From positions 819,665-883,664 of the forward strand of contig NZ_KI912608.1 in assembly GCF_000519265.1 (NCBI RefSeq): 64,000 bases of DNA. Direction: 5' to 3'. Of the stretch, positions 1-64,000 are shown piece after piece. Under the pieces are notes generated by a model. It ran no database searches, was not told the DNA's origin, and saw nothing but the letters and a program-made list of their open reading frames with translations. The stretch is from Desulfonatronum lacustre DSM 10312. GTDB taxonomy: Bacteria; Desulfobacterota; Desulfovibrionia; Desulfovibrionales; Desulfonatronaceae. How positions within the stretch are numbered: position 1 is the first letter of the stretch; every line of letters starts with the position of its first letter. The position numbers were made by a program, and so were the translations under genes.

Positions 1-657
1 GTATTCCCGGACCATTTCGAAGGCAACGAAATGGACCCGCGAGCGCCCGGACCCGCTTGTTTCGTAGCGTGTCCGGAGCAGGTGGTCCGCATAGCGCTCG
101 GCTCGCCAGGCCCAGCGGATATTCTGGTTTTCATGGTCCACGACCAGGCCGAAGAGAAAGGGTTGTCCGCCGATTTTGACCTCCTTGTCGCTGAGCAGGT
201 CCACGGTGGTCGGGTCTTCCGGGGTGAGCAGGGTCGCGACAATGGCATGCCGGAGCGCGTCCCGGGGAGCATCCTGTCTTCTGGTTTCCACGCGGATGCG
301 TCCGGTTTCAAAGTTCACCACGGCGCGGCTTTGATAGTCGTCGGTGTATTTGACGTACTCGGTTTCCGTGGGAACCTTCCGGTCTTTCCAGTACCGTTGA
401 ATTTTGCTGATCAGGGTGGAAACCTGACGCCGGACTAGTTGATCGACCTCCGGAACGCCGGATGTCGGAATGTATGCCCCTACGGCCCCGGCCACATCCC
501 CGGAAAGGGCGCGATGGGTCGATCTGATGCCTTTTTCCACTTCCCGATGCGTACACCCGAAAAGGAGCGCCGTCGGGATCAGGGTGAGGAATGATCGCCG
601 ATTCAATGTCGGGCTCCACGGTCTTGGGGCAGGTTGGTCATTGGTCACACGTTCCAT
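1..657 (-). CDS. MltC-like membrane-bound lytic murein transglycosylase, 3' end cut by window
   Basis: 219 codons are visible; the gene runs off the left edge. The N-terminus has a twin-arginine-like NRRSFLT followed by a hydrophobic stretch and lipobox LLFGC (Cys about residue 35), so export as a lipoprotein is likely. Residues about 95-219 resemble the MltC N-terminal domain (DUF3393), with the KYTDDYQSRAVVNFETGRI-type block. The catalytic SLT domain would lie outside the window. Members of this family cleave peptidoglycan glycan strands. The ATG at 657 overlaps the end of the upstream kinase gene by 20 nt, suggesting co-transcription; no strong ribosome binding site is visible. Family assignment is by motif only. 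Confidence 0.72.
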   Translation of the reverse strand, partial: MERVTNDQPAPRPWSPTLNRRSFLTLIPTALLFGCTHREVEKGIRSTHRALSGDVAGAVGAYIPTSGVPEVDQLVRRQVSTLISKIQRYWKDRKVPTETEYVKYTDDYQSRAVVNFETGRIRVETRRQDAPRDALRHAIVATLLTPEDPTTVDLLSDKEVKIGGQPFLFGLVVDHENQNIRWAWRAERYADHLLRTRYETSGSGRSRVHFVAFEMVREY

Positions 658-3316
658 CTTTTTGAGTAGGAATGTCTCCATCGAGAGATATCCGGGGTAA
701 CGAGAAGGTGAAGACCGTCCCTTGCCCTGGCTTGCTTTCAGCCCAGATTCGGCCGCCGTGTTTTTCGATGAACTCCTTGCACAAGAGCAGGCCCAGGCCC
801 GAGCCGCGTTCGCCTTCGGTGCCGCGCAGGGAGGTTCTGCGATCCAGGGCGAAGAGGCCGCATAGAATGGTCTCGTCCATGCCCACTCCGGTATCCCGGA
901 TCGAGATGCGGACTGTTTCCTCGTCCTGTTCCGCGGTGATCGTGATCTCGCCTTGACGTTGGGTGAATTTGACCGCGTTGAACAGCAGGTTGCGGACCAC
1001 GGTGCTGAGCATGGGAGGATCGGCGAGGATGGAGATGTGTTCCGGGACCGAGCAGCGTACGGCGATGGCTTTTTGGCGGGCGCTCGGTTCGATGAGTTCC
1101 AGGGTGCCCCGGATCAGGGTCGTGAGAGGTTGCGGCTGGGGCTCAAAGGGGGTGATGCCGCGTTGCATCCGGGCCCAGTCCAGGAGATTGTTCAGCAGGT
1201 TGTAGAGATTTTCCGCGCTGCCTTTCATGTCCTCGGCAAGTTTGCGGATGTCTTCCTGGCTCATGTCCTCGATGTGCCCGACCATCAAACGGATGAAGGA
1301 GAGAAAGCCGATGAACGGCGAACGCAGGTCATGGGCGATGATGGCGAAAAACTTGTCCTTGTCCGCCAGGGTCCCTTCAAGTCGGGCGTTGACCTGGCGC
1401 AGTTCGTCCTTGACCTGGTCCTGCTCGGCCATGGCCCGGGCCAGCTTGACCTGGCCGAAGCTGAGGGTGGACACCAGATCCGCCAGGCGGGCGTAGAAGG
1501 CCATGGCCTGGTCGACGGTGTTCCGGTCATATCGCGGTACCCGGTCCAGCGCATTCAGGTAGGCTTCGGGGTCGAAGCCGTACCTGTGAGCCTGTTCCCG
1601 GAACAGCTCTCGATCCGGCATGTCGTCCGTAAACAGGAATTGGCCCAGAAACATGTTGCCCAGGTGACGGCCGCCGATGATGATCGGCGTGGCCATGTCC
1701 CAGAGATTGTTCTTGCACTTGTAGAGCTTGAAGGTCCCGGGTTCGCCCACGGTGGAGAGCAATGTATCGCTTTCGATGCAATTGCGCAGGGCGTCGGGGT
1801 GGGATCGGTGGAATTTCGTGCAGATGTCCTGCCATCCGGAGGCTACCAGCACTTTGCCGTGCAGGTCCACGATGGCGCTGCCGATGTGAGTCAGGCGGTG
1901 GAAGTCCTCCATCAGCAGTTGGATGGCCCGTGTGTCGATGATGTCTTCCAGGTCCAACTCGCCCACGTCTCCGTCCGGAGAGAGCAGGGCGTCGAGCTTG
2001 TTCCGGACCCTGACTTCGCTTTCGCGCAGGGCCTGGTCCATGCTTTTGCGCTCGGTGATGTCCTTGATCAGGCCGTCGTAGGCCGTCAATTCCCCCTGGG
2101 AGTTCAGCCTGGCGACGATGGTGTTGCTCACCCAGCGCCGTTGACCGTCCTTGCGGATGATCCGGTGTTCCACCGGCTCGGCCCGGCCCTCCTCGAGCAC
2201 CTTGCGGGCCTGCTCCCGGACCAGCTCTTGGTCCTCGGGCAGGACCATGTTGATCCAAAGGTAGGGATCCGCGGCGAATTCCTCGTCCGTGAAGCCGGTT
2301 ATGGCGACGCAGGCCGGACTGTGCACGGTTTGAGCGGCCCGGCCGTCCTCAACACGGACGGTGTACAGATAATCGGTCAGACATTCCGTGATCCGTCGGT
2401 AGCGTTCCTCGCTTTCCAGCAGAGTTTCCTCGGCTCGTTTGCGCTCGGCGATGTCCCAGGCCAGATCGGCCAGGGAGGCCAGGACGTCCAGATCCTCGGC
2501 TCCGTAATCCGTGGGCTTGTTGCCCACGCCGAGAATGGCCACGATCCGTTCGTCGCGCTGCACCGGAACCACCATTTCCCGGAGAATCGGGGCATGGCCC
2601 TCGGGCAGCCCCCGACGGTGGGGCAGGGCGGCATAATCGTTGTGGATCACCGGGGCGCGGGTGCGGACGCAGTCGGCCCAGACCCCGGCTCTGCTCACCG
2701 GGTAGTGGGTACCGGCGGAGGGACCGGTGGTGCAGCTTTCCATGACGGTTCTGGTGGACCAGGTTTGAAGGACGATGGTGGATTGGTCGTCTTCAAGAAA
2801 GTGAAAAAAACCGATCCGACTGGCGGTGAGTTGTTCGGCTTCAGCCAGCGTGGCCCGGAGCAGTTCGGCCAAACTTCCGGAGCGAGCCAGGTGTTGAAGC
2901 CGGTCCCGGGCGGCCATGATCGATTCCGTGCGCTTGCGTTCTGAAATGTCCGAAAGAAACCCTTGGTGGAGCAGCACCCGCCCGGCGGAGGCCCGGACCA
3001 CGCGCACCGTGGCCGAAGTCCAGAGCGGCGTACCGTCGCGGCGGACCAAGCGGCATTCATAATTCACAAGCTCGTCGTTCTGATCCAGAAGGCGGACCAA
3101 TGTCTCCCGGTCCTCCGGATCGGCGAACACCTGGACGGCGATGTCCGTCACCGATGCCAGCAACTCTTCTTCTGAGTTGTATCCCAGCAAGCGGACCATG
3201 GCCGGATTGGCGCTGAGAAACCGGCCTTCCGGGGTGGCCGTGAATACGCCCATGGGCGTGTTGGCCACGAGTGCTTCATAGTCATGGAGGGAGTCGCTGG
3301 GAGACGTGGGGATCAT
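638..3316 (-). CDS. PAS-GAF-PAS-PocR sensor histidine kinase
   Basis: 892 aa with no obvious membrane segment, so probably cytoplasmic. Order: PAS/PAC (about 10-130), GAF (about 140-300), second PAS/PAC (about 305-425, ending DITERK), a PocR sensory domain (about 455-625, with the Cys-containing CTKFHRSHPDALRNCIESD and KCKNNLWD stretches), then HisKA with phospho-acceptor His in AIIAHDLRSPF and a HATPase_c domain (N box NLLFNAVKFT, DTGVGMD, GSGLGLLLC). PocR domains are thought to bind small hydrocarbon-type ligands. The partner response regulator is not adjacent. It probably shares a transcript with the overlapping MltC-like gene. Confidence 0.9.
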   Translation of the reverse strand: MIPTSPSDSLHDYEALVANTPMGVFTATPEGRFLSANPAMVRLLGYNSEEELLASVTDIAVQVFADPEDRETLVRLLDQNDELVNYECRLVRRDGTPLWTSATVRVVRASAGRVLLHQGFLSDISERKRTESIMAARDRLQHLARSGSLAELLRATLAEAEQLTASRIGFFHFLEDDQSTIVLQTWSTRTVMESCTTGPSAGTHYPVSRAGVWADCVRTRAPVIHNDYAALPHRRGLPEGHAPILREMVVPVQRDERIVAILGVGNKPTDYGAEDLDVLASLADLAWDIAERKRAEETLLESEERYRRITECLTDYLYTVRVEDGRAAQTVHSPACVAITGFTDEEFAADPYLWINMVLPEDQELVREQARKVLEEGRAEPVEHRIIRKDGQRRWVSNTIVARLNSQGELTAYDGLIKDITERKSMDQALRESEVRVRNKLDALLSPDGDVGELDLEDIIDTRAIQLLMEDFHRLTHIGSAIVDLHGKVLVASGWQDICTKFHRSHPDALRNCIESDTLLSTVGEPGTFKLYKCKNNLWDMATPIIIGGRHLGNMFLGQFLFTDDMPDRELFREQAHRYGFDPEAYLNALDRVPRYDRNTVDQAMAFYARLADLVSTLSFGQVKLARAMAEQDQVKDELRQVNARLEGTLADKDKFFAIIAHDLRSPFIGFLSFIRLMVGHIEDMSQEDIRKLAEDMKGSAENLYNLLNNLLDWARMQRGITPFEPQPQPLTTLIRGTLELIEPSARQKAIAVRCSVPEHISILADPPMLSTVVRNLLFNAVKFTQRQGEITITAEQDEETVRISIRDTGVGMDETILCGLFALDRRTSLRGTEGERGSGLGLLLCKEFIEKHGGRIWAESKPGQGTVFTFSLPRISLDGDIPTQKDGTCDQ

Positions 3317-3321
3317 GAAAT

Positions 3322-3493
3322 CTCCATGTTCGGTTCAGTTGCTATCCTGAATCTATCGGTATCGAAATCGTGATCGAAATCGAACCTCATGTCCAAGAAG
3401 ATGACTTAACACGAGGTATGCACGGCATTTTTCCGATTTCGATTTCCATCGCGATGTCGATACCGATTTGGTTTTGAGAACAAATCTGCCCTG
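3322..3493. repeat. Hexamer-array element, subfamily A copy 1 (left end decayed)
   Basis: Fills the gap between the kinase start and the DHH gene. It contains opposed ATCGAA-type arrays (GGTATCGAAATCG near 3358 and CCGATTTCGATTTCC near 3433) around a spacer that is also found in the copy at 53.2 kb (compare ATGTCCAAGAAGATGAC with ATGCCCAAGATGACG). The right end, GAGAACAAATCTGCCCTG at 3476-3493, matches the terminal inverted repeat of the other copies. The left terminal repeat is degenerate and no target duplication is evident, so this is an old copy. Confidence 0.7.
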
Positions 3494-3539
3494 CGCGCCG
3501 TGCCCAACGGTGACGATTGGTCCATCCCCGCGAAGCAAA

Positions 3540-4874
3540 TCACAATTCGTACATATTCAAAATGACGGACGCCCTGGTGATCTCACCGACCAAACGATCA
3601 TCTTCCACAACAGGCAGGAATCCCAGATCGGAATGGGTCATCAGATGCAGGGCCTCGCGCAGGCCCTGGTCCGGATGCACGACGGGGACGTTGTGGTGGA
3701 GCATGGAGGTCACGGATTTGTCCCATTGCCGATCTTGCTTGATTTTCCGGAGTTGGCTTTTATGCAAGACGCCCAGAAGTCTGCCTTGTTCGTTCACCAC
3801 CGGCAAGGCTTGGCGGCCAAGTTGGTTTCCGGGCCGGCCGTCGGTCCTTGAAGCGCTTTGGTTCTCTGGTCGCTCCAGGATGGCCGCGGCTTCCCGGAGG
3901 GTGTGCGTGGGGCTGAGTCCGGCGGAGACCGGGGTCATCAGTTCGCGGACTTGCGTCTGGCTGGTTCGGGCCTTGCGGATCAGTTCCAGGACTTGGCTTC
4001 GCGTCGATTCCAACGAGGCCTGGACAACGGCGGAACCGGCCCCGGGGTGGCCTCCGCCGCCCAGGCGGCGGACCACGGCGCCCACGTCGAACAGCTTGGG
4101 GTTGCCGCGTCCGATGACCGCGGTCTTGCGGGAACCCATGGGGAAAATCCCGAATGCGGCGTCGAGCCCTTGAATCTCCATGAACTTGGAGACCACCGTG
4201 GGCAACATGTTCAATTCCTTGCGGGCGTCCTGGACACAGACTCCCACGCGCAGGTCGTCAAGGCGGACGATTTCCGGTTCGGCCAGCATCCGGGAAAACA
4301 GATCCAGGTGACGGTCGTCCAGGGAACTGTCCAGGTACGCGCAAGCCACGTTCAGGTCCGCCCCGTTCTCCAGCAGGAAGGCGGCCATCCGCGCGTCCCG
4401 AGCCGTGGTGTTGGGAAAGGACAAGGAACCGGTGTCGTCGTAAATGCCAAGTAAAAACAAGGTGGCGTGGATCGGGGAAAAGGCCGTGTCCTGGGCCTGA
4501 AAGCGTTCCAAAAGCAGGGTAACCGCGGCCCCGACCTCTTCCCGGTGTTCCTTCGTGGCGGCGATGGTTCCGCGGGCCATGTGGTGGTCCCAGACGGTTA
4601 CCGGAAGGTCGTCCCGAGCGGCCAGGTCCCGCATTGCGTCCAACCGTTCCCAACTGGAAGTGTCCGTGACCACCAACTCGTCCACGGCGGCCAGGTCCAC
4701 GGAGTCCCGGTGGTTCAGCCGGAGCATATCCCAGTGCACGGCCAGGAAGTCGCGCACCGCCGGCTGCACGTGGGACGGGACAAGGCGCGTTGCGCCGGGA
4801 TGCAGGAAGGCGGCGGCGACCATGGACGCCAGGGCGTCGAAGTCGGTGTTGACGTGGGTGGTCACGAGAATCAT
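3540..4874 (-). CDS. DHH/DHHA1 phosphoesterase with tandem CBS domains
   Basis: 444 aa. DHH motifs: THVNTDFDA (metal-binding Asp), DTSSW, and WDHH near residue 96. The DHHA1 glycine loop is GGGGHPGAGSA near 276. Two CBS domains follow (about 310-370 and 385-444) and could bind adenine nucleotides. Such modules occur at the N-terminus of CBS-DHH-poly(A)-polymerase proteins, but here the chain ends after the CBS pair with no nucleotidyltransferase. Oligoribonuclease or cyclic-dinucleotide phosphodiesterase activity is plausible for the superfamily; the substrate is unknown. Monocistronic on the minus strand. Confidence 0.85.
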   Translation of the reverse strand: MILVTTHVNTDFDALASMVAAAFLHPGATRLVPSHVQPAVRDFLAVHWDMLRLNHRDSVDLAAVDELVVTDTSSWERLDAMRDLAARDDLPVTVWDHHMARGTIAATKEHREEVGAAVTLLLERFQAQDTAFSPIHATLFLLGIYDDTGSLSFPNTTARDARMAAFLLENGADLNVACAYLDSSLDDRHLDLFSRMLAEPEIVRLDDLRVGVCVQDARKELNMLPTVVSKFMEIQGLDAAFGIFPMGSRKTAVIGRGNPKLFDVGAVVRRLGGGGHPGAGSAVVQASLESTRSQVLELIRKARTSQTQVRELMTPVSAGLSPTHTLREAAAILERPENQSASRTDGRPGNQLGRQALPVVNEQGRLLGVLHKSQLRKIKQDRQWDKSVTSMLHHNVPVVHPDQGLREALHLMTHSDLGFLPVVEDDRLVGEITRASVILNMYEL

Positions 4875-5082
4875 TCGCGTATCTCCTGTCCGGGGCTCGT
4901 CGTCAAAGACCAGGCTTTCCAGGAAAGCCCCGATTGCTTTTCCTCTAGCTGATTCCGGGCGTGTCTACAATCACGATTGCGTTTGCAACACACCCTGATC
5001 TTCGCTAGGATTCCGGGCACGTTCACGGATTGTCGCGGGATACGGTGATCGTCGGGACAGTGGAGCAATTAAACAAAAAAGG

Positions 5083-5277
5083 TAACTATTCAGCACCGAG
5101 TAGTGCCGGTGCCGGTGCCGGTGCCGGTGCCGTTGCCGGTGTCGGTGTCGGGATCGGAATCGGGATCGAAAACGCTGGGAAGCGTTCAAATTTTTCCTGT
5201 TCCGATTCCGATTCCGATAGCGACCCCGACTCCGATTGTCGGAGCAAGGGCGGATACAAAATGTGCTGAGTAGATAC
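5083..5277. repeat. Hexamer-array element, subfamily C copy 1, with flanking direct repeats
   Basis: Ends are inverted repeats: TAACTATTCAGCAC at the left, and TATCTACTCAGCAC when the right end is read in reverse complement. The body has GCCGGT/GTCGGG/ATCGGA arrays on the left, a central hairpin AACGCTGGGAAGCGTT, and opposed TCCGAT arrays on the right. The direct repeat ACAAAAAAGG flanks it at 5073-5082 and 5278-5287. The right repeat contains most of the glgP ribosome binding site. The region 4875-5072 to its left shows nothing recognisable. Confidence 0.8.
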
Positions 5278-5295
5278 ACAAAAAAGGACAATTCC

Positions 5296-7833
5296 ATGGC
5301 CAAGAAGAATAAGGGCAAAGCAGAAGCGGGAGCCTCCCCGGACCGGAAAAGTCGTCTCGTCCAGTGGGACGGCGATTTGCACGGCGGCGACAGCGTGGAA
5401 GGGCTCAAGCGCGACATCGTGCGGCACGTGGTGACCAGTCTGGGCAACGATTATGCCCGGCCCAACGCATTCACGTATTATAACGGCCTGGCCCTGGCCA
5501 TCCGCGATCGGATGATCGCGCAATGGATCAAAACCCAGCGTTCGTACTACAATGAACAGGCCAAGCGGGTGTACTACCTGTCCATGGAATATCTGCACGG
5601 CAAGTCGCTGTTGAACAGTCTGCACTGTCTGGGGTTGCACGATCTGGCCAAGGAAGCCTTGGCCGAATTCGGCCTGGACCTGGAAGACGTGGCCGAGGTG
5701 GAGTGGGACGCCGGGCTGGGCAACGGCGGTCTGGGCCGCCTGGCCTCCTGCTATCTGGACTCCATGGCCACCCAGTGCATCTCCGGCTACGGCTACGGCA
5801 TCCGTTACGATTACGGCATGTTTCACCAGACCATCGAAAACGGGGCCCAGGTGGAGCAGCCGGACAACTGGACCAAGCATGGCACCCCCTGGGAGTTCGA
5901 CCGGGCCCGGTTCATGACCCCGGTCAACTTTTTCGGCCGGGTCCGGACCTGGGTGGACGACCAGGGCCGGCTGCGTCACGATTGGGTGGACACGGAAAAA
6001 GTCCTGGCCATGGCCTGCGACCTGCTCGTTCCGGGGTACCGCAACGGTCGGGCCATCAACATGCGGCTCTGGGCCGCCAAGTCGGATACGGAATTCAACC
6101 TGGAGTTCTTCAATACCGGAGACTACATCGGCGCGCTGGAGGCCAAGATCCGGGACGAGACCATCTCCAAGGTGCTCTATCCCAGCGACGACAAGCTCCA
6201 AGGCCGGGTGCTCCGGCTCTGTCAGCAGTATTTCTTCGTTGCCGCGTCCCTGGACGACATTCTGCGCCGTTACAAAAAAAAGTTCGAGACGTTTGATCAG
6301 CTACCGGAAATGGTGGTCATCCAGCTCAACGACACCCACCCGACCATCGCCATTCCCGAACTGATGCGCGTCCTGGTGGACGAGGAACTGTTGGACTGGG
6401 ACACGGCCTGGGATCTGTGCACCAGGGTCTTCGCCTACACCAATCACACCATCCTGCCAGAGGCTTTGGAAACCTGGCCCTGCTCCCTGATCCAGCGGGT
6501 CCTGCCCCGACACATGGAAATCATCTACGAGATCAACCACCGCTTTATGCAGTGGCTGGACGGACTGGACGACGGCCATCCCGACCCTGCCGGTCGTAAA
6601 TCCCGGCTGTCCATCATCCAGGAACACCCGGAAAAGGCCGTGCGCATGGCCAATCTGGCCATTGTGGGCAGCTTTTCGGTCAACGGCGTGGCGGCCATGC
6701 ACACGGAGATCATCAAAAGCTCGGTGTTTCCGGAGTTCCACGCCGTATTTCCAGGGCGGTTCCGCAACGTGACCAACGGCGTCACCCCGAGGCGCTGGCT
6801 GAACCAGTGCAATCCCGGTCTTGCCGAATTGATCTCACAAAAGATTTCCGGCAACTGGCTGTACAACCTGGACCGGCTCCACGATCTGATTCCCCATGCC
6901 GATGACCAAGCCTTCCGGACGGCGTGGCGGGACGTCAAACGGGCCAACAAGGAGCGCCTGGCCGCGTACGTGAGCCGCAAGCTGGGCTTTGAATGCAACC
7001 TGGACGCCATGTTCGACGTGCAGGTCAAGCGCATCCATGAATACAAGCGCCAGCTGCTCAACGTGCTGCATGTGATCACCCTCTATAACCGGATCAAGGC
7101 CGACCCCGCAAAGGATGTCGTCCCCCGAACCGTGTTTTTCGGCGGCAAGGCCGCGCCGGCCTATTTCATGGCCAAACTGATCATCCGGCTGATCAACGGC
7201 GTGGCCGACGTGGTCAACCCCGATCCGGACGTGGCCGGTCGGCTGCAAGTGGTTTTTCTGCCCAACTATTGCGTGTCCCAGGCCGAGCGGATCATCCCGG
7301 CCACGGAATTGTCCGAGCAGATATCCACGGCCGGCTTCGAAGCCTCGGGAACCGGAAACATGAAGTTCGCCATCAACGGGGCTCTGACCATCGGCACCCT
7401 GGACGGGGCCAACGTGGAAATGCTGGAAGAGATCGGGGCGGAAAACATGTTCATCTTCGGCCGCACCGCCGACGAGATCAAGGCGTTGCGCCGCGGCGGG
7501 TACAATCCCTGGCAATTCTGCGAAAACGATCCGGAGCTGAAGCAGGTGCTGTCCATGATCTCCGGCAACGTCTTCTCCCCCCACAATCACGGCCTGTTCG
7601 CGCCGATTATCGACAACCTGCTGCACCACGGTGACTACTTCTGCGTCCTGGCGGACTACCGGGCCTACGTGGAGTGTCAGGAACAGGTCAGCACCCTCTA
7701 CCGGGACCAGGACGAATGGACCCGGCGCTCCATTCTGAACACCGCCAACATGGGCAAGTTCTCCAGCGACCGCTCGGTCATGGACTACGCCCAAAACATC
7801 TGGGGCGTGGACCCTCAAGCCTGTCTGCTTTAA
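5296..7833 (+). CDS. glgP: Glycogen/starch phosphorylase
   Basis: 845 aa, the usual length for GT35 alpha-glucan phosphorylases, which release glucose-1-phosphate from glycogen. Diagnostic stretches: YYLSMEYLHGKSLLNS near the start, GLGNGGLGRLASCYLDS, NDTHPTIAIPELMR, VKRIHEYKRQLLN, and the pyridoxal-phosphate site EASGTGNMKFAINGALTIGT, whose Lys forms the Schiff base. The ATG at 5296 is chosen because AAAGGA lies about 8 nt upstream. The frame stays open back to 5236, but that part is only repeat-element sequence. It stands alone, with no other glg genes nearby. Confidence 0.96.
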   Translation: MAKKNKGKAEAGASPDRKSRLVQWDGDLHGGDSVEGLKRDIVRHVVTSLGNDYARPNAFTYYNGLALAIRDRMIAQWIKTQRSYYNEQAKRVYYLSMEYLHGKSLLNSLHCLGLHDLAKEALAEFGLDLEDVAEVEWDAGLGNGGLGRLASCYLDSMATQCISGYGYGIRYDYGMFHQTIENGAQVEQPDNWTKHGTPWEFDRARFMTPVNFFGRVRTWVDDQGRLRHDWVDTEKVLAMACDLLVPGYRNGRAINMRLWAAKSDTEFNLEFFNTGDYIGALEAKIRDETISKVLYPSDDKLQGRVLRLCQQYFFVAASLDDILRRYKKKFETFDQLPEMVVIQLNDTHPTIAIPELMRVLVDEELLDWDTAWDLCTRVFAYTNHTILPEALETWPCSLIQRVLPRHMEIIYEINHRFMQWLDGLDDGHPDPAGRKSRLSIIQEHPEKAVRMANLAIVGSFSVNGVAAMHTEIIKSSVFPEFHAVFPGRFRNVTNGVTPRRWLNQCNPGLAELISQKISGNWLYNLDRLHDLIPHADDQAFRTAWRDVKRANKERLAAYVSRKLGFECNLDAMFDVQVKRIHEYKRQLLNVLHVITLYNRIKADPAKDVVPRTVFFGGKAAPAYFMAKLIIRLINGVADVVNPDPDVAGRLQVVFLPNYCVSQAERIIPATELSEQISTAGFEASGTGNMKFAINGALTIGTLDGANVEMLEEIGAENMFIFGRTADEIKALRRGGYNPWQFCENDPELKQVLSMISGNVFSPHNHGLFAPIIDNLLHHGDYFCVLADYRAYVECQEQVSTLYRDQDEWTRRSILNTANMGKFSSDRSVMDYAQNIWGVDPQACLL

Positions 7834-7851
7834 TCCTGGAGCTTTGTTTAG

Positions 7852-7895
7852 TATTCAGTCGCCGATGAGTAAATGTATTCATCGGTGACTGAATA
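7852..7895. terminator. Bidirectional hairpin after glgP
   Basis: A 17-bp stem, TATTCAGTCGCCGATGA (7852-7868) with its complement at 7879-7895, has one G-U pair and a 10-nt loop. It sits between the convergent ends of glgP and the membrane-protein gene. The flanking T/A tracts are short. Confidence 0.7.
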
Positions 7896-7922
7896 AAATT
7901 CCTTCCGCTCCCGCTGTAATTT

Positions 7923-8918
7923 TCAAGGCGTCCGGGGACGAATCAGTAAGGCGTTGATCACCCTTTCCGGGAGGCGGGCCACGGTCCAGGCCAGGATCCA
8001 GAGAAAGACCAGGGAAAAGGCCATCCTGGCCCAAAGCACGCCGCTGACGTCCGCGCCCAGCAGGAGCATCAGCAGGGTGTCTTCGATCAGGCTGTGGCAC
8101 AGGCCCATGAAGGTCAGGGCCAGGAAGACGTCCTTGGCCGGGATGCGTCCTGACCGGGCCTCGTGGATGATCAGCCCTCCACCGTAGGAGAGGCCCAGGG
8201 TCATGCCGACGATGGTGATGGTCCCGGCTTCCCGGCCGATGCCCATGGATTTGAGCAACGGGGAGAGCAGGCGGATCATCAGGTCCGTGACGCCCAGACG
8301 CTTGAGCACGTCCAGGAGCATGAGCATGATCAATACAATCACCGCGATTCCCGCCAGATTGCGGACTTCCCGCAGCATCCAGGCTGTCCAGCCTGCCGGT
8401 GGAGCGTCCGGGAACCAGGACGGCTGGACCGGCGTGGTCCCCCAATTCAGCCATCCGTAGCCCAGATGCAGCAGCCAGCCGCAGAGCATGGCCGCTCCGA
8501 TCCGCACGACGAGCTGGGTACGCACCCGGGCCCCGGAGCGCCGGGCGATGCTCAATTCCACGGGCAAGCCGTGGGCGATGAGCATCATGGTCGCCAGGAC
8601 CGTGACCTGGGCCGAGGTCAGGGGCGCTTCCGGCAGCAAGGTGATCAGAACCACGGCCGCGGCGTAGAGATTGGTCAAAAGCGCCGTGGCCCAGACCAGC
8701 CCCATGGGACCGGGCAGCCCGAACAGCTCCATCATCGGCCCCATGCCCCGGCCGACCACGTCCACCAGACCCAATTCCTGGGATACCTTCATCACGATCA
8801 TCACCGGGATCATGACTTTGAACAACGCCGCGCAGACTTGTCCGGCGGCGAGGATGTTGCGGCGCAAGAAGTCTTGCGAGGCGTACAGAGCGGTGAACAA
8901 GGCGTTGGGGGAGGGCAT
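7923..8918 (-). CDS. Nucleoside-recognition (Gate) domain membrane protein, SpmA/SpmB-like
   Basis: 331 aa with about eight hydrophobic helices in two halves. Each half carries a Gate-type segment: NILAAGQVCAALFKVMIPVMI near the start, and GMTLGLSYGGGLI followed by LCHSLIEDT near 265-300. The family includes the spore-maturation proteins SpmA/SpmB and nucleoside or ion transport gates, and occurs widely in non-sporulating deltaproteobacteria, where its substrate is unknown. It is convergent with glgP and shares no operon with its neighbours. Assignment is by helix pattern and the conserved glycine-rich gate. Confidence 0.8.
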   Translation of the reverse strand: MPSPNALFTALYASQDFLRRNILAAGQVCAALFKVMIPVMIVMKVSQELGLVDVVGRGMGPMMELFGLPGPMGLVWATALLTNLYAAAVVLITLLPEAPLTSAQVTVLATMMLIAHGLPVELSIARRSGARVRTQLVVRIGAAMLCGWLLHLGYGWLNWGTTPVQPSWFPDAPPAGWTAWMLREVRNLAGIAVIVLIMLMLLDVLKRLGVTDLMIRLLSPLLKSMGIGREAGTITIVGMTLGLSYGGGLIIHEARSGRIPAKDVFLALTFMGLCHSLIEDTLLMLLLGADVSGVLWARMAFSLVFLWILAWTVARLPERVINALLIRPRTP

Positions 8919-9004
8919 GGCGGGCGCGACGATCCTTTGTTTTGAGGGTTGCGTGAGGCCTATGGAGGTCCGGCTTCGCTGTCAACCCGTTCGTCACCAG
9001 TCCG

Positions 9005-9206
9005 CAGGGCATTTTTGTTCTCGCACTACAGGCGCTCTGAATCGTGATCGAAATCGAAATCGAAATCGGAAAGTTACCAAAAATCGATTTCGATCACGAT
9101 TTCGATTTCGATTTCGATGATTCCTGGCCCACCCTGGAGGTTCCCTTAGAACATGCTGCAATCTACAGTTTTGAAATACAGATATTTTGCAGAGAACAAA
9201 ACGGCC
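9005..9206. repeat. Hexamer-array element, subfamily B copy 1, with 13-bp direct repeats
   Basis: Left end CAGGGCATTTTTGTTCTC (9005-9022); right end GAGAACAAAACGGCC, its imperfect inverted complement. The direct repeat CGTCACCAGTCCG flanks it at 8992-9004 and 9207-9219. Inside, three or four ATCGAA units (from about 9042) face TTTCGAT units (from about 9088). It occupies most of the divergent gap between the Gate-domain gene and the hybrid kinase. It is the reverse-oriented relative of the copy at 51.6 kb. Confidence 0.85.
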
Positions 9207-9388
9207 CGTCACCAGTCCGTATCGCCTTTTTAGGCTGTGATTGACTTTGCCCGGACCTGTGCCCAGGATACAGCTGTTCGTAACAGAGTAGTCATGAATG
9301 TCCGCCGGTATTTCGGCCGGTATCTCGGGCGCGTGCTCAGCAAAGCGGTGTTCGTGCCCGGAATCGCCCACCCACGAGATCGTATTTC

Positions 9389-12300
9389 ATGAAACGACAC
9401 TATCTGACGGAATGGTTGCTGCTGGGGGCCCTGTTGTCGGCTCTCGGCGGGTTCGTCGCGCACACGTTGTACAGCGACTACCGTGAAGTCGAGGCCTTTG
9501 AGCAGGAACGGTTGTCCGGACAGGTCAGGGTATTGCGGGACAATCTGACGCTCCAGCTTTCCTCCGTCAATCAGATTCTCAGCAGCATCGTGGATGAGTT
9601 GGAAACCTGGAAGGGGCAAGCCGACGGCCTGGACCGGGCCAATGTCCGCCTGAAGGCATTTGTCCAAGCCATGCCCGTGGTGCGGACGTTGCTTATCCTG
9701 GATGCCCAGGGCGTGGTCGTGGCGGGCAACCGTCCGGAAGTGCTCGGGACCGGTTTTTTTGAGCGCGCCTATTTTCAAGCCCCGTTGCGCGCCCCGGACG
9801 CCGACACTCTGTATGTCGGTCCTCCCTTTACCACGGCCCTGGGGGTCTGGGCCTTGAACGTGGTGCGCATGGTTCCCGGGCCGGAGGGGGAATTCGACGG
9901 CGTGGTCAGCGCGACCATCAATCCGGATTTTTTCAAAATCATCTTCGATTCCGTGCGCTATGCTCCGGATATGTGGGTCTCCGCGGCCCATGGAGAGGGA
10001 CAACACTTTTTAACCATCCCGGAGCACATGACCCGGCCCGCCCAGGACCTGCTCCGAGCCGACGCCCTTGCGACGCCTTCGGTCAATGCCGACGAGAGCG
10101 GAGGCGTCGTTCATTTTCGCGATCACGGGATGATGGTCGCCCTGAGCGCGATGCAACCGTCGTCCCTGAACATGGACTATCCGTTGCTCGTCTGGCTCGG
10201 TCGCGACCTGGACGCGCTGTATGCTTCCTGGAAAGCATATGTCTTCACGTTGGGAGGCCTGTTCGCCCTGTTGACCGCGGCCTCGGTGCTCGTGCTTTGG
10301 GCCGACCAACGGCGACGGGCTCATGTCGCGGCGAGCATGGCCGCGGCGGATGAGGCATTGCGGCAAAAGAGCGTTGAGTTGGAACGGTTTTTCAACGTCT
10401 CCCTGGATCTACTCTGCATTGCCGACGTCCACGGGCGATTTATCCGGCTGAACCCTGAATGGGAAAAAGTGCTCGGATATCCGCTTTCCGAGCTTGAGGG
10501 CCGACCGTATCTGGACTTTGTCCACCCCGACGACGTGGACCAGACCCAGGCCGCAAGCACGCACCTGAACTCGCAACAGGACGTGCTGTTTTTTGAAAAT
10601 CGTTTTCGCGCCCGGGACGGTTCGTATCGATGGATCGAGTGGCGTTCCAAACCCCAGGGGGAAATCATCCACTCGGCGGCCCGGGACGTCACGGAGCGCA
10701 AGCGGACCGAGCAGGCCCTGGCCCAAGCCGTGGCGCGGTATCGCGGCATCTTTGAACGAGCCGTGACCGGAATCGCCTTTGCGGACGAAACCGGGAGCAT
10801 CATCACCTTCAACGACAGCTTCGCTCATCTGCTCGAATACCCGGGGGGCGAGTTGATCGGCATGAATTTCAGCCGATTCACGCACCCGGACGATATTTCC
10901 TTGGAAGTGGAGTTCTTCAAGGAAATCATGGGCGGCGAGCGTGAGGATTATCGTCTGGAAAAGCGCTACCTCACCAGGTCCGGCCGGGTGGTATGGGCGG
11001 ATCTTTCCGTGGCCGCGATCCGGGACGAACAAGGGAGGGTGGTCAACTTCGTCGGCATGGTGGTGGATATTTCCGATCGCAAGCAGGTTGAAGCGGATCT
11101 GGTCCAGGCTAAGGAGGCGGCTGAGACGGCGTTCAAAACTAAAAGCACTTTTCTGGCCAACATGAGTCATGAAATCCGCACTCCCCTGAACGCGGTGATC
11201 GGCCTGACCCAGCTTTGCCTGGAAACTCAACTGAATCCCCCGCAGCGCGACTATTTGCAAAAGGTGCTGCGCTCGTCCAGGATGCTGTTGCGCATCCTCA
11301 ACGATATCCTGGACTATTCCAAGATCGAGGCCGGGCGGCTGGTTCTGGAGCAGCGGGTTTTTGCCCTGAATGAGGTCCTGGATCAATTGAGCGCATTAAT
11401 GGAAGCGCCGGTCAAAGAAAAAGGACTGGATCTCTCCTTTCTGGTGGAACCGAATGTTCCCCGCAGCCTTGTGGGCGACTCGCTGCGCCTGGAACAGGCC
11501 CTGAGCAACCTGCTGAGCAACGCCGTGAAGTTCACGGAACGCGGCGGAGTGGAACTGCGCGTCGGTCTGGTGGGACGAGACGCTGAACAGGTTCGACTAC
11601 GGTTCGCCGTGAAAGATACGGGCATCGGCATCAAGCCCGAGGAGCGGGAACGGCTCTTCACTGTTTTCACCCAGGCCGACGCGTCCACCACCCGCAAATT
11701 CGGCGGCACGGGGCTGGGGCTGACCATCAGCAAATTCCTGGCCGAAATGATGCACGGCGACCTGGACTTTGAAAGCGTTCCGGGCCGGGGCAGCACCTTC
11801 GTGCTCACCGCGAACTTTCAATCCGTGGCGGAAACGGAACTCGGGCAACCTTCCGCTTCCTTCACCGCGACGAACCTTCCGGATATCCGGACCTTGGTCG
11901 AGTCCATTCGGGGGGCGCGGATCTTGTTGGTCGAAGATGATGTCATTAACGAGGAAGTTGCCCGGGAATATCTCCAGCAGGCCGGTTTGCGGGTCACCGT
12001 TGCTCATAACGGGCTGGAGGCCGTCCAGGCGGTGCAAGCGGTTTTCGAGGACGCCAAGGCCGTGAAGGACGTCGACCGCCCCCATCGGTTCGACGCCGTG
12101 CTGATGGACGTGCAGATGCCGGTGATGAACGGTCTGGAGGCGACCCGACGCATCCGCGCCGCGGAGGTTCAGGGTTCACGGTTCAACGGTTCAACGGTTG
12201 GAGAAACGGCGGATGACGGTATTGGTGTAGGGGCGCACTGCGGTGCGCCCGACGGAGTTGCGCCAATTGCAACCCATGCCGACGACACCACGGAAACAAC

Positions 12301-12751
12301 CGTGAACCGTGAACCCTACGACCGTGAACCCCACATTCCGATCATCGCCATGACCGCCGGGGCCATGGCTCAAGACCGGGAAGAATGTCTGGCCGCGGGC
12401 ATGGACGACTATCTGTCCAAGCCCATTGAACAACACAAACTGTTCGCCGTCCTGGCCAAGTGGATCGCCGTCGCCAATAGCACGGATATCCAAAATATTC
12501 CGGATGCTTCAGGAGAGCCGGATGCCGAGGTCGCCCTGGCAATCCTGGACCGGATGATCCGTTTGGTGGAAGGCGGGGACTTGGTTGAGGAAGCCGTGCT
12601 GGAGCGATTGGAACGGGCCTTGGCCGGAGAAGAGCGGGCCTTGATGGAGGAAGTGCGGCGCTGTCTGGAACGCTTTGATTACGAATCCGCCTTCGCCGTC
12701 CTCCAGGCGATGCGAACCGCCGTGTCGTCGCAACCGGAACAAGGAGCATGA
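9389..12751 (+). CDS. Hybrid sensor histidine kinase (dCache-PAS-PAS-HisKA-HATPase-REC)
   Basis: 1120 aa. TM1 about 8-30, a periplasmic dCache-like sensor about 40-275, TM2 about 283-305, two PAS/PAC domains (about 340-440 and 455-570, each ending in a DITERK-like motif), HisKA with His in NMSHEIRTPLNAVIGL, HATPase_c (NLLSNAVKFT, DTGIGI, GTGLGLTIS) and a C-terminal receiver with phospho-acceptor Asp in LMDVQMPVMNG (about residue 907). The receiver is interrupted by about 55 extra residues (about 927-981) encoded by a palindromic repeat, see 12167-12332. The RR-GGDEF gene follows after 3 nt, making a likely sensor/c-di-GMP output pair. Confidence 0.92.
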   Translation: MKRHYLTEWLLLGALLSALGGFVAHTLYSDYREVEAFEQERLSGQVRVLRDNLTLQLSSVNQILSSIVDELETWKGQADGLDRANVRLKAFVQAMPVVRTLLILDAQGVVVAGNRPEVLGTGFFERAYFQAPLRAPDADTLYVGPPFTTALGVWALNVVRMVPGPEGEFDGVVSATINPDFFKIIFDSVRYAPDMWVSAAHGEGQHFLTIPEHMTRPAQDLLRADALATPSVNADESGGVVHFRDHGMMVALSAMQPSSLNMDYPLLVWLGRDLDALYASWKAYVFTLGGLFALLTAASVLVLWADQRRRAHVAASMAAADEALRQKSVELERFFNVSLDLLCIADVHGRFIRLNPEWEKVLGYPLSELEGRPYLDFVHPDDVDQTQAASTHLNSQQDVLFFENRFRARDGSYRWIEWRSKPQGEIIHSAARDVTERKRTEQALAQAVARYRGIFERAVTGIAFADETGSIITFNDSFAHLLEYPGGELIGMNFSRFTHPDDISLEVEFFKEIMGGEREDYRLEKRYLTRSGRVVWADLSVAAIRDEQGRVVNFVGMVVDISDRKQVEADLVQAKEAAETAFKTKSTFLANMSHEIRTPLNAVIGLTQLCLETQLNPPQRDYLQKVLRSSRMLLRILNDILDYSKIEAGRLVLEQRVFALNEVLDQLSALMEAPVKEKGLDLSFLVEPNVPRSLVGDSLRLEQALSNLLSNAVKFTERGGVELRVGLVGRDAEQVRLRFAVKDTGIGIKPEERERLFTVFTQADASTTRKFGGTGLGLTISKFLAEMMHGDLDFESVPGRGSTFVLTANFQSVAETELGQPSASFTATNLPDIRTLVESIRGARILLVEDDVINEEVAREYLQQAGLRVTVAHNGLEAVQAVQAVFEDAKAVKDVDRPHRFDAVLMDVQMPVMNGLEATRRIRAAEVQGSRFNGSTVGETADDGIGVGAHCGAPDGVAPIATHADDTTETTVNREPYDREPHIPIIAMTAGAMAQDREECLAAGMDDYLSKPIEQHKLFAVLAKWIAVANSTDIQNIPDASGEPDAEVALAILDRMIRLVEGGDLVEEAVLERLERALAGEERALMEEVRRCLERFDYESAFAVLQAMRTAVSSQPEQGA
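12167..12332. repeat. Palindromic repeat inserted in frame within the receiver domain
   Basis: Outer arms read GGGTTCACGGTTCAACGGTT (from 12172) and ACAACCGTGAACCGTGAACC (from about 12297), an imperfect inverted pair. An inner hairpin is GGGCGCA (12231-12237) CTGCGG TGCGCCC (12244-12250). The encoded residues have no counterpart in receiver domains, which run straight from the ...RRIR helix to PIIAMTA. A related hairpin (GTAGGGGCGGCC...GGTCGCCC) lies in intergenic DNA at 16350-16374. Confidence 0.75.
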
Positions 12752-12754
12752 CCC

Positions 12755-13672
12755 ATGTCCGAATCCCAGGAACTCCGATCCGTACTGATCGTGGACGACG
12801 TTCCCGTCAACATCCAGGTACTGGCCGAGGCCCTGCGCACGGACTACCGGGTGCGCATCGCGGCCAACGGCCCAAAGGCCCTGATTATCGCCGCGTCCGA
12901 CGACCCGCCGGACATCATCCTGCTGGACGTCATGATGCCGGAGATGGACGGGTACGAAGTCTGCCGGCGGCTCAAGAACGCTCCGGAAACCAAGGACATC
13001 CCCGTGATCTTCGTCACGGCCAAAAGCTCCAGCGAGGACGAGGCCCTGGGGCTGAACCTCGGGGCCGTGGACTATATCACCAAGCCGTTCAGCATCCCGG
13101 TGGTCAAGGCCAGGGTACGCACCCACGTCCAGTTGAAGGCCCGCACGGAAATGCTGGAACGGTTGGCCATGGTGGACGGGCTGACCGGAATCGCCAATCG
13201 GCGCAGTTTCGACCAGAGCCTGGAGCATGAATGGAAGCGCGCATCCCGAAACGCCCTGCCCATCAGCGTGGTCATGATCGATATCGACCATTTCAAGCCT
13301 TATAACGACAACTACGGCCACGGGGCCGGGGACATCTGCCTGCAACAGGTGGCCGGAGCGTTGCGCTCCGTGGTTCAACGTCCGGCGGACCTGGTCGCCC
13401 GCTACGGCGGCGAGGAGTTCGCGGCCCTGCTCCCGGAGACCGACGTTCAAGGAGCCGAGATGATCGCCTCGGCCATGCGCGAGGCCGTCTCCAACCTCAA
13501 ACTGCCCCACGAACACTCCCCGGTCGCGGACCACATAACCGTCTCCCTGGGCCACGCCACCAGCTTCGCCCAGCCGGCCGCATTGCCCCGGAGCCTGGTG
13601 GACGCAGCGGACGGCGCCCTCTATAAAGCCAAGGAATCCGGGCGTAATCGGGTGCAGGCCGCTGAGGAGTAG
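12755..13672 (+). CDS. Response regulator diguanylate cyclase (REC-GGDEF)
   Basis: 305 aa. REC domain about 8-125 with acceptor Asp in IILLDVMMPEMDG and conserved Lys in DYITKPF. GGDEF domain about 145-305 with active-site RYGGEEF and an intact inhibitory I-site RPAD five residues upstream. It is expected to make cyclic di-GMP on phosphorylation and to be product-inhibited. The ATG lies 3 nt after the hybrid kinase stop, with AAGGAG upstream, so the two are co-transcribed. A pilus or motility target is possible given the locus content, but this is inference. Confidence 0.93.
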   Translation: MSESQELRSVLIVDDVPVNIQVLAEALRTDYRVRIAANGPKALIIAASDDPPDIILLDVMMPEMDGYEVCRRLKNAPETKDIPVIFVTAKSSSEDEALGLNLGAVDYITKPFSIPVVKARVRTHVQLKARTEMLERLAMVDGLTGIANRRSFDQSLEHEWKRASRNALPISVVMIDIDHFKPYNDNYGHGAGDICLQQVAGALRSVVQRPADLVARYGGEEFAALLPETDVQGAEMIASAMREAVSNLKLPHEHSPVADHITVSLGHATSFAQPAALPRSLVDAADGALYKAKESGRNRVQAAEE

Positions 13673-13682
13673 GACCAGCGCA

Positions 13683-13707
13683 GCGCGCCGCCATTCAGGC
13701 GGCGCGC
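13683..13707 (+). terminator. GC-rich hairpin after the RR-GGDEF gene
   Basis: Perfect 10-bp stem GCGCGCCGCC / GGCGGCGCGC with loop ATTCA, 10 nt after the stop codon. A TTTTAT tract follows only after 11 more bases, so termination strength is uncertain. Confidence 0.65.
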
Positions 13708-13835
13708 CTCCCGGCGCTTTTATGTCGAGGTCGCACATTTTCCAACGACACTGCCACCTGATATATTTCAACATTTCGCCATCCATTCCCGATCCTCACC
13801 GCCCAGCCAAGCTCTCTCCTCCTCGACGTCAGCCC

Positions 13836-14013
13836 CTCCCTTTCAAAAAATATCGCCAATACGCCATTTCATGTCGTATACGCACGGTCATTTTGCTGTT
13901 ATCATCATAAATTTACATAATATCCAGAGCAGGTTTGACGCCTTGTTTTCCAACGCTCTCGGTCATGGTCTCAACCTGTAGATCATGATCCGTGAGCCAG
14001 GGGCAAGGCCATA
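13836..14013 (+). repeat. Duplicated upstream segment with chemoreceptor debris, copy 1
   Basis: Shares order and sequence with 16566-16753. Common blocks are a pyrimidine run and TCAAAAAA, TACGCC, CGTATACG, TGTTATCATCATA, TTTGACGCC, GGTCATGGTCTC.AACCTG and ATCATGATCCGTGAGCC. The last blocks resemble the HAMP-to-signalling junction of the adjacent chemoreceptor genes (SxMVSNLKI near 15220), so part of this spacer is decayed chemoreceptor coding DNA. The rest of 13708-14062 has no gene. Confidence 0.65.
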
Positions 14014-14062
14014 GCGTACTGTCAAGGATGTAAGCTGGAGAGCAACTAACTAAGGAGGAATA

Positions 14063-16222
14063 GTGCAATTGAATCTGAAGACGAAGATGATCTGCTTCAC
14101 GTTGGCTGTGAGCATAATCCCTATGGCCGTAGTGGGGTGGTACGGGACTTATAAAGGGGCTGAGGCCGTTTCGACCTCGGTTTTCCAGCAGCTTGAATCC
14201 GTAAGAGACGTGAAGAAGCACGCCCTGGAAGGACTGATACAGAGGTGGTTCGGCGACCTGAACATGCTTCAGAGCGACGATGCCGCCGGCCGGGCTCTGG
14301 ATGAGTTCGCCGACCACGCCGCAGCATCCGGCGTCCGGCCCGGTGCCAGGATGGATATTCAAGCAAGGCGTTACAAATCGCTTCATCAGGAGTTTTTGCC
14401 CGACCTGGAAGGGTATGTCACCGTGCAAGGCTACTACGACGTTTTCGTCATTGGCGGCGACGGTCGGATCCTGTTCACCCAGGCCGAGGAGCCAGATTTG
14501 GGAGAGGACTTGTCCAAAGGCGTACTTGCCAACAGCGGACTCGCCAAGGCCTGGGCCGGGGCGATGCAGGGCGGGCAGGTGTTCATCGACTTTTCTCCCT
14601 ACAGCCCGTCCAACGGCGAACCGGCCGCCTTCATCGCCGGACCGATTCACCAAGGGGGGCGGGTCGCGGGGGTCGTCGCCTTGCAGGTCTCCTTGGGGGA
14701 GGTCAACGCCTTGACGACCCTGCGCTCGGGCATGGGCCGAACCGGAGAAACCTACCTGGTGGGCCAGGACAAGCTGATGCGCTCGGATTCCTATCTCGAC
14801 CCGGTCAACCATACGGTCAAGGCTTCGTTTGCCGACCCCATCAAAGGCAAGGTGGACACCGAACCCGTTCGAAAGGCCTTGGCCGGAGCGACCGGCGTCG
14901 GGATTTTCCTTGATTACAACGACAATCCGGTGCTCTCGGCTTATACGCGTATTTCCATCGGTGATACGCATTGGGCCTTGCTGGCCGAGATCGATGAGGC
15001 TGAAGCCTTCGCGCCGATCACGGCGCTGCGCGTGGCCGCGATGATTATGGGCACGATCATGCTGGTGCTGGTGGTTGTTTCGACTCTGGTCATCCTGCGT
15101 CGCGAGCTGCTCCAGCCCTTCGCGAGCTTGCAGTCCTTCGCCGGCGAGGTCGCCGCCGGGAACCTGGACGCTGAAGCGGAAGGCAATTTCAAGGCTGAAT
15201 TGGGTCAGCTCAAAGAGTCCGTCTCCACCATGGTCTCCAACCTCAAGATTAAGATCAGCGAGGCGGACGCCAAAGCCCGAGAGGCCGCGGAGCAGATGGA
15301 AAAGGCCAGGGCCGCCTCGGAAGCCGCGGAGGCCGCCAAACGGCAAGCGGAGCAATCTAATGAGGATATCCTCCAGGCCGCGGCCACTGTGGAACGCGTC
15401 GTGGAACGAATGACCACGGCTTCGGAGCAGTTGGCGGCCCAGGTGGAGCAGTCCAGCCGGGGCGCGGAGGAGCAGAAGAACCGCACCGGGGAGACGGCCA
15501 CGGCCATGGAGGAAATGAACGCCACGGTCCTGGAAGTGGCAAAGAACGCCTCGTCCGCGGCCGAGGGATCGGACAAGGCCCGTGTCAAGGCCCAGGACGG
15601 CGCTGGCGTGGTCTCCCAGGCTGTGGCGGCCATAAACGTGGTGGAGCAGAAGACGCAGGCCATGAAGGGCGACTTGAACAAACTTGGCCAACAGGCCGAG
15701 CAGATCGGCCGGATCATGACCGTGATTGAGGACATCGCCGACCAAACCAATTTGCTGGCCTTGAACGCGGCCATCGAAGCGGCCCGGGCCGGAGACGCCG
15801 GGAGGGGATTCGCCGTGGTGGCCGACGAGGTGCGTAAGCTGGCCGAAAAGACCATGAATGCCACCAAGGAGGTGGGCGACGCCATCATGGCCATCCAGGA
15901 AGGCACCAAGGGCAGCCTCCGGGGCATGGAACAGGCCGTTGAAGCCGTGGGCGAGGCCACCAAGCTGGCCAATGTTTCGGGTCAGTCGTTGCAGGAAATC
16001 GTAACCCTGGTGGAGGAAGCCGCGGACCAGGTCCGCTCCATCGCCACCGCCGCGGAGGAACAATCCTCGGCCAGCGAGGAGATCAACCGCAGCGTGGAGG
16101 ACATCAACCGGATCTCCATGGAGACCAGCGATGTCATGGATCAGTCGGCCCAGGCCGTGTCCGAACTGGCCCGCCAGGCCGTGGAACTGCGCACCTTGGT
16201 GCAGCAACTCAAGCAGGATTGA
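14063..16222 (+). CDS. Methyl-accepting chemotaxis protein, dCache type
   Basis: 719 aa. TM1 about 10-30, a large periplasmic region about 35-320 of dCache_1 type (motifs [28 protein letters not shown]), TM2 about 326-346, HAMP about 347-400, then the cytoplasmic signalling domain with the highly conserved hairpin tip [22 protein letters not shown]. No C-terminal CheR-binding NWETF-type tether; it ends LVQQLKQD. The GTG start at 14063 is preceded by AAGGAGGAA. It lies two genes before a paralogue with a near-identical signalling half, with cheW between them. Confidence 0.95.
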
Positions 16223-16227
16223 TCATT

Positions 16228-16260
16228 TCGCCCGGCCTGGATTCAGCCCGGGCCGGGCGA
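16228..16260 (+). terminator. Terminator of the first chemoreceptor gene
   Basis: Perfect stem TCGCCCGGCC (16228-16237) / GGCCGGGCGA (16251-16260), 5 nt after the stop codon. A homologous hairpin follows the second chemoreceptor, so the duplicated segment includes the terminator. Confidence 0.75.
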
Positions 16261-16349
16261 TGATTTCCTCTCACTTTTTATACAGGCTAAGGATGCGAGC
16301 AAAAGCAACCTGAACAGTGTGGTAGCTATCCGTGCCGCGTCAATCCTCC

Positions 16350-16374
16350 GTAGGGGCGGCCCTCGCGGTCGCCC
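16350..16374. repeat. REP-like palindrome GTAGGGGCGGCC...GGTCGCCC
   Basis: Short inverted repeat in the 564-nt gap between the first chemoreceptor and cheW. It resembles the palindrome inside the hybrid kinase gene. The rest of 16261-16565 shows no coding signal. Confidence 0.5.
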
Positions 16375-16565
16375 TGGATGGGCGCGGCAACCCGGGCAGC
16401 AGCAATATCTGACATTCCAATCCTTCGCGTAGAACCAGGGCGCAGGCATCCTGCCTGTCCCACCATTTTGAGATACCTCCTGCCGCTTCTCGCGGAATAG
16501 AAAGCGCGGACGCGGCATGCCCTCCTTACCCAGTCTCTCCTGAACAACGCTCACAGCGTTGTTCC

Positions 16566-16753
16566 CTCCCCTCAAAAAAAGCCTCGAATACGCCGCTTCG
16601 TGACGTATACGTACGGACTTTTTTTGTGTTATCATCATACTGTTAAAATAATTTTCAGAACAGATTTGACGCCTTTGTTCCCCTTGGAGTCCTTCTCGGC
16701 CATGGTCTCCAACCTGAAGATCATGATCCGTGAGCCGGGGGCAAGGGGCCAAT
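16566..16753 (+). repeat. Duplicated upstream segment with chemoreceptor debris, copy 2
   Basis: Second copy of the 13836-14013 segment. Here the coding debris is clearer: 16686-16731 reads in frame as KESFSAMVSNLKIMI, close to [15 protein letters not shown] of the first chemoreceptor (about 15213-15257). It ends about 30 nt before the cheW start, so it forms the cheW leader and any promoter must lie in or before it. Confidence 0.7.
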
Positions 16754-16786
16754 ACTTAGAGCATGAACCAGCATGGGAGGAGAAAA

Positions 16787-17269
16787 ATGCACAGTCAACA
16801 GGAGTCGCCGGGCAAGGATGGAACCTTGCTGCAACTGGTCACGTTTAACATTGGAGACGAGGAGTTCGGGGTGGAGATCCTCAAGGTGCAGGAGATCATC
16901 CGGATGATGGGCATCACCCGGGTGCCCAAGGCTCCGGATTTCGTGGAGGGAGTGATCAATCTGCGGGGCAAGGTCATTCCGATCATTGATCTGCGGACAC
17001 GTTTCGGCATGACCGCCCAGGATCACGACAAGCACACCCGGATCATCGTCATCGAGATCAACGCCGTCATCGTCGGCTTCGTGGTGGATTCGGTGTCCGA
17101 GGTGCTGCGCATTCCGGCCAACACCGTGGAACCGCCGCCGCCCATCATTGCCGGGATCGAATCCGAGTACATCAGCGGGGTGGGCAAGCTGGCGGATCGG
17201 TTGTTGATATTGCTGGACCTGGACCGGCTACTGAGCAGGGGCGAGCAGAGCATGCTGTCGGGGCTGTAA
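16787..17269 (+). CDS. cheW: Chemotaxis coupling protein CheW
   Basis: 160 aa, one CheW domain (about 12-150). Typical stretches: LVTFNIGDEEFGVEILKVQEIIR, RVPKAPDFVEGVINLRGKVIPIIDLR, and VVDSVSEVLRIP near 105. CheW links chemoreceptors to the CheA kinase. The ATG at 16787 is chosen over the upstream ATG at 16763 because GGGAGGAG lies 5-8 nt before it. It is flanked by two chemoreceptors; no cheA, cheY, cheR or cheB lies in the window. Confidence 0.95.
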   Translation: MHSQQESPGKDGTLLQLVTFNIGDEEFGVEILKVQEIIRMMGITRVPKAPDFVEGVINLRGKVIPIIDLRTRFGMTAQDHDKHTRIIVIEINAVIVGFVVDSVSEVLRIPANTVEPPPPIIAGIESEYISGVGKLADRLLILLDLDRLLSRGEQSMLSGL

Positions 17270-17447
17270 CAGCGAACAATCTTTACCAGGAAAGCCGCCG
17301 GGCCGTGGGGAACCACTCCGGGCCGGAAATGCGGCACATGGAGCGATGACGGCAACGCGAGGCGTATCGGGGTGTATCGGTTTGTCGACAAACGAACAGG
17401 GTTTGGCAAGCGGCTGCATCCTTGTTTTCCCGAGAGGTACTTTTTTC

Positions 17448-17626
17448 GTAACTACTCAGCACAGAGTAATTCTGTTGCCGGGGTCGGAATCGGAATCGGG
17501 ATCGGGATCGAAAACGCTGGGATGCGTTCTAAATTTCTTCCTGTTTCGATTCCGACTCCGATAGCGAAGCGCCGACCCCGACACCGATTGGAGCAAGATC
17601 GGACACAAAATGTACTGAGTAGTTAC
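17448..17626. repeat. Hexamer-array element, subfamily C copy 2
   Basis: Inverted ends GTAACTACTCAGCACA (17448) and TGTACTGAGTAGTTAC (ending 17626) match at 15 of 16 positions. The direct repeat CTTTTTTC flanks it at 17440-17447 and 17627-17634. Inside: ATCGGA/ATCGGG units, the hairpin AACGCTGGGATGCGTT shared with the copy before glgP, then opposed TCCGAC/TCCGAT units. It ends 33 nt before the second chemoreceptor's start codon. The preceding 17270-17439 shows no gene. Confidence 0.82.
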
Positions 17627-17659
17627 CTTTTTTCAACCTTAAAGAACGGAGGAACCTGA

Positions 17660-19816
17660 ATGCGTTTACGTGATGTTGCCATTGGCAGGAAAATCATCGC
17701 CGGATTTCTGTGCGTCGCAATGCTGACGCTGTTTGTCGGCGGTGTCGGGTATTATGGTCTGACACAGATGGAGGACTCCATCGACGAGATCGGCGAGGTG
17801 CGGCTGCCGAGTGTCCAGAGTGTTCTGATCATGGAATTCCAAATGGCTGAACTTGCTCAGTCGTTGCGGACCCTGCTTAATCCGCGCAACAACATGGAGG
17901 TCCGCGAAGCGCAGTACAAGCAGTTCGCGGAGGCCCGTGAGAAATATCGAGCCGCCATGGCGATTTACGAGCCGCTCCCTCAGCGTGCCGACGAAGCCCA
18001 GGAATGGCGGGCGTTCATGCAAATGCTGCCGCGGTGGGGCGAGGCGAATGACGAATTGATGGCGCTGCATAAGGAATTCGATCGGATCGGTATTCTTGAT
18101 CCGGATGAACTTGCTGAACAACTGCAGCAGTTCCGTGGAGATCTGTACCAATTGGAATTGCAGGTCGCGAATCTGTTGTTGGGCGTCAGCACGTTCGAGG
18201 GCCATGACGATGTCCAGGCGACTGATTTTGGAAAGTGGCGCGAAAATCCCCGAACGGATGCAGGCCCCATCGTCAACGACGCCGTTCTGAAAGTACTCGG
18301 CGACATCCGCGGCGCGCATGACCAGGTGTACCAAACCGTGGGCGCCATCCGCGCCGCCACGACCGTTGAGAATCATCAGGAAGCCGTGCGGCTGTTCAGC
18401 CGGGTCATGCAACCCGCGGTCGATGAAGTCCTGGAAGGGCTCTATCGTATCCTGGAAGAAACTGGACGGGCGGATGCGCTTTTTGAACGTATCGGCGACC
18501 TGACCATGGGCCGGGTGCGCGACCTGCAATATCAGGCGATGGACCATCTTGAACGAATAGTGGAAATCAACCTGGAGATCAGCGACGCGGAAGTGGAATC
18601 CGCGCATCGGAAGGCCGTCTTTCTGGAAATGCTGGCTTTGATCGTCGCCATCGTCGGCGTGCTGGTGGCGGTTATCCTCGGTGTGACGATCAGCCGGATG
18701 GTCGCCGGGCCGATGACCCGCTTGACGAGATATGCCGAGACCGTGGCCCAGGGGGATTTGGACGCCAAATCGGACATTGATCAAAAGGATGAAGTCGGCC
18801 AGTTGAATCAGAGCATCCAGGCCATGGTCCAATCCCTGGTCGAAAAGATGCGGGAAGCCGCGCGCCAGAGTACGTTGGCCCAACAGGAGACCGAAAAGGC
18901 CAAGTCCGCCTCGGAAGCCGCGGAGGCCGCCAAACGGCAGGCGGAGCAATCCAAGGAGAACATCCTCCAGGCCGCGGACGTCGTGGAGGGCGTCGTGGAG
19001 CGGATGACCACGGCGTCGGAGCAGCTTTCCGCCCAGGTGGAGCAGGCCAGCCGGGGCGCGGAGGAGCAGAAGAACCGCACCGGGGAGACGGCCACGGCCA
19101 TGGAGGAGATGAACGCCACGGTCCTGGAAGTGGCCAAAAATGCTTCCTCCGCGGCCGAAGGTTCTGAAAATGCCCGGGGCAAGGCCCAAGACGGCGCGAG
19201 CGTGGTCTCTCAGGCGGTGGCGGCCATTAATCGGGTGGAAAGCACGACCGAGGCCATGAAGGACGATCTGACCAAGCTCGGGCGGCAGGCCGAGCAGATC
19301 GGCCGGATCATGACCGTGATCGAGGATATCGCGGACCAGACCAATTTGCTGGCTCTGAACGCGGCCATCGAAGCGGCCCGGGCCGGAGACGCCGGGAGAG
19401 GCTTCGCCGTGGTGGCCGACGAGGTGCGCAAGCTGGCCGAGAAGACCATGAATGCCACCAAGGAAGTGGGCGACGCCATCATGGCCATCCAGGACGGCAC
19501 CAAGGACAGCCTCCGGGGCATGGAACAGGCCGTCGAAGCCGTGGGCGAGGCCACCAAGCTGGCCACTGTCTCGGGTCAGGCTCTGCGGGAGATCGTTTCC
19601 CTGGTGGAGGAAGCCTCGGACCAGGTCCGCTCCATCGCCACCGCCGCGGAGGAACAGTCCGCGGCCAGCGAGGAGATCAACCGCGGGATGGAGGACATCA
19701 ACCGGATCTCCACGGAAACCAGCGAGGTCATGGACCAGTCGGCCCAGGCCGTGTCCGAACTGGCCCGCCAGGCCGTGGAACTGCGCACCCTGGTGCAACA
19801 ACTCAAGCAGGGTTGA
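17660..19816 (+). CDS. Methyl-accepting chemotaxis protein, helical (HBM-like) sensor
   Basis: 718 aa. TM1 about 12-32, a long all-helical periplasmic region about 40-315 fitting the HBM or 4-helix-bundle classes, TM2 about 323-345, HAMP about 346-400, then a signalling domain nearly identical to that of the first chemoreceptor from about residue 415 on (same [22 protein letters not shown] tip; ends LVQQLKQG). HBM sensors in other bacteria bind organic acids; the ligand here is unknown. ATG at 17660 with GGAGGAACC upstream. The differing sensor modules with shared output suggest module exchange or gene conversion. Confidence 0.95.
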
Positions 19817-19820
19817 TCAT

Positions 19821-19857
19821 TCGCCCGGCCCGGCTCTATTCTGGCCGGGCCGGGCGA
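19821..19857 (+). terminator. Terminator of the second chemoreceptor gene
   Basis: 14-bp stem TCGCCCGGCCCGGC (19821-19834) / GCCGGGCCGGGCGA (19844-19857), 5 nt after the stop. Homologous to the hairpin at 16228-16260. Confidence 0.78.
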
Positions 19858-19954
19858 TATCTTCCTCTCACGGCATCTTGCGTCAAGAACGGCACAACCT
19901 CAAAAGGAGAGACGGTTTGGGGCAGAACTCTTCGGGGAACGAAAGGAGGGGCAC

Positions 19955-20548
19955 ATGAACCAATGGTCAAATTCGGTTCGCCGGCTCGGAGAGCGATTGA
20001 AATATTTGCGGACGTTGAAAAACATGACCCAGGCCGAACTGGCGCTAAAGCTCGATATCAGCCTGCGACAGTATAACCGCGTTGAACGGGGCGAGTCGCA
20101 GCCGACCATCACGTTATTGGAACGGATTTGCGCGGTTCTTGATTCATGCTTGGCCACGCTGTTTCTGGTTGCGGACGAAAAGGGACGAGGTGTCTGTCTC
20201 GAAAAAACGGGACAAAACCAAGCGACTTGCGGACATTCTCTGGCCGGGATGTGGGCTTTGAGGACTTCGTCCGGACCATCTCGCTGGTCCGCTTCCTTGT
20301 ATCAGCTTCTTGGCTACACGCCTTTTTCCGTCAAACCCACCTTGAATCGCTTTTTGAAGCATGTTTCGCCGGAGGAACAATCCGTGTTCAAGGCGTTTAT
20401 TGATGCGGCGAAGCAATCTGGAAACATCGGGAGCCAGTTCCTCCATATAGTCACCAAATCCTCGGAAAATCGCTTTGTGATTCTTTCCAGGGATTTCTTT
20501 CCTGGTCAAAGCAACATGAAGAACCATATATTCTTATTCAGGATATAA
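19955..20548 (+). pseudogene. N-terminal piece (HTH + PAS) of a frameshifted HTH-PAS-histidine kinase
   Basis: Residues about 8-70 are an XRE/Cro-type helix-turn-helix (LRTLKNMTQAELALKLDISLRQYNRVERGESQP), an unusual head for a kinase. A PAS fold follows (GMWALRTSSGPSRWSASLYQLLGYTP to about 170). Strong AAAGGAGGGG lies 5 nt before the ATG. Near 20485 the PAS end should continue as ILSQGFLSWSKQHEEPYILIQDIT, but this lies in another frame. Restoring one base in the CC of CTTTCCAGGG joins the frames. The true single-gene span would be 19955-22562. Confidence 0.75.
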
Positions 20549-20595
20549 CGGATCAAATTCTTCTAGAGCGTGCTCTCAATCGCGATAAAGAACAG

Positions 20596-21882
20596 TTGGA
20601 GAAATATGTTCGGGAAAGAAATACCGATCTTGAGTTGACACTGTCTCGATATCAGCAGGAGATTTCAGAGCGAATCAAGACTGAAGAAGTCTTGAAAATT
20701 TTCAAGTTAATAGTCAGGGAATCGAATAATCCGCAAGCATACGTTGACAATAAAGGCATTATCGTCATCGCGAACACTGCATATGAAAAACTTGTCAACA
20801 TGACCGCAATGGAAATTGTTGGGAAGGACTACGAAACACTCATTTCCAGAATACGAGGGCGCGCATGTTATGACCTTGAAATAAAACCTTGCCTGGATAC
20901 CGTCTTCCTGCGTGGGGAGAGAACGTATCGGGCAGGATGGGTGCCCGGGGAGTATGGCCGCAGATTTCTCAGTCGGACGTATGCGCCATGCAGGGACGGA
21001 GAAAAAATAGCAGGAGTGATAATCACGATACATGACATCACCCACCTGATGATCGCACTTGATCAACTCGCGGAAACCGAAGCCCGTTTTCGCAATCTTC
21101 TCGAGAATTTCCCCAACGTGGCCGTTCAAGGGTATCGGCAGGACGGCACGATCTTCTACTGGAATTTGGCTTCGGAACACATCTACGGCTATTCAGCCGA
21201 GGAAGCCGTGGGCCGCAATATCCTGGACTTAGTCATTCCTCCGGGAATACGGGAGGAAGTCAAAGTGGCGATGCGGCAGATGGCCCATTCCGGTGTGACG
21301 ATCCCCGCATCCGAATGGTGGCTGGTACGCAAGGACGGCACCCCGGTCCTCGTGTATTCCAGTCACGCGATCGTCAAAAAAGAAGGCGTTCTTCCTGAGT
21401 TGTTCTGCACTGATATAGATCTCACCGAAAGAATGCTGGCAGAAAAGGCATTGCTCGAACAAAAAGCCCACCTGAGATCAATCCTTGATACGATACGGGA
21501 TGGTTTCTGCATCGTCGACTTGCGGGGCAATCTCGTCGACGTCAACGAGGCGTACTGTCGCATGACCGGGTACAGCAGGGGAGAGCTGCTACGCCTGAAC
21601 ATCAAAGACCTGGAAGGCGACGAAACGCCGTCTGAAATCGCGGAAAGAGTGGAGCGCATCATCACGAATGGTTGCGAGCTGTTCGAGCTCCGGTACCGCA
21701 AGAGCGACGGAACACTTCGCAACTTCGAGATCTCCTCGACATTGCTGAATGAGAATGGAGGGCAGGTCGTCAATTTTTGCGGGACATCACGGAACGGAAG
21801 CGGGCCGAAGCAGCGTTGGCCGAAGCCAAGGAAACCGCGGAAGAGGCCAGTCGGGCCAAAAGCGACTTCCTGGCCAAGATGA
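20596..21882 (+). pseudogene. Middle piece (three PAS domains) of the frameshifted HTH-PAS-histidine kinase
   Basis: The frame is open upstream to about 20487 (QDITDQILLERALNRDKEQLEKYV), so the TTG at 20596 is probably not a real start. PAS domains lie at about 20700-21030, 21075-21440 and 21470-21780, each with a PAC-like tail. At 21775 the expected [10 protein letters not shown] tail is broken: VVNF is followed by a switch of frame at a T5 run where T6 would keep the frame. Past that point this reading is nonsense ([10 protein letters not shown]...). Confidence 0.75.
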
Positions 21883-22562
21883 GCCACGAGGTCCGGACTC
21901 CACTGAGCGGGATTGTCGGCTTGGTCAATCTGCTTGCGGATACCTCGCTTGATGAGGAGCAGCGTGAGTACGTCACGCACATTTCCAAGAGTTCGGAAAA
22001 AATGCTCAAATTGCTCTGCTCTTTGCTGGACCTCTCCAGAATCGAGGCCGGTAAAATCGAGCTTGAGGAAGAGCCCTTCTCGCTCCGCTGGACCGTGGAA
22101 GATGTGGTGAATTTGATGATTCCGTTAGCCCGTCAAAAGAACCTGACCCTCAAGTGGGACATCGCGGAAAACGTCCCGGGTTTTCTTGGCGGTGACATGG
22201 ACAGGCTGCGGCAAGTTCTGTTGAATCTCGTCGGCAACGCCATCAAGTTCACGGATCAGGGCACGGTGGATGTGCTGTGCGGTCTGGAGTCGATTGACGG
22301 GGCAAGGGCTCTGATGCGTTTCACGGTCACGGATACGGGGGTCGGCGTTCCGGCGGACCAGATTGATGCGCTGTTCTCCCCGTATGTTCGCGGAAAAAAC
22401 GTGAACTCCCGATATTCCGGCACCGGGTTGGGCTTGGCCATCTGCAAGGAACTGGTGGAATTGATGGGCGGCGAAATCCGGGTGCAAAGCACGGAAGGCG
22501 AAGGTTCGACGTTCTGGTTCACGGCGTGGTTCACGTTACTTGAGGCAGTAGGTGAAGACTGA
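21777..22562 (+). pseudogene. C-terminal kinase core of the frameshifted HTH-PAS-histidine kinase
   Basis: Begins at [13 protein letters not shown], the continuation of the preceding PAS domain. It holds HisKA with His in [17 protein letters not shown] and HATPase_c with [16 protein letters not shown] and GTGLGLAIC. The catalytic motifs are intact. A TTG at 21777 could start it, but no clear ribosome binding site is present. Whether the two frame breaks are real, assembly errors or programmed slips cannot be told from one sequence. No receiver domain or adjacent regulator is present. Confidence 0.78.
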
Positions 22563-22618
22563 TAACAGTATTACCATCTTGATTCCAACCCCCGAAAAAC
22601 TCGAACCAGGAGGCAACC

Positions 22619-22813
22619 GTGATAGAAGTCGGCGGAATATTCAGCTTGATCCTGCTCATCGCCTGTGTTTGGGCCATTGTTCAGGTTTTTCAAAGCCGTG
22701 CGAGCACCGGTTCGAAGGTGTTCTGGGTCGTCCTGATCCTCCTTCTGCCCTTGATCGGATTGATTATCTGGTTCGTGGCCGGGCCACGCGGCTCCGGATA
22801 TCAAATCCGCTGA
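22619..22813 (+). CDS. PLDc_N-domain membrane micro-protein
   Basis: 64 aa: two hydrophobic helices (about 5-25 and 33-54) and the family ending LPLIGLIIWFVAGPRG, as in the N-terminal membrane domain of cardiolipin synthases and stand-alone PLDc_N proteins. GTG start with AGGAGG 6 nt upstream. It lies 56 nt after the broken kinase gene. Function unknown; probably an inner-membrane protein. Confidence 0.8.
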   Translation: MIEVGGIFSLILLIACVWAIVQVFQSRASTGSKVFWVVLILLLPLIGLIIWFVAGPRGSGYQIR

Positions 22814-22876
22814 AACGCCGGATGTGGGACCTGACGTTTTTCAATTCTCATACTCTTTTACATTGCGGAGGTTGTC

Positions 22877-24547
22877 ATGACTGGTGGTGTGCGCTTGAGC
22901 TGTTTTCTCCGGAAGGCCGTGGCGATGCTCTGTCTCTGCTGCGTTGGTTTCGTGGCGGTCAATGAGGAGGGGAACGCGACGAGCGTCGTTGATCCGACCG
23001 TGGTGATGACCGACAAGGGAGCGGTGCGTGGTGTGGTGCGCGACGGCGTGCGCGAATTCAAGGGGATTCCGTATGCCCAGGCGCCGGTGGGCGAATTGCG
23101 CTGGGCGCCTCCCCAACCCGTTTCGGCCTGGACCGAGACGCTGGACGCCACGCAATACCGCACCATCTGCCCGCAAGTGGAGCGCTACGGCATTCCCGAG
23201 TCCAGCGAGGACGAGGACTGTCTGCACCTGAACGTCACTGCGCCTTACAAGGATGTCGAGGATCTTTCGCGCAAGCGTCCGGTCATCGTCTGGTTGCACG
23301 GCGGGGCGTTCGTGGGCGGCTCCAGCGCGTTGTATCCGTTGGATTACATGGCCACGCGCGGCGACGTGGTGATGGTGTCGATGAATTATCGTCTCGGCGT
23401 GTTCGGCTTTACGGCGCATCCGTCTTTCGACGCGGATCACAACGGCGGCTACGGACTGGAGGATCAGCGCGCCGCGTTGCGCTGGGTCAGGCGGAACATC
23501 GCCGCGTTTGGCGGCGATCCGGATACCATTACCATCGCCGGGGAATCAGCCGGGGGCTCGGGGGTGTGCATGCACCTGCTCGCGCCGGACGAAACGCGCG
23601 GGCTGTTCCACAAGGCGATCATCATGAGCGCGGGGTGCGTTACGCCTTTGCCCAGCGTCGACGATGCCAACAAGATCGGGCGGCAGATAGCCTCGGAAGT
23701 CGGCTGTGATGAAGAAAATGGCTCGCTTGCCTGCCTGCGCGGTAAAACGGTCAAGGAGCTGCTCGACGCGGGGACGAAGGTTGCCGGTTCGAACATCCTG
23801 ACCTTCATGCCGAGCATCGGCAACAAGACCAATCCACTGCCCGGCGCCCAGGCGTTCCCGGCCGGCGAATTCGTTCAGGTTCCGGTAATCTATGGCGGCA
23901 CGCGCGACGAGCTGCGCCTGTACGTGGCCTATGCCATGCAGGCCGGACAGAAAATCACCGAGGAGAACTATGAAGCGCTCTTGAAGCAGACCTATGACGA
24001 AAAGTCCGAAGCCATCGCGAAGCAGTATCCCGTTGCCAATTACTCGTCGGCCCCGGCCGCGCTGGGCACGGTATGGTCGGATTTCCGCCCTGACGTTGGC
24101 CTGAACCATTGCATTTATCTGGAATCAGCCAAGCTGATCCGCAAGTTGGCGCCGGTTTATCAGTACGTGTTCGCCGACGGTGACGCGCCGCCGGTGACCA
24201 CCAATCCGGGTTTCGAGATGGGCGCGGTGCATTCCTCCGAACTGCCCTACATGTTTCCGCATTACGACAACACCCGGCAGCTCGCCGGTCCTGATCTGGC
24301 CCCGGCCTCTCAGAAACTCGCCGAGCAGATGGTGGACTATTTCACGCACTTTGCCCGCGAGGGCCAACCCGTTGCCGAGGGGGCGCCGGAATGGAATATT
24401 TTTGACCGGGACGATCGGGTCATGAATTTCGAGCCGGGCAATCTTGGGTATTTCAATGCCGCGGCCGCGCATTATTGTACATTCTGGAAAGGTCTGTACC
24501 CGGATATCCTGACCCAGAGCGGCCAGGATTCGGGAACGCCTCAATGA
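22877..24547 (+). CDS. Type B carboxylesterase, exported
   Basis: 556 aa. An N-terminal hydrophobic stretch (about 13-28, after several Arg/Lys) suggests Sec export. Carboxylesterase family features: EFKGIPYAQAPVGELRW, SEDEDCLHLNV, oxyanion loop WLHGGAFVGGS, VSMNYRLGVFGF, nucleophile Ser in GESAGGSG, and a His region GAVHSSELPYMF. It hydrolyses carboxylic esters; the substrate is unknown. It stands alone, with a perfect palindrome 120 nt downstream. Such genes are not typical of sulfate reducers and might have been acquired, but codon use does not look obviously foreign. Confidence 0.93.
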   Translation: MTGGVRLSCFLRKAVAMLCLCCVGFVAVNEEGNATSVVDPTVVMTDKGAVRGVVRDGVREFKGIPYAQAPVGELRWAPPQPVSAWTETLDATQYRTICPQVERYGIPESSEDEDCLHLNVTAPYKDVEDLSRKRPVIVWLHGGAFVGGSSALYPLDYMATRGDVVMVSMNYRLGVFGFTAHPSFDADHNGGYGLEDQRAALRWVRRNIAAFGGDPDTITIAGESAGGSGVCMHLLAPDETRGLFHKAIIMSAGCVTPLPSVDDANKIGRQIASEVGCDEENGSLACLRGKTVKELLDAGTKVAGSNILTFMPSIGNKTNPLPGAQAFPAGEFVQVPVIYGGTRDELRLYVAYAMQAGQKITEENYEALLKQTYDEKSEAIAKQYPVANYSSAPAALGTVWSDFRPDVGLNHCIYLESAKLIRKLAPVYQYVFADGDAPPVTTNPGFEMGAVHSSELPYMFPHYDNTRQLAGPDLAPASQKLAEQMVDYFTHFAREGQPVAEGAPEWNIFDRDDRVMNFEPGNLGYFNAAAAHYCTFWKGLYPDILTQSGQDSGTPQ

Positions 24548-24669
24548 GATTCGTTGCTTCCTCAACCGTTCACTTTTGGTAAGGGAGTTCACCCAGGGCC
24601 GCGGGAACGCTCTCGAAAACAGCAATGTTCCCTTTTTGGTGGCCAAAAGGTAGAGCAATCTTCATTACA

Positions 24670-24713
24670 GTAACCCCTGTTACAGTAACCGCTGTTACTG
24701 TAACAGGGGTTAC
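24670..24713. terminator. Perfect 20-bp palindrome downstream of the esterase
   Basis: GTAACCCCTGTTACAGTAAC (24670-24689), loop CGCT, then its exact complement (24694-24713), followed by CTTTT. Each arm itself repeats a GTAAC/TGTTAC motif. It could be a terminator or a protein-binding palindrome. Confidence 0.6.
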
Positions 24714-24978
24714 CTTTTAGCGGGAGGGGCGGTCTTGCGGGAAATGCGAGCGCAATCCGAGCAGGGCGGAAGGATGACCGTGATTACCGGGTGGAGGCGG
24801 GTGGGGGAGACCAGGGTGGTCCGAGAGAGAAAGACTACAACATCATCCACAAGGTCCCCCCTGTTCGTCAAACCTGGTTCCCGGTTCCAGAAATACGCCA
24901 TGGACGACAATTTCCTCAATTTTTGGTTCCATCTCACCTTCAAGCGGTAAGCTACGAAAGTGGGACCGTGCGAACCCA
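24714..24978. other. Non-coding stretch between the palindrome and the moxR-like gene
   Basis: No convincing gene on either strand. Short open frames here lack ribosome binding sites and family motifs. The minus-strand frame around 24843-24950 could be decayed coding DNA, but nothing is recognisable. Confidence 0.4.
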
Positions 24979-25920
24979 TCACGGATGAGGCAACGGGGTT
25001 TTGAGGAGGGTGGCGGCGGGGTTCGCAGCGGTTTCTTCTGAACCCTGGGTGGTGTCGGGATGGCTGAGGAAGGAAGATTGAAGGCGATGGTTGGTGACGG
25101 CGGGGAGGACGGTCTGGACGTGTTCGGGCAGGACCATGGTTTGGCCTTCCAGGAAGGCCCAGGCCTGGGCCGCGCGGAGCAGGGCGCGTCCGGCCCGGGG
25201 GGAGAGGCCGGTCTGGAAGGCCGCTGAGCGGCGCGAGGTTTTGAGCAGGGCCTGGACATAGTCCAGGAGGGCGTCGGAAACGTGGACCTCCAGGACGGCT
25301 TGCTGCAATTCCAGAAGCCGCTCCGGCTTGAGCAAGGCCGATGCTCCGCGCAGGGCTTCACGGGGATCGTCGATGCGCAGGAGTTCGCGCTCCGTGGCCG
25401 CATCCGGGTAGCCCAGGCTGATGCGCATCAGAAAGCGGTCCAGTTGAGATTCGGGCAGGGGGTAGGTGCCGATCTGGTGGAGCGGATTCTGGGTGGCGAT
25501 GACGAAAAACGGATGGGGCAACGCCCTGGTCCGGCCGTCCATGGTCACCTGGCCCTCTTCCATGGCCTCCAGCAGGGCGCTTTGGGTTTTCGGCGTGGCC
25601 CGGTTGATTTCGTCGGCCAGAATAACCTGGGAAAAGATCGGTCCGGGGTGGAAGCTGAAGGTCTGCTCTCTGCGGTCGTAGATCGAGACGCCGAGGATGT
25701 CCGCGGGCAAGAGGTCGCTGGTGAACTGGATGCGCTGCATGTTCAGACCCAGGATTCGAGCCATGGCCTCGGCCAGGGTGGTCTTGCCCACCCCGGGAAT
25801 GTCCTCGATCAGCAAATGCCCCTTGGCCAGCAGACAGGCCAGGGCCAGCCCGACTTCGCGTTTCTTGCCCAGCAGGTGGCGGCTGATGCCCGTCAGGACG
25901 GGCTGAAGTTCGTGATGCAA
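24979..25920 (-). CDS. MoxR-family AAA+ ATPase
   Basis: 313 aa. Walker A GVGKTT (about residue 44-49), Walker B VILADEINRA (about 108), sensor region FFVIATQNPLHQIGTYPLPESQLDRF, and a C-terminal lid domain. MoxR ATPases act as chaperones maturing enzyme complexes or cell-envelope functions, normally beside DUF58 and VWA-domain genes. None is adjacent here, so this is an orphan and its client is unknown. AAAGGAGAACG lies just before the ATG. A repeat element separates it from nadE upstream. Confidence 0.92.
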   Translation of the reverse strand: MHHELQPVLTGISRHLLGKKREVGLALACLLAKGHLLIEDIPGVGKTTLAEAMARILGLNMQRIQFTSDLLPADILGVSIYDRREQTFSFHPGPIFSQVILADEINRATPKTQSALLEAMEEGQVTMDGRTRALPHPFFVIATQNPLHQIGTYPLPESQLDRFLMRISLGYPDAATERELLRIDDPREALRGASALLKPERLLELQQAVLEVHVSDALLDYVQALLKTSRRSAAFQTGLSPRAGRALLRAAQAWAFLEGQTMVLPEHVQTVLPAVTNHRLQSSFLSHPDTTQGSEETAANPAATLLKTPLPHP

Positions 25921-25954
25921 TCGTTCTCCTTTATTAAAAACTTGTCAGATTCTG

Positions 25955-26078
25955 CAGGCTGTTCAAAAACCCCCGATGGCAAGGCGCAAAAAAAGTTCAA
26001 GGCCGAAGCGTATTTAGTCATACGTGAGGGTTTGAACTTTTTGCAGCAACGCAGCTAGCGGGGTTTTTCAACAGCCTG
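25955..26078. repeat. Intergenic inverted-repeat element, subfamily E copy 1
   Basis: Inverted ends CAGGCTGTTCAAAAACCCCCG (21 bases) begin at 25955, and CGGGGTTTTTCAACAGCCTG ends at 26078. The core contains GCGCAAAAAAAGTTCAAG, GAAGCGTATTTAGTCATACG and a GAACTTTTTGCAGC block. It abuts the nadE stop codon and could terminate nadE transcripts. A relative is at 58624-58754. Confidence 0.8.
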
Positions 26079-27821
26079 TTAAATCGGCCAGCGGGCCGCG
26101 ATGGGCATGCGCCAGCCGGAGCCGAAGGCCACGTCGGTGATTTTCAGGCCGGGCGCGGCTTGGCGGCGTTTGAACTCCGCGTTTTTGATCAGCCCGACCA
26201 CCCGGTGGACGTCCTCCGGGGCGAAGCCTTCGCGGATGATTTCTTCGCTGGATTGGTGCAACTGGACCACGCGCTCCAGGATGGCGTCCAGGATGTTGTA
26301 TTCCGGGAGGCTGTCCTGATCGGTCTGGTTCGGACGGAGCTCGGCCGTGGGCGGACGGGTCAGGATGCGCTCCGGGATCACGGGCCCGCGACGGGCGTTC
26401 AGCCAGCGGGACGTGGCGTAGACCAGGGTTTTGGGCACGTCGGCGATGACCGCCAGGCCTCCGGCCATGTCCCCGTACATGGTGCAGTAGCCCACGGCCA
26501 GTTCGGATTTGTTCCCCGTGGTCAGCAGCATGGCCCGGTACTTGTTGGACAGGGCCATCAGCAGGTTGCCCCGGATTCGGGCCTGGATGTTCTCCTCGGT
26601 CACGTCCGCCTCATACCCGGCGAAGGCCTGGGTCAGGGAGGCGTCGAAGCCCCGCATCAGATCCTCGATGGGCAGGGTGAGGTGCTTGACGCCCAGGTTG
26701 GCGGCCAGGGCCACGGCGTCGTCGATGCTGGCCCGGCTGGTGTAGGGCGAGGGCAGGAGCACGGCCAGGACGTTTTCCGGCCCCAGGGCTTCGGCGGCGA
26801 TGGCCGCGGTCAGGGCCGAGTCGATCCCGCCGGATAGGCCGAGCAGGGCCTTGCTGAAGCCGATTTTCCGCAGGTAGTCCCGGACCCCCAGGACCAGAGC
26901 ATTCCATACTTCCTCTTCCCGCGACCCGTCGCCAGCCGACGCGGCCACAATGGAGGGCGGTGAAGAGACCGCAATCGACGCGGTCGGCGTTTGGTCCGGC
27001 GCAACGGCAACAGCCAGACGGTCGGCTCTCCGATGCGAATCTTCGTCCGTCCTCATTTCGATATCCACCACGATCAGGTCTTCGGCAAAGGCCGCGGCCG
27101 CCGCGATTTGTCCGCCCTTGGCGTCAAAGGCGCAACCTCGTCCGTCGAAGATCAGGTCGTCGTTGCCGCCCACCTGATTGACGTAGACCAGGGGCAGGCG
27201 ATGCTTGGCAGCCATGTTCGCCAGCATGCGCAGCCGGAAGCCGTGTTTGTCCAGATGGAACGGGGACGCGGAAAGGTTGACCACGCAATGCACGCGCTGC
27301 TCGACCAGCCGCTGCACCGGGTCCATCCGGTAGCGCCGCGACGTCCAGAAGTCCTTGTCGTTCCAAATATCCTCGCAGATGGTCACCCCGATCCGCCGTC
27401 CGTCCAACTCGAACCAGCCTGGAGCGTCGAAGGGCTCGAAATAACGGTCCTCATCAAAGACGTCGTACGTGGGCAGAAGGGTCTTGTGGAAGATGTCCTG
27501 GATTTCTCCGCCGCGTAACAGGGCCGCGCAGTTCCAGAGCGGGCGGCCCTGGCCGGACGTGTTCGGCTCGGCCAAGCCTACCAGCACGGGCGGGGCGTCG
27601 GCTAGGTCCCGACCCAGAGTGCGCAGTACGGCCCAGCCGGCGTCGATGAATCCCTTGTTCAGCAGCAGGTCCCGGGGTGGGTAGCCCAACAGGGACAGTT
27701 CCGAGGTGACGCACAGGGCCGCGTTTTGGCGGGCCGCGGCGTGGACGGCGTCGGCGATCTTGCGGGCGTTTCCGTCCAGATCGCCGACAGTGTAGTTGTT
27801 TTGGAGCAGGGCGATACGCAT
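26079..27821 (-). CDS. nadE: Glutamine-dependent NAD+ synthetase
   Basis: 580 aa, two domains. The N-terminal nitrilase-type glutaminase (about 1-270) has the Glu in SELSLLGYPPRDLL, Lys in HKTLLPTYDVFDE and Cys in GVTICEDIWND. The C-terminal NAD synthase (about 305-580) has the PP-loop GLSGGIDSALTAAI and TGNKSELAVGYCTMYGDMAGG. It amidates deamido-NAD using glutamine-derived ammonia and ATP. A variable linker (about 255-300) is Ala/Ser rich. Transcribed away from ybeY's operon after a repeat-bearing gap. Confidence 0.97.
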   Translation of the reverse strand: MRIALLQNNYTVGDLDGNARKIADAVHAAARQNAALCVTSELSLLGYPPRDLLLNKGFIDAGWAVLRTLGRDLADAPPVLVGLAEPNTSGQGRPLWNCAALLRGGEIQDIFHKTLLPTYDVFDEDRYFEPFDAPGWFELDGRRIGVTICEDIWNDKDFWTSRRYRMDPVQRLVEQRVHCVVNLSASPFHLDKHGFRLRMLANMAAKHRLPLVYVNQVGGNDDLIFDGRGCAFDAKGGQIAAAAAFAEDLIVVDIEMRTDEDSHRRADRLAVAVAPDQTPTASIAVSSPPSIVAASAGDGSREEEVWNALVLGVRDYLRKIGFSKALLGLSGGIDSALTAAIAAEALGPENVLAVLLPSPYTSRASIDDAVALAANLGVKHLTLPIEDLMRGFDASLTQAFAGYEADVTEENIQARIRGNLLMALSNKYRAMLLTTGNKSELAVGYCTMYGDMAGGLAVIADVPKTLVYATSRWLNARRGPVIPERILTRPPTAELRPNQTDQDSLPEYNILDAILERVVQLHQSSEEIIREGFAPEDVHRVVGLIKNAEFKRRQAAPGLKITDVAFGSGWRMPIAARWPI

Positions 27822-27905
27822 TGGGTGGTGGGATCAAGGGTTCACGGTTGTCAAATATTGGCGCTGCCGGGACACTTTCATCTCCGTCGTCGGACAAAGA
27901 TTTTC

Positions 27906-27999
27906 AACCACGGGGCACACGGGGATCACGGGGAAATAAACCCTGGTTTTACAGAATATGTTCCTCGTGTCCCCCGTGATCCCCGTGATCCCCGTGGTT
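27906..27999. repeat. Inverted repeat of CACGGGG units
   Basis: AACCACGGGGCACACGGGG.. from 27906 faces ..CCCCGTGATCCCCGTGGTT ending at 27999; the arms are built of an 8-9 bp unit (ATCACGGGG). It lies between ybeY's end and nadE's start. It may act as a transcription stop, but there is no clear T tract. Confidence 0.65.
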
Positions 28000-28026
28000 A
28001 CATCTTCAGTGGCGTTGCTTCTTGCC

Positions 28027-28563
28027 CTAAAAGGTCGCTGTAGCATCAGGGGCTTCTCGCAAGTGTTCGACGACGTGTTCGGTCAGGTCGTCCATGATTT
28101 CACCGTGATCGAAGCCGGCCAGGTGGAGCAGGGCGTGGGTCAGCAGGCGGATGAAGTGGTCGCGCGGGGCCTGGCCGTAGAGGAAGGCCTCCCGGAGCAC
28201 CGCGTCCGCGCTGATGACGATGGAGCCGCGGATATTCGGATCGGGCTCGGAGGTTGGGGCCGACTCCGCCGGAAAGCTGAGCACGTTGGTCGGGCCCGCT
28301 CCGCCCAGGTGCTTTTGGTGCAGGTCTGTGATTCCCTTGTCCGAAGTGATCCGAAGTTCCAACACTGGTTGGCCGAAAGCGCCGGAAAGGCCCGCGACGT
28401 CCAGAATCCGGGTCACCATATCCCGGAGCGCCGCGCGGTTCAACGGGAGAACCGGATGGCGCAGGGTCTCGGGGTCCCGCAGCAGGCTGAGTTCAGCGGG
28501 CCGGGGCGAGGCGGGGCGAGGGCGTTTTCGCGGATTCGGACTTGGACGGCGTTGGGGCGGCAT
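28027..28563 (-). CDS. ybeY: Endoribonuclease YbeY, 16S rRNA maturation factor
   Basis: 178 aa. The zinc-binding motif HALLHLAGFDH (HxxxHxxGxxH) and the family stretch GPTNVLSFP are present. YbeY processes the 3' end of 16S rRNA and takes part in ribosome quality control. The start overlaps the 3' end of the 7TM-HD gene by 71 nt. The first about 25 residues (Pro/Arg rich) are atypical, so translation may begin later at a non-ATG codon. The order phoH, 7TM-HD, ybeY is a conserved bacterial cluster. Confidence 0.93.
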   Translation of the reverse strand: MPPQRRPSPNPRKRPRPASPRPAELSLLRDPETLRHPVLPLNRAALRDMVTRILDVAGLSGAFGQPVLELRITSDKGITDLHQKHLGGAGPTNVLSFPAESAPTSEPDPNIRGSIVISADAVLREAFLYGQAPRDHFIRLLTHALLHLAGFDHGEIMDDLTEHVVEHLREAPDATATF

Positions 28564-30802
28564 GGATTCCGGGTTTGGGATAGTCGATGCGTTGGTGAAA
28601 AATTCCGGTCAGGATGCGTTGAAAGGTTTCGCTGAGGATGTTCAGGTCCTTCAGGCTGAGGTCCGATTCGTCCAGCTGGCCTTCGTTGAACACGGTGCGT
28701 ACCAAGTTCTGGATGTGGTTGCGCACTCGGCTGGGCGTGGGGTCCACCAGGGTTCGGCTGGAAGCCTCGATGGCGTCGGCCAGAAGAATGATCCCGGCTT
28801 CCTTGGTTTGCGGCTTGGGACCCGGATACCGGAAATCGTCCTCCCGGACACATTCCGTGCCCTTTTCTTCGCATATTTTGAGCGCTTTCTGGTAAAAATA
28901 GACGATCAGCCGCGACCCGTGATGCTGCTGGATCAAATCCGTGATTTCCGCTCCCAGTTTGTGTTCCGAGGCCAGTTCAGCGCCCTTTTTGACGTGAGAG
29001 ATCAGGATCAGGGCGCTCATGGACGGGGCCAGCTTGTCATGGCGGTTCTCGCAGCCGAACTGATTCTCGATAAAGTAGTGCGGGTTCTTGATCTTGCCGA
29101 TGTCGTGGTACAGGGCCGCGACCTTGGCCAGCAAAGGATTGGCGCCCACGGCCTTGGCTCCGGCCTCGGCCATGTTGGCCACGATCAGGCAGTGGTGGTA
29201 GGTCCCTGGAGCGTTGACCATCAAGGACTGGAGCAAGGGTTGTTCCAGGCTCATCATTTCCAGGAGCTTGAACCGCGAGGTGTAGCCGAACAGATATTCC
29301 ACCACCGGGCTGAAGGCCAGGAGCAATAGGATCGACAGCATCGCTCCGGCGGCGCTGAACGCCGCGCCTGCGGCGAGCCAGGAGAGGCTTTGGAAGTCCA
29401 GAAGGTTCAGGGCGGCCCAGGTTCCCAGGAGCAGGCCGAGCAGGGGCAGCCCCGCGCGCAGGATGTCCGTCCTGGTCTGGGCGCCGCGCAGGAGCATGGC
29501 GCAGCCTACAGCGCCCACAAGGTAGAACAGGAATACGTCGAACCCGGCATGAAGCATCTGGGTGCAGAGAAAGGCCAGCAGAGCTCCGGCAAAAACACAG
29601 ATCAGCAAGGGAAAGAACAGGGCCAGCACCCCGGCGGCCCCGGCCACGGGCAGGCTGTACACGAAGATGTCCGGGGTCATGGTCAACAGTTCCCGGCTCA
29701 GGGGGAAGCGGTACAGGGCCACGAACTTGGCCATGGCCGCGAAGGTGAGCATCACCGAGGCCAGCAGCAGAGCGTCCTTGGTGGTCAGCTGTCTGCCGGG
29801 AGGGGCAGCGGCGTTGAAAATGCCCAGGCTGAAGATCAGAGAGATGATCAGCACCCCGCTGAAGCGGTCCCAGTCGTACCCGCCATCCCGGGCGGCGAAA
29901 AAGGCCTGCATTTTTTGCTGCTGTTCCGCGGTGACCCGTTCGGCCTTGCGAACGATGATCTCGCCCTTTTTGATCTGGTAGAAAACAGGTTCCACGGACT
30001 GCACCGCGCTGGTCAACCGGGCCTGGGTCGCTTCCTGATTCAGAGTCAGGTTGGGCCGCAGCAGGGGGGCCAACAGCTCTTCCACGGCGCGACGCGTGGT
30101 TACCGGCAGGTTCAGGTTGACCCGCAGGTGCAGGTCCAGGGCGCGCATCACGCCGTCCAGGTCCGGAAAGTCCGCGGCGCTGAGATGCAGTTGTTCGTTG
30201 TCCGTGGCCAGATCCCGGACGATCATTCCGGAGGCGACGTCCGAGGCGAACCTGCGGTCGGCCAGAACGCCTTTCTGATAAGTACTCTCCAGCCAGGGCA
30301 GGACTTCCAGAACCACCATATTCTGGAAGGACTGTCTGTTCCATTCGGCCCACATCCCGGCCGGAATGCGGATGTTCAGCTCCTCGGCAACCAGGTTCTG
30401 GACCTGAGGCGTGGTTTCCGGCGTGGCCGAGGCGATCACGTCCAGCAGGCTGACGATTCTGCGGGCCATCTGAGCAAAGGGCATCTGGGCCAGGTCGAAG
30501 ATCGGCGGCTGGCTTCGGGCCACCATGTCTCGGCGCGCGAGGGTGGATTCCTGGTCTTCGATGAGCAGGTCCCGGGGCGCGGTGACGTCGTGGCCGGCGA
30601 TCTCGCCCTTGACGAAAATCCTTGCTCCGGGCTCGAAGCTCAACCCGGAAAGGACGGCCACCAGCACCATGCCGCCCATGAACACCAGCAGGCCGCTGAA
30701 CCGGCTCTCCGGCGGCGTTCCTCCCGGCTTGGGAGAAAGCGCGGAGGATTTGGAGCTAGGCTTTTTGGGGGGCGTCTTGGCGTGTGAATCGGTCATAGGC
30801 AT
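28493..30802 (-). CDS. 7TM-HD (PgpH/YqfF-like) membrane phosphohydrolase
   Basis: 769 aa. A first TM near 35-55, an extracellular 7TMR-HDED region to about 310, seven TM helices about 325-520, then a cytoplasmic HD domain with HHCLIVANMAE, ALYHDIGK and QHHGSRLIVYFYQKA. Homologues in Firmicutes (PgpH) hydrolyse c-di-AMP. That activity is only an inference here, since no diadenylate cyclase is in the window. It overlaps phoH (47 nt) upstream and ybeY (71 nt) downstream, so the three are translationally linked. Confidence 0.92.
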   Translation of the reverse strand: MPMTDSHAKTPPKKPSSKSSALSPKPGGTPPESRFSGLLVFMGGMVLVAVLSGLSFEPGARIFVKGEIAGHDVTAPRDLLIEDQESTLARRDMVARSQPPIFDLAQMPFAQMARRIVSLLDVIASATPETTPQVQNLVAEELNIRIPAGMWAEWNRQSFQNMVVLEVLPWLESTYQKGVLADRRFASDVASGMIVRDLATDNEQLHLSAADFPDLDGVMRALDLHLRVNLNLPVTTRRAVEELLAPLLRPNLTLNQEATQARLTSAVQSVEPVFYQIKKGEIIVRKAERVTAEQQQKMQAFFAARDGGYDWDRFSGVLIISLIFSLGIFNAAAPPGRQLTTKDALLLASVMLTFAAMAKFVALYRFPLSRELLTMTPDIFVYSLPVAGAAGVLALFFPLLICVFAGALLAFLCTQMLHAGFDVFLFYLVGAVGCAMLLRGAQTRTDILRAGLPLLGLLLGTWAALNLLDFQSLSWLAAGAAFSAAGAMLSILLLLAFSPVVEYLFGYTSRFKLLEMMSLEQPLLQSLMVNAPGTYHHCLIVANMAEAGAKAVGANPLLAKVAALYHDIGKIKNPHYFIENQFGCENRHDKLAPSMSALILISHVKKGAELASEHKLGAEITDLIQQHHGSRLIVYFYQKALKICEEKGTECVREDDFRYPGPKPQTKEAGIILLADAIEASSRTLVDPTPSRVRNHIQNLVRTVFNEGQLDESDLSLKDLNILSETFQRILTGIFHQRIDYPKPGIHAAPTPSKSESAKTPSPRLAPAR

Positions 30803-31733
30803 GGACGATCCGGCCCACCAGCGGGTGCCTGATCACGTCTTCCTCGTGAAAATGGATGAATTCGAGCCCCGCGACCCCGGACAGCACTTTTTCGGCCTGG
30901 ACCAGTCCGGATCTGGCGTGCACGGGCAGGTCGATCTGGGTCACGTCCCCGGTGACCACGGCCTTGGAGCCGAAGCCCAGCCTGGTCAGGAACATCTTCA
31001 TCTGTTCCTGGGTCGTGTTCTGGGCTTCGTCCAGGATGATGAACGCATCGTTGAGCGTGCGCCCGCGCATGAAAGCCAGGGGAGCGATTTCAATCACCCC
31101 GGTTTCCAGCATCTCCTGAACCTTGTGAAATTCCAGCATGTCGTGCAGGGCATCGTACAATGGGCGCAGATAAGGGTTGACCTTTTCCACCAGATCGCCG
31201 GGCAGAAAGCCCAGCTTTTCTCCGGCCTCGACGGCCGGCCTGGTCAGCACCAGTCGCTTGACTTCCTTCTTGGTCAGGGCCGCCACGGCCATGGCCACGG
31301 CCAGATAGGTCTTTCCCGTGCCCGCCGGGCCGATGCCGAAAACCAGATCCTTGCCGCGGATGGCCTGCAGGTAGCGGCGCTGACTGACGGTTCGGGGGGT
31401 GATGGTGCGTTTGGGGGAGGCGGCGTAGACCACATCCTTGAACACGGTCTTGATGTCGGCCTGGGGGTCGCGGCACAGGATGCGCCAGGCATGGTCCACG
31501 TCCTGGGCCTGAATGGACGTATTGGCCCGTTGCAGGCCGTGCAGCTGCACGAGGCAGTTGGCGGCCTGGTCCACCGTCTGCTGGTCTGCGCCGCGCAACA
31601 CGGCCACGGAACCCCGGCTGTCCGCCGTGATCCCGCTCAACTCCGCGAGCTGGCGCAAATGGGCGTTGTGCGGTCCGAACAGTTTTTGAGCCTCGGAGGC
31701 GCTTTGAAATTCAAGACAGCGTTCAACGGTCAT
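30756..31733 (-). CDS. PhoH-family ATPase (YbeZ-like)
   Basis: 325 aa. Walker A GPAGTGKTYLAVAMAVAAL (about residue 128-147), Walker B AFIILDEAQNTT (about 225), and LTRLGFGSKAVVTGDVTQIDLP, a hallmark of the family. The N-terminal about 90 residues form a KH-like region. YbeZ partners with YbeY in rRNA processing, consistent with its place upstream of 7TM-HD and ybeY. The ATG at 31733 is 32 nt from the upstream moaA stop, so it may be co-transcribed with moaA. Confidence 0.94.
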   Translation of the reverse strand: MTVERCLEFQSASEAQKLFGPHNAHLRQLAELSGITADSRGSVAVLRGADQQTVDQAANCLVQLHGLQRANTSIQAQDVDHAWRILCRDPQADIKTVFKDVVYAASPKRTITPRTVSQRRYLQAIRGKDLVFGIGPAGTGKTYLAVAMAVAALTKKEVKRLVLTRPAVEAGEKLGFLPGDLVEKVNPYLRPLYDALHDMLEFHKVQEMLETGVIEIAPLAFMRGRTLNDAFIILDEAQNTTQEQMKMFLTRLGFGSKAVVTGDVTQIDLPVHARSGLVQAEKVLSGVAGLEFIHFHEEDVIRHPLVGRIVHAYDRFTRQDAPQKA

Positions 31734-31764
31734 TTTGGGTGTTTTTTTGGCTCATCTTTTTGGG

Positions 31765-32826
31765 TCATCCCCCGATGGCGGACATGATTTTACGGCACAC
31801 GGAACGCTCCCGGCCCTGGGCAGCCAGGAGTTCGTGGCCCATGGGCTTGATTTTGCCGGCCCGGATGATCACCTGGCGCAGATGCTCCCGTCCCAGTTTG
31901 GGCGAGCGGAGGATGGGGCGCAGGCGATATTCCTTGTCCGAAAAAAGACAGGTGCGCAACCGTCCGTCAGGAGTAATCCGCAGACGGTTGCATTGACCGC
32001 AGAAATGGGAGCTCAATGGGGAAATCACGCCGATGCGCCCCTTGCCTTCAGCGAGTGAAAACATCCTGGCCGGGCCTTTGCGCTTATCCCGTCCCTCCAC
32101 GGGCACGAGGCGGGCGATGGTCCCGGCCTCGCGCAGGATTTCCGCGGCCGTCCAGAGCTGGTCCGGGGTCCAGACGGTTTGCTCGCCCATGGGCATGAAC
32201 TCGATGAACCGCAGATCCAGGGGCAGCCGTTCCGCCAGCCGGACGAAGTCTGGCAACTCGTCGTCATTGACGCCTTTCAGGGCCACGACGTTGATCTTGA
32301 CCCGCAGTCCGTGCTCCAGGCACTGATCAATGGCCCCGCGGACCTGAAGAAAGAAGTCCCGTCCGGTGATGCGCTGGAATTTTTGTCGATCCAGGGTGTC
32401 CAGGGAGATGTTCAATCCCTGGATTCCGATTTCCTTGAGCGCCGGGATCTTGCCGGACAAGAGCGTGGCGTTGGTGGTCAGGCGCATGTCCAGGTGCGGA
32501 TGACGCTGGAGGATCTGTTCCAGAAAGTGCAGAAAATTTTTGCGGATGAAGGGTTCGCCGCCGGTCAGACGGACTTTGGAAATGTTCAGCTCCGAGGCCA
32601 CGGCGATCAATTCCAGGCTCTCCTCGTAACTGAGCATCTGGTCGTGGGGCAGCATTTTCAAAGCCGCGCAGGACGACCGGCAGTATAGACAGCGCAGGTT
32701 GCAGCGATCCGTGATGCTCAGTCGCAGATAATTTATGCTTCGTCCATGCTGGTCGGTCATGGTTTCGGAAAGCATGGGGCCGAGGCTTGGGAGGATGCTC
32801 GGGTCGGGGTGCTTGGGAAGCGTCAT
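31765..32826 (-). CDS. moaA: GTP 3',8-cyclase (molybdenum cofactor biosynthesis)
   Basis: 353 aa radical-SAM enzyme for the first step of molybdopterin synthesis. N-terminal cluster motif CNLRCLYC near residue 42 and KVRLTGGEP (SAM binding). The second cluster is CGQCNRLRITPDGRLRTC (CxxC...C). An in-frame ATG at 32760 (MTDQHGRSINYLRLS) would give the more usual length of about 331; neither start has a strong ribosome binding site. The usual C-terminal GG dipeptide closes the protein (SAIGG). It implies Mo/W enzymes in the organism, e.g. formate dehydrogenase. Confidence 0.95.
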   Translation of the reverse strand: MTLPKHPDPSILPSLGPMLSETMTDQHGRSINYLRLSITDRCNLRCLYCRSSCAALKMLPHDQMLSYEESLELIAVASELNISKVRLTGGEPFIRKNFLHFLEQILQRHPHLDMRLTTNATLLSGKIPALKEIGIQGLNISLDTLDRQKFQRITGRDFFLQVRGAIDQCLEHGLRVKINVVALKGVNDDELPDFVRLAERLPLDLRFIEFMPMGEQTVWTPDQLWTAAEILREAGTIARLVPVEGRDKRKGPARMFSLAEGKGRIGVISPLSSHFCGQCNRLRITPDGRLRTCLFSDKEYRLRPILRSPKLGREHLRQVIIRAGKIKPMGHELLAAQGRERSVCRKIMSAIGG

Positions 32827-32862
32827 GGTGGGTGTGGAATATAAGGCTGTTTGATTCGATGT

Positions 32863-34515
32863 CTACACCGAGACTCGTAGCTTGGCTTCCAACTCCGGAT
32901 CCAGGGCCACGTTCAGGGTGCGCAGGACCCGGTCCACCGCGGCCATGCCCGGCGTCCCCTTGACCGGACGCACGTACTTGACCTGAGCGCAGATGATCGT
33001 GGCTCGTGCGGCCCCGGAAAAGTGGCTGGCCAATCCGGCCAGGCTGGCGGCTTCCTCCATGGTTCGCTCCGGGACGTCCCGGCCCGGGGAGTCTCGCTTT
33101 AGGACCAGGTGCGCTCCAGGACCGTCCGCCGCGTGAAACCAGTAGTCGAACGGGCTGGCCGCCTTGGTCAGGAGGTGGTGATTGGCCTTCTGGTTCTTGC
33201 CGCGCAAGAGAACAAAGCCGTCGCTACTCAAAAAGCGATGCAGGGGCAAGGCCCGTTCGTCATTGGGGCGGTTTCGGGCTTTCGGGGCCGGTGGACGATG
33301 ATCCCAAGACGCGCCCGAAAATGCCCTCGAAGAAGCCTCTGAAGACGCCGTGGTTCGCGCTCCCACCGCCCCGGCACGTCCCGGCTCCGGATTTGATTGG
33401 AGCTGTTCGCGACGTTTTTGCACATGCGTCAACCCGCGCCGCCCTTTCTCGGCCAACTGGAACCAGCGTTGCATGTTCTCGAGAATGGTCAGGCGCTTGT
33501 CGAAAATCAGCTCAACGGTTTCGCCTTTTGGATCGGTCAGGGTCAGCCGCTCGACCTTGGAGCGGGGCGTGAGCTGCTGCGCCGGAAGCTGGTAGAGGTG
33601 ACAACGGATCAACTCGGCCTGGTCGGCAAGACGAACGTACTCGCGTAGCCGGTGTTCATCCGCGTCCAGGTTGCGACGTAGCCGCGCGATGCGTTTGAGT
33701 TCCCGGGGTTCGGGGGCGGCTGGTCCGTTTGAGGCTTGATCCGGGAAGAAAATCTCCTCGGCCAGGAGATTCGCGGCCTGGAAGGCCGATGAGCTTGTCT
33801 GCTCGTCGCGTCCCTGGCGCAGGGACTGGGGAAGCGGCCACGCGAGAACCCAGGGTCGGCTCGGACTCTGGGATTTGCCGCCCTGGGGAGCGCGGTAGAC
33901 AAAATAGGTTTCGGGTGCGCCGCCGGATCGGAGGGCGTCCAGCAGAGAGCGCCCTTGGTCTTCGGGCAGGGCGTGTATGGTGCGACGCAGCAGGGGGGAG
34001 ACGTGGGGATGGGTTTGCCAGATTTGGTCGTCGTCGCGGATTTGCTCCCAGGTCGGCCAGGAGACGGGTCCCGAGGCGTCGTCCGAATTCGTCGCCGCCA
34101 ATGAGTCGATATCGAGAGGCTCCGGCTCCGGTTCCGGCTCTGGCTGGTCGGACAAAAGTACGCCTTTTTGCGCGTCCAGAATGAGCCATGCTTGCGGCTC
34201 ATGACGACCTAGGCCGAATGTTAGTCGACGCCGAACCCAGTCGGCCCGACAGCGCAGAATTCGAAGGCCCTGAACGTGCTTGCGCAAACGCATCACCTGG
34301 GCCGCGGGGGTGGCCGGGTTCTCCGGCGCATGCGGGGAGAGGGTCAGGGCGACATCCGCGGGATGGTGGGCGAAGAGCAAAAAGCGGGGATGGTCTGCGG
34401 GCTGGAGCCGAAAGGACCACCACCCAGGGCGCGGGGAGTAAATCCGCTCCAGGCGTCTGCCCAGCAGCATGGGCCGGATTTCTTCGACCAGGCCGCGAAA
34501 AAGGAGCGCCTCCAT
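32863..34515 (-). CDS. NFACT-family (RqcH/FpbA-like) RNA-binding protein
   Basis: 550 aa. The N-terminal NFACT-N part begins MEALLFRGLVEEIRPMLLGRRLERIY. A central coiled region has KVERLTLTDPKGETVELIFDKRLTILENMQRWFQLAEKGRRG. The C-terminal NFACT-R domain has SSDGFVLLRGKNQKANHHLLTKAA, DYWFHAADGPGAHLVLK and VKYVRPVKGTPG. Family members bind stalled 50S-tRNA complexes and add C-terminal Ala tails. Low-complexity EPEPEPEPEP at about 125. Its ATG directly follows the dksA stop, so the two are translationally coupled. Confidence 0.93.
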   Translation of the reverse strand: MEALLFRGLVEEIRPMLLGRRLERIYSPRPGWWSFRLQPADHPRFLLFAHHPADVALTLSPHAPENPATPAAQVMRLRKHVQGLRILRCRADWVRRRLTFGLGRHEPQAWLILDAQKGVLLSDQPEPEPEPEPLDIDSLAATNSDDASGPVSWPTWEQIRDDDQIWQTHPHVSPLLRRTIHALPEDQGRSLLDALRSGGAPETYFVYRAPQGGKSQSPSRPWVLAWPLPQSLRQGRDEQTSSSAFQAANLLAEEIFFPDQASNGPAAPEPRELKRIARLRRNLDADEHRLREYVRLADQAELIRCHLYQLPAQQLTPRSKVERLTLTDPKGETVELIFDKRLTILENMQRWFQLAEKGRRGLTHVQKRREQLQSNPEPGRAGAVGARTTASSEASSRAFSGASWDHRPPAPKARNRPNDERALPLHRFLSSDGFVLLRGKNQKANHHLLTKAASPFDYWFHAADGPGAHLVLKRDSPGRDVPERTMEEAASLAGLASHFSGAARATIICAQVKYVRPVKGTPGMAAVDRVLRTLNVALDPELEAKLRVSV

Positions 34516-34878
34516 TTAATCGCCGCGCAACTGCTCCTCTTCTTCACGAGCGCTTTTGCACTTGATGCACAAGGTGGTCACCGGTCTGGCCTTGAGCCGC
34601 TGAATACTGATATCGTCGCCGCAGTCCTCGCAGAGGCCGAAGGTCCCGTTTTGAATCCGGGCCAGGGCTTCCTGGATTTTGGGAATCAGCTTCCGTTCCC
34701 GGTCTCGCAGGCGCAACATGAAGGAACGGTCGGTTTCCATGGTCGCCCTGTCGGAGGGATCGGCATAGACTTCGCGGTGGTCGGTCATGTCGTCCAGCGT
34801 GTCGGAACCGCGCTGGTTGATGTCCCGGATATTATCCTTGAGCATTTTTTCAAAAAAATCCAAATCTTTCTGTTCCAT
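34516..34878 (-). CDS. dksA: DksA/TraR-family C4 zinc-finger regulator
   Basis: 120 aa. N-terminal coiled coil, then a zinc finger CEDCGDD...TTLCIKC (C-x2-C-x17-C-x2-C). DksA proteins bind the RNA polymerase secondary channel and act with ppGpp. The ATG at 34878 is chosen since GGAGGGACC precedes it; the frame is open much further upstream without family sequence. The stop abuts the NFACT start. About 300 nt upstream (34879-35180) hold no gene, but the inverted GGGAGCAGTCCC-type blocks near 35140 may be the end of the Tim44-domain transcript. Confidence 0.9.
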   Translation of the reverse strand: MEQKDLDFFEKMLKDNIRDINQRGSDTLDDMTDHREVYADPSDRATMETDRSFMLRLRDRERKLIPKIQEALARIQNGTFGLCEDCGDDISIQRLKARPVTTLCIKCKSAREEEEQLRGD

Positions 34879-35180
34879 GGTCCCTCCGTGGCGATAAAAG
34901 CCGATTGCGGGGTGTGCTGGGCGGATACATCCTGAAGCTGTGTTGCGACTGGCAAGCACAAAAATAAAAAATACGAATGAAAGCTGCCTGTGAATCAACC
35001 GCCGCCCTCGGCGAAAAACAAGTATTATAGGAACGACGGCATGGAATGGCAATACGTCGCGACATGCGTCGTTGGCGTTCGCGCTGGGACGTTTTGAAAA
35101 ACAAAGGAGCAGCCCCGATCCCGATAATCGGTTCATGGGACTGCTCCCGGAAACGGCGAACGCGATTTCAGAAAACGCCG

Positions 35181-36188
35181 TCAGTCGACCTGCTGAATGC
35201 CCTCCAGCAACCAGACGCCTTTTCCGTCCGAAGACCTGCTGAAATGCCAGATTTCCTGAATTTGAGACGGTTGAGCCGAACTGGAGTCTTCCCGAAGCAG
35301 GACGTCGAACAGCACGCTGCATACCGTGTCGTCGCCTTCTTCCTGGACTTCGAGCAAGGCGGCGTCCACCTGAAGCAGTTCGGTTTGGCCCATCATCGGC
35401 GCGGAGGCCTGCTGACGCTTGATTTCCGCGAACACCTCCCGAGTCGTAAAGTTGCGGATGTCGTCAATGTCGCGGTTGTTCCAGGACTTCTGCAAGCGGG
35501 CATAGGCCGCCTTGGCGCCGGAGAGAAATTCGTCCACGTCAAAGCCTTCAGGAATGGTGAGTCCGGAGGACGAAGCTCCGGAAGGCTCGGCGTTCAGGGC
35601 GTCCCAGGCGCTTTTTTCTCCAGATATGCCGGAAGATGAGTCGGAAGACGAGCCGGAAGAAGCGGAAGGCGAACTCCGGTGCAAAACCAGCTCCGGACGG
35701 TCTTCCGTCCCGCCATAAGGCGGTCCTTGGGCCGCGACCGGACCTGCTGGCTGGGCGGCCAGGCGACGGGAGCGGACAAAGCGGAAAATCAGAAAGAGAA
35801 TCAGCCCGATGACCAGGATGTCGATGAAGTTGATCCCGGAAAAGGCGTCCAGGCCTCCGAAGAGCAAGGAGCCGATCAGCCCGCCCAGGAGCATGCCGCC
35901 CAACATCCCGCCGAGCATGCCGCCCATCCCGGGCCGCGCCGGGGCCTGCTGAGCGGACTGCTGCCCCTGCTGGCGGCTTTGTTGACCGGTTTGCTGCTGG
36001 GTCTGTTGCTGCTGGGTTTGGCGTTGCGTAGGTTGCGCGGGTTGTTGCGCCGGACGCTGATAGCTGGGCCGCGACCCGAAGGACCGGCTGCCGCCGAACC
36101 TCTGGGCCTCCGCGATTTCCGTCAGAATAAAGCCTCCAACGGCGAGCAGACAGACCAAGGAACCAAGAAAAACCGTAAATCGTGACAC
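35181..36188 (-). CDS. Tim44-domain membrane protein
   Basis: 335 aa. Signal/TM segment about 5-25 (FLGSLVCLLAVGGFILTEIAEA), a Gln-rich linker, a Gly/Met-rich GMLGGMLGGMLLGG helix plus TM (NFIDILVIGLILFLIFRFV) about 110-140, a Ser-rich spacer, then a Tim44/TRAPP-like domain about 210-335 (FLSGAKAAYARLQKSWNNRDIDDIRNF). Bacterial Tim44-like proteins are inner-membrane proteins of unknown role. GTG at 36188 is chosen because GGGAGGT precedes it; a TTG at 36242 is the only longer alternative. Confidence 0.85.
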   Translation of the reverse strand: MSRFTVFLGSLVCLLAVGGFILTEIAEAQRFGGSRSFGSRPSYQRPAQQPAQPTQRQTQQQQTQQQTGQQSRQQGQQSAQQAPARPGMGGMLGGMLGGMLLGGLIGSLLFGGLDAFSGINFIDILVIGLILFLIFRFVRSRRLAAQPAGPVAAQGPPYGGTEDRPELVLHRSSPSASSGSSSDSSSGISGEKSAWDALNAEPSGASSSGLTIPEGFDVDEFLSGAKAAYARLQKSWNNRDIDDIRNFTTREVFAEIKRQQASAPMMGQTELLQVDAALLEVQEEGDDTVCSVLFDVLLREDSSSAQPSQIQEIWHFSRSSDGKGVWLLEGIQQVD

Positions 36189-36349
36189 GCTGTACCTCCC
36201 GAAAAATTTTCGGAACCTTAATGCACAGGGCGGTGGTGTCAAGTTTAGCGGTCAGAGGTTACCGATTTCGAACTTCCTGGGGCTGCGGTTGAAGCAGGGG
36301 AGGAAGGTGGGGGGGAGTGGGATAGAGGGGGAAGGTGTAGTGTGGACCT

Positions 36350-37633
36350 TTACTGGTTTGATATAGGGATATCCTCGGTTGTATCAAAAAAGTCTTCGAT
36401 GTTTACAAATGTTACGTTTGTTCCTCCGCTTGTCACAAAGAAACCGTCTCTGGCAATTACCGTTCCTTGAAAAAAAGATCCATTAAACGTAACCTTCCCG
36501 TATGGCGCGATCAAAACTCCAGTAAGACCACTCCCGCCAAGACCTGTAATGGTGATATCTCCCTTGCTTACAATGACGACATTGTATGCTGTTGGCCGCC
36601 AAGATGTGGATGAATAGCTGTCCGCAAATATTTTTAGGCCACTCGATAGCGTCCCAGAAGATATATATCCCTGATCCGCATACCATGGATCTGGCCTTGG
36701 TCCGGGAACATCATACTGTGGCATCTCTAAACTATCATCATATCCTGGTGCTTCGTTAATGTTATCGATATTGATGCATTTTGATAGAATTGACTCGTTG
36801 TAGTTGCTTGGATGGGTTATACTGCCAGTATAGTAAATACGAGAATCATTCGAGAGCCATGGAGTCCATCCCAGTTCAATATTTCCTTTTACATAGACAT
36901 TCCCATGTATATTGGCATCTTTTAAAGAGAAATTTCCATTCACATAGACATCGCCATAAATATCGCGATCACCTCCCCATAATCGAAGATCTCCGTTTAT
37001 TAAAATAATACCAGGATCAATACTGGATCCTAAACTCGCACTTCCCCCATCTAGATCGACATTCCCGCCAATAAAGATATTTGAGACACTGATACGACTT
37101 CCACGATTGAAATCTCCAGTATTAAGATCGCCTTGGACAACTATTGTTGCTCCGTGGCCTTGAACAATGTTGCCAGAGAATTGTAATTGACTTCCATAGA
37201 CGAAAACATTTTCTTCGATGATATAATCTGTAAAAGTACGATCATCTGGATCATCTGTCGCGCTGCCAGAAATACGATATCTTGCCTCAAGAAGTGTTTC
37301 TTTATGCACTGTTGCAATCACAGTAATAACATCTCCATTGCGATCAATTGTAAAATTTCCTTGGTTGTCGGCAAGTACATAAACACCTTCATTCGCTCCC
37401 GTTAGCGCATAATTCAACCCAGACTCCGCCAAATAACGTGCCTGCTGATACGGATCCTGCGTCAGTTCGGTGAAAGTGGAGGTGGTTGTCAGGCGGACGA
37501 TACCGACGCCCAGGGCGGACATGATGAGTATGGCCGCGATAATGAAGATGAGGGATGCGCCTTGTTGCTGGGAAGGGGGGCGATGTAGGAGAGTGGCGGC
37601 AAGTTGTTTGACGCGAAGGGAAATGGGGCGCAT
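36350..37633 (-). CDS. PilX-like minor pilin/adhesin with repetitive beta-rich body
   Basis: 427 aa. N-terminus about 1-60 as in PilX_N proteins: QQQGASLIFIIAAILIMSALGVGIVRL, without a cleavable FTLIE leader. The rest (about 110-410) is rich in short G-N-V/I repeats (YGDVYVNGNFSLKDANIHGN, NVYVKGNIEL) that suggest a beta-solenoid, ending SGGTNVTFVN. It is visibly more AT-rich than its neighbours, except for the 5' region. It closes the minor-pilin operon, 25 nt after the preceding gene, and is a candidate tip adhesin. The beta-solenoid is inferred. Confidence 0.75.
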   Translation of the reverse strand: MRPISLRVKQLAATLLHRPPSQQQGASLIFIIAAILIMSALGVGIVRLTTTSTFTELTQDPYQQARYLAESGLNYALTGANEGVYVLADNQGNFTIDRNGDVITVIATVHKETLLEARYRISGSATDDPDDRTFTDYIIEENVFVYGSQLQFSGNIVQGHGATIVVQGDLNTGDFNRGSRISVSNIFIGGNVDLDGGSASLGSSIDPGIILINGDLRLWGGDRDIYGDVYVNGNFSLKDANIHGNVYVKGNIELGWTPWLSNDSRIYYTGSITHPSNYNESILSKCINIDNINEAPGYDDSLEMPQYDVPGPRPDPWYADQGYISSGTLSSGLKIFADSYSSTSWRPTAYNVVIVSKGDITITGLGGSGLTGVLIAPYGKVTFNGSFFQGTVIARDGFFVTSGGTNVTFVNIEDFFDTTEDIPISNQ

Positions 37634-37658
37634 GGATCAGCTCCGGGAAGGCGGTGAT

Positions 37659-38189
37659 TCAGGAACAGGATTCCGGGGTAATGGAAGTCTTGAAGGGTAA
37701 ATTGGCTCCGTTTTCACCTGTAAGTACGAGTTCGATGGTATAAGGCGGTTTGTTGCCGTTGGAGGTCACGTTAAAGCTTGTGACACTGTCCGTCAGGGCT
37801 ACCCCGTTGAGTTGCAGTTCATTGCCGTTTCTCTCGAAATTCATGGTCATGGCCGGGTCGTCGCATGTCGTGACCTCTATGCTGTTAGGCGATGTGGATG
37901 TGGCTTTACCGTCTTGGATACGGGACAATTCCCGCATTACTCTGGTCATGGCCACTTGGGCTTTTTGAGAGAGATGGGCGTTGTCTTGGGCAAATGTGTA
38001 GCTACGTACGGCATTGACCAGGAGGAAGCCGCCAAAGGTGGCGACGATGCCGAGAAGGAGAATCGTGACGATGATTTCGATGAGTGTGAAGCCGGATGGT
38101 TGAGAGGATGTTTTGCAGCGTCGCTTCAAAACGCCAAGTTTTTTGAGGGGCTTCCCTCGCGATTTGGATTTAGGAGTCAGCAGGGGCAT
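37659..38189 (-). CDS. Minor prepilin with N-terminal methylation motif (PilW/MshO-like position)
   Basis: 176 aa. Prepilin peptidase site SG-FTLIEI with the +5 Glu, then a hydrophobic helix IVTILLLGIVATFGGFLLV. The leader of about 33 residues is unusually long and Lys/Arg rich, so translation may start at an internal codon. The soluble body includes two late Cys (TTCDD and the terminal ESCS) that could form a disulfide. It starts 4 nt after the stop of the upstream prepilin, so they form one operon. Confidence 0.82.
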   Translation of the reverse strand: MPLLTPKSKSRGKPLKKLGVLKRRCKTSSQPSGFTLIEIIVTILLLGIVATFGGFLLVNAVRSYTFAQDNAHLSQKAQVAMTRVMRELSRIQDGKATSTSPNSIEVTTCDDPAMTMNFERNGNELQLNGVALTDSVTSFNVTSNGNKPPYTIELVLTGENGANLPFKTSITPESCS

Positions 38190-38193
38190 ACGG

Positions 38194-38655
38194 TTAGTCC
38201 GCCGGGGTAAAAAGATACGTTACTTTTTCACTTGAACCGGACGTCTTCCTCATTTCCACCTTGAGAATTTGCAAAGCCGGGTCCGTGCAGTCTCCGCTGT
38301 CGTCATCGCCCTTGTTTTCCTCGTACACGTCATTGATCAGAACGAATCTCAAGCAGTAGTGTTCCAATTCAAGTCCGTGATCGTCAAGGCAAGCGTTGGA
38401 AAAGTTTTTCACGCATTCTTCTACAGCTTCCAAATCTTCCAGCGCCGCGGCGATACCGCATTCGGCAACCAACTCAGCCATACAGGCGTTGACCTTCAGA
38501 CTCTGGTCCAGACGAAAAATCGGGTCCGAACTTCTGGTCAGTGCCGAACCGATGAACGGGGCGAGCATGGCGGCCAGAAAGCCGAACATGACGATGGTGA
38601 TGATCAGCTCAAGCAGCGTGAAGCCGGAAGAATGACGGTGGAGAGAGCGGGTCAT
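38194..38655 (-). CDS. Minor prepilin (MshD-like position)
   Basis: 153 aa. Leader MTRSLHRHSSG, cleavage before FTLLELIITIVMFGFLAAML with the +5 Glu. The body is Cys-rich for a pilin (ACMAELVAECG, EECVKNFSNACLD, HYCLRF, GDCTD), suggesting disulfide bridges. The ATG overlaps the preceding prepilin stop by 4 nt (ATGA). No clear family name beyond type IV pilin-like. Confidence 0.82.
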   Translation of the reverse strand: MTRSLHRHSSGFTLLELIITIVMFGFLAAMLAPFIGSALTRSSDPIFRLDQSLKVNACMAELVAECGIAAALEDLEAVEECVKNFSNACLDDHGLELEHYCLRFVLINDVYEENKGDDDSGDCTDPALQILKVEMRKTSGSSEKVTYLFTPAD

Positions 38656-39125
38656 GGGATGAATCCGGTTTCCTGGGTGATGGTGATGGCTTGGGTGCCG
38701 ACGGATATGGTTTGATCATTCCCCATTACATTACCACCGGAATCAATCGGCTGGCCGCGGCCCGGGCTGAACCTGAAGGTCGTCAGGGGACTAATATTTG
38801 CCGGAATATTCTCCAAATAAGGTTCGCTCTCTCCTGGTAAGTTCGGAACGCCACCAGTCTCCCTGATCAGAACATACTTGTTGCTTGTCTCAATCTCTAT
38901 CCCCCAATAGACGACATCCGCCATGGCCCGAATCTGCGCATACCGTAGATGCGTCTTGAGCGTATTGGCCGCGGCAACATCCTCGGCGTCCGTGCCGGAA
39001 AACCGAACAACCGCCACCACGGCCAGAATGCCCAGAAGAATGATCACGACGATCACTTCCATCAGGGTGAAGCCGAGGGATACGGGCGTCGGCTTGGTAT
39101 GAGGGGGGGAGGGAGGTGGTTTCAT
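38652..39125 (-). CDS. Minor prepilin, GspH/FimT-like (MshC-like position)
   Basis: 157 aa. Cleavage site SLG-FTLMEVIVVIILLGILAVVAVVRF with +5 Glu. The body, with TLKTHLRYAQIRAMADVVYWGIEI, matches the GspH/FimT pattern (helix followed by RSEAI-like stretch) and the end has DQTISVGTQAITITQETGFIP. It heads a four-gene set of minor pilin-like genes on the minus strand. No strong ribosome binding site; the N-terminal PPPSPPHTKP portion may be untranslated. Confidence 0.83.
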   Translation of the reverse strand: MKPPPSPPHTKPTPVSLGFTLMEVIVVIILLGILAVVAVVRFSGTDAEDVAAANTLKTHLRYAQIRAMADVVYWGIEIETSNKYVLIRETGGVPNLPGESEPYLENIPANISPLTTFRFSPGRGQPIDSGGNVMGNDQTISVGTQAITITQETGFIP

Positions 39126-39149
39126 GATATTCCCACGAGTTGAACGTGA

Positions 39150-39297
39150 CGGGAAACGTGCGTAATTCGATGGTTTCGTCCCAGTTGAAGCGCTCCGGCA
39201 TTTGGTAGCGCCCTTTGTCCAGGACGTAGCGCTCCGCCAAGTCCAGGTCCGGAAAGAACAGGAGGTATTCGGATACGCCGAATTCCTCGTAGAGCTG
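39150..39297 (-). pseudogene. Remnant of a Uma2-family (DUF820) protein
   Basis: Reads in frame as YEEFGVSEYLLFFPD...AERYVLDKGRYQMPERFNWDETIELRTFP, matching the C-terminal third of Uma2-family restriction-endonuclease-fold proteins. An in-frame TAA at 39298-39300 and loss of the 5' part show it is dead. A plus-strand stretch at 39302-39415 (VSLKAEDLAPIIDDRGRRALDALRREIFP) may be the tail of another lost gene. Confidence 0.6.
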
Positions 39298-39405
39298 TTA
39301 TTTGATCGCCGTGTCCCTGAAGGCTGAAGATTTGGCCCCGATCATTGATGACCGGGGCCGGCGGGCCTTGGATGCTTTGAGGCGTGAGATATTCCCCGCG
39401 TCGGC

Positions 39406-39894
39406 TCAGAATACGTTGAACAGCCTTCCAAGCATGCCGACCATGGAAATGGCTGAGAAGGTCATGGCAAAGGTGAACAACCGGAATGACTGGGCGCGAT
39501 TCTCACGCAGTCCCTCGTCGATTCGCTTGTCGATGCGCTCAATGATTTTGTCCAGCTTGGCATCCACCTGCTGGAAGCGCTGATCCACCTGCTCGAAACG
39601 CTTGTCCACCTGCTCGAAGCGCCTGTTCATCTCGGCTTTCAATGCTTGCTGCGAGCTTTCCACCTGCTCGAAGCGCCTGTCCATATCGACCTTCAGCGCT
39701 TGTTGCGATGTTTCAAGCTGCTTGAACTTGTCGTTCAATATATCGAATTTGTAATCAAACTTGTCTTCGAGGTGGTCGAAGCGTTTTTCAAAATATTGCG
39801 ATGTGGGGATGAACCGGACGATGAGGGCTTCGATGGTCTTTTCGTTAATGACCATATCGCCGGATTTTTCCGAGGAGTTTTGGACTTCGCTCAT
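39406..39894 (-). CDS. Coiled-coil protein with C-terminal membrane anchor
   Basis: 162 aa. Residues about 35-125 form a continuous coiled coil built of RRFEQV-type heptads (MDRRFEQVESSQQALK, MNRRFEQVDKRFEQVDQRFQQVD), with matching imperfect repeats in the DNA. A hydrophobic segment about 140-160 (FRLFTFAMTFSAISMVGML) would anchor the C-terminus in the membrane. The ATG at 39894 has AAGAGG upstream; a TTG at 39930 is also in frame. It lies between pilin genes; whether it belongs to the pilus system is unknown. Confidence 0.7.
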   Translation of the reverse strand: MSEVQNSSEKSGDMVINEKTIEALIVRFIPTSQYFEKRFDHLEDKFDYKFDILNDKFKQLETSQQALKVDMDRRFEQVESSQQALKAEMNRRFEQVDKRFEQVDQRFQQVDAKLDKIIERIDKRIDEGLRENRAQSFRLFTFAMTFSAISMVGMLGRLFNVF

Positions 39895-40007
39895 ATTGGC
39901 CGCCTCTTTTCGTGAGTTGATGAGGGCCAAACGTATGTTAAAAGCCTTGATACTTCAATAGCCGGTGCGACGCCTTGCGTCAGGGATTTCTTGAACATGC
40001 CGTCAAA

Positions 40008-40081
40008 TCGTTCCCACGCTCTGCGTCCAGTGAAGGCCGCAGGAGCGGCCGTCGGAATGCTCCCACGCGGAGCGTGGGAGC
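40008..40081. repeat. Palindromic GTTCCCACGC / GCGTGGGA repeats
   Basis: A half copy GTTCCCACGCTCTGCGT near 40010, then a hairpin CTCCCACGC GGA GCGTGGGAG at 40060-40080. A similar perfect hairpin lies at 40933-40957. The rest of the 39895-40251 gap contains no gene. Confidence 0.6.
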
Positions 40082-40224
40082 AAGAGAACCTACGTGTAAC
40101 GCGGGAGCAAGAAAGTCAGGTCGTTCGGAATGCTAAACTCGGGAGCCAGGGGAAACTTTGCCTTCCTCCTTGATTTTCTTATCTATGGATGTCCCTTAAT
40201 TCACTCGTCCCTCCGGCAAATCCC

Positions 40225-40235
40225 GGGGGGGGGGG
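40225..40235. repeat. G11 homopolymer tract
   Basis: Eleven consecutive G on the plus strand, 17 nt beyond the stop of the pilin gene (C11 in the transcript). It does not lie in a coding frame, so phase variation of a protein is not implied. Confidence 0.6.
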
Positions 40236-40251
40236 ACGAAATAAGCTTCTT

Positions 40252-40638
40252 TTATGGTGCGTTCCACGTTGTTGTGACGTCTTTTCCTTCATAGCCAGCT
40301 GTAATTTCAACTGTTAATGATGTTGCATTCCATTCGTTACTTGGACTTGCTTCGCAAGATAATGTGGGTAGTACTTTTCCGCTTAACGCAACATCGTCGC
40401 AAGCGGCTTCAGGATCATTTGGCCCTTTTCCAAGTAAGCTTGCAGCATATGCAAGGGACAGAGCAGATTGAGCTGCGGCGGCAACTCCCCAGGCATTGGC
40501 TTCCCGAGCATCATCTTGTAGATCATAAAATTTTGGTAAAGCCGCTGCCGCCAAAATCCCCAAAATAACAATTACCGCGATCAATTCAATCAACGTAAAA
40601 CCGCCCTGGCCAGCTTTGTTCATATTTTTCCTTTCCAT
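40252..40638 (-). CDS. Type IV pilin-like major prepilin (MshA/GspG-like position)
   Basis: 128 aa. Class III leader ending GQGG, cleavage before FTLIELIAVIVILGILAAAALPKFYDL with +5 Glu, followed by the pilin helix AREANAWGVAAAAQSALSLAYAAS. Two Cys (ACDDVAL, LSCEAS) probably form the C-terminal disulfide loop. ATG at 40638 has GCGGAGG 5 nt upstream; ATG at 40623, with AAAGGA and the shorter leader MNKAGQGG, is an equally good choice. It is separated from the secretion genes by debris and from the minor pilins by a coiled-coil gene. Confidence 0.85.
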   Translation of the reverse strand: MERKNMNKAGQGGFTLIELIAVIVILGILAAAALPKFYDLQDDAREANAWGVAAAAQSALSLAYAASLLGKGPNDPEAACDDVALSGKVLPTLSCEASPSNEWNATSLTVEITAGYEGKDVTTTWNAP

Positions 40639-40883
40639 GAGTTCCTCCGCAAAGTTTATCTGTTCCAACGCGACGACTCCCGCGTTTCCGCTTTTCGAGT
40701 TTTTATGCGATTCGTGTGCCAATTGTTGAGTTGGAAGGGGTTTTTCCGGTGTTTGTTGAGAATTGGCGTTGGGAGTGGGTGGGGTGGCAGTGCGTTTGTG
40801 AGATATTGATGACTCACTCTGTAGGTCGTGACTGGAGGTGTGTCAAGGTTTTGGCGGATTTTTTTTGAGGGTTGTCTGGGGGG

Positions 40884-40957
40884 AATGCTGGGATTGGGGA
40901 ATGCTGGGATGCTGGGATGCTGGGATACGCTTCGTTCCCACGCGGAGCGTGGGAACG
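40884..40957. repeat. Tandem GCTGGGAT units followed by a GTTCCCACGC hairpin
   Basis: About four units of the 8-mer GCTGGGAT at 40884-40927, then a perfect 11-bp hairpin CGTTCCCACGC GGA GCGTGGGAACG at 40933-40957. It lies in the pilin leader region, about 250 nt upstream of the start; no other feature is seen in 40723-40883. Confidence 0.6.
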
Positions 40958-40976
40958 ATGATGAAACCTTCGATTT

Positions 40977-41056
40977 TATCGCACCATCTTCGTCAAATCC
41001 CACATGGGCATGAAGATGGCCAGGGCGAAGAAGCCGACGACTCCGGCCGGGAGCAT
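40977..41056 (-). pseudogene. Fragment of the GspF/PilC 3' end
   Basis: Encodes GVVGFFALAIFMPMWDLTKMVR followed by TAA; the same peptide closes the intact GspF-like gene at about 41678-41755, with clear DNA identity. The fragment keeps its own stop codon. The DUF2283 gene and a palindromic element now lie between the two copies. Confidence 0.75.
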
Positions 41057-41074
41057 CAAAAGCCGGGCTCTTCA

Positions 41075-41326
41075 TCAAGCCGCGATTCGATGATCTTGCC
41101 CAGGTGAGGGGGGCCGCAGCAGTGATGGATCGAACTCGATAGTGTAGGATAACAACGTATCAAGATTCATCTTTTTTGATGCATCAAGAATTTCTATGCC
41201 CGTTAACTTTCCATCTTCCGTCGTATCGATATTAACCCCTTCCTTGATTTCAACAACACCGTCCGGAATGGAATCACTCAGGTGAATGTATATTGCATCA
41301 ACTTGCTGATCGTAGTGAATCTTCAT
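41075..41326 (-). CDS. DUF2283-domain protein
   Basis: 83 aa. The family core MKIHYDQQVDAIYIHLSDS, GVNIDTTEDGKLTGIEILDAS is complete. DUF2283 proteins are often encoded next to DUF4258 proteins and are suspected antitoxin-like partners. No DUF4258 gene is adjacent, so the function is open. AAGGAG lies 8 nt before the ATG. It is inserted between a gspF fragment and a palindromic element, consistent with later acquisition into the pilus locus. Confidence 0.85.
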   Translation of the reverse strand: MKIHYDQQVDAIYIHLSDSIPDGVVEIKEGVNIDTTEDGKLTGIEILDASKKMNLDTLLSYTIEFDPSLLRPPSPGQDHRIAA

Positions 41327-41471
41327 TGTGGCACTCCTTTTTTCAACGGATAACTTGAAATGACTGTCATGGCATCGGATTCAACCGAGACGACTATCTT
41401 GAGAGGATAGGCAAGACTTCATTTGGCAGTCTTCCCGAATGTGTATCTGCAATCCCGAAGGGATTTGGTCA

Positions 41472-41618
41472 TATAGCCGGTGGTTTTAACCACCGGTAGG
41501 AGTGGATTTCGAATTGAGTCCCGAAGGGACGACGTTACTGAAATTTACAAGAACGTCGTCCCTTCAGGACTTGAAATTGTTGTATATGTCATTCCGGTGG
41601 TTGAAACCACCGGCTATA
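41472..41618. repeat. 147-bp palindromic element with TATAGCCGGTGGTT ends
   Basis: Perfect 14-bp ends TATAGCCGGTGGTT (41472-41485) and AACCACCGGCTATA (41605-41618). Inside, GTCCCGAAGGGACGACGTT faces AACGTCGTCCCTTCAGGAC, so almost the whole element can fold into one long hairpin. The left end also carries the small palindrome CCGGTGGTTTTAACCACCGG. It lies directly downstream of the gspF-like gene; 41327-41471 has nothing else. Confidence 0.78.
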
Positions 41619-41677
41619 CGACGTCTCCCTTTCAGGGAGATTGTATTGCTGAAGAATATTCGTCCCATGACACCACG

Positions 41678-42898
41678 TCACCGCACCATCTTGGTCAAAT
41701 CCCACATCGGCATGAAGATGGCCAGCGCGAAGAAGCCGACCACGGCGGCCAGGAGCAGGGTCAGGATGGGGGTGATCATTTCGGACATTCGGCCGACGGC
41801 GTAGTCCACTTCGTAGTCGTAGTGGGCCGAGACCACGGACATCATTTCGTCCAGGTTCCCGCTTTCCTCGCCCACGGCGATCATGCTGACGATCATGGGC
41901 GTGAACTTGTCGGACGTGCGCAGGGGGCCGGAGATGCCGCGGCCTTCGCGGAGTTTATCCTGGAGGTTGTCGAACTCCCTGGCAATGGCCGCGTTGCCGA
42001 TGACCTCGCTGAGAATGCCCATGGATTCCAGGACCGTGACGCCGCTGCTTTGGAGCAGGGCGAAGATGCTGGCGAAGCGGGACATGGCCGCCTTTTGCAG
42101 GACCGGGCCGATCAGGGGGATTTTCAGGAACAGGGCGTGCCAGAACAGTTTGCCGCGTGTCGTGCGGTAGGAGAGAATCACGCCGACGATCAGGCCGATC
42201 AGGCCGCCCAGAAGGACGTGCCAATAATTTGTCAGGCCGTCGTACATGGCGATGCAGATTCTGGTGGGCAGGGGCAGCTCAATGTTCGCGGACTGGAAAA
42301 TGCCCACGAACTGCGGGATGACGAAGGTCAGCAGGAACAGGAAGGCCCCGAACAGGGTGACCAGGACGATGACCGGATAGGTCAGGGCGGCCTTGATCTT
42401 CTTGCGGACCTTGTGTTCGTGGTCGATGAGAAAGATCAGTCGTTCCAGGACCTGGGACAGGGTGCCGCTGATCTCTCCGGCCCGGATCATGGAGCAGTAA
42501 AGTTTGGAGAAGATTTTCGGGTGGCGGCTCATGGCCGCGAAAATGGACGCGCCCTGGCGCAGGTCTTCACGGATCGCCACGAGGGCGCGCTTCAGCGATG
42601 GGTTCTCCACCTGGGCCTGGAGGATTTCCAGCAGGTTGATCACCGAGATCCCGGCGTCCAGCATGGTGCGCATCTGCTTGGTGAACAGGATCATATCCTC
42701 GGGCTTGACCTTGGCCGCGAACAGACTCCTGGTCCTGCTCTCGCCTCCGGGCCCGGCCGAGGAATCCTGGCGTACGGACGTCGGGAAGTTGCCCTGGGCC
42801 GCGATACGGGTCTTGGCCTGATCCTCGGAGTCGGCCTCAATGGTCCCGGTGATCCAGGCGCCGGTTTCCGTCAGGGCTTCGTAGCGATAGTGGGGCAT
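41678..42898 (-). CDS. Type II secretion / type IV pilus inner-membrane platform protein (GspF/PilC/MshG family)
   Basis: 406 aa, the family's usual size. Begins PHYRYEALTETGAWITGTIEA. Two T2SSF domains (about 70-195 and 275-398), with ILFTKQMRTMLDAGISVINLLEIL in the first and FASIFALLQSSGVTVLESM in the second, and three TM helices near 170-190, 220-240 and 375-400. The platform protein couples the cytoplasmic ATPase to pseudopilus assembly. It follows the GspE-like gene, with a 34-codon ORF between them. Confidence 0.93.
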   Translation of the reverse strand: MPHYRYEALTETGAWITGTIEADSEDQAKTRIAAQGNFPTSVRQDSSAGPGGESRTRSLFAAKVKPEDMILFTKQMRTMLDAGISVINLLEILQAQVENPSLKRALVAIREDLRQGASIFAAMSRHPKIFSKLYCSMIRAGEISGTLSQVLERLIFLIDHEHKVRKKIKAALTYPVIVLVTLFGAFLFLLTFVIPQFVGIFQSANIELPLPTRICIAMYDGLTNYWHVLLGGLIGLIVGVILSYRTTRGKLFWHALFLKIPLIGPVLQKAAMSRFASIFALLQSSGVTVLESMGILSEVIGNAAIAREFDNLQDKLREGRGISGPLRTSDKFTPMIVSMIAVGEESGNLDEMMSVVSAHYDYEVDYAVGRMSEMITPILTLLLAAVVGFFALAIFMPMWDLTKMVR

Positions 42899-42952
42899 GG
42901 TGGGGTGGGGAGAAAATTTTCAAAACTTATCCAACGAACTTTGGACAGTTCC

Positions 42953-43057
42953 TCATCGCATCGGACGAGCGTCCGGATCTTGTGAAGCGGCGAATTCGAT
43001 ATCCTTGTCGGACATCTTTTTGACCCGTTGAAGATCACTTTTCAAGGCCTTTTCCAT
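42953..43057 (-). CDS. 34-aa BrnA-like antitoxin fragment or micro-protein
   Basis: MEKALKSDLQRVKKMSDKDI... ends with DPDARPMR. The pattern (RV..M.D.DI......DPDARP) matches the N-terminal part of BrnA/CopG-type antitoxins, but the DNA-binding C-terminus is missing. It has a near-perfect ribosome binding site, GGAGGTGA 6 nt upstream. It sits 16 nt after the GspE-like gene and 54 nt before the GspF-like gene, on the same strand. It may be a truncated antitoxin or a translated spacer peptide. Confidence 0.5.
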   Translation of the reverse strand: MEKALKSDLQRVKKMSDKDIEFAASQDPDARPMR

Positions 43058-43073
43058 AGATATTCACCTCCAC

Positions 43074-44771
43074 TCACCCCAGCACGTTGGAAGCGGCCTC
43101 CTCGGCCGTGGTGATGCCTTTGGCCACCTTGACCGCGGCGTCGCGGACCAGGGGGCGGAGTTTGCCGGATTTGACCTGGGAACGGAAGATGTCCCGGGCC
43201 GAGGCCCGTTGGAGGATCATTTCCTGAACCTCGTCGTCCACGGTGAGCACCTCGAAGACTCCGGTGCGGCCCTGGTAGCCGACCTGGTTGCAGCGAGAGC
43301 AGCCCTGGCCGCGGAAAAAGGTGATCTTTTGGGTCCGGGCCAGGCCCAAGGCCTCCAGGATCGGCTTGGGCGGGCTGTAGGCTTCCTTGCAAAAGGGGCA
43401 GATCTTGCGCACCAAGCGCTGGGCGATCACCACCAGCAGGGTGGAGGCCACCAGAAAAGGTTCGACATCCATTTCCATCAGTCTGGTCACGGCCCCGGCG
43501 GCATTGTTGGTGTGCAGGGTGGAGAGCAGCTTGTGCCCGGTCAGGGCGGCCTGCACGGCGATTTCGGCGGTTTCGGCGTCCCGGATTTCGCCGACCATGA
43601 TCACGTCGGGATCCTGGCGCAGGATGGAGCGCAAGCCGGAGGCAAAGGTCATTCCGGCCCGGCGGTTGAGCTGGACTTGGCGGATTTTCTCCACCCGGTA
43701 CTCCACCGGATCTTCCAGGGTGATGATGTTCACGTCCGGCTGGTTCATCTGTTTGAGCAGGGCGTAGAGGGAGGAGCTTTTACCGCTGCCCGTGGGGCCG
43801 GTGGCCAGGAGCATGCCGTAGGGCCGGGTGATGGCCTCCAGCAGCTTGTTCCGATCCTCCTCGATCATGCCCAGGTCGTCCAGGGTCATGATCTGTCCGC
43901 TGCGGTGCAACAGGCGCAGTACCAGGTTTTCCCCGTGAATGGTGGGCAGGGAAGAGACCCGGACATGGATTTCCCGGTTGTCCAGAGTGAAGGAGAATCG
44001 ACCGTCCTGGGGCATGCGGGAGACGGAAATGTCCATGCCGGAGATGATTTTGATTCTGGAGACAATGGGCAGGAACACGTTTCTGGGCGGGGCCGGGACC
44101 TCCCGCAGCTTGCCGTCCACTCGAAACCGCAGGTGGACGATGGTCTTTTCCGGGCTGATATGGATGTCGCTGGCGTTCTCCCGAACGGCCTGGGCCAGAA
44201 TGGAGTTCACCAGACGGATGATCGGAGCCTCTTCGGCCATGTCCTGTAGGGAAGACAGGGATACGGCTTCCGTGGTCTCCGTATCCTCGAAAATCGCCTC
44301 GTCGTCCAGATCCCGCAAGGCGTCGCCCATCTGGGTTGAGGAGCCGTAGATGCTGTAGATCAGGTCGGTCAGCTCCCGCTGGGTGCAGATGACCGGCTCC
44401 ACTTCCATGTTGGTCAGGATTTCCAGGTCGTCCAACGTGTTCAGATCCAAGGGATCCGGCATGGCCACGTTGAGCAGGTTGCCTCGTCGGGCCAACGGGG
44501 CGACCTTGTTGCGACGGGCGAAGTCCTGGGGAATCAGGGCGGCCAGATGGGTGTCGACGGGGAACTTCTCGGGCAGGAATTTCTCAATGTTCAGCTGACG
44601 ACTGATGACGTCGTAAATCTGCTGTTCCCGGACCACCCCCCGGTTGATCAGATACTCCCCGAGCTTGACCCCGGCTTTCTTCTGCTCCAGCAGGGCTTCC
44701 TTGAGCTGGGTCGCGTCGATCAGCCCGGCGTCCACCAGCATGTCGCCGAGGCGTTTGCGTTCTCTGGCCAT
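43074..44771 (-). CDS. Type II secretion / type IV pilus assembly ATPase (GspE/PilB/MshE family)
   Basis: 565 aa. N-terminal MshEN domain (RLGDMLVDAGLIDATQLKEAL), a c-di-GMP-binding module in related proteins. The ATPase core has Walker A GPTGSGKSSS, Asp box VNIITLEDPVEY, Walker B DPDVIMVGEIRDAETA, His box GHKLLSTLHTNNAAGA and a tetracysteine motif CPFC...CSRC. ATG at 44771 is chosen; a TTG at 44798 is in frame. It powers pilus polymerisation with the GspF-like protein encoded downstream. Confidence 0.94.
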   Translation of the reverse strand: MARERKRLGDMLVDAGLIDATQLKEALLEQKKAGVKLGEYLINRGVVREQQIYDVISRQLNIEKFLPEKFPVDTHLAALIPQDFARRNKVAPLARRGNLLNVAMPDPLDLNTLDDLEILTNMEVEPVICTQRELTDLIYSIYGSSTQMGDALRDLDDEAIFEDTETTEAVSLSSLQDMAEEAPIIRLVNSILAQAVRENASDIHISPEKTIVHLRFRVDGKLREVPAPPRNVFLPIVSRIKIISGMDISVSRMPQDGRFSFTLDNREIHVRVSSLPTIHGENLVLRLLHRSGQIMTLDDLGMIEEDRNKLLEAITRPYGMLLATGPTGSGKSSSLYALLKQMNQPDVNIITLEDPVEYRVEKIRQVQLNRRAGMTFASGLRSILRQDPDVIMVGEIRDAETAEIAVQAALTGHKLLSTLHTNNAAGAVTRLMEMDVEPFLVASTLLVVIAQRLVRKICPFCKEAYSPPKPILEALGLARTQKITFFRGQGCSRCNQVGYQGRTGVFEVLTVDDEVQEMILQRASARDIFRSQVKSGKLRPLVRDAAVKVAKGITTAEEAASNVLG

Positions 44772-44886
44772 TGGATGGTTGGGTTTTAGGTCGTCCAAAA
44801 AGTATTGTCTGGTGTCAATTTGACCGCAGGAAGTATGTTCATAAAGATGTTCATTTTCGGCTTTGATATTCTCGGCATCACACCGC

Positions 44887-46557
44887 TCATTGAAAGAAAG
44901 GCCGTGGGGCGGTGTTTTGAGACAGGGGAATCGACCGCTGCGGGATGATGGTCGGGGTGATGAAGATGAGGACCTCTTCCATGTCCAGCCTGGAAGCGTC
45001 GCGCCGGAACAGCGCCCCCAGCCCGGGCAGATCCTTGAGCCAGGGCACGCCGTCCAGGCGGCGGCTGGTCAATTCCTTGGTCAGGCCTGAAATGACCACG
45101 GTTTCTTCATTTCCCACCACGAGCGAGGTCTGGGTTTCCTTCTTGATGATGAATGGGTTGCCTTCCACCTGTCTGGTTAAATCCACTTCGTCCTTCTTAA
45201 CCCTGATGTCCAGCCGCAGGTGCTCGGTGTCCACCACATGGGGAGTGATTTCCAGGCGCAGGACGGCGTCCTCGAATTTCACCTCTCTGTTGCCGTCCTT
45301 GTCCCTGGACACGTAGGGCACTTTCTCGCCGTTCTCCGTAAAGGCCATCAGGTTGTTCATGGTGGTGATGGAGGGCGAGGACAGGATGTTCAGCTTGCCG
45401 TCCTGTTGCAGGGCGGAAAGCTGAACTTCAAGGTAGTTGGGGCTGCCGGTGATGAATCCCAAGGTCAATCCGGTGAGCGTGGAGGTCAAATCGGCGGGGA
45501 AGTTCCCGGCCATGCCGCCGCTGCCCTGGCCTTGATCGAAGAATGGGGGAGGCAGTTCCCCGGCGGGCCATCCTCCTGCCGGACCTCCGACGCCGGGCGC
45601 CACCATCCAGGGTTGATCGCCGGCGAATCCCGCACGCCGTCCGCCCCACTGAAAGCCGAGGTCCCGAGCCGTGTCCTTGGTGGTCTCCACGATGTGGGCC
45701 TGGATCAGAATCTGGGGTCGCGGGCGATCCAGATGCTCCAGCAAGGCGAAAACCTTGTTCGTGACGTTGCGGGGGGCCTGGAGCACCAGAGAGTTGGTTT
45801 CCGGGTGGGGGACGACGACGCCTTGCGCGCCCTCGCCTCCGTTGCTCCCGAGCAATTTGGTGATCATGCCGGTCAAGTCGTTGCCGGATGTTCGGGACGT
45901 TTCGGACGTTCCAGTGCGTCCGTCCGTTCCGGCTGAGGGATCCTGGCCGATATTCAGGTAACGCAGCTTGATCACGCTGGTGACCAGCGGCCCGGAATGC
46001 ATCGCCTCAGCCCGCAACTTGGTGAAGTCCTGGGCCACGCGCTCCCGCTCCATGTCCTGCTTGACGTCGTCCACGGTGCGGACTTGCAGGATGGCTCCGT
46101 TCCACACGTACACCAGCCCGTGGGCGTCCGCCATGTTGCGGAAGGCGGTTTCCCATGGAACGTCGTCGATAATCACGCTGACGCCCTGCATGGCCCGGAC
46201 GCTGGGGGAAAGGACCATGTTCACCTGGGCGGCCCGGGCCAGGGCCATGAGCAGGGTGGCCATGGGCGCTTCCTGCATGCGCAGGGAGACGCGCTGTTGG
46301 GGAAAAGGGGTGTCCGGGGAGGTTTCGGGTTCCGGGTCCAAAATCAAGGAAGCTTCCGGAATCTCGAAACGCGGTTCCAAGGGGCGGTCCGTGGGGGTGT
46401 GGGCCAGAGCCTGTTCGCTGAGTTCCCGCCAGTGATCCATGGGGTCTTCCTTGGAGGTGGAAGCGCAGCCCCAGAGCAAGACCAGCGTCAAGAGGGCCGC
46501 CAAAAACCCTGGAAAAAAAGCAAGGATATTGGCTTGGGTGCGGTCAGTATGCGTCAT
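44887..46557 (-). CDS. Secretin lipoprotein (MshL/PilQ/GspD family)
   Basis: 556 aa. Signal peptide with lipobox LLWGC (Cys about 31). A short STN-type domain about 90-170 (VSLRMQEAPMATLLMALARAAQVNMVLSP), one secretin N-domain with an S/T/G-rich loop, and the secretin barrel about 290-550 with ILIQAHIVETTKD, VPYVSRD, VVISGLTKE and PWLKDLPGLGALFR. It forms the outer-membrane pore. ATG at 46557 with AAAGG upstream. The arrangement fits MshL better than GspD, which has several N domains. Confidence 0.92.
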   Translation of the reverse strand: MTHTDRTQANILAFFPGFLAALLTLVLLWGCASTSKEDPMDHWRELSEQALAHTPTDRPLEPRFEIPEASLILDPEPETSPDTPFPQQRVSLRMQEAPMATLLMALARAAQVNMVLSPSVRAMQGVSVIIDDVPWETAFRNMADAHGLVYVWNGAILQVRTVDDVKQDMERERVAQDFTKLRAEAMHSGPLVTSVIKLRYLNIGQDPSAGTDGRTGTSETSRTSGNDLTGMITKLLGSNGGEGAQGVVVPHPETNSLVLQAPRNVTNKVFALLEHLDRPRPQILIQAHIVETTKDTARDLGFQWGGRRAGFAGDQPWMVAPGVGGPAGGWPAGELPPPFFDQGQGSGGMAGNFPADLTSTLTGLTLGFITGSPNYLEVQLSALQQDGKLNILSSPSITTMNNLMAFTENGEKVPYVSRDKDGNREVKFEDAVLRLEITPHVVDTEHLRLDIRVKKDEVDLTRQVEGNPFIIKKETQTSLVVGNEETVVISGLTKELTSRRLDGVPWLKDLPGLGALFRRDASRLDMEEVLIFITPTIIPQRSIPLSQNTAPRPFFQ

Positions 46558-46597
46558 AAAGCCTTTGTACCGTTTCGGATGAATTATCCACAATTGA

Positions 46598-47107
46598 TTA
46601 CCAACTCGCGCCTTCCAGGTCCACCACCAACGTTCCGGTCACCGCGCCGGAGGGTGTGCGGCGTTGGATGACCACGGCGTCCTCGTGGGTTTCGGCCAAG
46701 TAGTAGCCTAGTTTGTCCAACTGGTCGCCGGTCTGGTATTCCCGTCCGTTGATCACCACGAAAAGATCCTGCCCGGCAATGTTGACGAACCCTTGATAAA
46801 TGAACTCGGGAAATGATTCCTCCCCGCGTTGCGGGGCGGGCTCCTGTTCCAGGACCACGTCCTCAAGCCGCTGGAAGGGATTTCGCCCCCTGGAATCCAG
46901 CGCGGTTTCCAGGATGTACCATTCCAGGCTGTCCAGCCGGGAGCGGGATGCGATATCCAGGGCGCTTTGGGCAACGGCGTCGGCCGGGGAGGCTTCCTGG
47001 ACCATGGGCGCGGGGGCGCTGGTCCGTCTGGAATCCAGGAAGACGTATCCGCCGTACAGCACTGCCGCAAGCATCAGGCCGACCAGAATTTTTTCACGCA
47101 GGGCCAT
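46598..47107 (-). CDS. PilP/MshK-like pilus assembly protein
   Basis: 169 aa. N-terminal TM about 7-25 (ILVGLMLAAVLYGGYVFL), then a periplasmic region with a GspC/PilP-like beta domain: GFVNIAGQDLFVVINGREYQTGDQLDKLGYYL and RRTPSGAVTGTLVVDL. In type IV pilus and MSHA systems such proteins link the inner-membrane alignment complex to the secretin, encoded next. ATG at 47107 with CGGAGACG upstream. The assignment rests on position and topology more than on sequence. Confidence 0.75.
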   Translation of the reverse strand: MALREKILVGLMLAAVLYGGYVFLDSRRTSAPAPMVQEASPADAVAQSALDIASRSRLDSLEWYILETALDSRGRNPFQRLEDVVLEQEPAPQRGEESFPEFIYQGFVNIAGQDLFVVINGREYQTGDQLDKLGYYLAETHEDAVVIQRRTPSGAVTGTLVVDLEGASW

Positions 47108-47117
47108 CACGTCTCCG

Positions 47118-47681
47118 TCATCCTTTATCCATGGCGACAAGCAAGCGCATTCTGATTTCCTCGCCGGTCCGACCGCTGGAAATTTCCAGGTCCCGGACGT
47201 CCAGCAGCCAGGGATTGCCGCCCAGGGCAAGCAAAAACTCCCACAACCGAAACATCTCCCCGGCCAGGGAGCAATCCACCAGCAGGACGCCATCCCTGGC
47301 CAGAGCCGAAGCGTCGGGTCGGATGAAGCGGACGTCCAGGGAGGCTTCCTCGGCCATGACCCTGATGCGCGGCGCGGCATCCTCCAGTTGGAGAACGGTT
47401 TCGCCCGTCAGCATATCCGCGTGGAGCCTTCCGGGCAGAGGTTCGTCCAGGATGGCCTGGAGTTCTGCCTGCACGGGGCGCAAAGCCTGTTGCGTCCGGA
47501 TCTCGTCCTGGCGCTGGGCGATCCCGCGGGATAGCCTCTCGCTTTCCATGCCGTGCGGCAGGACGAAAACGAACAGGAAAATGCCAAGGACGCCCAGACA
47601 CAGAATAAGCCAGGGAATATTGTTGCGCGAAGGCCGAAAGGCCGTTTTCAAGGATTTCAAGGCGGCAAAGGGAGGCATCAT
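47118..47681 (-). CDS. PilO/MshJ-like alignment-complex protein
   Basis: 187 aa. One TM about 25-45 (IPWLILCLGVLGIFLFVFVLP), a short coiled coil (ERLSRGIAQRQDEIRTQQAL), then a ferredoxin-like periplasmic domain with FLLALGGNPWLLDVRDLEIS and RMRLLVAM, the PilO/GspM topology. Begins 1 nt after the PilM-PilN fusion stop and ends 10 nt before the PilP-like gene, so the genes are tightly coupled. Confidence 0.8.
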   Translation of the reverse strand: MMPPFAALKSLKTAFRPSRNNIPWLILCLGVLGIFLFVFVLPHGMESERLSRGIAQRQDEIRTQQALRPVQAELQAILDEPLPGRLHADMLTGETVLQLEDAAPRIRVMAEEASLDVRFIRPDASALARDGVLLVDCSLAGEMFRLWEFLLALGGNPWLLDVRDLEISSGRTGEEIRMRLLVAMDKG

Positions 47682-47682
47682 G

Positions 47683-49758
47683 TCACTCCCTTGACGCTAC
47701 GGCGTCAAGCCGGGTCGATGAGTCGGGTCTTGCGTGCATGGGCAGATGCAAAACAAAGCGCATCCGCTCCTCGCCGTGATTCCCGCTTTCCAGACGTTTG
47801 TCGTGGACCTGCGGCGGTTCGAACAGCGGCGAGCGCTGCAAGGCGATGATGTATCCGGCCAATGCGGTTTCAAACCTCATGGGATCGCCGACGATCATCC
47901 CGTCCATGACCAGGGCCTTGCCTCCCGCCACGGGCTCGGAAGACCGGGCGCGGACATCGGCTTGCCGCCGCGCTCCCCCGTCGACCCGGACATTGAACAG
48001 TCGGATATGCTCCGGCGTCAGGGCCGCCACCTCCCGCAACATGGCCAGGGTCTGCAAACGCGCGCTCAGGCTGCGCAGCTCCTCCTGCTGCTCCCGGATC
48101 TCGTTCACGGACCGCATGAGCATGTCTTCACCAAGCCGGGGCGTGAATTCCGTGAGTTCCCGGTCCAGGCCGGCCAGGGTTTCCCGCTTGGCCGCGATGT
48201 CCTTCCCCTGAAACATGTAGACCGTGCTCAGGACCAACAGCAGGATGATGGTCGTGACGAACATGGCCATGTTCACCCTGGTGACGGAACGGGCTTCCTC
48301 GTGCTGATGAAAGGTCGCCTGCAGGTTCAGGCAGTTGCCGGGCGTACAAAGGGCCAGGGCCAGGGCCAGATTGTGTTGGATGCGGTCCAGTTGCGTCGGA
48401 GGCGTTGTCGGCCCCCATTTGGGCTGCTGTTCCGGGTCGAGGGGATCCAGGGCCTGGGTGGGCACTCCGAGAATGCCCCAAAACACCTCGCGCATGCGAA
48501 CGTTTACGGCCAAATCCCCGGATATCAGCAGCAGTTCCGTGCGCTCCTGATTCTGCTCGCGCGTGTTGTAGGCGAACGTCCGCTCCACCTGCTTGGCCAG
48601 ACGTTCGCAGACCGGCGCGATCATCTCGAAAATCTGGTCGTCGGAAATGGCTTCCCAGGGTATGGACGAGACGTCCCTGCCGTTGGCCAGGGTCTGGATC
48701 AGCATGTTCATGGCCCGGTCCATGTCCAGCGGTTCGCCGACATGTTCGGTTGCCGGGGGCTTTCGGACATCTTCGGGGATATCAACGGACGAAAGCCGGG
48801 GCAGGGCGGTTCCGGTTTGTACCTCGTCGTCTTGAACCAGGGACGCCGCCATCGCCTCGACTTCGGCGTCCTCGTCGTCCTTGATGGAAACGTCCAGTTC
48901 AACCATGCCCCGCGCCGCGTCCCCCCGCCCCTGACGTGCTTCCTCCCGGCGACCGGCCAGGCGTTCGTTGCAGTGCTGAACCAGGGTATCGGCCATGCTG
49001 CTCAATCCGGTCTTGACCAAACGGCTCATGACCAGATTGCCATCGGCGAAGATGTCGATGCGCGACCAGTCCTGTTCCACTTGCAGGGTAGCGAAATACG
49101 GCGCGTCGACATGGAGAAAAGGGTGGCGAAACATGGCTTGCAGAGCCAGGGGCGCCGGGGTCAGGCCGGCAAGAGGCAGGCCCGCCTCCACGAACCAGGA
49201 TCGGGTCAGGGCAAGCTCTTTGCGGGGCGCCACGCAGCAGATCACGCTGTGCTTTACCGCCCCCTTATCCATGATCTGGCCCTGGACCTTGAAATCCAGA
49301 AGAAATTCCTTGTCGTCGAAGGGATTGTCCCGTTTTACCCGCCAGTACACGAGATCGTACAATTCCCAGGGCGGCACCTTGGGAACGAGGATATGTTGCA
49401 GTTGGGTCCGAAACGAGAAGACATGGCTCCAAATTTTCAAATCATCTGTACGTCCGCAGAGAGACTTGACTTCACGGCGCAGAAAGGCCGGAAAACCGGC
49501 GCTGCCCGGATTGGCTCCCTCAGGATAGGCTATGTCTCGAAAGCCAAGGATTTTCGGGGCGGCTTCAGTGTCCGCGACCAGCATCAGACGCAGCCCTCGC
49601 GGCGCGATGTCCACCCCCAGGCGTCGGCTTTTGGTCGTCCAGGGTCTGGGTATCCTGAAACGTGAAACCTTGGCCGTGGGGGAGGCCTGAGCTGTCGAGG
49701 ATTCGTGTTTATCCCCGGAGCGGATGATGTGCAGCAGTTTTTCCGTGGCTTGGCTCAT
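47683..49758 (-). CDS. PilM-PilN fusion (MshI/GspL-like) alignment-complex protein
   Basis: 691 aa. Residues about 45-240 resemble the actin-like PilM fold (RLGVDIAPRGLRLMLV, VFSFRTQLQHILVPKVP, APLALQAMF). An acidic insert about 265-350 is unusual. A second actin-like part follows (RTELLLISGDLAVNVRMREVF). A TM about 520-540 (MFVTTIILLLVLSTVYMF) leads to a periplasmic PilN-like coiled coil and domain (LAGLDRELTEFTPRLG, LTPEHIRLFNVRVDG). It joins in one chain the two proteins PilM and PilN, as in MshI/GspL. It is longer than typical MshI because of the acidic insert. Confidence 0.83.
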   Translation of the reverse strand: MSQATEKLLHIIRSGDKHESSTAQASPTAKVSRFRIPRPWTTKSRRLGVDIAPRGLRLMLVADTEAAPKILGFRDIAYPEGANPGSAGFPAFLRREVKSLCGRTDDLKIWSHVFSFRTQLQHILVPKVPPWELYDLVYWRVKRDNPFDDKEFLLDFKVQGQIMDKGAVKHSVICCVAPRKELALTRSWFVEAGLPLAGLTPAPLALQAMFRHPFLHVDAPYFATLQVEQDWSRIDIFADGNLVMSRLVKTGLSSMADTLVQHCNERLAGRREEARQGRGDAARGMVELDVSIKDDEDAEVEAMAASLVQDDEVQTGTALPRLSSVDIPEDVRKPPATEHVGEPLDMDRAMNMLIQTLANGRDVSSIPWEAISDDQIFEMIAPVCERLAKQVERTFAYNTREQNQERTELLLISGDLAVNVRMREVFWGILGVPTQALDPLDPEQQPKWGPTTPPTQLDRIQHNLALALALCTPGNCLNLQATFHQHEEARSVTRVNMAMFVTTIILLLVLSTVYMFQGKDIAAKRETLAGLDRELTEFTPRLGEDMLMRSVNEIREQQEELRSLSARLQTLAMLREVAALTPEHIRLFNVRVDGGARRQADVRARSSEPVAGGKALVMDGMIVGDPMRFETALAGYIIALQRSPLFEPPQVHDKRLESGNHGEERMRFVLHLPMHARPDSSTRLDAVASRE

Positions 49759-49951
49759 GATTGGTCATGGCAAGGGCTGGAGTTCGGCGGACATCTTTAC
49801 TGTCCGCAAGCCTTGCAGGTAAAAAAAATGGGATTGGTAAAAAAACACCATCCCGGAAGGATGTGGCGTTCTCACAAGCATGGCATCTCGCCATGAAGCG
49901 CGTCCGTTCTGATCAAATGGGTTGCGGAGTATTTATGCAAAAAGTGCTCCA

Positions 49952-51394
49952 TTACTTCCAGGCAGGCCGATAGCGCATTCCCTCGGCTTCAACGACCACG
50001 ACCTCCAGGCCTTCGTTTTCGCGGAGCGCCTCTGCTTTCCGGATGGCCTGGTCCAAGGTGTCGAAATGGTCGATATACACGATGTTCCACTGCCGTCCAT
50101 TGTAGGTCACGCTCAACGTGCCGGCGGTCTTGTGCCGGGCGCGCATGGCGAGCACCGCACTCTCGGCGGCGTCATGTCGAAGAAAAGCTCCAGCCTGCAC
50201 GTAGAAGCGCGAACCGGAAAACATTTGGCCCGGTTTGATGGAGTCGTGCTCTCCTGATGCGATGATCTGCTCCGAAGGTGTCTCTACAGGCGCGAGGGAG
50301 ACGGTTTCCGTTTCGTCCGTATCCATTTCGTCCGTTTCCGTTTCGTCCGTATCCTGGTTGTTCGTGCCCACGGAAGGAGGGATGGCGTCGGTACGAGCCG
50401 GAGCCGTCAGGAATGCATGACTGACGGGTTCCCTGATTTCCGCTGGCGAAACGGCCTCCTTGCTTTCAGGGGCGGCGGGATCAAGTGCCGGGATTTCCTG
50501 CAAGCCCCGAGGAACAAGAGTCAGCATTGCAATCAGCATGACCGCGACGAAAAGCAACAGGCCCGGGCGGCGGTCCTCATCCCAGCCCAGGGGCCGGGCG
50601 CAGGCCAGCACGACGTTTCGATTCACCTTGGACTTGTTGGTGACGATCAAGGTCATCAAGGCCTTGTGCCCGAGATGCATGATTTTTCGCGGGGTGCCTC
50701 GAGACGCTCGGTACAAGGCCCAGTACGCCGGCCAGGTGAATAGCTCCCTGGAAGTGCCGGCAAGGCTGAGCCGATGACGAATCAGTGCCCTGGTGTCCCG
50801 GAAGTTCAAGGGCGTCAGTCGGCAAAACTCGTTGATTCTGTCCTGAAAGTTGGGCATTTCGGCCAGAACCACGTCGAATTCTTCCTGGGCGAAGATGATC
50901 ACCTGCAGGAGCTTCGCGTCGTTGGTCTCGTAATTCAGCAGTTCCCTGATTACTTCCAGACAGGAAGGGGCGAGCTTCTGGCCCTCATCGATGATCAGCA
51001 CCAGAATTCTCCGGCTCTCCTGGGCTTCCTGAAAAAGATGCTGCTGCAAGGCCTCCATCATTTCCCGGTGCGTGGCTTCCGGCGAGGGAGAGACGCGCAA
51101 AAAGCGGGTGTGCAGGGTGACGAGCAGTTCTCTGGCCGTGGAAAACGTGGGGTCGAGGATGAGGTGCGGAACAATGGCCGAGTCGTTGGCCATGCCCTGG
51201 ATCAGGGTGCGGCAGAGCGTGCTCTTGCCCGAACCGATCGGCCCCAGGCAGACATTCAGGCCGCGGCGCAGACGAACGGCGATTTCCAGCCGATGCAAAG
51301 ACTTGGCGTGGTTTTGGGATTCGAAGAAAAAAACCGGGTCCGGAGAGTTGGAAAACGGCTCCCTGGTCAACCCCAGCAATTCAAAGTAGTTCAC
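49952..51394 (-). CDS. ExeA/MshM-like AAA+ ATPase with C-terminal SPOR domain
   Basis: 480 aa. ATPase part about 1-270: NYFELLGLTREPFSNSPDP, Walker A GPIGSGKST, Walker B ILVLIIDEGQKL. A TM about 307-325 (LLLFVAVMLIAMLTLV) leads to a periplasmic Thr/Glu/Asp linker (TDETETDEMDTDETET, from a 50305-50355 DNA repeat) and a SPOR domain about 405-475 (SRFYVQAGAFLRHDAAESAV). SPOR binds denuded peptidoglycan, so this may place the secretin in the wall as ExeA does with its peptidoglycan-binding domain. GTG at 51394 has AAGGA upstream. First gene of the pilus locus. Confidence 0.87.
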   Translation of the reverse strand: MNYFELLGLTREPFSNSPDPVFFFESQNHAKSLHRLEIAVRLRRGLNVCLGPIGSGKSTLCRTLIQGMANDSAIVPHLILDPTFSTARELLVTLHTRFLRVSPSPEATHREMMEALQQHLFQEAQESRRILVLIIDEGQKLAPSCLEVIRELLNYETNDAKLLQVIIFAQEEFDVVLAEMPNFQDRINEFCRLTPLNFRDTRALIRHRLSLAGTSRELFTWPAYWALYRASRGTPRKIMHLGHKALMTLIVTNKSKVNRNVVLACARPLGWDEDRRPGLLLFVAVMLIAMLTLVPRGLQEIPALDPAAPESKEAVSPAEIREPVSHAFLTAPARTDAIPPSVGTNNQDTDETETDEMDTDETETVSLAPVETPSEQIIASGEHDSIKPGQMFSGSRFYVQAGAFLRHDAAESAVLAMRARHKTAGTLSVTYNGRQWNIVYIDHFDTLDQAIRKAEALRENEGLEVVVVEAEGMRYRPAWK

Positions 51395-51586
51395 GCAAAA
51401 TATCCTTGCAGTACAGGGTCGCCCCTTGCCGCGGGAATTGATCAAGCTCGACGCGAAGCACGCCAACCATGTTCATCATGAAAATCCGCACATTACCCGA
51501 GCCTTGCTCCACAGGCAAGAAAATGTGGGGAGAGTTCATGGTTTTCGGGCATCCGGGCATCAAGTGTTTTGAAGGCCACGCTCGGG

Positions 51587-51799
51587 CAGGGCCATTTTGT
51601 TCTCTGGAAAATGGCTATAATTTCAGAGTAGTATGTTTTAGGGTGTTCAAGGGGAACCCCCAAGGGTGGGCTGGCAATCATCGAAATCGCTATCGAAATC
51701 GTGATCGAAATCGATTTCTGATAACATTCCGATTTCGATCACGATTTCGATTTCGATACCGATCCTGAGTGCCCGTGGTTCGAGAACAAAATTGCCCTG
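51587..51799. repeat. Hexamer-array element, subfamily B copy 2, with 10-bp direct repeats
   Basis: Terminal inverted repeats CAGGGCCATTTTGTTCTC (51587-51604) and GAGAACAAAATTGCCCTG (51782-51799), 17 of 18 matching. Direct repeat CACGCTCGGG at 51577-51586 and 51800-51809. Inside, four ATCGAA-type units (from about 51681) face TTTCGAT units (from about 51730). It lies in the 543-nt divergent gap between the ExeA-like and MinD-like genes; the remaining gap sequence has no gene. Confidence 0.88.
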
Positions 51800-51937
51800 C
51801 ACGCTCGGGGAAAAGTTGTTGATTCCGTTCAGAAAGCCGGGTAATTGTAAAGATGGCAGCTTTAAAATTCCTGATGCCCGCGCAGGTCGAACCTTCATTT
51901 CGGCGTTGCAACCAGTTTCATTGATGGCGCTCAACCC

Positions 51938-53137
51938 ATGCTCGACAATACGACCGCACCTCGTTCGTCTGTTCAACAGGCACGCAAAGACGTCACGTCC
52001 CCGAAACGCAAAACCCGGACCATAGCCGTTGCCAGCGGCAAGGGCGGAGCCGGCAAGACGTCGGTGGCCGCTTGTCTGGCCTGGATATTGGCGGAGCAGG
52101 GACGAAGGGTTTGCCTGGTGGACGTGGATCTGGGCCTTTCCAATGTGGACGTGCTTCTGGGAATAACTCCCGGGCATACCCTGGAAGAGGTCGTTATCGA
52201 CAACCTTCCCATGGAGCAGGCCATCACCAGGGTGCGTCCGGGTCTGGACGTTATTTCAGGCGGCTCGGGGATCGCCGCCCTTACGGAGATGACCAAGGCA
52301 AAACAGATCGATTTCTTGAAGAAAATCAAATCGCTGGACAGCTATGATTTTTTGCTCCTGGATAATGCGCCGGGAATCCATCGGCAGGTTGTCGCCTTTT
52401 GCCTGGCCGCCAGGGAACAGGTCATCGTCGTCAACCCCGAACCGACCTCCGTAACCGACGGATACGCACTGCTCAAGGTCCTTCGGCAGAACGGACTGCG
52501 TCGACCGCCTTATATCCTGCTGAACAAGGTTAAAGAGGGCTTTGACCACGCAACGCTGATCAAACGCTTCGCCGCTGTCTGCAAAAAGCACCTGGGAGCG
52601 CTGATCCTTCCGCTGGGCGCCGTCCCCGAGGATCCCGTCTTCCATGTTGCTTCGACCCGGTCCGTACTGCCCGTGGCCTTTCGGCCCCAAGCCCCCGGGT
52701 CCCTGGCCCTGACCCGGGTGGCCAACCTGATCGTCAAGCGCATGGCTCCGGAAACCCTGCATTCTCATTTCCACGGCTTCTGGGCTGCTTCGCTGTTCAC
52801 GATGTTCCAGGGGCTGCACCTGCCCGCGGACGGAGCGTCCACGGCAAGCCCGAAGACGTCTCCCCCCTCCGCCGCGCCTCCGGCGTCGCCCGAAGCCGAA
52901 ACGCGACCTTCGGTTCAGGACGTGGTTCAACGCCTGGACCACGTCGTAGCGGAGTTGGCCGACACAGTGGCCAAAAGCATACGGCATCCCCAGGCTTCCC
53001 CTTCGGAAGACGCTTCAGAGGCAGCGCACCGCTTGGCTCTTACGGCGGAGCGGTTGCAACGCCTCGCGGAAATCTGGAAGAAGGCGGCCATGTCCTCGCT
53101 CAAGGCTTCGACGGCCAACCCGGACGCGAAGCCATGA
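51938..53137 (+). CDS. MinD/FlhG-like P-loop ATPase
   Basis: 399 aa. Deviant Walker A GKGGAGKTS near residue 34-42, DVDLGLSNVDVLLG, and Walker B region YDFLLLDNAPGI, as in FlhG/YlxH rather than ParA (no HTH). The C-terminal about 110 residues are a Pro/Ala/Ser linker plus a helix (VVQRLDHVVAELADTVAKS) with no known domain. FlhG-type proteins set the number or position of polar machines. It diverges from the pilus locus and no flhF lies beside it, so a role in pilus placement is an inference. The start codon has only a weak ribosome binding site. Confidence 0.87.
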   Translation: MLDNTTAPRSSVQQARKDVTSPKRKTRTIAVASGKGGAGKTSVAACLAWILAEQGRRVCLVDVDLGLSNVDVLLGITPGHTLEEVVIDNLPMEQAITRVRPGLDVISGGSGIAALTEMTKAKQIDFLKKIKSLDSYDFLLLDNAPGIHRQVVAFCLAAREQVIVVNPEPTSVTDGYALLKVLRQNGLRRPPYILLNKVKEGFDHATLIKRFAAVCKKHLGALILPLGAVPEDPVFHVASTRSVLPVAFRPQAPGSLALTRVANLIVKRMAPETLHSHFHGFWAASLFTMFQGLHLPADGASTASPKTSPPSAAPPASPEAETRPSVQDVVQRLDHVVAELADTVAKSIRHPQASPSEDASEAAHRLALTAERLQRLAEIWKKAAMSSLKASTANPDAKP

Positions 53138-53218
53138 GCCCTTGGCTGAAGCGAGAAGGCGACCTATTCTGAAAGAGGTTTTGCTTGCCCCCCTTTTCGT
53201 CGCCCTCCTATGAGAAAG

Positions 53219-53383
53219 CATGGCAGATTTGTTTTCGTTCCTCACCCACTATCTGAACGGTATCGAAATCGAATTCGAGCTTCATGCCCAAGATGACGCA
53301 ATCACCGGGTGATGCACAGCATTTTCCGATTCTGATTCCGATTTCGATCGCGATTGATTTTGAGGAGAACAGATTTGTCCCCT
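53219..53383. repeat. Hexamer-array element, subfamily A copy 2, with 10-bp direct repeats
   Basis: Imperfect inverted ends: ATGGCAGATTTGTTTTC at left and GAGAACAGATTTGTCCCCT at right. The direct repeat TATGAGAAAG flanks it at 53209-53218 and 53384-53393. Inside, GGTATCGAAATCGAATTCG faces CCGATTTCGATCGCG, with a spacer shared with the 3.3-kb copy. It follows the MinD-like gene by about 80 nt. Confidence 0.82.
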
Positions 53384-53445
53384 TATGAGAAAGGCCTGGG
53401 TTTGACTTTACGAGCCACTCTTTACTAAACTTTTTTTTGGTGACG

Positions 53446-53476
53446 GCCATCCCGGTGGTTCCGGGAGGGCTTTTTT
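53446..53476 (+). terminator. Rho-independent terminator before dapL
   Basis: GCCATCCCGG TGGTT CCGGGAGGGC stem (one mismatch) followed by TTTTTT at 53471-53476. It closes the MinD-like transcript, so dapL needs its own promoter in the 60 nt that follow. Confidence 0.8.
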
Positions 53477-53536
53477 CGTTTTCACCGTCGACACGCCTTC
53501 AACCGAGAACCTTCAATATTCAAGGAGTTCCGAAGC

Positions 53537-54703
53537 ATGCCGAATTTCAAGCCGGCGCGGCGCTTGGCGCAGTTGCCGCCGTATCTGTTCGCTGAAATTG
53601 ACCGGGTCAAGAATGAAGTCAAGGCCAAGGGAGTGGACATCATCGACCTGGGAGTAGGGGACCCGGATCTGCCGACCCCGGACTTCATCATCCAGTCCAT
53701 GAACAAGGCCGTGGCCAAGAGCGAACATCACCGCTATCCATCCTACTCCGGGCTGAACTCCTTTCGGGAGTGCGTGGCCAGATGGTACAAATCGCGCTTC
53801 GGCGTAACCCTGGACCCCACCTCCCAGGTGCTCAGCCTGATCGGCTCCAAGGAGGGTTTGGCCCACTTCCCCCTGGCCTTCGTGGACCCCGGCGACCTGG
53901 TCATGACCTCGACGCCCAATTATCCGGTCTATCCCATCGCGACCATGTTCGCCGGCGGCGAGACCCATTTCGTGCCGTTGACCGAATCCACGGATTTTTT
54001 GCCGGATTTGGACGCCATCCCCGAGGACGTGTGGAAACGGGCCAAGATTTTTTTCCTGAACTACCCCAACAACCCCACCTCGGCCATGGCCCCGCGAAGC
54101 TTCTACGAGAAGCTGATCGCCAAAGCCCGGGAGTTCGGGACCATCCTGGTTCATGACGCCGCGTATTCGGAAATGTACTACAATCCGGCCAACAAACCGC
54201 TCAGCATCCTGGAAATCCCCGGTGCCATGGACGTGGCCATTGAGTTCCATTCCTTGTCCAAGACCTACAACATGACCGGCTGGCGCGTGGGCATGGCCGT
54301 GGGCAATCAGGAGTTGGTGCAAGGCCTGGGCAAGATCAAGAGCAACATCGACTCCGGCATCTTCCAGGCCGTCCAGGAAGCCGGGATTACCGCCCTGGAT
54401 CACGGCGAGGCCTTTGCCCAGGAGATGCGGGACATCTACAAGGGGCGGCGGGACGTGGTGGTGGCGGAACTGGCCAAGATCGGCCTGGAGTGTCGCTCCC
54501 CGGAGGCCACGTTCTACGTCTGGACCAAAGTCCCCCAGGGCCGCGATTCCACCGGCTTCGTGGCCGAGGTGCTCCAGAAGACCGGAGTGGTGGTCACGCC
54601 GGGCAACGGATTCGGCACGCCTGGAGAGGGCTACTTCCGCATCGCCCTGACCGTGGGCGAGGACCGTTTGCTGGAAGCTTTGGCCCGGATCGCCAAGCTG
54701 TAA
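53537..54703 (+). CDS. dapL: LL-diaminopimelate aminotransferase
   Basis: 388 aa, fold type I PLP aminotransferase. Motifs: YLFAEIDRVKNEVKAKG, DLGVGDPDLPTP, YPSYSGLNSFR, FLNYPNNPTSAMA, and the Schiff-base Lys in SLSKTYNMTGWRVG. DapL converts tetrahydrodipicolinate directly to LL-diaminopimelate in lysine and peptidoglycan synthesis, a route found in Desulfovibrionales, chlamydiae and plants. A related aminotransferase of other specificity cannot be fully excluded. CAAGGAG precedes the ATG. A terminator follows. Confidence 0.9.
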   Translation: MPNFKPARRLAQLPPYLFAEIDRVKNEVKAKGVDIIDLGVGDPDLPTPDFIIQSMNKAVAKSEHHRYPSYSGLNSFRECVARWYKSRFGVTLDPTSQVLSLIGSKEGLAHFPLAFVDPGDLVMTSTPNYPVYPIATMFAGGETHFVPLTESTDFLPDLDAIPEDVWKRAKIFFLNYPNNPTSAMAPRSFYEKLIAKAREFGTILVHDAAYSEMYYNPANKPLSILEIPGAMDVAIEFHSLSKTYNMTGWRVGMAVGNQELVQGLGKIKSNIDSGIFQAVQEAGITALDHGEAFAQEMRDIYKGRRDVVVAELAKIGLECRSPEATFYVWTKVPQGRDSTGFVAEVLQKTGVVVTPGNGFGTPGEGYFRIALTVGEDRLLEALARIAKL

Positions 54704-54718
54704 TGACGGCAGGGAAGG

Positions 54719-54748
54719 GGGGAACATGCTGTTTCCCTCTTTTTTTTC
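54719..54748 (+). terminator. Rho-independent terminator after dapL
   Basis: GGGGAAC ATGCT GTTTCCC stem (one G-U) followed by TCTTTTTTTT, 15 nt after the stop codon. Confidence 0.85.
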
Positions 54749-54782
54749 TTGAACTGTTCGAAGTCGATCTTTACTTGCGGGC

Positions 54783-55289
54783 ATGACGCAATCCCGGACC
54801 ACGCGGGCGTTCATCAGTCTGGGCTCGAACCTTGGAGACCAGGAAGACAATCTGCGGCAAGCGCGTGAAACGTTGAGTCGGCTGCCTGAGGTCCGACTTG
54901 GTTCGCAATCCCCCGTCTATTTGACGGAACCCCAGGACGTCCGGAATCAACCCTGGTTCGCCAATCAGGTCGTCTCTTTGGACTGCGGGCCTGTCTGGAC
55001 GGCCCAGGAACTCTTGCGAACGCTCCTGGAAATCGAAGACCGCATGGGGAGGGTCCGCGAACGAGACAAAGGCCCGCGAATCATCGATCTGGATCTGCTG
55101 CTTTTCGGCTCACAGTGTTACGATTTTCCTGAGTTGACCCTGCCGCATCCGCGCCTCCGTGAAAGGGCCTTCGTCCTCGTTCCCCTGCGCGACATCGCCC
55201 CGGAACTCGTCTTTCCCGACGGGACAAATCTGTCCGAGGTGCTTGATCGTTTATCGTTTCATGTCCAGGGACGTGGTATTTTTCAGTAG
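54783..55289 (+). CDS. folK: HPPK, 2-amino-4-hydroxy-6-hydroxymethyldihydropteridine pyrophosphokinase
   Basis: 168 aa. Family features: FISLGSNLGDQEDNL, SPVYLTEP, RERDKGPRIIDLDLLLFG (catalytic Asp pair and ATP contact), and LPHPRLRERAFVLVPL. It transfers pyrophosphate from ATP to the pterin in folate synthesis. It lies alone, 34 nt after the dapL terminator, without folP or folB beside it. No strong ribosome binding site is visible before the ATG at 54783. Confidence 0.95.
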   Translation: MTQSRTTRAFISLGSNLGDQEDNLRQARETLSRLPEVRLGSQSPVYLTEPQDVRNQPWFANQVVSLDCGPVWTAQELLRTLLEIEDRMGRVRERDKGPRIIDLDLLLFGSQCYDFPELTLPHPRLRERAFVLVPLRDIAPELVFPDGTNLSEVLDRLSFHVQGRGIFQ

Positions 55290-55357
55290 GGAAGGGGCTG
55301 TTTCAGAAACAGGTTTGATTTTTCAGGATCGACCTTTTACTGAATTCGGGTTGTGCA

Positions 55358-55561
55358 GTGAATTCTGAAGACGCGAAGCGGGAGGCGACTCGGGAAGGAG
55401 CGCCGCCCATGGAACTGATTGACGGGAATCGCCTTGTGGCCATGCTGGAGAAAGAGGAAATCGGCGTTGTTCCGCGTACGGTCTACGCTATCGATTACGC
55501 CTTTTTCCGAGCATATTTACCAGAGAAGCCGGAACCGGCGACGTCGGGAATCGGCGGGTAG
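55358..55561 (+). pseudogene. C-terminal remnant of an Mrr-type restriction endonuclease
   Basis: 67 codons. Residues about 18-50 (MELIDGNRLVAMLEKEEIGV, then VVPRTVYAIDYAFF) match the extreme C-terminus of Mrr-family restriction enzymes; the nuclease motif D...ExK part is absent. GGAAGGAG lies 9 nt before the ATG at 55409, so a 50-aa peptide could still be translated. It ends 10 nt before the YHS-like gene. It probably marks a lost defence gene. Confidence 0.6.
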
Positions 55562-55571
55562 AGGAGTTTTC

Positions 55572-55832
55572 ATGCTGAAATTTCTAATTTTTATTGCCGC
55601 GGCTTTCATCTTGTACAAACTTCTGGTCGGTGATTTCCAGAAGAAGAAAGAGGTCAAGGAAAAAGAAAGCGAGAATCTGGCCGCCAATGGTGTGATGACC
55701 AAGGATCCGGTCTGTGGGACATACGTTCCGGTGGGCAGCGACATTCGGATCAAGGAAGGGGAGACGGTGCACTGCTTCTGCAGTTATGAATGTCGGGATT
55801 CGTATCTGAAGAAGCTGGAGGCCGGGAAGTAA
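55572..55832 (+). CDS. Membrane-anchored YHS/TRASH-like metal-binding protein
   Basis: 86 aa. N-terminal TM about 2-18 (LKFLIFIAAAFILYKLL), a Lys/Glu-rich spacer, then DPVCGTYVPVGSDIRI, a TVHCFCSYECRDSYLKKL Cys-cluster typical of YHS/TRASH domains (also called the PP0621 family). The Cys arrangement (CG...CFC..EC) suggests metal binding; the role is unknown. ATG at 55572 with GAGGAG upstream. Confidence 0.8.
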   Translation: MLKFLIFIAAAFILYKLLVGDFQKKKEVKEKESENLAANGVMTKDPVCGTYVPVGSDIRIKEGETVHCFCSYECRDSYLKKLEAGK

Positions 55833-55854
55833 TACCATCTCCAATTCAATGATT

Positions 55855-56046
55855 CTCTTTCGGTGTCGCTATCGGGATGGGAATTGGGATCGAATTAGGA
55901 TTATTGGAAACAGTAGCGATCCCGATCCCGATAACTGCATTTTCTCAAGCGAACAACGCATTGCCGAAATAGAAGGTATTATTGGCACACAAACAGTATC
56001 GATCCCGATAGCGATACCGACGCCGACACCGACAACTGAATGAGTA
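55855..56046. repeat. Hexamer-array element, subfamily D
   Basis: Opposed arrays of ATCGGG/GTCGCT type units: CGGTGTCGCTATCGGGATGG from about 55861, an internal CGATCCCGATCCCGATA near 55918, and ATCCCGATAGCGATACCGAC then ACACCGACAACTGAATGAG at the right. The ends GGTGTCG / CGACACC are inverted. No flanking duplication of more than 5 bp is convincing. It lies between the YHS-like gene and the tRNA terminator. Confidence 0.65.
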
Positions 56047-56079
56047 CAAGAACCAGGTGAAAAGAGCTCGATAAAAAAA

Positions 56080-56110
56080 GACGAGGTCGGACAAACTGTC
56101 CGACCTCGTC
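56080..56110 (-). terminator. Bidirectional terminator below tRNA-Leu
   Basis: Perfect 14-bp stem GACGAGGTCGGACA / TGTCCGACCTCGTC with 3-nt loop. It has A7 to the left and T7 to the right, so it works on both strands. It ends the tRNA transcript on the minus strand. Confidence 0.9.
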
Positions 56111-56125
56111 TTTTTTTGTGACTCT

Positions 56126-56212
56126 TGGTGCCGAAGGGGGGACTCGAACCCCCACGAGGTTTCCCTCACCACCCCCTCAAGATGGCGTGTCTACCAGTTC
56201 CACCACTTCGGC
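56126..56212 (-). tRNA. tRNA-Leu (anticodon GAG)
   Basis: Read on the minus strand: acceptor GCCGAAG...CTTCGGC, class II long variable arm, T arm GGGGGTTCGAGTCCCCC, encoded CCA (56126-56128). Anticodon stem CCATC / GGTGG around loop TTGAGGG gives anticodon GAG, decoding CUC/CUU. 87 nt with CCA. The secG gene is 20 nt upstream, so it may be co-transcribed from the secG side. Confidence 0.95.
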
Positions 56213-56231
56213 GTTTGACTTTGCTTGAGAT

Positions 56232-56597
56232 TTACTGCGTTTCGGTCCGTGATTGCGGAGCAGCGTCTTGAGGTTCCGCTGGGATCGAGATCTGTTCTTC
56301 GATGCTTCCTGGTGCGGAGGGAACTTGCGGCAAATCAGCCGGGAAGTCAAGGATCACGGATTCTTCGGCGGTGCGTTGTCCGCTCATGTAGGTGAAGCTC
56401 AGGGAGGTGATGATGAAAATGCTGGCCACGCTGATGGTCAGCTTTTTGAGCAGCCCCCCGGCGCCGCTGCTACCGAAGACGGAACTGCTGCCTCCGCCGA
56501 AGATGACGCCCATGCCTTCCTTGCCGGATTGCAGCAGGATGAGAATGACCAGAGAGATACAGGCCAAAACGTGAATGGTGATGATCAGTGCGTTCAA
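56232..56597 (-). CDS. secG: Preprotein translocase subunit SecG
   Basis: 121 aa. Two TM helices (about 3-23 and 53-73) flanking the conserved QSGKEGMGVIFGGGSSSVFGSSGAGGLLKKLT-type loop (short motifs GKEGMG and FGSSGAG). SecG completes the SecYEG channel. The periplasmic or cytoplasmic tail (about 75-121) is a Pro/Glu/Gln-rich extension absent from short homologues. It follows tpiA by 23 nt in the pgk-tpiA-secG order common in bacteria. Confidence 0.95.
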   Translation of the reverse strand: MNALIITIHVLACISLVILILLQSGKEGMGVIFGGGSSSVFGSSGAGGLLKKLTISVASIFIITSLSFTYMSGQRTAEESVILDFPADLPQVPSAPGSIEEQISIPAEPQDAAPQSRTETQ

Positions 56598-56620
56598 AAC
56601 AGTGTGCTCCTTGCGATATT

Positions 56621-57394
56621 TCAGACAGCCGAGGCAATGGCCGTGAAGCTGTCGACCTGCAAACTTGCGCCTCCTACCAGCACGCCGTTCACATTGTCAA
56701 GGTCCAGGATCGCTCCGGCGTTGTCCGGCTTGACGCTGCCGCCGTAGAGAATGCGGATTTCGTCGCCGCAACGAGGGAACAACTCCTGCAGGGTCTTGCG
56801 GACAAGATCGTGGGCCGCGACGATGTCCTCGGTCTGGGCCACCTTGCCCGTGCCGATGGCCCAGACCGGCTCGTAGGCGATGGTCAACCGGTCCGGAGTC
56901 ACGCCGTCCTTGTCCACCTCGGCCAATCCCAGCCGGAGTTGCCCTTTGAGTACGTTTTCCACGCTGCCGTGGGTGCGCTGGTCCAGGGTTTCGCCGATGC
57001 ACAAAATCATGTGCAACCCGGCTTGAAGGCCAAAGGCGGTCTTTTGGGCGATGAACCGGTCGGACTCTTTGAGCACGTGACGGCGTTCGGAGTGGCCGAC
57101 CAGGGCATGGGTGCATCCGGCATCCACGAGCATGAAGGGCGCGATTTCCCCGGTAAAGGCGCCTTCGGAAGACGGATAAAAATTTTGTCCTCCCAGGAAC
57201 AGTCGTTCTCGCCCGCGGATGGTTTCGGCCACGGCCTTCAGCGTGGTGAAGGGCGGCAGAAGCAGGATTTCGCGGTCCTCGGGCAAAACGTCCCGGAGGC
57301 CGGCGGCCAAGCCGGAGGCCAGCTCCACGGCCTGGGCCTCGGTTTTGTACATTTTCCAATTTCCGGCGATCAACATTTTTGGGGTCGTACTCAT
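56621..57394 (-). CDS. tpiA: Triosephosphate isomerase
   Basis: 257 aa. Catalytic residues: Lys in AGNWKMYK, His in GHSERR, Glu in AYEPVWAIGTGK; phosphate loop ILYGGSVKPDN. It interconverts dihydroxyacetone phosphate and glyceraldehyde-3-phosphate. ATG at 57394 is chosen: AAGGAG lies 8 nt upstream and the ATG overlaps the pgk stop (ATGA), a typical coupled pair. A GTG at 57403 in frame is less likely. Confidence 0.97.
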   Translation of the reverse strand: MSTTPKMLIAGNWKMYKTEAQAVELASGLAAGLRDVLPEDREILLLPPFTTLKAVAETIRGRERLFLGGQNFYPSSEGAFTGEIAPFMLVDAGCTHALVGHSERRHVLKESDRFIAQKTAFGLQAGLHMILCIGETLDQRTHGSVENVLKGQLRLGLAEVDKDGVTPDRLTIAYEPVWAIGTGKVAQTEDIVAAHDLVRKTLQELFPRCGDEIRILYGGSVKPDNAGAILDLDNVNGVLVGGASLQVDSFTAIASAV

Positions 57395-58581
57395 GCGGCG
57401 CACTCCTTCAGGGCTTTGAAGGCGGGGAGATCCTTGCCTTCCATGAATTCCAGAAACGCTCCGCCCCCGGTGGAGATGAAGCTGATCTTGTCCGCCAGGC
57501 CCGAGGCGTGGAGCATGGCGTCCGTATCACCGCCGCCGACGATGCTCACCGAGGCGGAATCGGCTATGGCCGTTGCCACGTGCATGGAGCCGGAAGCGAA
57601 GGCCGGGTTCTCGAACGCGCCCATGGGGCCGTTCCAAACCACGGTTCCGGCACCGGCCAGTACTTCCGCGAACAGCGCTTGCGTAGCCGGGCCGATGTCC
57701 AGGACCATTTTGTCCGCGGGAATGTTCTGGTACGGGCAAACCCCGTCGGCCCGTTCGGACTTGAGGCCGTCGGCATACACAAAGTCCACGGGGAGATAGA
57801 GCGCTGTTCCACGCTCCTTGGCTTTGGCCAGGACGGCCCGGGCCGTGTCCAGGAGATCGTCTTCCACCAGGGAGGAGCCCACGCCAAACCCTTGAGCCTT
57901 GATAAAGGTGTTGGCCATGGCCCCGCCGATGATCATCCGGTCCACCTTTTCCAGGAGATTGTCCAACAATTCGAGCTTGCCGGAGACCTTGGCCCCCCCC
58001 GACACGGCCACAAAGGGGCGCTTGGGATCAGCCAAAGCCCGGCCCAGATATTCCCATTCCTTTTGCATCAACAAACCCGCGCAGCAGACCGGAATCAACT
58101 TGGCCACGCCGACGTTGGAAGCGTGGGCCCGGTGGGCCGTCCCAAAGGCGTCGCTGACGAAAACGTCCCCCAGTTTGGCCAACTGGGCGCTGAAATCCGG
58201 ATCGTTCTTGGTTTCTCCGGCATGGAAGCGCAGATTCTCCAACAACAGGACCTGACCCGGCTCAAGGGCCTTGGTCATGGCTTCCACCTCGGGACCGACG
58301 CAGTCCGGGGCCATGGCCACGTCCACTCCCAACAACTCGGAAAGACGTCGGGCAATGGGGCCCAGGCTCAGTTCGGGCACGACCTGACCCTTGGGGCGCC
58401 CCATGTGGGAACACAGCACCAGAGCAGCGCCGCGTTCCAGGGCCTGCTTCAACGTGGGCAGGCTGGCCCGGATGCGGGTGTCTTCCTTGATGGTGCCTTG
58501 ATCCATGGGCACGTTGTAGTCCACGCGGATCAACAGGCGTTTATTCCGCACGTCAACGTCTTTTAAATAGGTAATGCTCAT
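57391..58581 (-). CDS. pgk: Phosphoglycerate kinase
   Basis: 396 aa. Signature LLIRVDYNVPMDQGTI near the N-terminus, HMGRPKG, ENLRFHAGE, the hinge GGAKVSGKLELLDNLL, and GGGDTDAM at the ATP site. It transfers phosphate between 1,3-bisphosphoglycerate and ADP. First gene of the pgk-tpiA-secG operon. A repeat element lies upstream, between pgk and rimI; GGAGGAAAACG precedes the ATG. Confidence 0.97.
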   Translation of the reverse strand: MSITYLKDVDVRNKRLLIRVDYNVPMDQGTIKEDTRIRASLPTLKQALERGAALVLCSHMGRPKGQVVPELSLGPIARRLSELLGVDVAMAPDCVGPEVEAMTKALEPGQVLLLENLRFHAGETKNDPDFSAQLAKLGDVFVSDAFGTAHRAHASNVGVAKLIPVCCAGLLMQKEWEYLGRALADPKRPFVAVSGGAKVSGKLELLDNLLEKVDRMIIGGAMANTFIKAQGFGVGSSLVEDDLLDTARAVLAKAKERGTALYLPVDFVYADGLKSERADGVCPYQNIPADKMVLDIGPATQALFAEVLAGAGTVVWNGPMGAFENPAFASGSMHVATAIADSASVSIVGGGDTDAMLHASGLADKISFISTGGGAFLEFMEGKDLPAFKALKECAA

Positions 58582-58623
58582 CGTTTTCCTCCTGGCTTGG
58601 GTGCTACAGGGCGGTTGTCATGC

Positions 58624-58754
58624 TGGCAGTCCGTTGAAAAATTCCCAATTGCCGCGTCGCTGCAAATATTTCAAACTCTCACGTATGAAGCAATACGCTT
58701 CGATCTTGAACTATTTTTGCTCCTTGCACTTGGGATTTTTGAACGAACTGCCGG
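58624..58754. repeat. Intergenic inverted-repeat element, subfamily E copy 2
   Basis: Inverted ends GGCAGTCCGTTGAAAAATTC and GATTTTTGAACGAACTGCC. In reverse complement its core aligns with the 25955 copy: GCAAGGAGCAAAAATAGTTC, GAAGCGTATTGCTTCATACG, GAAATATTTGCAGCGACGC. It fills the pgk-rimI gap. The arms are more diverged than in copy 1. Confidence 0.78.
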
Positions 58755-58801
58755 AATAGGATAATTTCAATACTTGGGTAGATCGTACCTTACGACTTCG
58801 C

Positions 58802-59260
58802 TCATGCCGCGACGTATCGCGGATCGCACTGCATCAAAATGGCGTCTCTTACTCCCTCCGGGTGCCGGTAGTAACCCCGACGGCGTCCGATGGGCGTAAA
58901 ACCGAGCGCCGTGTAGAGGTGTACGGCGGCAAGGTTGGTTTCGTCCACCTCCAGGTGGCAGGCATCGATTCCCAGGGCCGCGCCGTGTTCCAGGGCCGCG
59001 GCCGCCAGCGCCCGGCCCAGGCCGCGGCCCCGGAAGTCCTGACGAACGGCCATGTTCAAAATCTCCATCTCCGGAGGCAGGATTTGGCAGCTGATGTAGC
59101 CGATCAATGCGACCTCGACGCGAACCCCATGCACACGGCACGTGCCCTGGTCATAGCTGCTTTGGAATTGCTCCAGGGACCACGGCGCGGGGAAATGCGC
59201 GGCTTCCAACGCCGCGGCTTCCGGAAGTTCGTCGCGGGAGAGCAGAAAGACGCGGGACAC
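58802..59260 (-). CDS. rimI: Ribosomal-protein-alanine N-acetyltransferase RimI (GNAT)
   Basis: 152 aa with the GTG at 59260. GNAT features: LEAAHFPAPWSLEQF (the typical RimI PW motif), the acetyl-CoA loop QDFRGRGLGRALAAAALE, HLEVDETNLAAVHLYTALGF and RRGYYRHPEGVRDAILM. RimI acetylates ribosomal protein S18 N-terminus; in many bacteria it may have other targets. The frame is open upstream into the next gene, but only this start gives family length. No clear ribosome binding site. It follows the IMPase gene by 29 nt. Confidence 0.88.
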   Translation of the reverse strand: MSRVFLLSRDELPEAAALEAAHFPAPWSLEQFQSSYDQGTCRVHGVRVEVALIGYISCQILPPEMEILNMAVRQDFRGRGLGRALAAAALEHGAALGIDACHLEVDETNLAAVHLYTALGFTPIGRRRGYYRHPEGVRDAILMQCDPRYVAA

Positions 59261-59289
59261 GGCGGTCGGTTCGTTTTGGGAGGCGGGGA

Positions 59290-60090
59290 TCAGCCGTCGG
59301 TTCGCCCCAGGGCCTCGACCATCTCCGCGTGGACCTTGGTGTTGCTGGCCAGGATGGAAGGGATATGCAGGTCGAACGCCGAACCGTCGATCCGGGTGAC
59401 CAGTCCTCCGGCTTCGCGGACCAGCAGCCATCCCGCGGCCATGTCCCACGGCTTGAGGTTGATTTCATAGAAGGCGTCGAAACGGCCGCAAGCGACATAG
59501 GCCAGGTCGCTGGCCGCGGAGCCGGGCCGTCGAATCCCCTGCGTCAGGGTGAGCATGGTTTCCATCCACCCCAGAATCGGCGGCAGTTGCTCCCGGACGG
59601 AGTAGGGAAACCCCGTGGCGACCAGGGAGTTTTCCAGGTCCGGGACGGTGGATGCCTGGACCGGAACGTTGTTGAGATGGGTCCCTCGGCCCTTGGCGGC
59701 GTGGAACAGTTCGTGGAGCACGGGCAGATGGACCAGCCCAAGCTGAACGTCGCCCTTGTCCCACAGCGCCACGGAGATGGCCACGAAGGGAAAGCCGTGG
59801 GCGAAATTGGTGGTACCGTCCAGGGGGTCGATGATCCAGGTGGGACCGTTCAGTCTTTTTCCCAAGTCCTCGGCGGAGGCCGACTCCTCGGCCAGAAAAC
59901 CGGCCTCGGGGAGCAGGGCGCCCAGACGTTCCTTGAGGAGTTTTTCAAGGGCCAGGTCCGCGGTGGTGACCAGGTCGATCCGACCCTTATGGCGGATTTC
60001 CCTGGGAGCGTGCCAGTACCGCATCAACAGGTCCCCGGCCTCGCGGACGATGTCGATGGTTTTGTGAAGAAGTGGTGCGTGGTCGGTCAT
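59290..60090 (-). CDS. Inositol-monophosphatase-family phosphatase (SuhB-like)
   Basis: 266 aa. Metal-binding motifs: LLPEAGFLAEES (Glu), WIIDPLDGTTNFAHGFPF, and the C-terminal PWDMAAGWLLVREAGG. Magnesium-dependent, lithium-sensitive family acting on inositol-1-phosphate, or on other sugar phosphates such as fructose-1,6-bisphosphate or PAP in other members. The substrate cannot be told from sequence. It precedes rimI on the same strand; a terminator hairpin lies upstream, so it has its own promoter. Confidence 0.93.
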   Translation of the reverse strand: MTDHAPLLHKTIDIVREAGDLLMRYWHAPREIRHKGRIDLVTTADLALEKLLKERLGALLPEAGFLAEESASAEDLGKRLNGPTWIIDPLDGTTNFAHGFPFVAISVALWDKGDVQLGLVHLPVLHELFHAAKGRGTHLNNVPVQASTVPDLENSLVATGFPYSVREQLPPILGWMETMLTLTQGIRRPGSAASDLAYVACGRFDAFYEINLKPWDMAAGWLLVREAGGLVTRIDGSAFDLHIPSILASNTKVHAEMVEALGRTDG

Positions 60091-60140
60091 CCGGCGAACA
60101 TATGCGCAAACAGGGCTGATGCCAAGACGCTGAAAACGAA

Positions 60141-60172
60141 TCGTCCCGCGTCGCTCATGCGACGCGGGACGA
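60141..60172 (-). terminator. Hairpin after rubrerythrin
   Basis: Perfect 14-bp stem TCGTCCCGCGTCGC / GCGACGCGGGACGA with loop TCAT, followed on the minus strand by TTCGTTTTC. About 85 nt after the rubrerythrin stop. The intervening 60173-60257 has no gene. Confidence 0.75.
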
Positions 60173-60257
60173 TATTTCTGGAAATCCTGCTTGATTCCAA
60201 CTTCGAAATCGTCGGGTTCCGGATTCGGAAACAGCGGCGCTTCCGGATGAAAACGTA

Positions 60258-60752
60258 TTAATCGACCTTAAAGAACGCCTTTTTCGCGGCGTTGCAGACC
60301 GGACATTTCTCCGGAGTTTCGCCTTCAATCGTGTAGCCGCAGACGCTACAGACATGGATGTCGATTTCGGTCTGCTTTCCCAGATTCTGGAGGGCCTTTT
60401 CGTAGAGTCCGGCGTGAATCTTCTCCACTTCATTGGCGAAGTGAAAGCCGCGTTCCACGGCCTTTTGGCTTTCCTCCTGGGCATCGGCGATCATCTCCGG
60501 GTACATCTTCGTGAACTCATGGGTTTCCCCGCTGAGGGCCTCCTTCAGATTTTCCTCCGTGGTGCCGATGCCGCCCATCAGCTTGAGATGGGCGTGGGCG
60601 TGAACGGTTTCCGCCTCGGCAACGGCCCGGAACAAGCGGGCTACCTGGGGATGACCTTCCTTGTCGGCTTGCTTGGCGAAAGCCAGGTATTTCCGGTTGG
60701 CCTGGGATTCCCCGGCAAAGGCTTCCTTAAGGTTGTTCATGGTCTTGGACAT
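60258..60752 (-). CDS. Rubrerythrin
   Basis: 164 aa, short rubrerythrin. N-terminal four-helix diiron domain with Glu/His ligands in AFAGESQANRKY, EAETVHAHAH and ANEVEKIHAGLY; C-terminal rubredoxin-like domain with CSVCGYTI and CPVC. It reduces hydrogen peroxide in anaerobes, using rubredoxin-type electron donors. AAGGAGGAACC before the ATG. It stands alone between two hairpins. A Fur/PerR-type operator was not recognised in the 270-nt upstream gap, which contains a G9 run at 60879-60887. Confidence 0.96.
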   Translation of the reverse strand: MSKTMNNLKEAFAGESQANRKYLAFAKQADKEGHPQVARLFRAVAEAETVHAHAHLKLMGGIGTTEENLKEALSGETHEFTKMYPEMIADAQEESQKAVERGFHFANEVEKIHAGLYEKALQNLGKQTEIDIHVCSVCGYTIEGETPEKCPVCNAAKKAFFKVD

Positions 60753-60965
60753 TGTGGTTCCTCCTTGAGAAGGGTTGAGTGTGCGATGGTCCGTGACGAC
60801 TGTAATCTGAATGCGGTGAGCGTCGTCGATCCAGTGTCTTTTTCATAGTCCAAGAACGGCCGCAATGGAACCAGTAATGGGGGGGGGCGAAATGGCAGTC
60901 AGAAGCAGAAATGTGCCGCCCTGGGCGGCGATCCCAGGGCAAAAGATTCCGGACTCGTAATTCAA

Positions 60966-60999
60966 AAGTTGAGTGCAACCGGAAGGTTGCACTCAACTT
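60966..60999 (-). terminator. Terminator of the Big-1-like lipoprotein gene
   Basis: Perfect 15-bp stem AAGTTGAGTGCAACC / GGTTGCACTCAACTT with loop GGAA, 24 nt after the stop. In the minus-strand transcript it is followed by TTGAATT, a weak T tract. Confidence 0.75.
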
Positions 61000-61022
61000 A
61001 TTTTGAAAAGGTTCGCCGGGGC

Positions 61023-61775
61023 CTAGAATTGCACCGGGAACTGGGTGGATTTGTTGTCGGCTCGGGCGGTGACCGTGACCGGGTGGGTGCTCTTGAGGTG
61101 GATCTGCCCGATGCCGTGCCGGTTGGTGCGCACTTCGGGAACCGGGGCGGGGTTGCCTTGGTGATCCACGAATTGCCCGCCGCTGCTGTGGAATCGGACG
61201 GCGACGTTCTCCAGGGGAGTCTCTCTGGGACCGGGACCGGTGACCAGCACGCGGATGATTCTCGTATCCGCCGTGGGACCGACCTGGATGTCGAGCAGGC
61301 GGATGTTTTCCACGATGAAGACCTGGATGGATGCGGATATGGTCCCGCTGCCCACGTTGTCGTGCCAGTCCACGTCGTCTCGCTGGTGGGATGCCGAGGC
61401 CATGGCCGTCACCGTGGCGCTGGGATAGGGGCCAAGCAGCAGATAGATGTCCGCGATGCCGTTGGCATTGGTTTCAATGGACGGACCGTTGGGCGTATTA
61501 ATGCATTCCATTACTGTTAAGTCTTCGGTGTCCACCTTCACCTCTTCGCACAACTGGCCCGCACTGGTGCTGAAGCTGACGAGAACGCCTCCCATCATCT
61601 GATTGTCCTTGTTCCGAACCGTGGCCCGGACAATCTTTGTGGCTATGGGCAGGTAATTCGATGAAAAGGATTCCATCCTTATTTCGCCCGGTCCCGGACC
61701 GTCTCCGCCACCACCGCACCCGGGCATCGACAACGCCACCACGATCATCGCAACAAGCCACCATACCCGTTTCAT
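61023..61775 (-). CDS. Lipoprotein with Big-1/invasin-like Ig repeats
   Basis: 250 aa. Signal peptide with lipobox SMPGC (Cys about 20) followed by a Gly-rich linker. Two immunoglobulin-like modules: about 40-125 (ATKIVRATVRNKDNQMMGGVLVSFSTSAGQL, TNANGIADIYLLLG) and about 150-245 (RIIRVLVTGPGPRETPLENVAVRFHSSGGQF, TNRHGIGQIHLKS). The shared pattern, L/V-x-F-x-S-x-G-G/A then T-N-x-x-G, is that of Big-1/Big-3 domains of surface proteins. ATG at 61775 has AAGGAGG upstream. Ligand unknown. Confidence 0.85.
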   Translation of the reverse strand: MKRVWWLVAMIVVALSMPGCGGGGDGPGPGEIRMESFSSNYLPIATKIVRATVRNKDNQMMGGVLVSFSTSAGQLCEEVKVDTEDLTVMECINTPNGPSIETNANGIADIYLLLGPYPSATVTAMASASHQRDDVDWHDNVGSGTISASIQVFIVENIRLLDIQVGPTADTRIIRVLVTGPGPRETPLENVAVRFHSSGGQFVDHQGNPAPVPEVRTNRHGIGQIHLKSTHPVTVTARADNKSTQFPVQF

Positions 61776-61937
61776 GCCATTCCTCCTTGGATTGTAATTG
61801 TGTGCCGGGTGATCTCGATATTGCAACATCTTGCCAATGGTTCTCGCATCAGCGCGACCATTTCAATGGTTGAATGACCGGCGTACCCGGATACGGACAA
61901 ACCGCGCCCGGTCCTGTTCGCCATGTCTTTTCGCTCG

Positions 61938-63293
61938 TCATGGACGCACGGGGGAATCCGGTCCACGGCTGATCAGCGTTCCCTGGCCGGAAGCGGCGTG
62001 ATGGGCCGGGTCTTCGACGTGCCTGCGCCCGAGAACGGCCAATTGGCGCTGATCCAGATCCTTTCCGACAACGACGCGGATGCGTGATTCGAAACGGTCC
62101 AGGGACGCTTCCTCCTTCAGGAGGTACTCCCCCGGAAACTGGCGGGACAGCAGTTTCGCGGCCGGGAGGTAACCGATTCCGTAGTGGATGATGGTGCGGG
62201 GATGGTCGAAATGGTCGGCGTTTTTTTTCCGGATCACCCGGAAGCCGTTTTTTTCCAGATACGAGCCGACATCGTGAGCAATACGGGTGACGCCGCTGCC
62301 GTTGAGCACTTCCACCGGAACGGCTTTCAGGAAATCATGTTGGTTCGTCTGCCGGTCCGGAGTGACAGGCATCCCGGACGATGCCTGTCCGGTGGAAAGT
62401 TGAAGCTCCGCGGCCGGGGCGGGGGAGGGCGTGGCGGTGGTTTGGGTTGCGGGATCGACCCGTGGTCCGGCCTGCTCGATCCGACGACGTATGGTGCGAG
62501 GTTCAGTCCGATTTCCGGACTTTGGTTCGACCCGTGGTTCGACCTGTGGATCGATGTGGGGGGCGCTCACGGTGTTGCCCGGCGGTCTCGGCATCAGCTT
62601 GCGGATCCAGTGGCGCGGCTCGGGCTCGAATTGGGCGGTTTCCGTCTGTTCAATTTCAGTTTGGTTGTCGAACAATGTCGTTGGGTCGACACGGGAAGCG
62701 GGGTGTTCCGCATGGGGGTCGCGCTGGAACTTGGCCAGGGCCTGGTCGAACAGGCCTTTCTGTGCATAGGCCATGCCCAGATTGTTCAGAAAGATCGTGT
62801 TGCTCTGGTCCAGGGTCACGGCTTTTTGGAAAGCCTCCACAGCCGCTGTGTAGTTGCCCTGGAGAAAGTAGGAGTATCCGAGGTTGTTGTAGATGTAGTC
62901 CTGATCCGGGTCCAGGCTCAAGGCCTGCTTGTACAGCGCCACGGCCTGTTCGTAGTTTTCCAGTTTGTCGCAGGATACGGCCATGGCGTTGAGGGCCTTG
63001 ATGTGGTCGGGTTCCAGCAGGAGCACCTTGGCGAATTCATCCACGGCCAGTTTGTGCTGCCCGCGGGTTTGGAAATAGAGGCCCTGCCGAAAATGCATTT
63101 CCGGATTGCGGATGAACGGCCGGGCCGAGGCCACGAGGCGGCGCAGTTCCTGGTCGGACATGGTCGTACGGTGCTGCGTTCCCCAGGGTTGGGGCTCATG
63201 ATTCCTCTCCCACAGGGCGCAACCCGACAATCCCACCGCGATACAGACAGGAATGCCAATTTGTTTCAAATGCTCCCGCAACCCGTTTCCCAT
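61938..63293 (-). CDS. TPR lipoprotein with LytR C-terminal domain
   Basis: 451 aa. Lipobox GLSGC (Cys about 25). Three to four TPRs about 70-195 (MHFRQGLYFQTRGQHKLAVDEF, IYNNLGYSYFLQGNYTAAVEAF, IFLNNLGMAYAQKGLFDQAL). A low-complexity Pro/Arg/Glu linker about 200-310 precedes a LytR_C domain about 325-420 (VPVEVLNGSGVTRIAHDVGSYLEKNGF). Such proteins occur in tight-adherence (Tad) and cell-envelope loci. It follows another TPR gene by 41 nt on the same strand, so both are likely one operon. Confidence 0.87.
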   Translation of the reverse strand: MGNGLREHLKQIGIPVCIAVGLSGCALWERNHEPQPWGTQHRTTMSDQELRRLVASARPFIRNPEMHFRQGLYFQTRGQHKLAVDEFAKVLLLEPDHIKALNAMAVSCDKLENYEQAVALYKQALSLDPDQDYIYNNLGYSYFLQGNYTAAVEAFQKAVTLDQSNTIFLNNLGMAYAQKGLFDQALAKFQRDPHAEHPASRVDPTTLFDNQTEIEQTETAQFEPEPRHWIRKLMPRPPGNTVSAPHIDPQVEPRVEPKSGNRTEPRTIRRRIEQAGPRVDPATQTTATPSPAPAAELQLSTGQASSGMPVTPDRQTNQHDFLKAVPVEVLNGSGVTRIAHDVGSYLEKNGFRVIRKKNADHFDHPRTIIHYGIGYLPAAKLLSRQFPGEYLLKEEASLDRFESRIRVVVGKDLDQRQLAVLGRRHVEDPAHHAASGQGTLISRGPDSPVRP

Positions 63294-63334
63294 AATTGAC
63301 CCACCGTTTTTGAGTTTTGAACCGCTCGCTTCGA

Positions 63335-64000
63335 TCACTGCTCCTTCCCCAAACCCAATCTGGCTCGTTTCAGATTTTCGCCGGCCATGACGTAGAATCC
63401 CGGTTCGTGTTCGATGGCTTTTTCGAAAGAGCGGATGGCGTCTTCGTAACGGTTCTTGTTCAGGTAGACGCTGCCCAGGTTGTTGTAGGCCTGGGATTCG
63501 GTGCCGCCCTTGCGGAAGGCTTCCAAGGCGGCCTGGTAATGTCCCAGGTTGGAGAGGGCCAGGCCCAGGTTGTTGTAGACCCGGCGGTCCTGGAAATTAT
63601 GTTCCAGGGCCTTGTTGAAGGCGGCAACGGCCTTTTCGAAATTCCGGGACATGGTGAAGGAAACACCCAGGTTGTTGTACAGGGAGCCTTCGCCGGGCCG
63701 CAGGGTAATGGCCTTTTGGTGTTCGATCAGGGCCAGGGCGGTTTCGCCCCGGAGGTCGTGGATCATGCCCAGGTAGGCCCGGGATCGCCACAGGTCCGGG
63801 TTCAGACGCAGGGCCTGCTGCAGGCTGAGCAGGGCCTGGTCGAGGTTCCCGGCCTGGAAAGAGGCCCGCCCCATTCCTTCGTGGGCCAGTTCAAAATCGG
63901 GATTCTTGGCCAGAATTCGCTGGAATTCGCTGACAGCTTCCTGGTTGTGTTCCCCGTGAACAAAGACCAGACCCCGCTTGTACCTCGCGCTGAGATTGTC
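63335..64000 (-). CDS. TPR protein (TadD-like), 5' part outside the window
   Basis: 222 codons are visible; the frame is open to the right edge (NLSARYKRGLVFVHGEHNQEAV...). At least five TPRs follow each other: NLDQALLSLQQALRLNPDL, ETALALIEHQKAITLRPG, NFEKAVAAFNKALEHN, HYQAALEAFRKG and RYEDAIRSFEKAIEHEPGF, each with the preceding YNNLG helix. It probably assembles proteins in the periplasm or envelope with the TPR-LytR_C lipoprotein encoded downstream. A Tad-pilus connection is inferred from family, not from any gene in the window. Confidence 0.82.
   Translation of the reverse strand, partial: DNLSARYKRGLVFVHGEHNQEAVSEFQRILAKNPDFELAHEGMGRASFQAGNLDQALLSLQQALRLNPDLWRSRAYLGMIHDLRGETALALIEHQKAITLRPGEGSLYNNLGVSFTMSRNFEKAVAAFNKALEHNFQDRRVYNNLGLALSNLGHYQAALEAFRKGGTESQAYNNLGSVYLNKNRYEDAIRSFEKAIEHEPGFYVMAGENLKRARLGLGKEQ

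Follow-up and report, generated by a model that had tools for sequence, protein, structure and literature searches.

Insertion sequences (IS) of the ISAs1 family generate target duplications of about 8 to 10 bp. Copies of 1.9 kb that belong to this family by NF033564, or by PF13808 with PF01609, are present in relatives of Desulfonatronum lacustre and share with the element described here 18 bp ends of the CAGGGC...GTTCTC type and a 10 bp duplication. Unlike these IS, the element has no transposase gene and an unrelated interior, and its host has no detected ISAs1 transposase. Among bacterial MITEs, MITEAba12 (PMC6382973) and those of Coxiella (PMC5896051) are, like the present family, short, non-coding, non-autonomous and IS-related with inverted-repeat ends; the hexamer-array palindrome and the in-place inversion of its loop, which are not known from them, distinguish the present family. 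The REP and REPIN sequences (PMC2817692, PMC3116915) are similarly palindromic, intergenic and high in copy number, but the present family differs in its terminal inverted repeats (TIRs), its 10 bp duplications and a partner transposase of the DDE type rather than a REP-associated tyrosine transposase.

The window, which is the whole 64,000-nucleotide stretch of the D. lacustre DSM 10312 genome sequence that was analysed, contains an element at 51587-51799 that is here interpreted, with a probability of roughly 0.9, as a MITE that was moved by an ISAs1-family transposase and that carries a hexamer palindrome able to flip in place.

Structure of the element

The 213 bp element has 18 bp TIRs, two opposed arrays of ATCGNN hexamers and a perfect 10 bp target site duplication (TSD), CACGCTCGGG. 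Across 51577-51809 the order is TSD, left TIR, asymmetric arm, opposed arrays with a 16 nt loop, right TIR and TSD (Table 1). The inverted ends, opposed arrays and duplication that the original prediction placed here are thus all confirmed in the sequence. The right TIR is the reverse complement of the left with a mismatch at 1 of the 18 positions, and the two hexamer arms have 88% complementarity over 34 nt. As single-stranded DNA the 213 bp give -52.3 kcal/mol, against -24.2 +/- 3.4 for shuffled sequences (z = -8.4).

Table 1. Positions in the window of the parts of the element and of the other family copies.
Feature	Position	Strand	Remarks
Left TSD copy, 10 bp, CACGCTCGGG	51577..51586	+	Identical to 51800-51809; family-level TSD statistics
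Left TIR, CAGGGCCATTTTGTTCTC	51587..51604	+	Similar ends on ISAs1-family IS of relatives
Asymmetric outer arm, type A interior	51605..51679	+	17-copy alignment; mean pairwise identity 0.75
Left ATCGNN hexamer array (hairpin arm)	51680..51713	+	
Hairpin loop, inverted relative to family majority	51714..51729	+	
Right opposed hexamer array (hairpin arm)	51730..51763	+	
Right TIR, GAGAACAAAATTGCCCTG	51782..51799	-	
Right TSD copy, 10 bp	51800..51809	+	Identical to 51577-51586
Second complete type A copy	9005..9209	-	Flanked on each side by TSD CACCAGTCCG; loop inverted here too
Type B copy	53219..53382	+	TATGAGAAAG on both sides; 872883-873046 in the host genome (G000)
Decayed copy	3345..3493	.	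Retains hexamer arrays and, of the ends, only the right TIR (3476-3493); left boundary approximate

The element is flanked by a divergent gene pair, an AAA ATPase with a SPOR domain on the minus strand (ORF start at 51466) and a ParA/MinD-like ATPase on the plus strand (start at 51938). Reading frames without stops cross the hexamers, yet there is no plausible gene within the 213 bp. Short, non-coding and bounded by TIRs, the element has the form of a MITE. Hexamers of the ATCGAA type are free of stop codons in all frames and so give spurious ORFs containing RNRNRF or IEIE/DFDF runs; those at 51469-51768 on the plus strand and 53208-53450 on the minus strand of the window could be mistaken for genes in annotation.

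Copies in the host genome and empty sites in relatives

The host genome is a single contig of 3.76 Mb, which its protein relatives place in the Desulfovibrionales and probably in the Desulfonatronaceae. A nucleotide search of it matched about 40 separate loci; most of those near full length have 71-83% identity. The 18 bp end, with 3 or fewer mismatches, matches the genome 114 times, compared with 4 times for the reversed control, and the hexamer-hairpin pattern has 30 matches per strand, compared with 0 for its control; chance does not account for such numbers. Copies were defined by pairing ends 90 to 420 bp apart within the retrieved stretches, and 35 well-supported copies were kept. The 10 bp flanks match in register at a minimum of 8 positions in 23 of these 35 and perfectly in 10; between flanks of different copies, agreement of at least 8 in 10 was seen in 1 of 1190 cross-pairs. 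Moving one end by one base brings further copies into agreement. Against this control, the TSD of the family has a fixed length of 10 bp. Several more copies retain only the right end, which indicates that the family is old in this genome.

To look for empty sites, flanks were joined with one duplication removed and searched across the genus, the sites being derived by alignment to the exact flanks. The 1818807 copy has an uninterrupted site with one GGAGTTGATG-like copy in two relatives (L159 and L174), and the 2329413 copy has a nearly identical uninterrupted TCGTCACACC site in one (L167). Less clean, element-free orthologous regions correspond to the copies at 550501, 1144042 and, in the window, 9005 (L235). 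For the 1150753 copy, divergence left the alignments unreadable, and among the matches listed in this search of the genus no relative had the flanks of the 51587 copy itself. The element therefore belongs to a dispersed MITE family with empty sites. The origin by transposition without coding capacity that had been proposed is supported by the TIRs, TSDs and empty sites: further copies with the same ends exist, their flanks do repeat, and the expected sites with a single duplication copy are found in relatives at the level of the family.

In contig C8 of the relative G007 (L236, 646-785), a 140 bp type A copy has lost nearly the whole hexamer palindrome and retains its ends and a near-perfect 10 bp duplication. 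It seems to have arisen by a separate insertion into the intergenic region that in the host has the window copy at 9005.

Three interiors on one set of ends

The same ends enclose three kinds of interior, as expected if the transposase needs only the ends. Type A, which includes the copies at 51587 and 9005, is about 200-220 bp and has an asymmetric arm and a tight hexamer hairpin. In type B (about 150-200 bp, including 53219-53382) the hexamers surround a longer loop. Type C, of about 250 bp, has a different long palindrome without hexamers; one copy was seen in the host genome (2801215-2801464) and there are more in relatives. Type C copies across the genus also have 10 bp duplications, many of them exact.

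Three complete type C copies in G007 are 93-95% identical to each other. Four contigs of this genome (L257-L260) start exactly 121 bp inside an element end, which suggests assembly breaks at near-identical copies and recent activity. A type C element is at the same site in the host (L026, 2801215) and in G004 (L269, C3). The flanks there are 97% identical, closer than most other flank matches between the two genomes, and this suggests that the region was exchanged recently.

Probable partner insertion sequences

A search of the host genome found no ISAs1-family transposase, and its MITE copies are therefore probably now immobile. The full-length IS with the same ends that the original prediction sought does exist, in relatives only, and it is of the ISAs1 family. 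In G007, of the same genus, an IS of 1913 bp on contig C399 has the ends CAGGACGATTTTATTCTC and CAGGGCAAATTTGTTCTC. Its transposase scores above the cut-off of NF033564; the first ORF has DruA (PF14236) and DDE_Tnp_1_assoc (PF13808) domains and the second DDE_Tnp_1 (PF01609). In G033, from another family of the order, two 1916 bp IS copies have the ends CAGGGCCAATTTATGCTC and CACGGCAAATTTGTTCTC and are flanked by the 10 bp duplications GGTATCTGTT and CCCCTTGCCC. The G033 transposase copies are 67-68% identical to the C-terminal part of that of G007. The MITE and the IS are alike in their ends only, with no internal sequence in common. The 10 bp duplications on the MITEs and on two full-length IS fall within the length range of ISAs1-family duplications. 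Since ends, duplication length and transposase class agree, the MITE is inferred to have been moved by a transposase of this family. The enzyme, with its N-terminal DruA-like domain, would have bound the 18 bp ends and acted in trans. It counts against this explanation that nothing but the ends is common to the two, that the candidate IS from the same genus (G007) has no visible TSD and that the IS flanked by TSDs come from a different family within the order.

The transposase is split into two ORFs in all three copies (L156 772-2576 in G007; L189 and L208 371-2166 in G033), the split in G007 being located just past CCCAAAAAAAG; programmed frameshifting may make the split protein. The DruA domain is otherwise known from the Druantia defence system.

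Conservation of the hexamer arms

Mean pairwise identity was measured on the type A copies without inverted loops. The hexamer arms have values of 0.93 and 0.96 and the TIRs of 0.93 and 0.88; the loop has 0.86, and the outer arms have 0.75 (left) and 0.81. The hexamer arms are thus as conserved as the TIRs, and the remaining interior has drifted.

Such arms, together with the strong hairpin and the location of most copies between predicted genes (on a home-made gene call of the host genome), are what might be seen if the host retained the element as a functional RNA or regulatory hairpin, such as a terminator, an mRNA stabiliser or a small RNA, its spread being secondary. This is unlikely. Compensatory changes are nearly absent (covariation term 0.04), so the conservation does not look like selection on RNA structure. 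No promoter- or terminator-like site was found in the element, and a search of Rfam gave nothing near a gathering score; the weak microRNA matches are generic matches to long hairpins, far below their cut-offs. Tandem, divergent and convergent neighbouring genes occur around the copies at close to background frequencies, with no strong bias in orientation, and the orientation of the loop is itself not conserved. Correction between the arms within the palindrome could produce uniform arms without selection, and selection on the DNA sequence itself is another possibility.

Inversion of the loop

When 17 type A copies are aligned, the loop is reverse-complemented in those at 51587, 9005 and 3477232, with outer arms collinear with the rest. 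Over all 36 retrieved type A loci, 7 loops are inverted and 29 have the majority orientation. In type B copies, whose arms are less well matched, no inversion was found once wrong-strand matches were set aside; the apparent type B inversions seem to be cases in which the marker matched hexamers of the opposite strand.

It might be argued that the hexamers are merely slippage-prone simple repeats and that an inverted loop arose once, in a source element, and was spread by transposition. Array length does vary between copies, the one at 3437629 having about 11 units in one arm. However, inverted loops are found in several outer-arm backgrounds, of different subtypes, and the two orientations occur in different species at one orthologous insertion. 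This insertion, beside a 307-aa gene, has the inverted loop in G003 (L108) and G001 (L119) and the majority loop in G007 (L128), and its flanks are conserved and collinear among the three. A single origin by this route is accordingly quite improbable. Opposite orientations at one orthologous site, which is the clearest case, demonstrate that the hairpin loop flips in place without loss of the element.

For a MITE with a palindrome whose loop flips in place, the most likely mechanism would be either strand switching or recombination from one hexamer arm to the other, as the DNA is replicated or the hairpin is extruded. Together with slippage, such events between the arms would both keep the arms uniform and alter the number of repeats.

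Distribution

With 1 or fewer mismatches, the end motif is present in 8 of 8 genomes of the genus; beyond the genus, 4 further genomes of the order have it as single copies or as one pair. A sample of 395 genomes from across the phylum contains 2 with the strict hexamer-hairpin pattern, one of them the host, and the pattern is therefore not a general feature. A separate dispersed repeat with tens of copies (L240-L252) is present in G018, a genome from another family of the order. In this repeat opposed ATCGNN arrays form a palindrome, but its loop and borders differ and the TIRs of the MITE family are lacking. Many of these copies begin GCTCGTATGAAACTTC.

Because this unrelated family also has an ATCGNN palindrome, it can be tentatively suggested, as a possibility and not the likelier case, that the palindrome is an invertible, self-homogenising module that has been acquired by unrelated dispersed repeats in different genera of the Desulfovibrionales. 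It may perhaps have spread by virtue of aiding transposition or of being bound by a host protein.

Short palindromic intergenic sequences in high copy number could also be REP/BIME-like elements that depend on a RayT-type transposase. That the repeats are of this kind, and not MITEs at all, is scarcely credible, since REPs do not have TIRs with target duplications and this family has both, a DDE transposase with similar ends exists, and the TSDs and empty sites contradict it.

Conclusions

The element is a genuine MITE for which a partner family is likely, and in this respect it is ordinary; what is unusual is its invertible hexamer core. No description of the element, or of such a palindrome or inversion in MITEs, was found in a search of the open-access literature, and we know of no report of a MITE that combines a hexamer-array palindrome with in-place inversion of its loop. 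The inversion, the three interiors on the same ends and the hexamer palindrome in an unrelated family of another genus all go beyond what was originally predicted for the locus.

Where its partner transposase has been identified, a MITE family is a useful natural record of transposition, and here the ends, the duplication length, the empty sites and the partner IS are all concordant. The family raises the question of why a simple hexamer palindrome should match, in its degree of conservation, the sites that the transposase presumably binds. Rearrangement at long inverted repeats has been studied mostly with artificial palindromes; the in-place inversion of a short loop within a natural palindrome is a chromosomal record of this process.
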